DNA of 34,877 nt from NCBI GenBank assembly GCA_023140385.1, contig JAGLLT010000005.1, forward strand, positions 1 through 34,877, given 5' to 3'. Position numbers and translations under genes: made by a program. This stretch comes from Candidatus Omnitrophota bacterium. GTDB lineage: Bacteria; Omnitrophota; Gorgyraeia; JAGLLT01. This document shows positions 1-34,877 of this stretch, in pieces; within the stretch, counting starts at the first letter, position 1, and every line of letters begins with the position of its first letter. The notes under the pieces were generated by a model that was given only the letters and a program-made list of their open reading frames with translations, searched no databases and was not told the origin of the DNA.

Positions 1-833
1 TCGGCATAGTCAACCTTTCTTTTCAGGTTTCTAAACGCCGGCATGCTTAACAATCCTCCCAGCATTGTGAAAAGATTACTGCTTAACTGCTGTTTAAACA
101 AACCAGTCACCGTTTCAGCTACGCTCTCCAATACTTTGAGAATAATGTTGCCGGTAAAACCGTCGCAGACAATGACATCAGCCCTTCCCGAAAATATATC
201 TTTACCTTCAACATTGCCTATAAAGTTAAGAGAGCTTTTATCTATCAGGCTGTGCGTTATTTTGGTTAATTCAGTTCCTTTGCTTTTTTCTTCTCCGATA
301 CTTAAAAGTCCAACCCTTACCTCTTTCTTAGACAGTACATAACGGCAGTAAACTGACCCCATAATCGCGTATTGAAGGAGATGTTCGGGCTTACAGTCAA
401 TATTGGCGCCAACGTCAATTAGTAACGTCTGTCCCAGAAGAGTAGGCAAAACCACACTAATGCCCGGCCTGTCAATGGCCTCCAGGGTTTTTAAATTTAG
501 AGCCGCGCTGCAAACAACCGCGCCGGTGTTGCCGGCGGTTACCATGGCATCAGCCAATTTATCCCGCACCAGATTAACCGCGACGTTTATTGAGGAATCT
601 TTCTTTTTGCGGATTGTTACAGCGGGCGCTTCATCCATACCGATAATTTCAGAGGCATGCTTAATGGAAATCTTATCCGGTACAGCCTTATACTTACTAA
701 GCTCTTTTTTTAGAAAAAACTCCTCACCTACCAGAATTATCTCATAGCCGTATTCGTTAGCCGCCTGAATAGCTCCCTCTATAGTACTTTTCGGGGCAAA
801 ATCACCGCCCATCGCGTCAATAGCTATTTTCAT
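1..833 (-). CDS. plsX: Phosphate acyltransferase PlsX, C-terminus cut by window edge
   Basis: PlsX makes acyl-phosphate from acyl-ACP, the first step of the PlsX-PlsY phospholipid pathway, at the inner face of the membrane. The reverse strand reads from an ATG at 833 without a stop to base 1, giving 277 residues of a family usually about 330 long, so some 50 residues are missing. Seen in the translation are the N-terminal MKIAIDAMGGDFAP motif, the AMVTAGNTGAVV segment, the LLIDVGANIDCKPEHL segment and VIVCDGFTGNIILK, all family hallmarks. It follows rpmF after 3 bases; rpmF-plsX is a widespread bacterial pair, usually leading into fatty-acid synthesis genes, which would lie left of the window. 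The truncation is a window effect, not decay. Confidence 0.97.
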   Translation of the reverse strand, partial: MKIAIDAMGGDFAPKSTIEGAIQAANEYGYEIILVGEEFFLKKELSKYKAVPDKISIKHASEIIGMDEAPAVTIRKKKDSSINVAVNLVRDKLADAMVTAGNTGAVVCSAALNLKTLEAIDRPGISVVLPTLLGQTLLIDVGANIDCKPEHLLQYAIMGSVYCRYVLSKKEVRVGLLSIGEEKSKGTELTKITHSLIDKSSLNFIGNVEGKDIFSGRADVIVCDGFTGNIILKVLESVAETVTGLFKQQLSSNLFTMLGGLLSMPAFRNLKRKVDYA

Positions 834-836
834 AAG

Positions 837-1040
837 TTACTTTTGTGTTTTATCCTTTTTCTTAACTTTTATCTCAAGCACCTTCTTGCCTTTATAATGG
901 CCGCAATAAGGACAAATAGCGTGCGGCTTTTTTGCCCGCCCGCAGTGGCCGCATTTCGCGAAACTCGGTATATCTAACTTCTTATGCGTCCTTTTTTTAT
1001 CGCGCCTTGCCTTGGAATGCCTTCTTTTTGGAACTGCCAT
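837..1040 (-). CDS. rpmF: Large ribosomal subunit protein bL32
   Basis: A structural protein of the 50S subunit, 67 residues, normal for the family. It starts MAVPKRRHSKARRDKKR, the typical basic N-terminus, and carries four cysteines (C30, C33, C43, C46) in two CxxC pairs, so this is the zinc-binding form of L32 rather than the cysteine-free form. A strong Shine-Dalgarno (AGGAGG) sits about 6 bases before the ATG. It is directly upstream of plsX (3-base gap), the usual pairing that links ribosome and lipid synthesis. It is 92 bases downstream of ackA; a small hairpin repeat lies in that gap. Confidence 0.98.
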   Translation of the reverse strand: MAVPKRRHSKARRDKKRTHKKLDIPSFAKCGHCGRAKKPHAICPYCGHYKGKKVLEIKVKKKDKTQK

Positions 1041-1087
1041 AATTAACCTCCTGATGAATTTTATTATTTATATTTGTTATCTATAAC

Positions 1088-1108
1088 GGACAGAGGCAAG
1101 CCCTGTCC
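1088..1108. repeat. Small REP-like hairpin between ackA and rpmF
   Basis: GGACAG and CTGTCC pair around GGC/GCC with one unpaired A and a two-base loop, giving a compact GC-rich hairpin flanked by CTAC/GTAG-like sequence. There is no T-run, so it is a poor intrinsic terminator. It resembles short dispersed palindromes (REP type), but only one clear copy is in this window, so the class is inferred. It could also be an mRNA 3-prime stabiliser for ackA. Confidence 0.45.
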
Positions 1109-1132
1109 CTACGTAAACCTGCCTTGGTTTGG

Positions 1133-2308
1133 TTATTTTATTCCCTTTTGCTTTTTATTCTTTTTAACAATAGCAAAAGTATCCTGAGCGATTAACAGCT
1201 CTTCGTCAGTCGGGATAACCAAAATGCGCGTTTTTTTACCAATAAGCCGGTTTATACCGCATAGGGCTTTATTTTGTACAACCTCAACATTTTCACCTAT
1301 CCCGGCGGTAAAAATAATGGCATCAGCCCCTCCCATAACAGCCAAATAAGCGCCAATATATTTTTTTATTCTGTATATAAAAATATCAAAAGCGGTCTTT
1401 GCCAATTTATTGCCTCTTTTCGCGGCCGCCAATACATCCCTCATATCACTACTCACCTTCGAGACGCCCTTTAATCCACTTTTTTTATTCAACAAATCAT
1501 TCATCTCATCAGGGTTCAATTTTTCCGTTTTCATAATGTATAAAATAATCGCCGGGTCAATGTCTCCGCAGCGCGTTCCCATCAATAAGCCCTCCAAAGG
1601 AGTAAATCCCATTGAGGTATCAATAGATTTACCTCTGTTTACGGCGGTTATACTGCAGCCATTACCCAGATGACAGGTAATAAGCCGCAAGCTGTTTAAA
1701 GGTTTTTTTAGCTTTTTGGCCGCCTCGAGAGCCACATACCTATGACTTGTTCCATGAAAACCATACCTTCTAATATGATATTTCATGTAATACTTATAAG
1801 GCAAGCCATAGAGATAAGCATGCCTCGGTAAAGTTTGATGAAAGGCTGTATCAAAAACAGCTACCTGCGGCACCCCGCCAAATATCCTTTTGACGGCGTT
1901 GATGCCGGCCAAATTCGGCGGATTATGCAGAGGCGCCAACCTGCTTGAGCGCTTGATTGATTTAACAACATCATTAGTAATTAACGTAGACCCCGTAAAC
2001 TCCTCCGCCCCGTGCACAACACGGTGGCCTACAGCTCCAATCTCGTCTTTTGATTGCAGTATTCCGCGCCTGCCATTAGTTACGAGAGCTTTAATTATCA
2101 GGGAAATGGCTTCTTGGTGATTGTGAATATTGACTTTTTTCTTCTTTAGGCCTTCTTCATCCGCCGGTATATGGGTAAATAATGAAACCCGCTGGCCAAT
2201 CTTTTCAATTAACCCCTTGGCTAAAAGCAGGAAATTCTTCGCGTTTTTAATGTCAAAAAGCCTGTATTTTACGGAAGAACTACCGCAGTTAATTACTAAA
2301 ATTTTCAT
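1133..2308 (-). CDS. ackA: Acetate kinase
   Basis: Converts acetyl phosphate plus ADP to acetate plus ATP, the energy-yielding last step of acetate fermentation, in the cytoplasm. The 391-residue length is normal. Visible motifs: KILVINCGSSSVKYRLFD at the N-terminus with the catalytic-site Asn at position 7, RRYGFHGTSHRYV with the active-site His, DTSMGFTPLEGLLMGTRCGD containing the phosphate-contacting Arg, and a C-terminal IPTDEELLIAQDT with the conserved Glu. It starts 3 bases after the pta stop, so the two are almost certainly co-transcribed and translationally coupled. This makes the organism capable of substrate-level phosphorylation from acetyl-CoA, or of acetate assimilation in reverse. 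Confidence 0.98.
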   Translation of the reverse strand: MKILVINCGSSSVKYRLFDIKNAKNFLLLAKGLIEKIGQRVSLFTHIPADEEGLKKKKVNIHNHQEAISLIIKALVTNGRRGILQSKDEIGAVGHRVVHGAEEFTGSTLITNDVVKSIKRSSRLAPLHNPPNLAGINAVKRIFGGVPQVAVFDTAFHQTLPRHAYLYGLPYKYYMKYHIRRYGFHGTSHRYVALEAAKKLKKPLNSLRLITCHLGNGCSITAVNRGKSIDTSMGFTPLEGLLMGTRCGDIDPAIILYIMKTEKLNPDEMNDLLNKKSGLKGVSKVSSDMRDVLAAAKRGNKLAKTAFDIFIYRIKKYIGAYLAVMGGADAIIFTAGIGENVEVVQNKALCGINRLIGKKTRILVIPTDEELLIAQDTFAIVKKNKKQKGIK

Positions 2309-2311
2309 AAA

Positions 2312-3304
2312 TTACTGAACCCTTAGCGCCGTTATGGCGATAGAGCCGATTATATCCTCTACGGTACAGCCGCGCGACAGGTCACTGCACGGTTTATTCA
2401 AACCTTGCAGCAAAGGCCCGATTGCCTTTGCCCCGGCCAGTCTTTGGACTAACTTGTATGAGATATTCCCCGACTCTAAATCAGGAAATATTAAAACGTT
2501 CGCCTGCCCGGCTATTGGGCTTAGCGGCGCTTTAATTTGCGCTACTTCCGGAACAATGGCCGCGTCTACCTGCAACTCTCCGTCTATCATAATATCCGGC
2601 CTTTGCTTTTTAATCAGAGAGACGGCAAAAGCAACCTTATCAATAAGTTTTCCCATAGCGCTTGATTTCGTAGAATAACTGAGCATAGCTACTCTGGGTT
2701 CTATATTAAAGACCTTATTCATTAAATCGGCCGTTGAAATAGCGATGCAAGCCAACTGCTCCGGTGAAGGGCTGGGTATTATCGCGCAATCGGCAAATAT
2801 AAATAAGCCTTTCGCGCCCAGAGCGCAATTAGGTACAATCATTATAAATGAACTTGATACTGTTCTAAACTCCGGTAGAGCGCCTACGCAATGAATGGCG
2901 GCTCTGGCTACATCTCCGGAAGTATTGGCCGCTCCGGCAACAAAGCCATCCGCCCTCCCATGCTTTAGCATCATGGCCCCATAAAAAAGAGAGTTGCTCA
3001 TAACCTCTTTTGCCCGGCTTATTGTTACTCCTCTATGCTTACGGCTTTTAAAATACTCCTGCGCGTAAAAATCAAACTCCTTTGATTTAAGGTGATTGAT
3101 AATTTTTACCTTTGAAATATCCAAACCGCGGCTCTCAGCTTTTTTTTCGATCTCTTCATTAGAGCCGACTAAAATTATTTCAGCCAGCTGTTCATCAGCC
3201 GCTATCTTAGCGGCGCTGAGAACTCTATCATCCAGGCTTTCAGGGAGTATTATTCTGCGCGTCTTTGTTTTAGCCTTTTCATAAATGTCTTTTAGTATTT
3301 CCAT
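2312..3304 (-). CDS. pta: Phosphate acetyltransferase
   Basis: Interconverts acetyl-CoA and acetyl phosphate, feeding AckA. The 330-residue length matches the short, single-domain Pta class that lacks the N-terminal DRTGG/BioD-like region of the enterobacterial enzyme. Recognisable are MEILKDIYEKAKTKTRRIILPE at the start, the DGFVAGAANTSGDVARAA segment, the MLSYSTKSSA segment and the C-terminal NDLSRGC-type motif (here CSDLSRGCTVEDI) of the PTA/PTB family. A phosphate butyryltransferase is the main alternative, but the direct pairing with ackA (3-base gap) favours Pta. A GGGGGT sequence precedes the ATG as ribosome site. Upstream coaD ends 26 bases before. Confidence 0.95.
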   Translation of the reverse strand: MEILKDIYEKAKTKTRRIILPESLDDRVLSAAKIAADEQLAEIILVGSNEEIEKKAESRGLDISKVKIINHLKSKEFDFYAQEYFKSRKHRGVTISRAKEVMSNSLFYGAMMLKHGRADGFVAGAANTSGDVARAAIHCVGALPEFRTVSSSFIMIVPNCALGAKGLFIFADCAIIPSPSPEQLACIAISTADLMNKVFNIEPRVAMLSYSTKSSAMGKLIDKVAFAVSLIKKQRPDIMIDGELQVDAAIVPEVAQIKAPLSPIAGQANVLIFPDLESGNISYKLVQRLAGAKAIGPLLQGLNKPCSDLSRGCTVEDIIGSIAITALRVQ

Positions 3305-3330
3305 TTACCCCCGATAGAGTTAGCCCGGAT

Positions 3331-3822
3331 TTATTCATTTTTCAGCAACTTTCGCTTGAGAGCGTCAGCTACTTTTTTAGGCACAAAGTGCTCAACATTA
3401 GCCCCAAGAGAAACAGCCTCCTTGATTAATTTAGAGGAAAGATAGCAGTATGACTCACTGGGCATCAAAAAAATTGTTTCAACTTCCGGATTTAGCCGGC
3501 GGTTAGTAAGGGCCATCTGAAATTCGTACTCAAAGTCAGAAATCATCCGGATGCCTCTGATGACTACTTTAGCATTTACCTCTTTGACGTAGTCCGCAAT
3601 CAATGAGCTAAAGTCATCAACCCTGATGTTTTTTATATCAGTTGTAATGTTTTTGATCATGGCCACCCTCTCCTTAACCGAAAATAATGGCTTTTTATTG
3701 GGGGAGTGGGCTACCGCGACAATAACCTCCTCGTATATTTTACTTGCTCTTTTGAGTAGGTCCATATGCCCGTAAGTGATAGGATCAAAGGTTCCCGGAT
3801 AAACAACTCTTTGTTTTTTCAA
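3331..3822 (-). CDS. coaD: Phosphopantetheine adenylyltransferase
   Basis: Adds AMP to 4-prime-phosphopantetheine to give dephospho-CoA, the penultimate step of coenzyme A synthesis. At 163 residues it is full length. The nucleotidyltransferase motif YPGTFDPITYGH is at the N-terminus and the second motif appears as YLSSKLIKEAVSLGANVEHFV; VVIRGIRMISDFEYEFQMA is also typical. The start codon is TTG at 3822: no ATG or GTG exists upstream of the essential GTFDP motif in a sensible position, and the gene overlaps rsmD by 38 bases, so coupling is likely. The rsmD-coaD order is conserved in many bacteria. Its product supplies CoA used by the adjacent Pta. Confidence 0.96.
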   Translation of the reverse strand: MKKQRVVYPGTFDPITYGHMDLLKRASKIYEEVIVAVAHSPNKKPLFSVKERVAMIKNITTDIKNIRVDDFSSLIADYVKEVNAKVVIRGIRMISDFEYEFQMALTNRRLNPEVETIFLMPSESYCYLSSKLIKEAVSLGANVEHFVPKKVADALKRKLLKNE

Positions 3823-4372
3823 CCCGCTTCTCTTTTTTGTAGAATGATACTGAAGTTTTACCCGCTTGATATCTTCGTGTTAATTCAAATATTCCAATAA
3901 GCCGCGATAACTTATCGCTGCTTTTGTGTTCTACGATAATCAAACCATCGTGGCAGAGTATAGCATAGTCAGATAATATAATCAAGCACTTTTTAGCTAT
4001 ATCAGCATCATACGGAGGGTCAACAAAAATTATATCAAACTTAACGCTTTTTTTAGAGTATTTCTTTATGTAACGAAAGACATCTTTTCGGTGAATCTCT
4101 ATACGGCCGCTGTCTTCAATCGCCAAGGCGGCTATATTTTTCTTAATATCAGAAATTTCCCTGTCAACCATGGTTACCTTTTGGGCGCCTCTCGAAAGGG
4201 CTTCAAGGCCCAGAGAACCGCTTCCGGAAAACAGATCTAAAACCAATGAACCCTTAATTCTATCCTTGAGTATGTTAAAAAGAGACTCCTTAACAATATC
4301 TTTGGTAGGGCTAATTCTTTTTGAGCTAACCTTTAGGCGCCGGTTTTTAAGAGTTCCCGCGATAATTCTCAT
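3785..4372 (-). CDS. rsmD: 16S rRNA (guanine-N2-)-methyltransferase RsmD
   Basis: Methylates G966 (E. coli numbering) of 16S rRNA, using S-adenosylmethionine. The 195-residue protein begins MRIIAGTLKNRRLK, has the SAM-binding glycine-rich motif VLDLFSGSGSLGLEALSRGA, and the catalytic DPPY tetrapeptide within FDIIFVDPPYDADIA, in the family order. It overlaps coaD by 38 bases at its 3-prime end, a common arrangement. No convincing Shine-Dalgarno or promoter is visible in the 93-base gap that separates it from the upstream CBS gene, so it may be read through from that operon. Confidence 0.95.
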   Translation of the reverse strand: MRIIAGTLKNRRLKVSSKRISPTKDIVKESLFNILKDRIKGSLVLDLFSGSGSLGLEALSRGAQKVTMVDREISDIKKNIAALAIEDSGRIEIHRKDVFRYIKKYSKKSVKFDIIFVDPPYDADIAKKCLIILSDYAILCHDGLIIVEHKSSDKLSRLIGIFELTRRYQAGKTSVSFYKKEKRVEKTKSCLSGNL

Positions 4373-4465
4373 ATTTCAAAAGATAGTCCAATCCTGGTCC
4401 GGGCGCGAAAAACTGAAACAATATATTTCCATTGACGTAGTTATTCATCCATACGCCTTACTAAA

Positions 4466-4846
4466 TTAATAGTACTTCATGAAGCTGGAAATAACATCGT
4501 CTCTGGTTATGCAGCCGATGAGTTTGCCTCGCTTTATAACCGGAAGTTTTCTTAAGCTTTTGTCACTGAATATTTTAGCTACTTTTTCAAGCGCGTCGCT
4601 TTCTTTTACACAAGTAACATTTTTTGTCATAATATCTTTGGCTGTCATTTTCAGAAACTTGTTAGAATTGAAATTTTTTATAATGTCCTTTTCAGAAACA
4701 ACTCCCACCAGCTTCCCGCGGGAATCCACTACAGGCAGGCTTGTCAACTTCCTTTCCGTCAATATTTTGCTGATTTTTTTAACCGAAGCTTTTGAATCAA
4801 CAGCAAAACACTTGCGACCTGCAATTATCTCTTTAACTTTGGCCAT
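4466..4846 (-). CDS. Two-CBS-domain protein
   Basis: A stand-alone pair of CBS domains, which form a Bateman module that binds adenosine nucleotides or similar ligands; the regulated partner is unknown. Residues about 1-60 (ending LVGVVSEKDIIKNF) and about 65-126 (KDIMTKNVTCV to GCITRDDVISSFM) are the two repeats. I place the start at the ATG at 4846 because GAGGGG lies 8 bases before it; a GTG at 4855 would add only three residues and crowd that site. It overlaps the end of the GH65 gene by 14 bases, so it is probably co-transcribed with the sugar operon, perhaps sensing energy charge. Confidence 0.85.
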   Translation of the reverse strand: MAKVKEIIAGRKCFAVDSKASVKKISKILTERKLTSLPVVDSRGKLVGVVSEKDIIKNFNSNKFLKMTAKDIMTKNVTCVKESDALEKVAKIFSDKSLRKLPVIKRGKLIGCITRDDVISSFMKYY

Positions 4847-7172
4847 ATGAACCACCCCTCTCTTTTCCTGTTTTTACAGTTACAACTTTACCGGCGGTTA
4901 AGTTATAATCCCTGCCAAGCACCTTAACTGTAAGTGGTTTGCGGACCCTCTTTTTTTGCCCGGTATCAACTAAAGTTATCTCAATCTTATTCCTTGATAT
5001 TTTAAAAGCGATAATTCTTCCGTGATGCTCTATTTTAAAAGAAAGCATTTTCCAGTGGCTTGGCAGATTAGGATGAAGGCTGATTCCCTGTTCGCTAACC
5101 CTCAAACCGCCAAAACCCTTTATAACAGCTTGATAGCTTCCCCCCAGCGAAGCCCCATGTATGCCATCGGCTGTATTGCCGTGTTTATTCTGCAGGTCAG
5201 CGAGAACGGAATAGATAAAGTAAACGTAAGCCCTCAGACTGTCGCCTATCCGGGCCGCGACCGCCGCGTGAACACTCGGGCTTAGGGATGATTTATGAAG
5301 AGTTCTTTCCGCGTAGTAGTAATAATTTTTTTTCACTTCATCAGATGAAAAGTTCTGGGGGAATAAAAATAAAAGCATAACAACATCGGCCTGCTTGACA
5401 AACTGGGTTTTGCCAATTTGCTTGAGCGGAATAGTCTTGGGAGAAGCGAGAACAAAATTTCTCTCCCATTCTGAGATTGTTATTGAGCGCTTCTTAAAGT
5501 AACCCTCAAACTGTTCAATCAGCTTTTTCTTGGCGGACCTGAGAATACATATCCCTTCGGTAATTTTTAACCATCCGGCAACCTCTTCGTCAGTTACCTT
5601 TAGGCGCGTTTTTAAACTTTTGAAACGGCGGTTTGACCTTGACCGGTATTTGTCGTAAAGAGTAACTGCGTAGAGTAAATTCCACTTGGCCAAATAGTTG
5701 GTAAAGGTGTTATTATTGACATCAATGTGGAATTCGTCGGGGCCGATTACGTGATTAATCTCATACCGCGCTTTTTCTCTATTATAGCTAACGCGGCTGG
5801 CATAAAAGCGAGCCGTTTCAAATATCATCTCCATGCCGTAGCGCAGCATAAAATCGTCATCGCCTGTCAGTAGGTGATACCTGTAAACGGCGTAAGCTAC
5901 ATCAGAAGAAATATGGTGCTCATAGTTATGCGTGTGTATCTCTATAATTGTGCCGTCAAGGTCTTTGGAATAACCGGGTGTGGTTTCAGCGCCGGTAGCC
6001 GCTGACTCCCAGGGAAAAAGAGCTCCTTTATAGCCAGTGGCAATTGCTCTTTTACGCGCCTCCCCCATTCTTCTATAGCGGTAAAGAAGCAGTTTCTTCG
6101 CGATCTGCGGATTGGTCATTGTGAAAAACGGCAGGATAAAAATTTCCGTATCCCAGAAAATATGCCCGCGATAGCCTTCACCGCTTAAAGTTTTAGCCGC
6201 GATACTTATATCCTTGCTCCACTTGCCGGCTGAAATAAGAAGGTGATAGATATTAAATCTCACCGCCCTTTGAATATCTTTGTCGCCGCCAATTACAACA
6301 TCTGACATCTTCCAGAGTTTACTCCATGACGCAGAGTGTTTCAGGAAAAGCTTATCAAAACCGGCGCGATAAGCCCCTTTAACGCTTTCGGAAGATATAG
6401 CCTTCAGCTTCTTTCTGCTTATATGCCTTGAGGTATGAATTGTTACGTATTTAGTAAGGGTTATACTTTGGTTCTTCTTTAATTTAACCGATAGTACCCT
6501 GGAGGAAGACAGCCTTTCTTTCTTATTTTTTTTTACTGAAAGCAGGCTTGAATATGCTATCCATGTCTTATATGTGTAACTTCGCACACAAAGGTAGTTA
6601 AAATGATTTTCAATATCAGCTTCAATTGCCCTGACGTGCCTTTTTTTACCTTCTAAAAGGCCGCCCTGATTAGTTATTGAATCATCAACGCACTCCTGTA
6701 TCATAAGATGTACAGGCGCGCCAACAGCCTTTAGTTTAACCTTCATCACCAGAAGGTGCGGGTTGTCGTAGCTTGCAAACCTGGCAGATTCATAGCTGAT
6801 TTTTCTGCCCCAGGCGTCTTTAAACAAAGTCTCCCTGAGAAGTATGCCCTTTTGCATATTTAGCGCCCTGCGGTGTTTTAATACCTGCATTCTTTTTACG
6901 TCAAGCTTTTCTCCGTCTGAGGCTACCCTGAAATCAAGCGGATTGGGAAGGTTGATTAACTCCTCTACCTGAGCTACACTTTTGTCATAAATACCCGCGA
7001 TAAAAGTTCCGGGCATACAGCCTTCCGGCGCTTCCTCCAAAATACCACGCAAGCCCATATAACCGTTGCCGATGGTAAAGATAGATTCGTCAACCTGCTG
7101 TTTCTTAGAGGAAAAGTTTTTTGATTTTCTTTCAATCAGCCATTGGCTGTCAGTTAAATATTTTTTTATCAT
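4833..7172 (-). CDS. Glycoside hydrolase family 65 disaccharide phosphorylase
   Basis: GH65 enzymes phosphorolyse alpha-linked glucose disaccharides (maltose, trehalose, kojibiose, nigerose) to beta-glucose-1-phosphate plus glucose. The 779-residue length fits: an N-terminal beta-sandwich (to about 270), an (alpha/alpha)6 barrel, and a C-terminal cap. The substrate motif HIFWDTEIF has W340 and D341; the general acid is E480 in VIGPDEFHIDVNNN; the phosphate site appears as DGIHGASLGGSYQ. The substrate cannot be settled by eye. Its ATG overlaps the stop of the beta-phosphoglucomutase gene by 4 bases, and that enzyme would convert the beta-glucose-1-phosphate product to glucose-6-phosphate, strongly supporting phosphorolysis rather than hydrolysis. 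Confidence 0.92.
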   Translation of the reverse strand: MIKKYLTDSQWLIERKSKNFSSKKQQVDESIFTIGNGYMGLRGILEEAPEGCMPGTFIAGIYDKSVAQVEELINLPNPLDFRVASDGEKLDVKRMQVLKHRRALNMQKGILLRETLFKDAWGRKISYESARFASYDNPHLLVMKVKLKAVGAPVHLMIQECVDDSITNQGGLLEGKKRHVRAIEADIENHFNYLCVRSYTYKTWIAYSSLLSVKKNKKERLSSSRVLSVKLKKNQSITLTKYVTIHTSRHISRKKLKAISSESVKGAYRAGFDKLFLKHSASWSKLWKMSDVVIGGDKDIQRAVRFNIYHLLISAGKWSKDISIAAKTLSGEGYRGHIFWDTEIFILPFFTMTNPQIAKKLLLYRYRRMGEARKRAIATGYKGALFPWESAATGAETTPGYSKDLDGTIIEIHTHNYEHHISSDVAYAVYRYHLLTGDDDFMLRYGMEMIFETARFYASRVSYNREKARYEINHVIGPDEFHIDVNNNTFTNYLAKWNLLYAVTLYDKYRSRSNRRFKSLKTRLKVTDEEVAGWLKITEGICILRSAKKKLIEQFEGYFKKRSITISEWERNFVLASPKTIPLKQIGKTQFVKQADVVMLLFLFPQNFSSDEVKKNYYYYAERTLHKSSLSPSVHAAVAARIGDSLRAYVYFIYSVLADLQNKHGNTADGIHGASLGGSYQAVIKGFGGLRVSEQGISLHPNLPSHWKMLSFKIEHHGRIIAFKISRNKIEITLVDTGQKKRVRKPLTVKVLGRDYNLTAGKVVTVKTGKERGGSYGQS

Positions 7173-7828
7173 TGGTCAATAACTATTTTTTCGATCATCT
7201 CTAATGAAACCTGAGAAAAGTTGTTTATGATAAGGTCGGCTTTGCTTAATAGTTGAGGTTGATTGTGCCTATCAATTCCGATGCAGGCCATGTTGCCGTT
7301 TTTCGCGGCCTCTACACCTTTTTCCGCGTCTTCAAAAACCACGCAGTCAAAATAATCTAAGTTCAACAGCCTGGAGGCGTTAAGAAAGATTTCAGCATCG
7401 GGCTTGCCTTTATTAAAGCCGTATCCGTCAACAACAGCGTTAAACATAGAGCTCAGGCCGGTTTTTTGTAAAATATCTTTACAGTTTTTGCTGGATGAAG
7501 CCACGGCAATCTTCAGCGTGTCTCTATCCAGGCTGTTTAAAAACGCGAGAGTATCCTTATAGACCTCAACCTTTTCAGTTGTAATTAAATCCGTAAAATA
7601 TTCCTGCTTTTTATCCGCGGCTTCCTTCAGTTTTTCATCAGAAAAACCGGTTAATATAGCTCTGGTGCCGTCCAGTCTCGGTATGCCGTCAACCTTTTTT
7701 CTGTAATCGTCAAAATTAAACTCAACGCCGTAATCGGAAAACATCTTTTTCCAAGCTTCAAAGTGAAGCGGAACGGTGTTAACAATAACTCCGTCCATAT
7801 CAAAAATCAAACCCTTTAACTTAGCCAT
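7169..7828 (-). CDS. Beta-phosphoglucomutase-like HAD phosphatase/mutase
   Basis: A HAD-superfamily enzyme with a cap domain, 219 residues. LKGLIFDMDGVIVNT holds the nucleophile D10 and acid/base D12; the cap has KKVDGIPRLDG, resembling the beta-PGM substrate loop; VASSSKN is motif II; KGKPDAEIFL supplies the Lys of motif III; VVFEDAEKGVEAAKN is motif IV. In beta-phosphoglucomutase these features isomerise beta-glucose-1-phosphate to glucose-6-phosphate. The gene lies 3 bases after the glycosyltransferase and overlaps the GH65 gene by 4 bases, and this GH65 pairing is why I prefer mutase over a generic sugar phosphatase. AAAGGA in the end of the previous gene serves as ribosome site. Confidence 0.88.
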   Translation of the reverse strand: MAKLKGLIFDMDGVIVNTVPLHFEAWKKMFSDYGVEFNFDDYRKKVDGIPRLDGTRAILTGFSDEKLKEAADKKQEYFTDLITTEKVEVYKDTLAFLNSLDRDTLKIAVASSSKNCKDILQKTGLSSMFNAVVDGYGFNKGKPDAEIFLNASRLLNLDYFDCVVFEDAEKGVEAAKNGNMACIGIDRHNQPQLLSKADLIINNFSQVSLEMIEKIVIDQ

Positions 7829-7831
7829 CCG

Positions 7832-9031
7832 CTAACATCCTTTCATTACCTGTTGATAAACATCGATTGTATCATCAACCATTTTTTCAATTGTAAAACT
7901 CCTTAGCACCATATCCCTTCCGTTACTACCCAATCTCCGCGCCGAGTCAGCATCTTTTAACAGCCTGATTATCCTGTCTGCCAGATCATTATGCTTTTTA
8001 ACCTTAACAATGTATCCGTTAAGCCCATCCTGTATTATCTCCGGCATACCCCCCGTTTCAGTCACTACCATTGGAACCGAACTCGACAATGACTCAAGCA
8101 TGGTAATCCCAAAAGGTTCGCATGCCGTGGAGGGATAAACTGAAACGGAAGCTAAATTATAGAACTTAGAGATAAGATTATGTGGTATCATATCAATATA
8201 AACGTTTTTCTCCAAATCGAGAGTTTTTATCAGGTGCAGCATATAGGCTATATCTTTTTGCTGAGTTGAATTCCAATCAATTATATTTCTTATCCCGCAC
8301 AAAATAAGCATAACTTCGGGCACCTGTTTTTTGACAATAGCTATAGCTTTAATGCTCGTGTCGCACCCCTTAGCCAAACCCATCCTGGCAGGGTGAAAAA
8401 TTACCTTTTTTCCTTTAAATTGGGGGTACTTTTTAATCAGCGCCTGAGCGGAAGCCGGCTTAAAGCGTTCCGTATCCACGCCGTGATAGACGACGCTAAT
8501 CCTGCTCTCTTTTACGCCTACGCTTTGGAGCTCCTCTTTAATGTAGTTGCTAACCGCGATGATATGGTTCCACTTGACAACTTCGTTCGTCAAGTCAAGA
8601 AAAAGACCGTCATCCCAGACATTATGAGCGGTAAGGATTAAAGGCACTTGATTGCTTCTGGCGTAATCATTCAGTAGTTTAGCGTGCACCCGGCTAAAAT
8701 AGTGCATATTGTGGGTGTGAATGAGGTCAGGTTTTATTTTATCGAGGTAACTAAATAGAAATTCGCGCAGTTCGCCCTCTATAGCCTCAAATCCGCGCTG
8801 TAAAAGCCAGTTAAGATCAAAATATGGAGTGCGGTAGACCTTCATGCCTTCGTACTCTTCTTCGTGCTCAGTGCCTTCAGGAAGGCCCGTTAATAGATAT
8901 ACCTTGTGGCCTCTTTTTACAAGTTCAGGGCCAAGCAGAGTAAGATGCGTTTCAACTCCTCCTATGGTCGGAGGAAACCCCCAATGCATCTGGAGTATTG
9001 TTAAATTTTTTTTCAAATTTTTTGTCCCCAT
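7832..9031 (-). CDS. GT4-family glycosyltransferase
   Basis: A retaining GT-B glycosyltransferase of 399 residues. The N-terminal half has PPTIGGVETHLTLLGPELVKRGHKV, typical of GT4; the C-terminal nucleotide-sugar half has the E-x7-E motif as EPFGITMLE (E305, E313) followed by SVPMVVTETGGMPEII. It could transfer glucose in making trehalose or another disaccharide, a glycolipid, or an exopolysaccharide. Being first in an operon with beta-phosphoglucomutase and a GH65 phosphorylase hints at making or cycling a disaccharide; TreT-type trehalose synthase is one possibility and is inference only. A strong ribosome site GGGGGGAG is 5 bases before the ATG and a promoter lies at 9076-9104. Confidence 0.85.
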   Translation of the reverse strand: MGTKNLKKNLTILQMHWGFPPTIGGVETHLTLLGPELVKRGHKVYLLTGLPEGTEHEEEYEGMKVYRTPYFDLNWLLQRGFEAIEGELREFLFSYLDKIKPDLIHTHNMHYFSRVHAKLLNDYARSNQVPLILTAHNVWDDGLFLDLTNEVVKWNHIIAVSNYIKEELQSVGVKESRISVVYHGVDTERFKPASAQALIKKYPQFKGKKVIFHPARMGLAKGCDTSIKAIAIVKKQVPEVMLILCGIRNIIDWNSTQQKDIAYMLHLIKTLDLEKNVYIDMIPHNLISKFYNLASVSVYPSTACEPFGITMLESLSSSVPMVVTETGGMPEIIQDGLNGYIVKVKKHNDLADRIIRLLKDADSARRLGSNGRDMVLRSFTIEKMVDDTIDVYQQVMKGC

Positions 9032-9075
9032 AATTCTCCCCCCTGCAACTTTTTTATAACCTCTTGCTAAAAGAA

Positions 9076-9104
9076 AGGTTACCCCATTTCCACGTTTTTG
9101 TCAA
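9076..9104 (-). promoter_or_regulatory. Sigma-70-type promoter for the glycosyltransferase/GH65 operon
   Basis: On the minus strand TTGACA (9099-9104) is followed after 17 bases by TAACCT (9076-9081), a perfect -35 and a partial -10. It is about 45 bases ahead of the glycosyltransferase ATG. The -35 overlaps the stop codon of the upstream HAD gene, so the sugar operon begins here as its own unit. Confidence 0.6.
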
Positions 9105-9682
9105 GTAGAGGCGCGATTCTTATGCCGCCTTTTAATTATCTTCATTGTTTCTTCCCAGCTTGATACAGGATATATATTGGGGTGATTTTCTACACAGTCA
9201 TTCCAGGGATATGAAAACATAATTACCTTTATACCGCTGTCCGCGATGCGCCGGGTATAATTAGGGTGGTCTTCAATGAAAAAATCTACTTTTTCATTAT
9301 ATTTATCGGATAACAGATGCTTCTCGGAAAGAGTAAAATAAATTTCATCATAAGCTACCTTATACCTATTGAGCCACTTTAGAGTAACTCCTTTGGCTTC
9401 AAGAGGCCTGGCTGTAGCTATTATTATGCGGTTATCTTCAGCAAGTTTTCTTATTGAGTCAAGGGCGTTGTTCAACGGCTTCATATCAAACCATACACCC
9501 TCATCAAAAAAGATTTCGTAAAGCCGGCTTAGTTCATCCTTGCTGAATTCAAAGGAATCTTCATAGTGAAATGTCTTGACCTCACTTAAAGGAAAGTCGC
9601 GCTTAAAACGCTCCTTCATAACGCTTCTGAATTTAGTATCAGCGTCAGCAATCACGCCGTCAATATCTATGGCTATATTCAT
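9101..9682 (-). CDS. HAD-family 5-prime-nucleotidase-like protein
   Basis: A 193-residue HAD hydrolase resembling the 5-prime(3-prime)-deoxyribonucleotidase (NT5C/YorS-like) group. MNIAIDIDGVIAD has the DxD pair (D6, D8), RIIIATARP is the motif II region, and VDFFIEDHPNYTRRIADSG is the acidic motif IV. Such proteins usually dephosphorylate small phosphate esters; the substrate here is unknown. It ends the LemA-GH35-YjbQ-dtd gene line and its stop codon overlaps the promoter for the next operon. The upstream 34-residue gene ends 46 bases before its ATG. Confidence 0.8.
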   Translation of the reverse strand: MNIAIDIDGVIADADTKFRSVMKERFKRDFPLSEVKTFHYEDSFEFSKDELSRLYEIFFDEGVWFDMKPLNNALDSIRKLAEDNRIIIATARPLEAKGVTLKWLNRYKVAYDEIYFTLSEKHLLSDKYNEKVDFFIEDHPNYTRRIADSGIKVIMFSYPWNDCVENHPNIYPVSSWEETMKIIKRRHKNRAST

Positions 9683-9728
9683 ATTAATTCCAACTTACGC
9701 GTTAAAAAACTAACATCTTGGCGGCTTA

Positions 9729-9833
9729 CTAAGATTTGGCCGCTTTTTTGACTTTTTTGGCAAGCTTCTTCTCTTTTATCGTTTTCTTCGCTTTCTTTTT
9801 TACATCTTTTTTAATATCACGGTTTCTTGACAT
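9729..9833 (-). CDS. 34-residue lysine-rich small protein
   Basis: A short reading frame found by hand: ATG at 9833, TAG at 9729-9731. The product starts MSRNRDIKKDVKKKAKK and ends KKVKKAAKS; about half of its 34 residues are Lys, with no Cys, no aromatic residue and no membrane segment. A full AAAGGAGG ribosome site sits about 6 bases before the ATG, stronger than at most genes nearby, and the gene is 12 bases after the dtd stop in the same direction. The composition suggests nucleic-acid or ribosome binding, reminiscent of small basic tails, but no family is recognised. Chance is possible for so short a frame; the ribosome site and operon position are the main support. Confidence 0.6.
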   Translation of the reverse strand: MSRNRDIKKDVKKKAKKTIKEKKLAKKVKKAAKS

Positions 9834-9845
9834 CTCTTTCCTCCT

Positions 9846-10289
9846 TTATTTTTTCGAATTCAGGATGAGTGTTACAGGGCCGTTGTTTTCTAAACTAACT
9901 ATCATATGAGCGGCAAAAATGCCTGTTTTTACATCTAAACCTTTATCTTTTAACAAAGCTCCCGCATACTCATAAAGTTCTTCGGCCTTTTTGGGCTCAG
10001 CCGCTTTGCTAAATGAGGGCCTTAAACCTTTTTTGGTGTCTGCTGTCAATGTAAACTGCGATACAAGTAAAATCTGCGCGGAAACATCTTGAGCCGAGAG
10101 ATTCATCTTTCCTTTGGAATCTCCAAACATTCTTATATTTGCGATTTTCTTTGCCAAATATTCACAGTCAGTTCTATCGTCTTCCGCCTCAACTCCTAAG
10201 AAAACTAAAGCGCCCTTTGAAATAGAGCATATCTTTTGATTGTCTACGCTTACAGATGAGCTATTTACTCTTTGAAGCAAAGCTATCAT
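9846..10289 (-). CDS. dtd: D-aminoacyl-tRNA deacylase
   Basis: Removes D-amino acids (and mischarged Gly) from tRNA in the cytoplasm, a translation proofreading enzyme. The 147-residue length is standard. The two signature motifs are present: LLVSQFTLTADTKKGLRPSF and NNGPVTLIL near the C-terminus, matching SQFTLxA and NxGPVT, which form the cross-subunit active site of the dimer. It begins MIALLQRVNSSSVSVD, also typical. It follows yjbQ after 7 bases and precedes the small lysine-rich gene by 12 bases, so all are likely in one transcript. Confidence 0.96.
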   Translation of the reverse strand: MIALLQRVNSSSVSVDNQKICSISKGALVFLGVEAEDDRTDCEYLAKKIANIRMFGDSKGKMNLSAQDVSAQILLVSQFTLTADTKKGLRPSFSKAAEPKKAEELYEYAGALLKDKGLDVKTGIFAAHMIVSLENNGPVTLILNSKK

Positions 10290-10296
10290 ACAAGCC

Positions 10297-10716
10297 TCAC
10301 TCTCCCATTATTTGCAGGTGGATCTTTCGATCGCGGGGGCGATTGTCAAAGTCAATAAAGATAATTTGCTGCCATGTTCCGAGATTCAGCTTTCCTTCAT
10401 TAAAGGGAACAGTTAGAGAAGGGCCGATTAATGATGCCCGTACATGAGAAAAGCCGTTACCGTCACCCCAGCGCTCATTGTGATGATAGGCCTCATTTTC
10501 AGGGATTACCTTTTCAAAAAAGCGCTTCAAATCCTCAATTAGGCCGCTTTCATACTCACAGGTGGTCAGCGCCCCCGTTGAGCCGGAGCAAATGATGGAG
10601 ATAATACCCGCCCGCAACTTACTTTCTTTAAGCGCTTCTTCAACTTCGGATGTTATATCTATAATGTCACTATAACCTTTCGTCTCGATCTGAAGCTGTC
10701 CGCTGATTGTTTTCAT
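10297..10716 (-). CDS. YjbQ family protein (UPF0047)
   Basis: A 139-residue member of the YjbQ/UPF0047 family, annotated in many genomes as secondary thiamine-phosphate synthase because some members can make thiamine phosphate in vitro or when overexpressed; the true role is unsettled. The family core is obvious: ISIICSGSTGALTTCEYE, the histidine-containing AYHHNERWGDGNGFSHVRAS, and LGTWQQIIFIDFDNRPRDR. It sits 6 bases after the GH35 gene and 7 before dtd. AAGG a few bases before the ATG is its probable ribosome site. Confidence 0.92.
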   Translation of the reverse strand: MKTISGQLQIETKGYSDIIDITSEVEEALKESKLRAGIISIICSGSTGALTTCEYESGLIEDLKRFFEKVIPENEAYHHNERWGDGNGFSHVRASLIGPSLTVPFNEGKLNLGTWQQIIFIDFDNRPRDRKIHLQIMGE

Positions 10717-10722
10717 AGAGCC

Positions 10723-13110
10723 TTATGAGTTTTTTTTGAAGTTAATTATGAGAGTTGCCGTGTTATTTTGCGGCCTAAAAGATACTAAATAGTTATTTTC
10801 ATTCTGTTTAGATTTGTACTTTTTGCCGTCTAAGACTATTTCTTTTACTCCCTTTAGCTTAAGATTTATCTCTTCATAGCCGTCGCGAGTAACCAGCAGC
10901 TTAATAGTAATTGTGTCTTTTTTGTTATCCGCAAGGCTGACTATCTGCGCGGTTGTCTTTAGGATGGTTAAACGTTCAGAAACAGTGAAATTTAAAGGCA
11001 GCATCCTTCCGCTTCTGGCAGGCAGGGTAAAATGCCCCCGCTGAGGCAAAATAACCTTTTTTCCGTTAAAATCGCGAAGGCTAAGTTTGACCTTTTTGTC
11101 AATCTGATGGTAGTTGACCGCGAAAAGATAGCCGCGTTTGCCGCTTATTCTTAACGCGGTCTGAATATCCCTATTACTCTTTTTCTCTACCATGCTTTTT
11201 ATATTGAGTTTGTCCAGCACTTTCTTGAGCATATCAACATGGTAATCAAATACGTGCCTAAAGCCAAAGCCGTGAACAATCAGCCTGCCCTTTTTATATT
11301 TTTTAAACACAGCCGCTTTTTGGCCGCTCTCAGTTTTAAAAAGAGCCTCAGCTTTACTTCTGAAAGTCCTGATAGGTTTATCAACAAACAATAAGTCACT
11401 TTTTTCCTTTATAAAAGAGTCCTCTGAAACGCGGGGAACAAAATTAAATTCCTCTCTTAAAAAAGCGCATTTCTTTAGGTCTATATCTTTTCGCGGCAGT
11501 TCGGGCCCAATAATTAAATTGCCGCCGTTTTTTACAAAAGCCGCTATTTTCATCTGGGTAGCCTTATCCATAAAGTCAAGACAAAAAACAAAAAGATTCT
11601 TTTTGCCGCTGAGAGAATCCGCCTGAAGATTTACTATATCATAATTATAACCGGCTAATTCAAGAAGCCGGCAAATACCGTCAAAGAAAAGACCGTTTCT
11701 CTTTTGTTCAAGGCCGCTGCCAAAACTACCTTGTAAAAACTCCGTCATATAATAAGGCAGGTAAAGCCCAATTGAAACATCCGCGTGTTTTTTTGTCTCT
11801 GAAAGGCCGGTGCCGAAAGTTTTAAGTATCCCGCCCCATTTGGCTATAGATTTATAATGCGGCCTGGGATTTCCTTCTAAGTCAACAGCCGCCTGCCAAT
11901 TATGCCTGGTTCCCATTGTTCCCATATCAGGCAGATTTCTTCCGGAAGCAAATAAATAGGCGTTGAGCCCGTTTAAACCGTGAGCAATTGATGTTAAAAT
12001 ATTTAAATCTACATCAGGCGGATATAAAACAGGCTTATCAAATATAACTCCGCTTTGCATCTCAACGCACATAACAGGAGCATTGCTATCGGAAACCATC
12101 TTTACTACTTCGGTAGTAACCGCGACATCATGAAAATTTTCGTAGTCAAGCCTTCTCATCTGGTAGGCTCCGCCTAACACTAAATTATCAACCTTTTTAG
12201 GAAAAGAGGTAAACATTGAAGAGGTCATCGGGCTCCAGATGCCTCGCCCGCGGACATCAAAGTCGGCAAAGTGGGCAATGTTGGCAATAAGGGGCACGTT
12301 AATACCGTGTACCTTAGCCTCTTTTGCCAAAAACCCGTAGTATGAAGCATAAAATTCCCGCATAAAGTCCACCCACACCCAATAACTGATGCCTGGCTGG
12401 TTATTATGTGTAAGAAGCGGATATTTAACCTGCGAAAAATTTTTATACCGTGAACCGAAAGCCGCGTTAAGCTCCTGAATAGAGCCGTATTTCTTCCGTA
12501 AAAAACTATGATATAATGACATTGCCGCTTTACTCGTGTCGGGCACCTTTGTAAGCCAGTTAATCATACTAATTTCATTATCTAACTGGACCGATATAAC
12601 CTTTCCGCCGGCAGTAATCTGACGGGCCGCAATTAAAGGTATTATTTTCTCATACCACTTTTTCACAAATTGAAGGTACGCTGGATGCAAAAAGGATATC
12701 ATGGCGCCCCTGAACAACGAGCCGTCAGTCTTTTTTAGTCCAATTTCAGGATAGTTATCAAGGAGCCATGCCGGCAGGCCATCATCTATGATTTCAGCAT
12801 GACACATGGGCCCGGCTCTTAAAACAACAAAAAGCCCTTCCTCTTCGCACTTTTTTAAAAAACCAAGTAGGTTTCTCTCTTTTATTGTTCGTCCGGTAAA
12901 GTCAAATTTACCCTCTTCGTATTCGTGCCAGCGCCAGGGAATATAGGTAGCAACTGTATTCAAGCCTGCCTTGCGCGCCATTTTTAAATAAGTACTCCAT
13001 TTTTCAGAGGGAGTCCTAAAGTAGTGAATTTCTCCTGAATATAAAAAGAAAGGCTTGTCGTTGAGATAATACTGGCCGCTCCTTAATACCATAGACCCAC
13101 TTTTTTTCAT
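10723..13110 (-). CDS. GH35 beta-galactosidase-like glycoside hydrolase
   Basis: A 795-residue retaining glycosidase. The (beta/alpha)8 barrel starts with NDKPFFLYSGEIHYFRTP, followed by NTVATYIPWRWHE and RAGPMCHAEIIDDGLPAWL, which matches the GH35 signature except that the usual Trp after Ala-Glu is Ile. The acid/base is E179 in VISVQLDNEISM and the nucleophile is likely E350 in VMCVEMQSGV. Beyond about residue 450 is a GH42-like trimerisation-type/beta-rich region. There is no signal peptide, so it probably acts in the cytoplasm on imported oligosaccharides. The unusual signature residues leave room for a specificity other than beta-galactoside. A GGAG ribosome site precedes the ATG; LemA ends 36 bases upstream. 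Confidence 0.88.
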   Translation of the reverse strand: MKKSGSMVLRSGQYYLNDKPFFLYSGEIHYFRTPSEKWSTYLKMARKAGLNTVATYIPWRWHEYEEGKFDFTGRTIKERNLLGFLKKCEEEGLFVVLRAGPMCHAEIIDDGLPAWLLDNYPEIGLKKTDGSLFRGAMISFLHPAYLQFVKKWYEKIIPLIAARQITAGGKVISVQLDNEISMINWLTKVPDTSKAAMSLYHSFLRKKYGSIQELNAAFGSRYKNFSQVKYPLLTHNNQPGISYWVWVDFMREFYASYYGFLAKEAKVHGINVPLIANIAHFADFDVRGRGIWSPMTSSMFTSFPKKVDNLVLGGAYQMRRLDYENFHDVAVTTEVVKMVSDSNAPVMCVEMQSGVIFDKPVLYPPDVDLNILTSIAHGLNGLNAYLFASGRNLPDMGTMGTRHNWQAAVDLEGNPRPHYKSIAKWGGILKTFGTGLSETKKHADVSIGLYLPYYMTEFLQGSFGSGLEQKRNGLFFDGICRLLELAGYNYDIVNLQADSLSGKKNLFVFCLDFMDKATQMKIAAFVKNGGNLIIGPELPRKDIDLKKCAFLREEFNFVPRVSEDSFIKEKSDLLFVDKPIRTFRSKAEALFKTESGQKAAVFKKYKKGRLIVHGFGFRHVFDYHVDMLKKVLDKLNIKSMVEKKSNRDIQTALRISGKRGYLFAVNYHQIDKKVKLSLRDFNGKKVILPQRGHFTLPARSGRMLPLNFTVSERLTILKTTAQIVSLADNKKDTITIKLLVTRDGYEEINLKLKGVKEIVLDGKKYKSKQNENNYLVSFRPQNNTATLIINFKKNS

Positions 13111-13146
13111 CTTGTCACTCCATATATTTTTTATAAAAAGCTTTTT

Positions 13147-13713
13147 TTAAAAACTAACTTTAGGATTTTCTTTTGATGCCTCGTCCGCTTCAAAATATAT
13201 TTCAGGCTCCATTAGGCCTCTTTTTCCCGCGAAGAAACCGCCGAAGACGGTTCTTATATAGGTATTAAACCCTCTAACCTTTAAATTGTATCTCCTGCGG
13301 GCAACGGCAATCCTGTTTTCCGTTCCCTCAAGCTGGCTTTGCAAAGCTAAAAAGTTTTCACTGGCTTTTAAATTAGGATAGTTCTCCGCCACAAGCAGTA
13401 ATCTTGAAATCGCGCTTGAGGTTTTATTGGCGGTCTCTATCTGCTGTTCTCTGCCCGAACTCTCAGCCCATTGGCTTCTTAATCTGGCTACCTCTGAAAA
13501 AATCTCTTTCTCGTGCGCGGCGTACCCTTTTACCGTGCTAACCAGATTAGGAATTAGGTCATTTCTTCTCTGAAGCTGAGTTTCAACCTGCGACCACTCA
13601 CCGCTTACGGCTTCATGCAGGGTAACAACCTTATTCAACCCCCCTATATACCAGCCCACACCAATTGCAAAAAGAAGGGCAATTATAACTACCGCTACTA
13701 TAACACCTTTCAT
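13147..13713 (-). CDS. LemA family membrane protein
   Basis: A 188-residue LemA protein: one N-terminal membrane segment (about residues 4-24) followed by a long helical domain. Family features are SQVETQLQRRNDLIPNLVSTVKGYAAHE, the SENFLALQSQLEGTENRIAVARRRYN segment and the FNTYIRTV region. Its function is not established; LemA proteins frequently occur with TPM-domain proteins, as here (TPM gene upstream in the same direction). AAGGAGA is about 5 bases ahead of the ATG. The 208-base gap to the TPM gene holds a large palindromic element, so the two may be separated at the RNA level. Confidence 0.93.
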   Translation of the reverse strand: MKGVIVAVVIIALLFAIGVGWYIGGLNKVVTLHEAVSGEWSQVETQLQRRNDLIPNLVSTVKGYAAHEKEIFSEVARLRSQWAESSGREQQIETANKTSSAISRLLLVAENYPNLKASENFLALQSQLEGTENRIAVARRRYNLKVRGFNTYIRTVFGGFFAGKRGLMEPEIYFEADEASKENPKVSF

Positions 13714-13790
13714 AACATCTCCTTAATGAGGGCATCTTTTACAACAACGAAGTTGGCGTAAAAGATAAACCCGAATTAATTCCGCCGAGA

Positions 13791-13888
13791 GTCGCAAAAT
13801 TGTCACCCTCTGGAATTTCACACTGTGAAATTCCCAGGATACAGTCCCGGGAATGCTTTGCATTCCATGGGAAAGAGAATTTTGCGAC
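13791..13888. repeat. Compound palindrome: long outer stem enclosing two hairpins
   Basis: An outer perfect 11-base inverted repeat (GTCGCAAAATT at 13791-13801, complement at 13878-13888) encloses two inner hairpins: a near-perfect palindrome GGAATTTCACA/C/TGTGAAATTCC style at 13812-13834 (11-base arms, 1-base centre), and GGAATGC-TTT-GCATTCC at 13850-13866, the latter flanked by TCCC and GGGA. The whole can fold as a cloverleaf-like cruciform or RNA three-way junction. It lies between the TPM and LemA genes. No coding frame of interest covers it. It resembles REP/BIME-type repeats; a transcript-processing or attenuation element is the alternative. Confidence 0.8.
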
Positions 13889-13921
13889 ATCTTTCGAGAC
13901 GGAAATTCCTTTTACTGTTTT

Positions 13922-14701
13922 CTACCACGACCCGCTGGCGCCGCCTCCTCCTGAAAATCCGCCGCCGAAGCCGCCGAAGCCGCCGGAAAATCCTCCTGAA
14001 CTGCCTCCATAACCAGTGCCATGCCAATATCCGCCGCGCCGCCTAAAGGCTGAGCCGAAAAAAAGCAGGCCAAATAAACCCATACGCGAACTTACGATAA
14101 GGATAATAAATAACAGTGTAAATAGCATATCTAAAGGAGACGCTTTTTTATCCTCTTTAACCGCGCCACCAGGCAGTTTGACTGACTCTGAAAGAGAAAC
14201 ACCGTATTTCTTGGAGATAATACCGGATATTATTTTAATAGCTCCCGTAAGGCCGCCGGCGTAATCCTCTCTCTTAAATTGAGGGACAATTACTTCTCTG
14301 ATAATTCCTGAAGCCTGAGCGTCGGTTATCTCACCTTCCAGGCCGTAACCAACCTCTATCCTGACCTTTCTGTCTTTAATTGCCGCCAGCAGTAAAACAC
14401 CGTTGTCTTTATCTTTCCGGCCTATCTGCCACTGCTCAAAAACACCTACAGCATACTCTTCAACGCTTAAACCGTTTGTTGTTTTAACGGTTAAGACGGC
14501 AATTTGAGCCGTAGTAAGCTTTTCAAGTTCACCAAGGAAACTATTTAATTGTAACTCATCAGCGGAGGTCAGCACTCCGGCTTTATCGGTTACATAATTT
14601 TCATATTTGGGATATTTAACCTGACAGAAACCGGACGGAGTTAAAATAAAAAGTGAGGCCGCGACTCCTATCCAGCATAGAATATTAGAAATCTTTCTCA
14701 T
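13922..14701 (-). CDS. TPM-domain (YgcG-like) membrane protein
   Basis: A 259-residue exported protein: signal peptide (about 1-26, ending near PSGFCQ), TPM domain (about 30-155, with NYVTDKAGVLTSADELQLN and DKDNGVLLLAAIKDRKVRIEVGYGLEG), a hydrophobic segment near 193-215, and a Gly-rich tail ending GGGGASGSW, all in the classic order. TPM proteins are linked to membrane-protein quality control and photosystem repair in other organisms; a bacterial role is not settled. Its ATG overlaps the stop of the nucleotidyltransferase-like gene by 4 bases. LemA lies downstream, the usual partner. Confidence 0.92.
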   Translation of the reverse strand: MRKISNILCWIGVAASLFILTPSGFCQVKYPKYENYVTDKAGVLTSADELQLNSFLGELEKLTTAQIAVLTVKTTNGLSVEEYAVGVFEQWQIGRKDKDNGVLLLAAIKDRKVRIEVGYGLEGEITDAQASGIIREVIVPQFKREDYAGGLTGAIKIISGIISKKYGVSLSESVKLPGGAVKEDKKASPLDMLFTLLFIILIVSSRMGLFGLLFFGSAFRRRGGYWHGTGYGGSSGGFSGGFGGFGGGFSGGGGASGSW

Positions 14702-15441
14702 ATTTTATCTACAATATTCGCGAGTTTTTCAATCTGATTAAGGTAGTCTTTTAAAACATCTTCTACATCGCGGCCCGCGATTCTTTCATCATTTCTCACG
14801 TCCTTAAGAATGGTAAAGAAAAGATCGGAATTCAGGCTAAACTCTTCGCATAGCTCAACTATAATCTCTTCTTTGGCAACCGGCGGCTTTATTCCTTTTA
14901 AGCGTAGAAGGTTCCTAAAAACGGGTAAAAGTGATTTAAATGACTCCTTTAATAAGGCCTCCATGCCTTTAGCCTTAAATCCTACCTCCAGATAAGCCTG
15001 TCTAATCCTTATCAACTTGCCTTTTAACTGTTGTTCGCACTCCAGCCGCAGGTTAGACTCATTAATATCTATGGAACCCATAATGTCTTCACCAAAGACC
15101 GTAATGTGATTTTCTTTAATCTCCAAAAATTCAGCCGGAAAGACATCAAGAGAAGCCAAAATGTATTCATCGGTTAAAAACAAAGGAGCGCTTATCTTGC
15201 GCCTTATGCCTTTATTTATTACCTTCAAGGCTTTTTTAAAAAAACTGAAGTCCATCTTTCTAAAAATAACCAGCAGGTTGACATCAGACGACTTGACGGA
15301 AAAATCATTTCCGGCCGCGCTTCCGTAAATTACCACTGACATAATTTCATCCTCATAGAGGCTCAGCAGCTCCTTGAGGTACGGTTCAACTTTAGCCGCT
15401 ACCGCGGGCGGCAATTTCTCCAGATTAATTAGTTCTCGCAT
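14698..15441 (-). CDS. Nucleotidyltransferase-fold protein with altered active site
   Basis: A 247-residue protein with an N-terminal minimal nucleotidyltransferase (NTP_transf_2-like) domain: MSVVIYGSAAGNDFSVKSSD is the GS motif, but the usual D-x-D reads D-V-N (SSDVNLLVIF), so the second metal-binding Asp is Asn. The C-terminal half (about 130-247) is helical, perhaps substrate-binding. It may be a weakened or non-catalytic member; no substrate can be named. I start at the ATG at 15441 because GGAGGAGAT directly precedes it; the longer frame from 15477 lacks a ribosome site and overlaps the upstream gene. It overlaps the TPM gene by 4 bases. Confidence 0.75.
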   Translation of the reverse strand: MRELINLEKLPPAVAAKVEPYLKELLSLYEDEIMSVVIYGSAAGNDFSVKSSDVNLLVIFRKMDFSFFKKALKVINKGIRRKISAPLFLTDEYILASLDVFPAEFLEIKENHITVFGEDIMGSIDINESNLRLECEQQLKGKLIRIRQAYLEVGFKAKGMEALLKESFKSLLPVFRNLLRLKGIKPPVAKEEIIVELCEEFSLNSDLFFTILKDVRNDERIAGRDVEDVLKDYLNQIEKLANIVDKI

Positions 15442-15449
15442 ATCTCCTC

Positions 15450-15776
15450 CTATCTCCAGGCGGCTTCGCCGCTCCATTCCCGTCTTAAAAATCTTTTTTT
15501 TAAGTGTAAAATGCCGACTATATCTTTAATCAGGCCGCGAAGGGCTGCTGAAGGCAAAGAAATTATTACCCTTAAAACGTTAGTTGCCGCCAGCCTGGCC
15601 GTTATCTCAACCCCGCCCGAGACAACTCTGACCTTCACAATCTTTTCTAAAGGAATGTAAGTGCCGGCGGTATTTTTTTCGCCCTCAACATAAAGCCGGT
15701 TTTGATCAAGGCAAACATCCCCCTCGAAACGTTTATGCCTTTCCGTATAACAACCTCTTCCGTATTTTTTATTCAT
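15450..15776 (-). CDS. Small conserved-looking protein of unknown function
   Basis: A 108-residue basic protein that I do not recognise. It begins MNKKYGRGCYTERHKRFEGD; the middle has beta-strand patterning with TYIPLEKIVKVRVVSGGVEI, reminiscent of small PH-like or GRAM-like domains, and a C-terminal SLPSAALRGLIKDIVGILHL with a basic end. There is no signal peptide. A promoter lies 35 bases upstream and the nucleotidyltransferase-like gene begins 8 bases after its stop, so it leads a three-gene unit with that gene and the TPM gene. No clear Shine-Dalgarno is seen before the ATG. Confidence 0.65.
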   Translation of the reverse strand: MNKKYGRGCYTERHKRFEGDVCLDQNRLYVEGEKNTAGTYIPLEKIVKVRVVSGGVEITARLAATNVLRVIISLPSAALRGLIKDIVGILHLKKRFLRREWSGEAAWR

Positions 15777-15810
15777 CTTGTAGAATTTTATTTAACCGGT
15801 AATTTTAATT

Positions 15811-15839
15811 ACTTTATCACAAAAAATTCGAGGGGTCAA
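15811..15839 (-). promoter_or_regulatory. Sigma-70-type promoter for the unknown protein/NT/TPM operon
   Basis: Minus strand TTGACC (15834-15839), 17-base spacer, TAAAGT (15811-15816). It falls in the 79-base gap after the RND gene and about 35 bases ahead of the next ATG, so the group at 13922-15776 starts here. Confidence 0.6.
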
Positions 15840-15855
15840 GAAAAAGAGGATGTCA

Positions 15856-18800
15856 TTAAAGAGCATTATTGCCATTTTTCTCAACGGTTGAATGGCCTAT
15901 GAGCTTTAGGGTGATGTCGTCGATGATGGCGTAGATGCAGGGCAGGGCGATTAATGTAAGCGCTGTAGCGCAAACTATGCCCCAGACGATTGTCAAAGCC
16001 AGGGGCTTAAGGAAGGGATCACCGCCTCCGATGCAGTAGGCTGTAGGAACTAAACCAAGACTGGTGGTAATTGTGGTAAGTATGACCGGCCTTAACCTTA
16101 ACTGGCCTCCCTTGATAATGGAATCGCGCCTGTCAACCCCTTTCCGGCGCAGTCCGTTTATAAAATCAACCAGGACGATAGAGTCATTAACGACAATGCC
16201 GGTCAGGCCGACTACTCCCATCATCGCGAAGAACCCCAGGGGCATGCCATGGAAAAAGAAGGCCCAGACTACCCCTATAATACCAAAAGGAATGGCCATC
16301 ATTACCACAAGGGGCTGAATCAAAGAGTTAAATGAAGCGGCTAAAATCATAAAGATAAGAAACATAGCCAGCCCAAAGGCTATCAAAAAATTCTTTGTCG
16401 TTTCAATGTTTTCTTTTTGCTCCCCTCCGAACTCTATCTTGCAGCCCGGATACCTCTGAGGAATATCCCTGAATTTCCCTGCTAAAAGATTATTGACTTT
16501 TATTGAAGTTATATTCTTATTATCAACTTCAGCCCTTATCGTAATTACCCTGCGGCCGTTTAAGTGGTTTATAGATACCGAAGATGTTCTTTTCTCCAGA
16601 CGCGCTACTTTTTTTAGCGGAACAAGGTGGCCATACTTATTGGGAATAGTTATTTTTTCAAAGGTAATTTCTTTATCGCGCGCCTCTTCGGGGAAGCGTA
16701 CCAGGACATCAATCTCCTCTTCCGCCTTGGTGGGCTTAATGGAGGTTGCTACCCCTCCCTTAAAGGCATATCTAATGGATGAGGCGATATCCTCTATAGA
16801 TAAATATGAACTGCTTGCCTTTTCTTCATCAACCACAATCCGTATCTCACTTCTGCCGGCTTCATAACTTGAAGCGATATCCGAGACACCTTTTATTCCT
16901 GCCAGATAAGCTGATACCTCATCGCCAATATCTTCTAACACCGTAAAATCCTCGCCCCTTATCTCAACGGCAACAGCCTTTCCTACCGGCGGCCCTTCCT
17001 TTTCTTTTTCAAAATATACCTTTTCAAAACCACTCACATCCTTTAACCCGCTTCTTAAATTCTCAATAATCTCAGATACTGTTTTATCTCTGGTATTAAA
17101 AGGTGTTAGATTAACCGTTACCTGAGCTACGTGGCTTCCCTGTTTGCCGTACTCATCAAACATCCAGCCCATCCCTATCATACCTACCTGAGTTATGTAA
17201 GAGTCAAGCTGGTCATCCGGTAAAACGGCAACCTTCTTTTCTATCTGACCGATAAGCTCATTAGTTTTATATAAATTTGTCCCCACAGGGGCTTCAGCTC
17301 TTATGTAAAACTGCTCTATTGCCTCCTCCGAACCAAAGAGGACAAAGTTCATCTTTTTTGCCAGCATAAAGGTGCCTAAAAGAATAATAATTAAACCAAA
17401 GATAACCCAGTAGCGTCTATTTAAGGCCTTATTTAACAATCGGGTGTAAGACTTCACCAGCCATTTAACGTGAGAAAGCTCCATGCCGGATTTCCCGGCC
17501 AACTTTTTACCGCGCGGGCGTTTTACAAAATCCGCAAAATGAGAAGGCAAAATAATTAGGGCCTCAAGAAGAGAGGCGCATAAAGCAATAATAACAATTA
17601 CAGGTATACCCCTAATGAATTTACCCATTATGCCGGGCAGGAATAAAAGAGGCGCGAAGGCGGCCATAGTCGTTAAAACGGCGGTTACGACAGGCTTTAA
17701 AACTTCCTCTGTGCCCTTTATAGCCGCGGCGCGCGGATCCATCCCCGCTTCCAGATAGCGGGAACAGTTTTCAGCTACAATGATGCCGTCATCTACCAAC
17801 ATACCCAGAACTATAATGAGGCCGAACATTGTAATCAGGTTAACACTTATATCAAGGTAACCCATAACAGCCAGGGTAGCGCCAAAAGCAATAGGAATCC
17901 CCAGGGCGGTTAAAAAGGCCGTTCTGTGATGCAAAAAAAACACCAGGACGCAAATCACCAGGGCGAACCCGATAATGCCGTTGTTTCTTAAGACACCTAA
18001 TCTTCGCCGTATATAATACGAGATATCGTTTGTATAATTAATTTCTAAGTTTTTAGGGGCATTTTGAATAAAACCGGCAGTTTCCCTTTTTACGTCATCT
18101 ACAATTTTAATTGTATCGCCGCTCGACCTTTTAATAACCGTAAGCATTATTGACCTGGTGCCAAAACTCTTATTTATAACATCTTCATCCTCAAAATAAA
18201 ATCTGACACCGGCTACATCTTTTATCCGCAGCCAGTTACCCATATCATTAGCGCGTATAATAACGTTTTCGATTTCTTCTACAGTATGAAACTCTCCTGT
18301 AGTCCGGATGATAATTTCTTCTTCTCCCCGCATTTTTCCCGCGGGAATACTGATGTTGCGCCTCTTAAGAGCCGTCATTATCTCTTTGAGGCTCAAGTGA
18401 AACTCCTCTAATTTATCAGGATCAACCTCCACCCACACCTCTGAATCACGCCATCCCTGACTGGCGATAGAAGAAACTCCTTTAATGTCCTCAAGTATAT
18501 CTTCCAGTTTCTCGGCACACTCCTGGAGCTCAAATTCCGTCAAATCACCACTTAAGGCTATTTTTATAACGGGAATTTCTCCCGAGGTAATTTCAGTTAC
18601 AAGGGGTTCTTCCGCGTCATCCGGCAAGCCTCTGGCCCTGTCAACCGCCTGCCGTATCTCATCGACCACCTTGTCTTTATCTTTTATATCCTGGCTGAGT
18701 TCTAATTGAATTGTGGAAAGATTATCAATTGAGGCTGAGCTCATATCCTCAACCCCGTCAACACCCCTCAGCTCCTTTTCAATAGGAACTGTTACGAGTT

Positions 18801-18987
18801 TTTCTACCTCGGCCGGCGAAGCGCCGGCATAGAAGGTACGAACCACGACCACGTCAAAAGATACATCAGGAAACGCCTCTCTCCTAATCTGATAAACAAA
18901 AATTGTCGCGAATCCGGCTATAAGAATAAATAGTGAGATTAGATTCACTAATAATGAATGTTTAACTGAAAACTCTGAAATCTTCAT
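15856..18987 (-). CDS. RND-family efflux transporter (AcrB/MdtB-like, HAE1 type)
   Basis: A proton-driven inner-membrane exporter of 1043 residues, the normal length, with 12 membrane segments in two halves and two large periplasmic loops. YAGASPAEVEKLVTVPIEKEL is the RND porter motif; TM4 contains the proton-relay pair D399-D400 in LGMLVDDGIIVAENC (AcrB D407/D408); the second half repeats the GLTGIVVNDSIVLVDFI motif. It lies 15 bases after a TolC-like gene and downstream of marR, forming a drug or metabolite efflux operon. No membrane-fusion (HlyD/AcrA-type) adaptor is present next to it, and none is fused in, which is unusual. Likely MarR-controlled. Confidence 0.93.
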   Translation of the reverse strand: MKISEFSVKHSLLVNLISLFILIAGFATIFVYQIRREAFPDVSFDVVVVRTFYAGASPAEVEKLVTVPIEKELRGVDGVEDMSSASIDNLSTIQLELSQDIKDKDKVVDEIRQAVDRARGLPDDAEEPLVTEITSGEIPVIKIALSGDLTEFELQECAEKLEDILEDIKGVSSIASQGWRDSEVWVEVDPDKLEEFHLSLKEIMTALKRRNISIPAGKMRGEEEIIIRTTGEFHTVEEIENVIIRANDMGNWLRIKDVAGVRFYFEDEDVINKSFGTRSIMLTVIKRSSGDTIKIVDDVKRETAGFIQNAPKNLEINYTNDISYYIRRRLGVLRNNGIIGFALVICVLVFFLHHRTAFLTALGIPIAFGATLAVMGYLDISVNLITMFGLIIVLGMLVDDGIIVAENCSRYLEAGMDPRAAAIKGTEEVLKPVVTAVLTTMAAFAPLLFLPGIMGKFIRGIPVIVIIALCASLLEALIILPSHFADFVKRPRGKKLAGKSGMELSHVKWLVKSYTRLLNKALNRRYWVIFGLIIILLGTFMLAKKMNFVLFGSEEAIEQFYIRAEAPVGTNLYKTNELIGQIEKKVAVLPDDQLDSYITQVGMIGMGWMFDEYGKQGSHVAQVTVNLTPFNTRDKTVSEIIENLRSGLKDVSGFEKVYFEKEKEGPPVGKAVAVEIRGEDFTVLEDIGDEVSAYLAGIKGVSDIASSYEAGRSEIRIVVDEEKASSSYLSIEDIASSIRYAFKGGVATSIKPTKAEEEIDVLVRFPEEARDKEITFEKITIPNKYGHLVPLKKVARLEKRTSSVSINHLNGRRVITIRAEVDNKNITSIKVNNLLAGKFRDIPQRYPGCKIEFGGEQKENIETTKNFLIAFGLAMFLIFMILAASFNSLIQPLVVMMAIPFGIIGVVWAFFFHGMPLGFFAMMGVVGLTGIVVNDSIVLVDFINGLRRKGVDRRDSIIKGGQLRLRPVILTTITTSLGLVPTAYCIGGGDPFLKPLALTIVWGIVCATALTLIALPCIYAIIDDITLKLIGHSTVEKNGNNAL

Positions 18988-19002
18988 TTTTGAGAGTGCC
19001 TT

Positions 19003-20490
19003 TTAATCTTTTATAATTAATATATTTTGCCGTGAAAGATTGGCAAGCATAGCGTTTTTAGCCAACTCAAGCTCTATTTTAGAAACCCGGTATTCAAAGT
19101 AAGTCAGGGCAAGATTTAACTGGGCGCTTAGTAAATCATTTTGAAATCTTATTAGCGTATCGGAGTTTGAACGGCCGTACATAACCCGCTTATGCTCTTC
19201 ATCGAGTTTTGCCTGTTCAAGCTTAACAACCTTGCTCCATTTTTCTATTTTCTCGGCGTCAAGATTAACTCCTCTTACTTTATTATCCAATTCACTTACA
19301 ATAGTAAGCTCCAACTTTTTAAGGCTGATGAGCGCCTTTTTCTTTAATAGCCGGGCTTTTTTATATTGAGATCCGGCCTTTCTGTTTTCAAGGGGCAGGC
19401 TGATATTAACCCCGAAATAATAATCGGAGTTGTTCTCATCAAATACATCCCTGATTGCCTCGCGGCCGTCCGTATCAATACCGTTTCTTTTAAAGGAGGC
19501 AACTAAATCTATCTCCGGCCAGAGGTTATTCTTTTTTACAGCCACCTCTATCTCTTGCGCTTCTACCTTTTTAACGGCTGCCAGATAGTCGCGCCTTGAG
19601 TTTATTGCCTGCTTCATATTAGGTATCAACTCCACCTTTTGGGGCAATATCTCAATGGCATCCCGGGGCGTAAAAGAAGAGGCGAAATTTATGTTCAGGC
19701 TTAGCTTAAGAAGGTTTGAGGCGCTAAGTACCTCATTTTCAGCCACCCGGAGATCAATTTTCCGGATATTCACATTGGCTTTACTGGCAAAAAGGTCGGG
19801 TTTTTCAGATATTCCGCGAGAGAAGCGGTCGCTGTAAACTTCATATAAAAACTCCGCCTTATCAAGCATCCGCTTTTTTAGTTCCACAACCCGACAGCTG
19901 AAAACGATACTCCAGTACTCTATCTCAGCTTGAGCAAGAGCCTGTTCAATTTTATTTAGGCTCAGGAGGTCTGCCTGCTCGACATTTAACTTTGCGGCTT
20001 CTACATCGCCGCGGTCAGCCAAACCAAAAAAGTTCTTTCCCACAGGCTGACTCACAGTTAAAGCTATCGCCGATTCATGAGATGGATTGAGAGTTACAAA
20101 GGCGGAGTTTACGGAGCTTCTCTTGTTCGTAAAGTCAAGACCGACTGATGTTCCGCTTCCAAATTTTTTCGAAACGCCAAAATTATAGTTGGCGGTGTGA
20201 GACTCGCCGCCCAGAAAAGATGAGGCCGCTTTCAATGAATTGTCCTCATAATCAGCTCCCGCGGAAATTATAGCATCAAAGACACTCTTGGCGTCATCCA
20301 CATCCGTATATATATATTCCGCGTCAATTCTGGCTAGTTTAATATCAAGGTTGTTTTCTACAGCAAGACGCATAACCTCATCGCGGCCTAAACTGATAGC
20401 CGGCTCTTTCGCTTCAAGCCGGCAGGCGCATAAAACCGAACTCGCTAAATATAAAACTGTAAGGATAAAAAAGGCTTTTGTAATTTTCAT
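19003..20490 (-). CDS. TolC-like outer-membrane efflux channel
   Basis: A 495-residue outer-membrane factor of the OEP/TolC family. It has a signal sequence (about 1-25) that ends near VLCAC, which may be a lipobox, then two internally repeated halves: LGRDEVMRLAVENNLDIKLAR opens the first and the NNLWPEIDLVASF motif the second, with long coiled-coil stretches such as VKLEQAKLDEEHKRV. These form the tunnel helices. It sits between marR (36-base gap) and the RND gene (15-base gap), and should give the pump an exit across the outer membrane. Confidence 0.9.
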   Translation of the reverse strand: MKITKAFFILTVLYLASSVLCACRLEAKEPAISLGRDEVMRLAVENNLDIKLARIDAEYIYTDVDDAKSVFDAIISAGADYEDNSLKAASSFLGGESHTANYNFGVSKKFGSGTSVGLDFTNKRSSVNSAFVTLNPSHESAIALTVSQPVGKNFFGLADRGDVEAAKLNVEQADLLSLNKIEQALAQAEIEYWSIVFSCRVVELKKRMLDKAEFLYEVYSDRFSRGISEKPDLFASKANVNIRKIDLRVAENEVLSASNLLKLSLNINFASSFTPRDAIEILPQKVELIPNMKQAINSRRDYLAAVKKVEAQEIEVAVKKNNLWPEIDLVASFKRNGIDTDGREAIRDVFDENNSDYYFGVNISLPLENRKAGSQYKKARLLKKKALISLKKLELTIVSELDNKVRGVNLDAEKIEKWSKVVKLEQAKLDEEHKRVMYGRSNSDTLIRFQNDLLSAQLNLALTYFEYRVSKIELELAKNAMLANLSRQNILIIKD

Positions 20491-20526
20491 TTTTCAAGTT
20501 AACCTGTTTAAAAAACACTGGGTTTC

Positions 20527-20964
20527 TTATGCTTTTTTATCATCAATAATTTTAACCAGTTTCCTCAAAATCCTGATATACGAACCGCGTTCCTTCTCTG
20601 ATAATCCCAGCGCGAGCCCTTCCCATTTTTTCCTTACTATCTCGATAATAACGATTACCGCCTTTTCTCCCTTGACGGTTAACTTAACAATTACCTCTCT
20701 TCTGTCGTTTTTACCGCGCTGCCGGCTGACATATCCGTTCTTTTTCAGGCGTTCGATAACACCGGTCATAGTCGGCACGGAAACCCCCTTTTCCCTAGCC
20801 AACACACTGATTGTACAGGCCTTAAGATCGCCCAATGTAATAAGAATAACAACCTGCGAAGCCGATAAGTTCAGGCGCGATAGCTTTCGGTCCTTAAGGC
20901 TGCGCATCAGCTTCATATACAAGAATACCATCTCCTGAGCTACCTGTTTAACGTTAGAATTCAT
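20527..20964 (-). CDS. MarR-family transcriptional regulator
   Basis: A 145-residue winged-helix repressor. The recognition helix region is SVPTMTGVIERLKKNGYVSRQ and the wing GKNDRREVIVKLTVKGEKA, as in MarR/SlyA proteins, flanked by dimerisation helices. The gene heads the efflux operon and its own promoter carries a 15-base inverted repeat immediately downstream of the -10, so it probably represses itself and the pump, and is released by a small ligand or pump substrate. Its ribosome site is AGGAGAG, 6 bases before the ATG. The divergent MATE gene shares the 123-base gap and may be co-controlled. Confidence 0.93.
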   Translation of the reverse strand: MNSNVKQVAQEMVFLYMKLMRSLKDRKLSRLNLSASQVVILITLGDLKACTISVLAREKGVSVPTMTGVIERLKKNGYVSRQRGKNDRREVIVKLTVKGEKAVIVIIEIVRKKWEGLALGLSEKERGSYIRILRKLVKIIDDKKA

Positions 20965-20977
20965 TTGTCTCTCCTAA

Positions 20978-20992
20978 TAGTTAGCTTAACTA
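20978..20992. promoter_or_regulatory. Candidate MarR operator
   Basis: A perfect inverted repeat, TAGTTA-GCT-TAACTA, placed right after the marR -10 box and before its ribosome site, so a bound dimer would cover the transcription start. Size, symmetry and AT-rich half-sites fit MarR-family operators. The assignment rests on position and symmetry; binding is inferred. Confidence 0.65.
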
Positions 20993-20993
20993 A

Positions 20994-21022
20994 ATATTAG
21001 CATACCTTATTGTTTTTGTCAA
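20994..21022 (-). promoter_or_regulatory. Strong promoter of marR-tolC-RND operon
   Basis: Minus strand TTGACA (21017-21022), 17-base spacer, TAATAT (20994-20999): perfect -35 and five of six -10 bases. It is followed at once by the candidate MarR operator. Such a strong promoter needs a repressor, consistent with autoregulation. Confidence 0.75.
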
Positions 21023-21047
21023 GGTTTGGCGCGAAATTTTATTTCTC

Positions 21048-21076
21048 TTGAATTTCAACGGGCTTTAATGGATAAT
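21048..21076 (+). promoter_or_regulatory. Possible promoter of the MATE gene
   Basis: TTGAAT (21048-21053), 17-base spacer, GATAAT (21071-21076). The MATE ATG is at 21088, so transcripts would carry a leader of only about five bases and no Shine-Dalgarno. This is weaker in both boxes than the marR promoter opposite. Confidence 0.4.
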
Positions 21077-21087
21077 AGAGCCTGATT

Positions 21088-22449
21088 ATGAGAAAAATAA
21101 ATACCGATAGATTAATCAATGGTAGTATATCAAAAAGTATATTTATCCTAACCCTGCCTCTACTGGTGCGGGCCGGGCTCCAATCCACCCAGACTATCAT
21201 TGACATCTTCTGGGTGGGCAAGCTGGGGCCCGCCTCAATCGCGGCCGTAGCTATGGCCGCCACCGTCATTATGGCCTTTTTCCCTCTTTTAATAGGCATA
21301 GGTACGGGAGCCGCCGCTTTGGTCTCTCGGGCAATAGGCGCCAAAAATCAAGAGGCGGCGGATAATACGGCTACTCAGTCAATAATCATTGCCTTTCTTA
21401 CCGCTCTTTTTCTATGTATAGTCGGCCTAATTTTTTCAAAACCCCTACTCGTGCTTCTTCAGGCAAAAGGTACTGTCCTAACAGAGGGGCATCTTTATTT
21501 AAAAATTATATTTTTGGGCGGCATCACGACCACTCTTCTTTTTTTAGGCAGCGCTATTTTACAGGGCGCCGGAGATACCCTTGTTCCTATGTGTATCATG
21601 GGTTTCTGCGTCCTGGCTAATATTGTTCTTGACCCCATTTTAATCTTTGGCCATTTTGGTGTACCCAAGCTCGGTGTAAGCGGAGCGGCTCTGGCCACCA
21701 TTATAGCTGACGCTCTGGGAGCAATTATTCTTCTGCATATTCTTTTTAAAGGCAGGTCGCATATCCATATAAGATTTGACAAGTTTAAGATAAACACGGC
21801 TGTAATGTGGCAAATTATGAAGATAGGTATTCCGTCATCCGTCCAGATGTTTTTCAGAAACCTGATGGGTATGCTCCTGATGGGTATTGTAGCCTCCTTT
21901 GGCACTTACGCGGTCGCCGCCTACGGCATAGGCATGCGGTTAAGAATGATAATTCTCCTGCCCGCCTTCTCTTTTGGAACGGCCGCGGCCACTCTGGTAG
22001 GTCAGAACCTGGGAGCGAAAAAACCCCAAAGAGCCCAAAAGTGCGCCTGGCAGGCGGCCTTAATCAACGCCTCTATTATGGCCTTTGTTGGCCTGATTTT
22101 CTTTATTTTTTCTGATAATATTATCGGAATTTTTAACAGCAATCAGGAAGTTATCACGGCGGGAGGACACTATCTGAGAATCACTTCTCTGTTCTTTCCG
22201 GCTATAGCTTTTGGTGTAGTTTTAGGCCGGTCTATGAGCGGAGCCGGAGACACTATAACTCCTATGGTTATAACAATTTTATGCCTATGCGGCATACAGA
22301 TACCTTTGGCTATAGGCCTGTCCCGTTTCAGCAGCCAGGGATTAAGCGGAATATGGTGGGCTATAGCCGCGGCTTCGTTAATTCAGGGTATTTTAGCTAT
22401 AATCTGGTTTAAGGCCGGCAGATGGAAAAAAAGAAAACTTAACTTTTAG
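21088..22449 (+). CDS. MATE-family exporter
   Basis: A 453-residue multidrug and toxin extrusion protein with 12 predicted membrane segments, driven by Na+ or H+. SISKSIFILTLPLLVRAGLQ opens it; AAVAMAATVIMAFFPLLIGIGTGAAALVSRAIGA and the repeat in the second half, PAFSFGTAAATLVGQNLGA, are typical MATE motifs in TM2 and TM8. It diverges from the marR efflux operon across 123 bases, so the locus holds two unrelated export pumps that MarR could control together. No Shine-Dalgarno is evident. The helicase gene follows 24 bases downstream. Confidence 0.95.
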   Translation: MRKINTDRLINGSISKSIFILTLPLLVRAGLQSTQTIIDIFWVGKLGPASIAAVAMAATVIMAFFPLLIGIGTGAAALVSRAIGAKNQEAADNTATQSIIIAFLTALFLCIVGLIFSKPLLVLLQAKGTVLTEGHLYLKIIFLGGITTTLLFLGSAILQGAGDTLVPMCIMGFCVLANIVLDPILIFGHFGVPKLGVSGAALATIIADALGAIILLHILFKGRSHIHIRFDKFKINTAVMWQIMKIGIPSSVQMFFRNLMGMLLMGIVASFGTYAVAAYGIGMRLRMIILLPAFSFGTAAATLVGQNLGAKKPQRAQKCAWQAALINASIMAFVGLIFFIFSDNIIGIFNSNQEVITAGGHYLRITSLFFPAIAFGVVLGRSMSGAGDTITPMVITILCLCGIQIPLAIGLSRFSSQGLSGIWWAIAAASLIQGILAIIWFKAGRWKKRKLNF

Positions 22450-22473
22450 AAAACAAGGTAAAAATACAAAATT

Positions 22474-24636
22474 ATGACTATTTATGATATATGCAAAAAA
22501 TACAAGGTTGACCTGAAAGTTGCTGAAGTCCTAAATAAACACGGCTACAACCAGCTCTATCCTCCTCAAGAAACCGTCCTTAATGCCGGCGCCTTAGAAG
22601 GAAAAAACCTTGTTCTCTCAATGCCTACCGCCAGTGGAAAAACACTTATAGCCGAGCTTTGTATGCTGCGCTCAATTTTAGAAAGCGGCGGCAAGTGCCT
22701 CTACGTGGTTCCGTTAAGGGCCCTGGCTAATGAAAAATATGAAAATCTAAAGGACAAATACTCATCGCTGGGTATTAAAATAGCTATAGCAACCGGCGAT
22801 TACGACACTCCTTCAAAATACCTGGCCTCTTATCATATAATTGTCGCGACTTCTGAAAAAGTGGACTCGCTTTTGCGGTTTAAGGCGCGCTGGCTTTCTG
22901 AAAGCCTGACGGTAGCTGTTTTTGATGAGATACACCTTTTGAATGACGCATCAAGAGGGCCGACATTGGAAGTTCTGATTGCCAGATTAAAACAATTTAA
23001 TCACGCCCTGCAAATAATCGGCCTGTCGGCCACCATAAAAAATGCCGGGCAAATCGCCAAGTGGCTTGAAGCTGAGTGCTTTATCAGTGATTGGCGTCCG
23101 GTTAGCTTAAAAGAGGGGGTTTACTTCAATGAAGCAGTCAGGTTTGAAGACGGTCAAATCAGGCCTTTAAAGCACATCTCCTCTACACCAATAAATTCCC
23201 TTTGCATGGATACGGTAAAAGAAAGCGGCCAGGTACTTGTCTTTGTCAATACCAGACGTTCCACTCAGGCTGAAGCCAGGCGTATCGCGCCTAATATCAG
23301 AGGCGTCCTGACAGAAAATGATAAAACAAAATTGGAGGTTATCTCAAAAAAAATCACCACCTCAAACCGGGAGCCGACAAAGGTATGCAAAGAGCTAAGT
23401 GAATGTGTAAAAAATGGCGTTGCCTTTCATCATGCCGGCCTTACTCATCAAGAAAGGAAACTGGTAGAAGATAACTTCAAAGGTAATATTATAAAGGTAA
23501 TCTGCTCTACGCCGACCCTTGCCGCCGGCGTTAATCTTCCGGCCAGGCGGGTAATAATCAGAGATTATAAGCGCTACGATGTCAGCCTGGGCGGCTCCCA
23601 CAGCATAGCCGTCTTTGAATATAAACAGATGCGCGGACGAGCCGGGCGCCCTAAATACGACACCATAGGAGAAGCAATAATTATAGCCAAGTCCGAGGAT
23701 GAGCAGGATGTTCTTTTTGATGAATTTATTCATGCCGAACCTGAGCCCATCATATCAAAGCTGGGCAGTGAAAACGCCCTATGCATGCACATACTTTCAT
23801 CCATCTCATCAGGTTATATATGCTCACATAATGGCCTGATGGACTTTTTAAGCCATACCTTCTTTTCTCAGCAGGAAGATCCTGATGAATTAGAGTATAT
23901 TATTGAGCGTATAATCGACTTTTTGGGCTGTGAGGAAATGATTGCCGTTTCTAATAACAAATACGAGCCAACTCCTTTTGGCAGCCTGATATCACGGCTT
24001 TACATCAAACCGCATTCAGGCTTACTGTTAAAAAAGGGCTTAGAAAATTCATCGCGTATTTATCCTTCCGCCATAAACCTCTTGCATCTTATTTGCGCCT
24101 GTCCGGATATGGGAAACCTAAGATTAAGCAAAAAAACTCAGGATGAGGTTGAGATGTTCTTCGGGTTAAACAACGAGGATTTGCTTCTGCCCTTTGGAGA
24201 GTACTTCTCGCGCTCCGACTACAGGGTCTATTTAGAAATGATTTTAACAACGTTGATGCTTAGCAATTGGATGGAAGAAACTAAAGAAGACGAGATATGC
24301 GATAAGTTCCCGGTCGGCCCCGGAGACATAAGAAGATATATTGAAACGGCCAAATGGCTTCTTTATTCTACGGAACAGCTTGCCCGCCTCCTTAAAATGG
24401 AAACAATTATACCACTGCTCCAAAAACTGCAGACGCGCGTAAGGTACGGTATCAAAGAAGAGCTTCTAAATCTGGTAAGCCTGAAGGAGATTGGGCGCGT
24501 CAGGGCGAGAAGTCTTTATAAAAATGGTATTAAGCAATTACGCGATGTAAAAGCGGCCAAAACTGAAACACTGATGAGGGCGGCCAACATCGGCAAAGTT
24601 ATAGCCGCTAACATAAAAAAACAGGTTGAAAAATAA
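22474..24636 (+). CDS. Hel308/Ski2-like superfamily 2 DNA/RNA helicase
   Basis: A 720-residue ATP-dependent helicase. Motif I is MPTASGKTLIAEL (K56), motif II FDEIH (D151-H154), motif III GLSATIK (S185-T187), motif VI QMRGRAGRPKYDT (385-397), and VVPLRALANEKYENL is motif Ia. The C-terminus has helix-hairpin-helix sequence: LKEIGRVRARSLYKNGIKQL and AANIGKVIAANIKK. This order matches Hel308 (archaeal repair of stalled forks) and related Ski2 proteins; the Q-motif PPQETVL is also seen. Bacteria have such proteins only patchily. It lies 24 bases after the MATE gene and probably shares its transcript, although no functional link is evident. It ends one base from the convergent gene. Confidence 0.9.
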   Translation: MTIYDICKKYKVDLKVAEVLNKHGYNQLYPPQETVLNAGALEGKNLVLSMPTASGKTLIAELCMLRSILESGGKCLYVVPLRALANEKYENLKDKYSSLGIKIAIATGDYDTPSKYLASYHIIVATSEKVDSLLRFKARWLSESLTVAVFDEIHLLNDASRGPTLEVLIARLKQFNHALQIIGLSATIKNAGQIAKWLEAECFISDWRPVSLKEGVYFNEAVRFEDGQIRPLKHISSTPINSLCMDTVKESGQVLVFVNTRRSTQAEARRIAPNIRGVLTENDKTKLEVISKKITTSNREPTKVCKELSECVKNGVAFHHAGLTHQERKLVEDNFKGNIIKVICSTPTLAAGVNLPARRVIIRDYKRYDVSLGGSHSIAVFEYKQMRGRAGRPKYDTIGEAIIIAKSEDEQDVLFDEFIHAEPEPIISKLGSENALCMHILSSISSGYICSHNGLMDFLSHTFFSQQEDPDELEYIIERIIDFLGCEEMIAVSNNKYEPTPFGSLISRLYIKPHSGLLLKKGLENSSRIYPSAINLLHLICACPDMGNLRLSKKTQDEVEMFFGLNNEDLLLPFGEYFSRSDYRVYLEMILTTLMLSNWMEETKEDEICDKFPVGPGDIRRYIETAKWLLYSTEQLARLLKMETIIPLLQKLQTRVRYGIKEELLNLVSLKEIGRVRARSLYKNGIKQLRDVKAAKTETLMRAANIGKVIAANIKKQVEK

Positions 24637-24637
24637 G

Positions 24638-24997
24638 CTATAGAAACTTCCAGAAGGTAATTCCCAGGACAACTAATAGCGCGGCAAAAAAGCGCAGGTA
24701 TGCTTTTGGCATATTGCCTATCAAATCGTCAAATTTGGCGCCGGCCTTTTGATTAACAAATAAAAAAAGCTTAACGGCCATAATAATCCCCGCGGTAGTC
24801 AGCACCTTTAACCATATACCTTGTGCCTTAAAAAACAAGCTAAGGCCAAAGCTTCCCGCGAATAAAAGCAGAAAAATCAGGGTTTTAAACCGCTTCTTCC
24901 TCGCCTTCTTTCTGAAAAAACCCTGAATAAATCCCGGATACAATAAGCCCACAAACCCAATCAGAATCCAGAATATACCAATAATTTTATTAATCAC
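24638..24997 (-). CDS. Small four-helix membrane protein, unknown function
   Basis: A 119-residue integral membrane protein with hydrophobic segments near 4-25, 38-57, 64-82 and 99-117 and a very basic loop RKKARKKRF at 29-37, which by the positive-inside rule is cytoplasmic. No family is recognised. The start is a GTG at 24997 with no good ribosome site, so the start is uncertain; an ATG inside is not placed to keep the first helix. It converges with the helicase gene (one-base gap) and follows the AT-rich gap after the FecR gene. Confidence 0.7.
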   Translation of the reverse strand: MINKIIGIFWILIGFVGLLYPGFIQGFFRKKARKKRFKTLIFLLLFAGSFGLSLFFKAQGIWLKVLTTAGIIMAVKLFLFVNQKAGAKFDDLIGNMPKAYLRFFAALLVVLGITFWKFL

Positions 24998-25002
24998 AAT
25001 TA

Positions 25003-25110
25003 AAATACTTACCGATTAATAAGTTTAAAATTTAAAGCGAAAAACTTAAAACCATAGCTAAAAATTCAAAATTTTTTATCTTTTTACTTTTACGTTATAG
25101 TTTTACGCTT
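25003..25110. other. AT-rich low-complexity gap with imperfect inverted repeat
   Basis: The 125-base gap is almost all A and T runs. A left arm with AAAGCG-AAAAACTTAAAACC-like sequence and a right arm that reads AAAAGCGTAAAACTATAAC on the other strand form a loose inverted repeat around AAAATTCAAAATTTT. It may serve as terminator for the upstream FecR gene or be a degenerate dispersed repeat. No gene is seen in it. Confidence 0.35.
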
Positions 25111-25122
25111 TTAGTTTTCTTG

Positions 25123-27171
25123 TCATTCAATCGCGTGCTGAGTCCAATTCGTCCAGTCTATGCTTTTCTCCCAGTTGGAGTCCTTCATAGGGGTAATAAT
25201 AATATCTATGGGTGCTGAAAAAACATCCCCGCAATTAAAGACGCACTCAAGATTTGTCCCATCGGTAAGTGAAAAGTAACCAACTTTCAGCATATCCCTT
25301 ATATCATTAAAAGTGTACTCATCGGCAATTGCAGCGCCGCTGTTATTAATTACGAAAAAGTCGGCTACCAGATTATGGCTGCCGCTGATACTGATTATAA
25401 AACCGTCGGTAGTCGTGCTGGTTGCCGCGTAACAAGCTGTGATAGTGTTAAACTCAACCGTACCATTAACCTTAAGTTCGTAACCGGATACCTGCTGTCT
25501 CCAATCGGCATCATATACTCTGTCGGCAAAAAACACCGTTTCTTCTATGGAATCATCATTGTGAGCCAGGTCAATTTCCATCTTCGTAGGATAGGCAAGC
25601 TTTGAGTTACTCTCCCCCACCTGATAATAAGTAGTATCAGTACTGGTTATTTTATAGGTTCCGCTATCATCAAAAACATTCAGGTAATCACTCCAGGGGA
25701 GTTCATTTACCTCATCTCCTTCAATATCACGGTTAAAGGTGGTAAGCCAGCTAAGGGTCGTTAGCCCTTCCCTGCTCTGGTTGGAAGCGTCGTTGGTTCT
25801 TAAATTAATATCTAATATCTGGATTTTTTTTGAATTTGGGCGCAAAATATACTGCTCAACCCTCACGCGGTTGCCCTCTCTGTCAGTCATCACCTTGTGC
25901 ATCTGGGCATCGGCGCGCTGGGTAAGACGAGCGTCCATATCGCGCCAGTACATATCGGTAGTATGCTGGGCTATATCATCCCTTAAGCTGCCGATTTCTA
26001 TTAAGTTGAGTATCTTCTGCCTTATCTCATGGCGGGAACCATAGCCTTTTACAGAACTGTCATCGTGAATAACAGCGTCACTTATAAAGGCATCCTCGTT
26101 ATTCCTTATACCGTCGCCGTCAGAGTCGGCGTAGTCATAATAGTCTCTGGGGTATGTATCGGCCGTGTTAAGATATCCGTCGCCGTCAATATCACTGTCA
26201 AATTCGTCATCTATGCCGTCGCCGTCAAGGTCATTACCGGAGGCGCGGCTTGAGTCATTAGGATACAAATCATCACTGTCTAAAACACCGTCGCCGTCCG
26301 AGTCAAGAAGGCTATCCTGTCTTCTTTTCTCGGCGCCCTGGCTATCCTGATCGCTCTCTTTATCGAGCACCGCGTCTTCCTGAGAATCATCCAAATTATC
26401 ACCAATATTATCAGTATCACCGGTTACATTATTGTCGCCTTTAGAAGAAGATCCTTCAGCGGGGGGATTATTGCCCATCATAGTTCCGACTGACTTTTTC
26501 CAACTCTTCCATTTATTTTTTTCCTGAGAGCTCAACTTTCTGTCCGGCCCGACAAAATCACGGCCTATCACTTTTTTAAAGCCCTCCTTGATCACATACT
26601 CATCACCGGACGGCTTTCCATCTTTGCCGGTTTGCTGAAAATAAATGTTGTGCTCAAAGCAGGAAGCCGTTGTAACGGGATTATGCTTAACACTAAAACC
26701 CGTACCCTTTGAACCGCAGATTGCCGTTGGCGTACGGACTTCAAACTTAGAACCCCCTTTAAAGCCCTCCAGGATACAAAACAGCTTTCCTTTGTCAAGC
26801 CCGAACTCTGTCCGCGCCGGTTCTATTTTGTTCATAGTAACAACCGTATCAGCGTCCACTTTTAGTACACCTTTTAAATCAGGTTCATTTTTACAGCTAA
26901 TGAGAAGCTCGGCGTAAGAGTTCTTTTTGCCGGTCTTTAACATATCTCCTTCAGACAACTCTCTGCCAACTTCCGCCGCCCGCCATAATTTTGCGCCATC
27001 CCGCTGAAATAAAACCTTGCCTTTAAGCCGGATGATTATAACTTTTTTATCAGCTGACAACAGTTGTCTTTGAGCTTCCGCGTAAGATAAATTAGTTAAG
27101 CAGACGGTTGTTGCCGAATAGACGGCCAGGGCAATAACAGCCAAAAGGGCTATTCTCTTTACCATGGTCAT
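25123..27171 (-). CDS. Exported FecR-domain protein with type-3 calcium-binding repeats (paralogue 1)
   Basis: 682 residues: signal peptide (1 to about 32, ending YAEA); FecR domain (about 40-190) with GDMLKTGKKNSYAEL, LDKGKLFCILEGFKGGSKFE and VRTPTAICGSKGTGFSV; an acidic Ser/Asn/Asp linker; four or so thrombospondin type-3-like repeats at 290-362 (DSDGDGVLDSDD, DLDGDGIDDEFD, DIDGDGYLN, DSDGDGIRNNED), which bind calcium in known proteins; then an unrecognised C-terminal region of about 320 residues. There is no membrane anchor next to the FecR part, so it is not a classical FecR sigma regulator and is more likely a periplasmic or surface protein. It has its own promoter, and a close paralogue lies just upstream. 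A GAGG ribosome site supports the first ATG. Confidence 0.85.
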   Translation of the reverse strand: MTMVKRIALLAVIALAVYSATTVCLTNLSYAEAQRQLLSADKKVIIIRLKGKVLFQRDGAKLWRAAEVGRELSEGDMLKTGKKNSYAELLISCKNEPDLKGVLKVDADTVVTMNKIEPARTEFGLDKGKLFCILEGFKGGSKFEVRTPTAICGSKGTGFSVKHNPVTTASCFEHNIYFQQTGKDGKPSGDEYVIKEGFKKVIGRDFVGPDRKLSSQEKNKWKSWKKSVGTMMGNNPPAEGSSSKGDNNVTGDTDNIGDNLDDSQEDAVLDKESDQDSQGAEKRRQDSLLDSDGDGVLDSDDLYPNDSSRASGNDLDGDGIDDEFDSDIDGDGYLNTADTYPRDYYDYADSDGDGIRNNEDAFISDAVIHDDSSVKGYGSRHEIRQKILNLIEIGSLRDDIAQHTTDMYWRDMDARLTQRADAQMHKVMTDREGNRVRVEQYILRPNSKKIQILDINLRTNDASNQSREGLTTLSWLTTFNRDIEGDEVNELPWSDYLNVFDDSGTYKITSTDTTYYQVGESNSKLAYPTKMEIDLAHNDDSIEETVFFADRVYDADWRQQVSGYELKVNGTVEFNTITACYAATSTTTDGFIISISGSHNLVADFFVINNSGAAIADEYTFNDIRDMLKVGYFSLTDGTNLECVFNCGDVFSAPIDIIITPMKDSNWEKSIDWTNWTQHAIE

Positions 27172-27223
27172 TTTTATTCCTCGTGTATAACAAAGCCTTA
27201 AAGTAATATATATCTTTTGAGAA

Positions 27224-27252
27224 AGTATACTTGAAATAAGATGTTATGTCAA
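27224..27252 (-). promoter_or_regulatory. Near-consensus promoter of FecR paralogue 1
   Basis: Minus strand TTGACA (27247-27252), 17-base spacer, TATACT (27224-27229), about 53 bases before the ATG. With the terminator just upstream, this shows that paralogue 1 is an independent transcription unit with an expected high basal rate. Confidence 0.75.
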
Positions 27253-27321
27253 GAACATCGCCGTTAAACATGGCTAACCCCCGAGGCTGGCCAAAGGCGG
27301 TTATTCGCGGGATTAAGACAC

Positions 27322-27362
27322 AAAAAAACCCGCACTGCGTATATATAAGTGCGGGTTTTTTT
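27322..27362 (-). terminator. Intrinsic terminator after FecR paralogue 2
   Basis: A perfect 15-base stem, AAAAAAACCCGCACT with its complement at 27348-27362, around an 11-base loop. On the minus strand it ends in a T-run right after the stop of paralogue 2. Flanking A and T runs make it work in both directions, but no plus-strand gene reaches it. Confidence 0.9.
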
Positions 27363-27373
27363 AAATTATACTT

Positions 27374-29626
27374 TTAATCGTTCCACCAATCTGTCCAGAG
27401 TTCGTCGTTAACAGGAACGATAATAATATCTATAGGATTAGTGAATCTCGTGGTAGTGCCATCCGGCAGGCCGGTGAACTCCCACGGATCAGAGGTAACT
27501 GAGCCGCCTGGGCCCCCCACCCTTGTCTGCAGTCTGGTCTGATTATAGCCGTTGGTTACCTGAAGACAACTGAACAAAGCCTCTAAGTTACTCCCGTTTT
27601 CGAGGTCAAAGTAACCTACCCTTAACATATCCTTGAGGCCGGCTATCTCAACGTCACCTCCAACAATATCCCCGCTATTATTTATGGCGAAGAATTTGGC
27701 GAGGAGCGCTTCATTAACGGTTCTTGTCTGTGTGCGCGTCCATATCCAGGGCATCATAGGATTCGGATCCCAATCCGGGTCATCAAGACTGCTGTCAAGA
27801 GCTACAACAAAGTTGCCTGGATTTCCCGCGCTATAAACCAGGGCGTCTTTAAATGCCCCTAAATCATCAAAGATAGGAGTACCGTTTATAGCAAACTCAT
27901 AACCGATTATATCCTGCCAGTAATTAGTAACTACCTTCCTATGGTTCCCAAAATTCGTATATTCATAAATGGAGTCCGCGTTGTGCGTCAGCTCAAGCTT
28001 CATATCATCAGGGTAAGCGCAATTCGGATCTTCACTTGGCACCTGATAATAAGTTGTATCCGAACTGGTTATTCTGAAAGGATCAGCAGAACCGACAACC
28101 GTCAGATAATCCTCCCAGGGTAAAAGTGGTATCTCATCAGAGCTTATATGGCGGTTAAAGGTCATCGCCCAATTCAATGTAGTCAGTCCGCTGTACGGCG
28201 TATCACCCGTTCTCAGGTTAACATTGATTAACTGAATTTTCTTATCAGCCGGGCGAAGCACATACTGCTCAACTCTCACACGGTTGCCATGCTTATCCAT
28301 CATTACCTTGTGCATCTGGGCATCGGCGCGCTGGGTAAGGCGGGCATCCATATCGCGCCAATATATATCCTGAGTATGCTGGGCTATATCGTTTCTGAGT
28401 TCGCCCACTTCTATCAGGTCTAATATTTTCTGCCTTATCTCATGGCGGGAACCGTAACCCCTTACGGAAGTATCCGGATCAATCACCGGATCATTCTTAA
28501 AGGCGTCTTCATTATCTCTTATACCGTCGCCATCTGAGTCAGCGTGGTCATAGTAATCTCTGGGATAGGTATCGGCCGCGTTAAGATAACCGTCACCGTC
28601 AATATCACTGTCAAACTCATCATCTATACCGTCACCGTCAAGGTCATTGCCCGAAGCGCGGTTTGGATCGTTAGGGTATAAATCGTCTTTATCTAAAACA
28701 CCATCGCCGTCTGAGTCCAGCTCTGTACTGACGAGAGTATCTCCTCGAGGCTGATTACCCTGACTATCCTGCTCGCCTTGCTTATCCACATTCGCGTCGT
28801 TATGTGAATCCTTTGACCCTTTATTCAAACCGTCCGCGTCCTTGCCTAAATCGTCGGATGGCTTATCGGGAGGCGGCGTATAAGGGTCTGCTTCAGGGCC
28901 TTCATCACCTGATATATTTTTATTAAAGAAAGAACCTAAGTTTCTTCTCCACGAGTTCCACCTTCTCTTCTGCCACGGGCTGATTTTTCTAATAGGGCTC
29001 GCGTATTCACCTGAACCGATTGTTTTCTTATGCCCTTCATTAACGTTTTGTTTATCACCCGTAGGATTACCGCTGTCATCAAGAGGTTCCATATAAATGC
29101 TGTGTTCAAAACACGAACCGATTGTCTTTGAAGCATGCTTCACGACCCAGCCGGTTCCGCGCGCTCCGCATATGGCAACGGGCGTACGAACTTTAAAGGT
29201 CGAGCCTTTCTTCATCTTTTCGACTATACAGAACAACTCACCTTTATCAAGTTTAACTTCCGTGTCATTCGGCTTTATCTTCTCGAGCTTAATCTGTGTG
29301 CCCGCGTTCACCCTGATTACATTCTTCTTTTTTGATTCCTCGCTATAATTAAAACAAAGTTCGGCGAAAGAACCAACTTTTCCGGTTTTAACACTGTCAC
29401 CGCTCACAAGCTGCATAGCCTGACGCGCCTTTTCCCAGTCAGCCTCACCGCTCTTAAGAACTTTTACATTACCTTTTAAGCGAATAATCGTAGCTTCATT
29501 GCCTGAAAAAGTTATGCTCCTAAGGCCGTCTTCCGCCTCCGCCGGCGAAAAAAACATAATTGACGATAGAAAAGCAAAAGCAACAACCCCTGACAGCACT
29601 CTGCTTACTCTTTCTCTATAATTCAT
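27374..29626 (-). CDS. Exported FecR-domain protein with type-3 calcium-binding repeats (paralogue 2)
   Basis: 750 residues, same order as paralogue 1: signal peptide (1 to about 32, ending PAEAE), FecR domain (about 40-195; SGDSVKTGKVGSFAEL, VRTPVAICGARGTGWVV), a longer acidic linker, type-3 repeats at 304-376, then the same C-terminal domain with GYGSRHEIRQKILDLIEV and YWRDMDARLTQRADAQMHKV almost unchanged. Extra segments include a Trp/Pro-rich insertion around WDPNPMMPWIWTRTQTRT and another near GGPGGSVTSDPWEFTG. The repeat region and the following 100 residues are nearly identical between the two, also in DNA, suggesting recent duplication or gene conversion. It has its own promoter and terminator. 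Function unknown; calcium-stabilised envelope or secreted protein is my inference. Confidence 0.85.
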   Translation of the reverse strand: MNYRERVSRVLSGVVAFAFLSSIMFFSPAEAEDGLRSITFSGNEATIIRLKGNVKVLKSGEADWEKARQAMQLVSGDSVKTGKVGSFAELCFNYSEESKKKNVIRVNAGTQIKLEKIKPNDTEVKLDKGELFCIVEKMKKGSTFKVRTPVAICGARGTGWVVKHASKTIGSCFEHSIYMEPLDDSGNPTGDKQNVNEGHKKTIGSGEYASPIRKISPWQKRRWNSWRRNLGSFFNKNISGDEGPEADPYTPPPDKPSDDLGKDADGLNKGSKDSHNDANVDKQGEQDSQGNQPRGDTLVSTELDSDGDGVLDKDDLYPNDPNRASGNDLDGDGIDDEFDSDIDGDGYLNAADTYPRDYYDHADSDGDGIRDNEDAFKNDPVIDPDTSVRGYGSRHEIRQKILDLIEVGELRNDIAQHTQDIYWRDMDARLTQRADAQMHKVMMDKHGNRVRVEQYVLRPADKKIQLINVNLRTGDTPYSGLTTLNWAMTFNRHISSDEIPLLPWEDYLTVVGSADPFRITSSDTTYYQVPSEDPNCAYPDDMKLELTHNADSIYEYTNFGNHRKVVTNYWQDIIGYEFAINGTPIFDDLGAFKDALVYSAGNPGNFVVALDSSLDDPDWDPNPMMPWIWTRTQTRTVNEALLAKFFAINNSGDIVGGDVEIAGLKDMLRVGYFDLENGSNLEALFSCLQVTNGYNQTRLQTRVGGPGGSVTSDPWEFTGLPDGTTTRFTNPIDIIIVPVNDELWTDWWND

Positions 29627-29660
29627 ATTTCACCTCGTTTTTATAACTATTTTAGTCTAT

Positions 29661-29689
29661 AATATAACAAATTACGCAAAAAAAGTCAA
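29661..29689 (-). promoter_or_regulatory. Promoter of FecR paralogue 2
   Basis: Minus strand TTGACT (29684-29689), 17-base spacer, TATATT (29661-29666), 34 bases before the ATG, with GAGGTGA as ribosome site. The paralogue is thus separately transcribed from the three-gene operon upstream of it. Confidence 0.7.
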
Positions 29690-29730
29690 GTAAATATAGT
29701 TGCTTTTATGATGTAATATATTGCTGGACA

Positions 29731-30342
29731 CTAATCTTCCAGATGAACATCGATGTATTGAGACAGTAACTCTCTTACCGTTGCCGGCGGCCTGACAATA
29801 AAATAGTGATTGACAAGGGCATGGCCTATCTCATGAGCCAATATATTTTGATTAACGCGGGACTCAGTTGTATAAATTGTGTTATTTTCATAGACATAAA
29901 AAGAGTATAAGTCAAGCCGCTCACCCATTATTTCTTCATAGGCATCAATAAGCATCTTTGTGCTTTCAAAGAAAACGATATTAACGTGAAAATCCGCCGG
30001 ATACATATCCAGTATCTGCTCAGACCTAAGCAGAATCATATCGCATTTAATGGCTATGCGCTCAAAAACGTCTCCCGCTTCCCTCAATGACCTTTTACCG
30101 CCATAACCAATCTCGATATATTTTATATCCAGCTTCTTATCTATCCTTGCCGGATTTACCATACCCTCAAAGTATAAGGTGCAATAATCAGAACTGACTT
30201 TCAATGAGCTATGACTACCGGCCGTATCCGCCCCGACTATACCCGCCGGTAAAAACGTAAGGCAGAAAAAACAAAAGGTACCGATAAGAAAATTTTTTTT
30301 AAAACTACAGTTTAAAGCAGCCAATTTCTTTATTGATTTCAT
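29731..30342 (-). CDS. Small exported protein with HExxH zinc-peptidase motif
   Basis: A 203-residue protein with a signal peptide (cleavage probably after the hydrophobic FLIGTFCFFCLTFLPAG, near residue 38). LAHEIGHALVNHYF gives the zinc motif H170-E171-x-x-H174, and E191 in TVRELLSQYID is placed like the third ligand of gluzincins. It resembles the tail of the peptidase MA-like fold, but ends only 12 residues after that position, shorter than usual. Its first 38 bases overlap the HAMP gene, and no clear Shine-Dalgarno is seen, so translation coupling is likely. Substrate unknown; an envelope protease acting on neighbours is possible. Confidence 0.7.
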   Translation of the reverse strand: MKSIKKLAALNCSFKKNFLIGTFCFFCLTFLPAGIVGADTAGSHSSLKVSSDYCTLYFEGMVNPARIDKKLDIKYIEIGYGGKRSLREAGDVFERIAIKCDMILLRSEQILDMYPADFHVNIVFFESTKMLIDAYEEIMGERLDLYSFYVYENNTIYTTESRVNQNILAHEIGHALVNHYFIVRPPATVRELLSQYIDVHLED

Positions 30343-30889
30343 TTATCGTCTTTTTTATATTAGCTGTATTGTTTTTTTCCCGCGCCGCTTCCGCGTTATC
30401 AGCAAAGCTATTCAGCTCTGAGGCCATGTTTTTTATCTTCAGAACATGCTGGTTTAGCTTTTTTATCATATCGTTTAATTCATCCGCGATTGGCCGCAAC
30501 TGGTCTCCTGAACGCAGTCTGACCTCCAGGCTAAGATTGCCGTTACCTACAGCCTCAACAGCTTTTTCAAGATGGTAAGCGGGGCCGGCTATTTTATGGG
30601 AAATAAAGAGGGTTACCACAATCATAAATACACCCACAATAATGATTGTAGCAATAGAAGTGAGCGTTATTAGTGGCAAAAGGTAATCAGCGGTACTTTT
30701 AATGATAAGTCTTGAATTCTCAAAAGAGGTCGTTGTGGATTTAAGTGAAAGGAAATAAATCAACCCTCCAAACAAAACACAAGCAAGGATAACAAGAAGA
30801 CAAAACCTGATGATAAACCGGCTTTGAAATTTCTTATTAATATAGTAGTTCCTTCTCCTGTACGGTTTATTGACTTTTTGTCCTTTCAT
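30305..30889 (-). CDS. HAMP-domain membrane protein without output domain
   Basis: A 194-residue inner-membrane protein: basic N-terminus (YRRRNYYINKKFQSRF), TM1 about 25-47, a short extracytoplasmic loop of about 24 residues, TM2 about 72-96, HAMP domain about 97-150 (SHKIAGPAYHLEKAVEAVG, SGDQLRPIADELNDMIKKL), then a short helical tail. It looks like the membrane half of a chemoreceptor or histidine kinase, but no signalling domain follows and no frame shift was found that would restore one. I use the ATG at 30889 because GGAGG is 5 bases ahead; a GTG one codon earlier is less well spaced. It lies between the SurA-like lipoprotein and the peptidase-like gene. Confidence 0.85.
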   Translation of the reverse strand: MKGQKVNKPYRRRNYYINKKFQSRFIIRFCLLVILACVLFGGLIYFLSLKSTTTSFENSRLIIKSTADYLLPLITLTSIATIIIVGVFMIVVTLFISHKIAGPAYHLEKAVEAVGNGNLSLEVRLRSGDQLRPIADELNDMIKKLNQHVLKIKNMASELNSFADNAEAAREKNNTANIKKTINEINKEIGCFKL

Positions 30890-30923
30890 CACTTCCTCCG
30901 CGTTTTGTAAAAATCAGCGCGAC

Positions 30924-31496
30924 TTAATCAAGCGCTATGCTTTTTAAGGTTTCCTCATTTATAGAAATATAGGCTTTCTCTTTTAAGTTATCTATCCACG
31001 CGCGCATAAGCCCTGTTTCTTTTTCACGGCGCAAAAAACGTCTCAGCCGGCTTTTAATCTCTAAAAGCGGCTTAATCTCAGGATCCTCTGTTTTCAACTT
31101 GTTATAATAATCGGATATCTCATCATCGTAGATGTAAACGCTGTCTGAAATCTCGCGTGACTTTTTTTCGATTAGAGTTATCAAAAGTGTTTGTTTCCAG
31201 TAATTCTCAATTGTTTTCCTGAATCGCTCTTCCTTGTCAAGATTAAGCGACTGCGCCTCCTGAAGCAAAATCTCTTTTTCAATCAAGTCGTTGAGAAGTT
31301 CCATTCGGCCGCTAAAATCCTTAACGGTATCAGGCCGGTAGATAGAAAGCGCCTTTAAGTCCTGCCTGAGATCTTCTTCGCTCATATAATACGCGTTAAT
31401 CTGGGCAACCACTTTCTTTTCTTCTTCTTTTTTAGTACAACCAAAGCTAAGAAATACAAAACTACATAAAATAATAACAGTACAGCCTTTTAACAT
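30924..31496 (-). CDS. Lipoprotein with SurA-N-like chaperone region
   Basis: A 190-residue exported lipoprotein: the signal ends in the lipobox LSFGC (C20), followed by a Lys/Glu linker and a helical domain. VVAQINAYYMSEEDLRQDL and MELLNDLIEKEILLQEAQSLNL match the SurA/PpiD N-terminal chaperone pattern, but there is no parvulin isomerase domain. It may hold unfolded outer-membrane or secreted proteins. The start is the ATG at 31496: AGGAGG lies 6 bases before it, whereas a TTG one codon earlier is too close. It leads a three-gene operon from a strong promoter, divergent from a beta-barrel gene that could be its client. Confidence 0.8.
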   Translation of the reverse strand: MLKGCTVIILCSFVFLSFGCTKKEEEKKVVAQINAYYMSEEDLRQDLKALSIYRPDTVKDFSGRMELLNDLIEKEILLQEAQSLNLDKEERFRKTIENYWKQTLLITLIEKKSREISDSVYIYDDEISDYYNKLKTEDPEIKPLLEIKSRLRRFLRREKETGLMRAWIDNLKEKAYISINEETLKSIALD

Positions 31497-31578
31497 CAAT
31501 TTCCTCCTGATATACGCGTATGAAAATAGATTGCAACCGTTACAAAAAAGTCTGAGCCTTTAAAGCTTTTATAATAAT

Positions 31579-31607
31579 ATTTTAATTCTTTAGAGGGCTC
31601 TTGTCAA
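31579..31607 (-). promoter_or_regulatory. Promoter of lipoprotein-HAMP-peptidase operon
   Basis: Minus strand TTGACA (31602-31607), 17-base spacer, TAAAAT (31579-31584). The leader to the ATG is about 80 bases. Its -35 lies only 26 bases from the -35 of the divergent promoter. Confidence 0.7.
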
Positions 31608-31633
31608 GCGTGAAAAAAAATTTAAATTTATCC

Positions 31634-31662
31634 TTTACAGCGGGCGCGCATTGTAATATAAT
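31634..31662 (+). promoter_or_regulatory. Promoter of the beta-barrel gene
   Basis: TTTACA (31634-31639), 17-base GC-rich spacer, TATAAT (31657-31662), followed by an AAGGAG ribosome site at 31677-31682 and the ATG at 31689. The -10 is perfect. Confidence 0.75.
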
Positions 31663-31688
31663 ATAAAAAAATAAAAAAGGAGCGGGAT

Positions 31689-33005
31689 ATGATTAGGATG
31701 GGGCATAAAAATTATTTGTTGTTTTTTGTCTTACTAATAGTAATGGCTGCGCCTGCCGGGCTTTATGCCAAAGATGACGGCCTTACCGGCGAGGACACAG
31801 CTCCAAAGGCGGACGAGAAAACAAGCTTAAGATTTTTCGGAAAAAAAGTTATACCCATCATCAATTTGGACGCTTTGGGCACTTACTCCAAAATTCAGGG
31901 CTACAATGCCACTGAGGGAGCGCTTATTGACCTGCTTGTCTCACCCGCGATTAAAATAAATGATAATTATTATCTTATTCCCCTTTACAATTTTAATTAC
32001 AATCGCTCGCGCCAGATTATCGCTGAAGATGAAGGCGGCCATCTGATACAGGAAACTCTAATTCATAACGCCTATTTTACGAATAAATTACAACTAACGG
32101 ATAATCTGGTAAATAAAATCAGCATTTTTGGCAGTTGGGCTTATTACAAAGAGACCGCGGATGAAAAATGGTCAGAGGGCCTTTATGATTATACTGATGT
32201 TGGCGCCATAGTGGACTTCGAATATGTCTTAGGCAATCCAAAAGATAAAATTTATAAAGAAGCCGGGCTGGAATTCGAATATTATAAGCGCCAGTATTCT
32301 AATTTTCAGTCACTTATATCCCTTGCCCTACCCACAGCGCCTGAAACGGATGAAAAAGACTTTGACGGCTACAAAGCAACTCTTTCCTATCTGAGAGATA
32401 ACCCTGACGGCCTCTCCTTTGAAGCCTCATACCAGCCATTATTAAAGTACTATACCGATAAATTAATCATCGGATCGGATGGTGTTCTGGAATCAGGAAG
32501 CAAGAGAGAAGATAACCAGCACGCTTTTAATCTCAGTTTCAGTTATCCGGTGAGCAAAAGGCTGAAGGTATCGCTGGATAATGAGTTAGTTATAAATCGC
32601 AGTAATCAGAACTTTTATGACTCGATGGATACCGTAATATTATCAGACGATGGGTATATGCCGAACTACTATGATTACAATTCCTTCAGAATAAAGCCAA
32701 AAATCAGTTACGACATAGCCGTTAAAGAAGATAAAGACTTAACCGTCCAGTTGTCTTACGCCTATCTCGATAAGCGTTATACTGACCGCAAAGCTCAAAG
32801 TTCCGCCGGCCCGTATACGGGAAGCGATGAAGAGGATGAATTCCATACTTTCAGCCTGGGGCTTTCTTATCCGTTAACTGAGGCAATAAAAGCCGTAGCC
32901 ATATTTGATTACACCATCGCTCAATCCAATATGGAATACGAGAAGTACTACAGATACAACTACGACCTGATGAGTATAGCCTGCGGCATTTCCTGCCGCT
33001 TCTAA
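31689..33005 (+). CDS. Outer-membrane beta-barrel protein
   Basis: 438 residues with a signal peptide (about 1-27, ending GLYA), then alternating aromatic/polar strands rich in Tyr, such as YYLIPLYNFNYNRS, LSYLRDNPDGLSFEASYQP and FRIKPKISYDIAV, and a C-terminal Phe (ACGISCRF), the signature recognised by the Bam machinery. About 16-18 strands can be imagined. No enzyme motif is seen; a porin-like or surface-display barrel are the options. It is alone in its transcript, bounded by a strong promoter and a 21-base-stem terminator, and diverges from the SurA-like lipoprotein operon. Confidence 0.85.
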   Translation: MIRMGHKNYLLFFVLLIVMAAPAGLYAKDDGLTGEDTAPKADEKTSLRFFGKKVIPIINLDALGTYSKIQGYNATEGALIDLLVSPAIKINDNYYLIPLYNFNYNRSRQIIAEDEGGHLIQETLIHNAYFTNKLQLTDNLVNKISIFGSWAYYKETADEKWSEGLYDYTDVGAIVDFEYVLGNPKDKIYKEAGLEFEYYKRQYSNFQSLISLALPTAPETDEKDFDGYKATLSYLRDNPDGLSFEASYQPLLKYYTDKLIIGSDGVLESGSKREDNQHAFNLSFSYPVSKRLKVSLDNELVINRSNQNFYDSMDTVILSDDGYMPNYYDYNSFRIKPKISYDIAVKEDKDLTVQLSYAYLDKRYTDRKAQSSAGPYTGSDEEDEFHTFSLGLSYPLTEAIKAVAIFDYTIAQSNMEYEKYYRYNYDLMSIACGISCRF

Positions 33006-33011
33006 AATAAT

Positions 33012-33061
33012 AAAAAAAGGACGCTTTTATTTAAATTAACAAATAAAAGCGTCCTTTTTTT
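33012..33061. terminator. Strong bidirectional intrinsic terminator
   Basis: A perfect 21-base inverted repeat (33012-33032 and 33041-33061) with GGACGC/GCGTCC at the core, A-run on the left, T-run on the right and an 8-base loop. It ends the beta-barrel transcript and, from the other side, that of the membrane protein at 33116-33736. Confidence 0.93.
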
Positions 33062-33068
33062 GTTCATT

Positions 33069-33109
33069 AAGGGGTCAAGTTAAAAGTTTGACCCCTTACT
33101 TGACCCCTT
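33069..33109. repeat. REP-like hairpin plus extra half-copy, related to the RAYT ends
   Basis: AAGGGGTCAA (33069-33078) and its complement (33088-33097) form a hairpin with a 9-base loop; a third TTGACCCCTT follows at 33100-33109. The loop and right arm match the RAYT left end with a few bases deleted, so it looks like a shortened mobile copy of that end. It lies after the terminator and before the stop of the membrane protein gene. Confidence 0.8.
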
Positions 33110-33115
33110 ACTTAC

Positions 33116-33736
33116 TTATTTTTTATCTCCTAAATATATACCTAACACTAAAGCAACACCTAAAAGGATATATTCTAAAAGTAAAATAGGTACAACTTTT
33201 TCTACTTGAGGAGTTCCTCCCATTGCCCAAATAGATAGACTATACAGCCATAAAAGAAAAAATGTTAGAGGATATACAATTAATAAAGCAATTGCCCCAC
33301 CTATCATAGCTCTTAGTGCTCTATGAAAAGACCTATGCATAATACCAAATGATAAACTTATAAATATAGCATAGACTACTGGGGTAAATGGTAGGCCGAA
33401 AAAAGCAATCAGTCCCGCCACAGATCCTAGAATATGTCCCTTACATATTTGGGTTATTAAATAAAAAACTACACCTCCTGCTAAGCCGCCTATAATTCCA
33501 TAAAAGGTTTTTCTAATAGATTTATCAGCTATACCCAAAGCTAAACCTAAGAATAGACCAGGGCTTAAGAAAATAATATATTTATAGTAAATGATATATT
33601 GTTCGTAATATAGAGGAAATGGCCGTGGAACCCTAGAAAAAATAAAACCACCCGCATAACTCGCAATTATCCCGCTAACCAATCCAAAAATACCGCCCCA
33701 TAAAATATGTCGAAGTATTTTATTTTTAGCTATCAT
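33116..33736 (-). CDS. AT-rich polytopic membrane protein, unknown function
   Basis: A 206-residue protein with about six hydrophobic segments, Gly-rich like transporter or glycine-zipper helices: LWGGIFGLVSGIIASYAGG, FLSPGLFLGLALGIAD, FYGIIGGLAGGVVFYL and the C-terminal LLLEYILLGVALVLGIYLGD. No family is recognised. An AAGGAGA ribosome site is about 7 bases before the ATG. Its base and codon use (many ATA and TTA codons, fewer GCC/GGC) is more AT-rich than the genes to the left, and it is boxed by REP-like repeats on both sides, which suggests a later arrival. Confidence 0.7.
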   Translation of the reverse strand: MIAKNKILRHILWGGIFGLVSGIIASYAGGFIFSRVPRPFPLYYEQYIIYYKYIIFLSPGLFLGLALGIADKSIRKTFYGIIGGLAGGVVFYLITQICKGHILGSVAGLIAFFGLPFTPVVYAIFISLSFGIMHRSFHRALRAMIGGAIALLIVYPLTFFLLWLYSLSIWAMGGTPQVEKVVPILLLEYILLGVALVLGIYLGDKK

Positions 33737-33826
33737 TTAAAATTTCTCCTTTTTACTGAAACCCACTATCAGGTAAAAAGAATGCGCAACCTTATTAGTT
33801 TTGACAGTCTCCCACTCATAAAGAGC

Positions 33827-33853
33827 AAGGGGTCAAGTCTTAACTTTTAACTT
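33827..33853. repeat. Left terminal inverted repeat of RAYT unit
   Basis: Twenty-seven bases beginning AAGGGGTCAAG that match the complement of 34851-34877 at 26 of 27 positions (the outer 21 are identical). The transposase stop codon (TGA, 33833-33835) lies inside it. Confidence 0.92.
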
Positions 33854-34816
33854 AAGCATCTTTACCATTTCTCTAAAATCCTGATAACACCCTTCTTTCT
33901 TTTTGATTTCCTCTGCTGCCAAACGAAATTGTTTTGAAAGCGCCGCGTATGATATCCCGCCCAGCACGGTGCATATATCACGACACGGTATATATAGATA
34001 TTGTCTGCATATATATGCTGCGGCTTTTCTTTTTAGAATGTATTTTTTGTTTTTCTTTCGCGCAAAAATACCTTTTTCTCCGATTTTGTTCTCAAGCGTC
34101 CTTATTGCATCGTTGGCTGAGATAGCTCTCATGCTCTCTTTATATTGCGGAATTTCTCTTTTTTCTATTCTCTTACCCCGCAGATTCTCTCGTATAGCAG
34201 CTTTAAATGCTTCTCCTCCAAGAATTGCCGGCCATTTAATCCCGTTTAGTATCGTAGATAATTCTTTCAGTGTTTCCTCTTTGACAAATGCGTCTAATTG
34301 CCGCATGGCTTCTTTTTCAAATTCGCTAAATTGCATTAAAACGTCTTTTGTTTTTAGCCATTGCGGACGCCTGCTTATCTTCATGTATGCAGAGTGGCTT
34401 GTCCACTCATGCTGGCCTATTTTTTCCTCAAGCTTTGCTCTATAAGGATTTCTGTGTATGTAGCGGATTAGCTCACTTAAATAGCTTTCTTTTTCTATTA
34501 GTATCGATTTAAACCGTCCCTTAAAAAGGCTTCCTTCGTTGTTATATTTTCTGTTTATTTTCTGAGTATAAACACCATTTAGGTGCCTCATACCTCGCGA
34601 TAGGTTGCCGTTAGGGGTACGTATAAGCAGGTGGTAGTGGTTTGGAATTAGCGAATAAGCGTGGATTTCGATATTAAATAATTCGGTACATTCTTCCAAT
34701 ATCTTCAAAAATAGTTTGTAGTCGCTATCGAAGAAAAATATGTTTTCCCGCCTTCTTCCGCGATTTAACACATGATACCATGCGCCGGGATATTCAATTC
34801 TTAATGGTCTTGCCAT
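33833..34816 (-). CDS. REP-associated tyrosine transposase (Y1/HUH family)
   Basis: A 327-residue HUH single-strand DNA transposase. The N-terminal Y1 domain (about 5-125) shows ARPLRIEYPGAWYHVLNRG, the metal-binding H60-Y-H62 in LIPNHYHLLIRT, and YLSELIRYIHRNPYRA with the candidate nucleophile among Y112 and Y119. The C-terminal part (about 240-325) ends with a helix-turn-helix-like YIPCRDICTVLGGISYAALSKQF similar to DnaA-type DNA-binding tails found on long RAYTs. All key residues are present, so it looks intact. The protein would nick and join REP hairpins. No Shine-Dalgarno; the promoter is so near that the mRNA may be leaderless. Confidence 0.93.
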   Translation of the reverse strand: MARPLRIEYPGAWYHVLNRGRRRENIFFFDSDYKLFLKILEECTELFNIEIHAYSLIPNHYHLLIRTPNGNLSRGMRHLNGVYTQKINRKYNNEGSLFKGRFKSILIEKESYLSELIRYIHRNPYRAKLEEKIGQHEWTSHSAYMKISRRPQWLKTKDVLMQFSEFEKEAMRQLDAFVKEETLKELSTILNGIKWPAILGGEAFKAAIRENLRGKRIEKREIPQYKESMRAISANDAIRTLENKIGEKGIFARKKNKKYILKRKAAAYICRQYLYIPCRDICTVLGGISYAALSKQFRLAAEEIKKKEGCYQDFREMVKMLKLKVKT

Positions 34817-34824
34817 AATTTTCT

Positions 34825-34852
34825 ATTATACACAATGCTGAAATATCGTCAA
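34825..34852 (-). promoter_or_regulatory. Transposase promoter overlapping the right repeat
   Basis: Minus strand TTGACG (34847-34852), 16-base spacer, TATAAT (34825-34830). Only 8 bases separate the -10 from the ATG at 34816, implying a leader of zero to two bases. The -35 overlaps the repeat by two bases, so transposase bound at the repeat could repress its own gene. Confidence 0.65.
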
Positions 34853-34877
34853 GTTCAAAGTTAAGACTTGACCCCTT
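34851..34877. repeat. Right terminal inverted repeat of RAYT unit
   Basis: The 27-base partner of 33827-33853. GTCAAGT (34848-34854) and ACTTGAC (34866-34872) also pair within it to make a 7-base stem with an 11-base loop, the kind of hairpin recognised by Y1 transposases. The window stops at its last base. Confidence 0.9.

Follow-up and report, generated by a model that had tools for sequence, protein, structure and literature searches.

In Burkholderiales, a gene for a LysM-FecR protein forms an operon with a CHASE2 kinase gene, so that an unanchored FecR protein and a CHASE2 receptor are a known pairing (PMC5192318). A related connection exists in Sinorhizobium, where the periplasmic FecR protein SMc02177 is among the targets of Clr, a cAMP regulator into which the CHASE2 cyclase CyaD1 feeds (PMC5498481). 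In Leptospira, Lsa33 has been reported to be a surface-exposed, laminin-binding protein (PMC3444417). A literature search for FecR together with Omnitrophota, a phylum of which hardly any member has been cultured, or for FecR together with thrombospondin type 3 found nothing.

Here, we describe a tandem pair of FecR genes from an Omnitrophota genome. The window that we analysed is the whole stretch of 34,877 nucleotides at the start of contig JAGLLT010000005.1 (assembly GCA_023140385.1). Overall, the family to which these genes belong appears to be part of a conserved cell-envelope module, probably one that serves signalling.

Architecture of the tandem genes

The two genes, referred to below as P1 and P2, are both located on the minus strand, P2 being the upstream and P1 the downstream gene. 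CTD stands for their C-terminal domain, and G000 for the window's own genome bin. The features of the pair are as follows:

25123-27171, minus strand: P1, open reading frame of 682 aa with signal peptide, FecR domain, acidic linker, TSP3-type repeats and CTD
26653-26868, minus strand: Pfam-matched part of the P1 FecR domain (PF04773)
26086-26310, minus strand: TSP3-type repeats of P1, five D-x-D-x-D-G motifs, residues 290-349
25144-26040, minus strand: P1 CTD, conserved across 21 aligned members, without library match
25897-26304, minus strand: candidate old conversion tract, P1 residues ~290-425, more like P2 than like the P1 orthologue
27374-29626, minus strand: P2, open reading frame of 750 aa, aligned with P1 and built like it, apart from insertions in the CTD
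29123-29323, minus strand: P2 FecR domain (PF04773, E=3e-8)
28499-28723, minus strand: TSP3-type repeats of P2, five D-x-D-x-D-G motifs, residues 304-363
27383-28453, minus strand: P2 CTD
27224-27252, minus strand: P1 promoter-like site, TTGACA-17-TATACT, 11/12; hexamers and spacing shared with the upstream region of the L025 orthologue
29661-29689, minus strand: P2 promoter-like site, TTGACT-17-TATATT, 10/12, with TG
27325-27359, minus strand: intrinsic terminator of P2, 12-bp stem, -17 kcal/mol, z -4.45

The signal peptide is the sole strongly hydrophobic, TM-like segment in P1 and P2, the remainder of both proteins is predicted to be exported, and neither a membrane anchor nor a cytoplasmic anti-sigma segment was found in them. 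The FecR match of P2 lies above the Pfam cut-off. That of P1 is borderline, with E=4.6e-4 and 21 bits in the protein scan (below the cut-off of 24) and 24.1 bits in the genome search (just above it). Five D-x-[DN]-x-D-G motifs are clear in each protein; the TSP3 profile matched P2 only at E=0.88 and did not match P1. The CTD measures ~300 residues in P1 and ~360 in P2, where alignment with P1 reveals the insertions. An earlier sequence-only reading of this DNA had described two adjacent genes for what it took to be a secreted or surface family, each with an anchor-free FecR domain after the signal peptide, an acidic linker, D-x-D-G-D-G repeats and an unassigned C-terminal domain of about 320 residues, the second paralogue carrying insertions. 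The described features held in our analysis, the assignment of the CTD being considered in the next section, and they support the view that both proteins belong to one family of exported envelope proteins that lack an anchor. For the FecR-CTD proteins, we recognised neither a sorting signal nor a lipobox, and no secretion gene.

Each gene had also been credited with its own promoter, and we found a promoter-like site for both, although such sites overall barely exceed shuffle expectation in number (17 vs 14.5). The hexamers and spacing of the P1 site recur in another genus (L025, genome G003). Since each gene has a promoter-like site and a strong terminator is situated in between, P1 and P2 are probably separate transcription units.

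The genome carries a third FecR-domain gene, L097:3-377 on contig C21, which is cut by the contig edge and lies near large exported proteins, one of them lipase-like. The window itself contains no Rfam match and no tRNA.

A domain family without library match

When alignments of the CTD with 14 and 21 rows were searched against Pfam, NCBIfam and PDB sequences, no match was significant. PDB hits to maltoporin (E=0.012) and to an S-layer protein (E=0.05) were judged to be chance and were gone with the larger alignment; DUF6150, which reached E=0.05 in one member, was rejected as well. An AlphaFold prediction from two sequences had a pLDDT of 32 and yielded no usable structure. The invariant residues of the domain include D57, K62, V63, G69, R73, Y77, F115, W129, P164, D292 and P297 (first-row numbering).

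Family copies do occur in related genomes: the CTD profile matches 20 of the 384 genomes of one Omnitrophota class, and one further match was obtained in another class (genome G385). A scan of genome contigs added nothing more than one fragment from the same genus (L019) and, in other phyla, matches confined to the repeats. In all scanned CTD members with an intact N-terminus, the FecR domain scores above the Pfam cut-off, P1 being the borderline case. What lies between the two domains is variable. Repeats are many in L028 and L032 and few in L027 and L036; they are absent in L031, L033, L035, L067 and L069, which have other, often helix-like sequence instead. The TSP3_bac cut-off is exceeded in L028, L032, L034 and L064. 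Because the spacer varies while the scanned intact members keep FecR, the constants of the family, judged from these sequences, are FecR and CTD, with calcium repeats as one spacer among several. None of the libraries that we searched describes the CTD, and we found no report of its combination with a dedicated barrel of the kind presented below.

Duplication and probable exchange between P1 and P2

The P1/P2 pair is the product of a tandem duplication and bears signs of occasional exchange. The sequence-only reading regarded the repeat region and the following stretch as nearly identical in DNA and attributed this to gene conversion; uniform identity between the genes would have spoken against it. 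Identity is in fact not uniform, being highest in a best stretch of 85-88%, yet near-identity was an overstatement: in 30-codon windows, identity peaks at 88% for the DNA as a whole and at 70% for third positions, and no exact run exceeds 35 nt. Both genes have orthologues in G003, a genome of another genus in the same family. The FecR head of P2 is nearest its G003 orthologue (50% vs 43% for P1-P2), and the CTD of P1 is nearest its own (63% vs 48%). Over P1 residues 301-420, amino-acid identity is 72-93% between P1 and P2 and 68-80% between P1 and its orthologue. Shared amino-acid states within residues 295-425 number 22 for P1 and P2 against the orthologue and 5 for P1 and the orthologue, as against 51 and 87 outside this region, a reversal with Fisher p=3e-5. 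Taken by themselves, third positions give weak evidence, with p=0.016 for a window picked post hoc, and a free scan of third positions for a conversion tract failed to reach significance (375 of 5000 permutations). Such a distribution of shared states suggests that P1 likely contains an old conversion tract over residues ~290-425, although shared constraint on the repeats may be an alternative cause. What stands of the conversion claim is thus an old local event, together with concerted change in relatives; ongoing near-identity does not.

In G003, the gene order is the same as in the window. P1 is full-length there (L025:3541-5613, 55% identity), and P2 is cut to 331 aa without a CTD. This P2 orthologue (L025:2411-3406) is truncated inside the calcium repeats, and the deletion appears to have left the final codons directly behind the repeats, with loss of the whole CTD. 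In G001, of the same genus as the window, a P2-type C-terminus directly abuts P1's downstream sequence; for this reason, P1 must have been either deleted or converted in that genome, whose contig starts too late to separate the two. In G006, which belongs to another family, an upstream copy ends contig L084 and a downstream copy begins contig L026. These apparent tandem copies overlap by ~412 bases of linker with ~90% identity in DNA, including 71 exact bases at the contig edge. Assemblers leave exact overlaps of this kind at contig edges when they meet a repeat; strain mixture is an alternative, because the bin is listed with 7% contamination.

A dedicated outer-membrane barrel

Upstream of P2, the window contains four genes that recur in related genomes:

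29731-30342, minus strand: exported HExxH protein (peptidase-like), weak DUF4344 match; beside FecR-CTD genes in G000, G003, G006 and G038
30305-30892, minus strand: membrane protein of the same synteny group, with a HAMP-like domain (E=7e-5, below cut-off) but without any output domain that we recognised
30924-31499, minus strand: SurA/EpsD-like exported protein, matches below cut-offs; same synteny group
31689-33005, plus strand: outer-membrane beta-barrel, 438 aa, conserved partner gene, recognised by family alignment, linkage and aromatic C-terminus

The product of the first gene has the motif HEIGHALVNHY, of HExxH type, and its synteny is kept in the four genomes.

The barrel family (~430 aa) has ~14 strand-like segments and a C-terminal F or Y in 11/11 members, features on which, together with a signal peptide and the amphipathic character of the strands, we assign it to the outer-membrane barrels. 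Its Pfam matches are only weak; it shows no plug domain and no match to TonB receptors. A single-sequence AlphaFold model had a pLDDT of 31 and gave no usable structure. In all 15 genomes with contigs reaching far enough (G000, G003, G006, G022, G035, G038, G052, G055, G068, G071, G078, G087, G091, G096 and G133), the barrel and a FecR-CTD family gene share one contig and lie on opposite strands. The barrel is directly next to the FecR gene in most genomes, and three genes intervene in G000, G003 and G006. Both convergent and divergent layouts occur; therefore, the linkage has survived rearrangement. The same 384 genomes contain 23 strong barrel matches, of which 19 fall among the 20 CTD genomes (Fisher p=3e-27, phylogeny ignored). 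The one CTD genome without a barrel, G113, is 74% complete. Barrels without a CTD match were found in G001, which has the P2 fragment, in G035, which has a cut FecR-family gene beside the barrel, and in G185 and G335, which are 72% and 68% complete, respectively. No barrel was found in G385, the genome of another class with a CTD protein. Only the barrel is universal at these loci, the SurA-like, HAMP-like and HExxH genes being present in four or five genomes. Taken together, linkage and co-occurrence make it very likely that barrel and FecR-CTD protein are functional partners.

Seven genomes have a further neighbour family near the barrel, with proteins of roughly 420-600 aa (L027:6078-7349, L030:1244-2500, L036:2-1309, L085:4993-6354, L086:5832-7634, L090:5031-6368 and L092:6260-8020); the scanned members have no Pfam match.

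CHASE2 receptors near the loci

Genes for CHASE2 proteins were identified by Pfam in L027, L064, L069 and L083 and, by a profile built from those, in L084 and L031. They encode SpoIIE or GGDEF outputs and lie near the FecR-CTD/barrel loci of G055, G169, G133, G001, G006 and G022; one of these six loci, L083, comes from the genus of the window. In some loci, CHASE2 is several genes distant, and chance may account in part for its closeness. G001 and G006 share the gene order HATPase_c_2, STAS, MlaE, ABC ATPase, MlaD, CHASE2-SpoIIE, three genes, the barrel, the SurA-like gene and the HAMP-like gene, the domains of the G006 order having been scanned in the G001 homologues. G006 continues past the HAMP-like gene with the HExxH protein and the FecR gene. 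HATPase_c_2 and STAS are characteristic of partner-switching systems, whose end point is often the control of a sigma factor. In L083:128-5204 and L084:1675-7104, a partner-switching set stands alongside a Mla-type lipid-transport set in one run.

A search of the genome bin to which the window belongs gave no CHASE2 match. Just past the barrel, on the side where G001 has CHASE2, the window's contig breaks off with the terminal repeat of an IS200-type element. This element comprises an IS200-like (Y1) transposase gene at 33827-34877 on the minus strand, within 37-nt inverted repeats (AAGGGGTCAAG...) that reach the contig end exactly. A related repeat pair at 33069-33112 resembles a small non-coding derivative of it.

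No FecI-type gene or other sigma factor and no TonB receptor plug match was recognised among the neighbours scanned. Hence, the proposal of the sequence-only reading that the family acts outside sigma signalling stands as regards FecI and TonB receptors at these loci, but it is weakened by the CHASE2-SpoIIE genes nearby, accompanied in two genomes by STAS and HATPase_c_2.

Discussion

Export signals, domains, barrel linkage and co-occurrence, and the nearby CHASE2 genes in relatives form the basis of a scenario that we put forward tentatively as the likeliest of those considered, giving it somewhat less than an even chance: the FecR-CTD protein takes the state of the barrel to a CHASE2 receptor. 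The FecR-CTD protein would dock on the periplasmic side of the barrel through one of its domains, and its spacer, presumably stabilised by calcium, would set its reach. It would then hand the state of the barrel to the inner-membrane CHASE2 receptor, and the SpoIIE phosphatase or GGDEF output of this receptor would act in the cytoplasm. In such a scheme, the logic of the FecA-FecR relay would be divided into soluble parts, with no TonB receptor or FecI at the locus. Points against it are the missing CHASE2 match in the window's bin, the distance of CHASE2 from some loci and the CTD protein of G385, which has no barrel to go with it.

A different role is conceivable, if rather doubtful, in which the barrel holds the FecR-CTD protein on the outer face of the cell as part of a structural or adhesive complex, the TSP3 or helical spacer serving as a stalk without any signalling. 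The best NCBIfam matches of the FecR heads, all below cut-off, are Leptospira Lsa33, LipL45 and Lsa19, and Lsa33, whose FecR head is similar, is reported to be surface-exposed and to bind laminin (PMC3444417), which suits a structural role no less than the relay. The spacer of L028 matches Myxococcus CglD and MtsD via its repeats, a varying spacer length suits a stalk, and the barrel linkage fits equally. However, this role leaves the CHASE2 genes in six loci unexplained, and we recognised none of the following: sorting signal, lipobox, secretion gene. It seems improbable that the barrel and the SurA/EpsD-like, HAMP-like and HExxH proteins form an export or assembly set, as an accessory to envelope assembly or glycan export, with the FecR-CTD protein as a periplasmic adaptor. 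Two neighbours do resemble EpsD and EpsL weakly, and Mla genes are present upstream in G001 and G006; yet the EpsD/EpsL matches are far under cut-off, the scanned neighbours include no glycosyltransferase or polymerase, and a set of this kind is hard to reconcile with a barrel that alone is universal.

That the family is a classical FecR anti-sigma/TonB relay which merely lost its anchor is very improbable. The FecR domain is there and the genome does encode one TonB-receptor plug domain, but the latter is found on contig C8, away from the locus and with no adjacent FecR match. Moreover, the linked barrel has neither plug domain nor TonB-receptor match, and the want of a membrane anchor means that P1 and P2 have no cytoplasmic anti-sigma part. 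Classical FecIR signalling was therefore rejected on anchor and genomic context.

If the tentative relay from barrel to CHASE2 receptor is correct, a bolder reading may be considered, which we regard as possible but doubtful: a trans-envelope architecture new for Omnitrophota, running from a plug-less barrel to a soluble FecR-CTD protein, whose new CTD and calcium-set spacer would bridge the periplasm, and on to a CHASE2 receptor driving partner switching or c-di-GMP signalling. There may then be relays of FecR type that lead from the outer membrane to the cytoplasm with neither TonB receptors nor FecI. In any case, an unnamed conserved domain family gains genomic context and a defined partner, and the predicted barrel-FecR contact is directly testable.

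Comparison with known systems

FecA-FecR-FecI signalling shares with the Omnitrophota system the FecR domain and an outer-membrane barrel as the likely upstream partner, whereas the Omnitrophota system lacks a membrane anchor and FecI, and its linked barrel carries no plug domain of TonB receptors. The Leptospira proteins LipL45, Lsa33 and Lsa19 are the nearest curated FecR heads by profile and, likewise, are exported and are not anti-sigma factors. They are, however, lipoproteins without a TSP3 spacer or this CTD, and the Omnitrophota heads fall well short of NCBIfam membership (45.1 bits vs 420 and 34.3 vs 350 for the Lsa33/LipL45 family). With the Myxococcus surface proteins CglD, MtsC and MtsD, the family has in common acidic calcium-type repeats as a spacer, and the likeness is confined to these repeats. 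The Burkholderiales operons of LysM-FecR (COG4254) and CHASE2 histidine kinases (PMC5192318) also place an exported, unanchored FecR protein next to a CHASE2 receptor whose cytoplasmic domains vary. Unlike them, the Omnitrophota family lacks LysM and has a TSP3 or helical spacer, the new CTD, a dedicated barrel and SpoIIE or GGDEF outputs. Overall, exported FecR proteins and the FecR/CHASE2 pairing were already known, and what appears to be new here is the CTD and its combination with a dedicated barrel.
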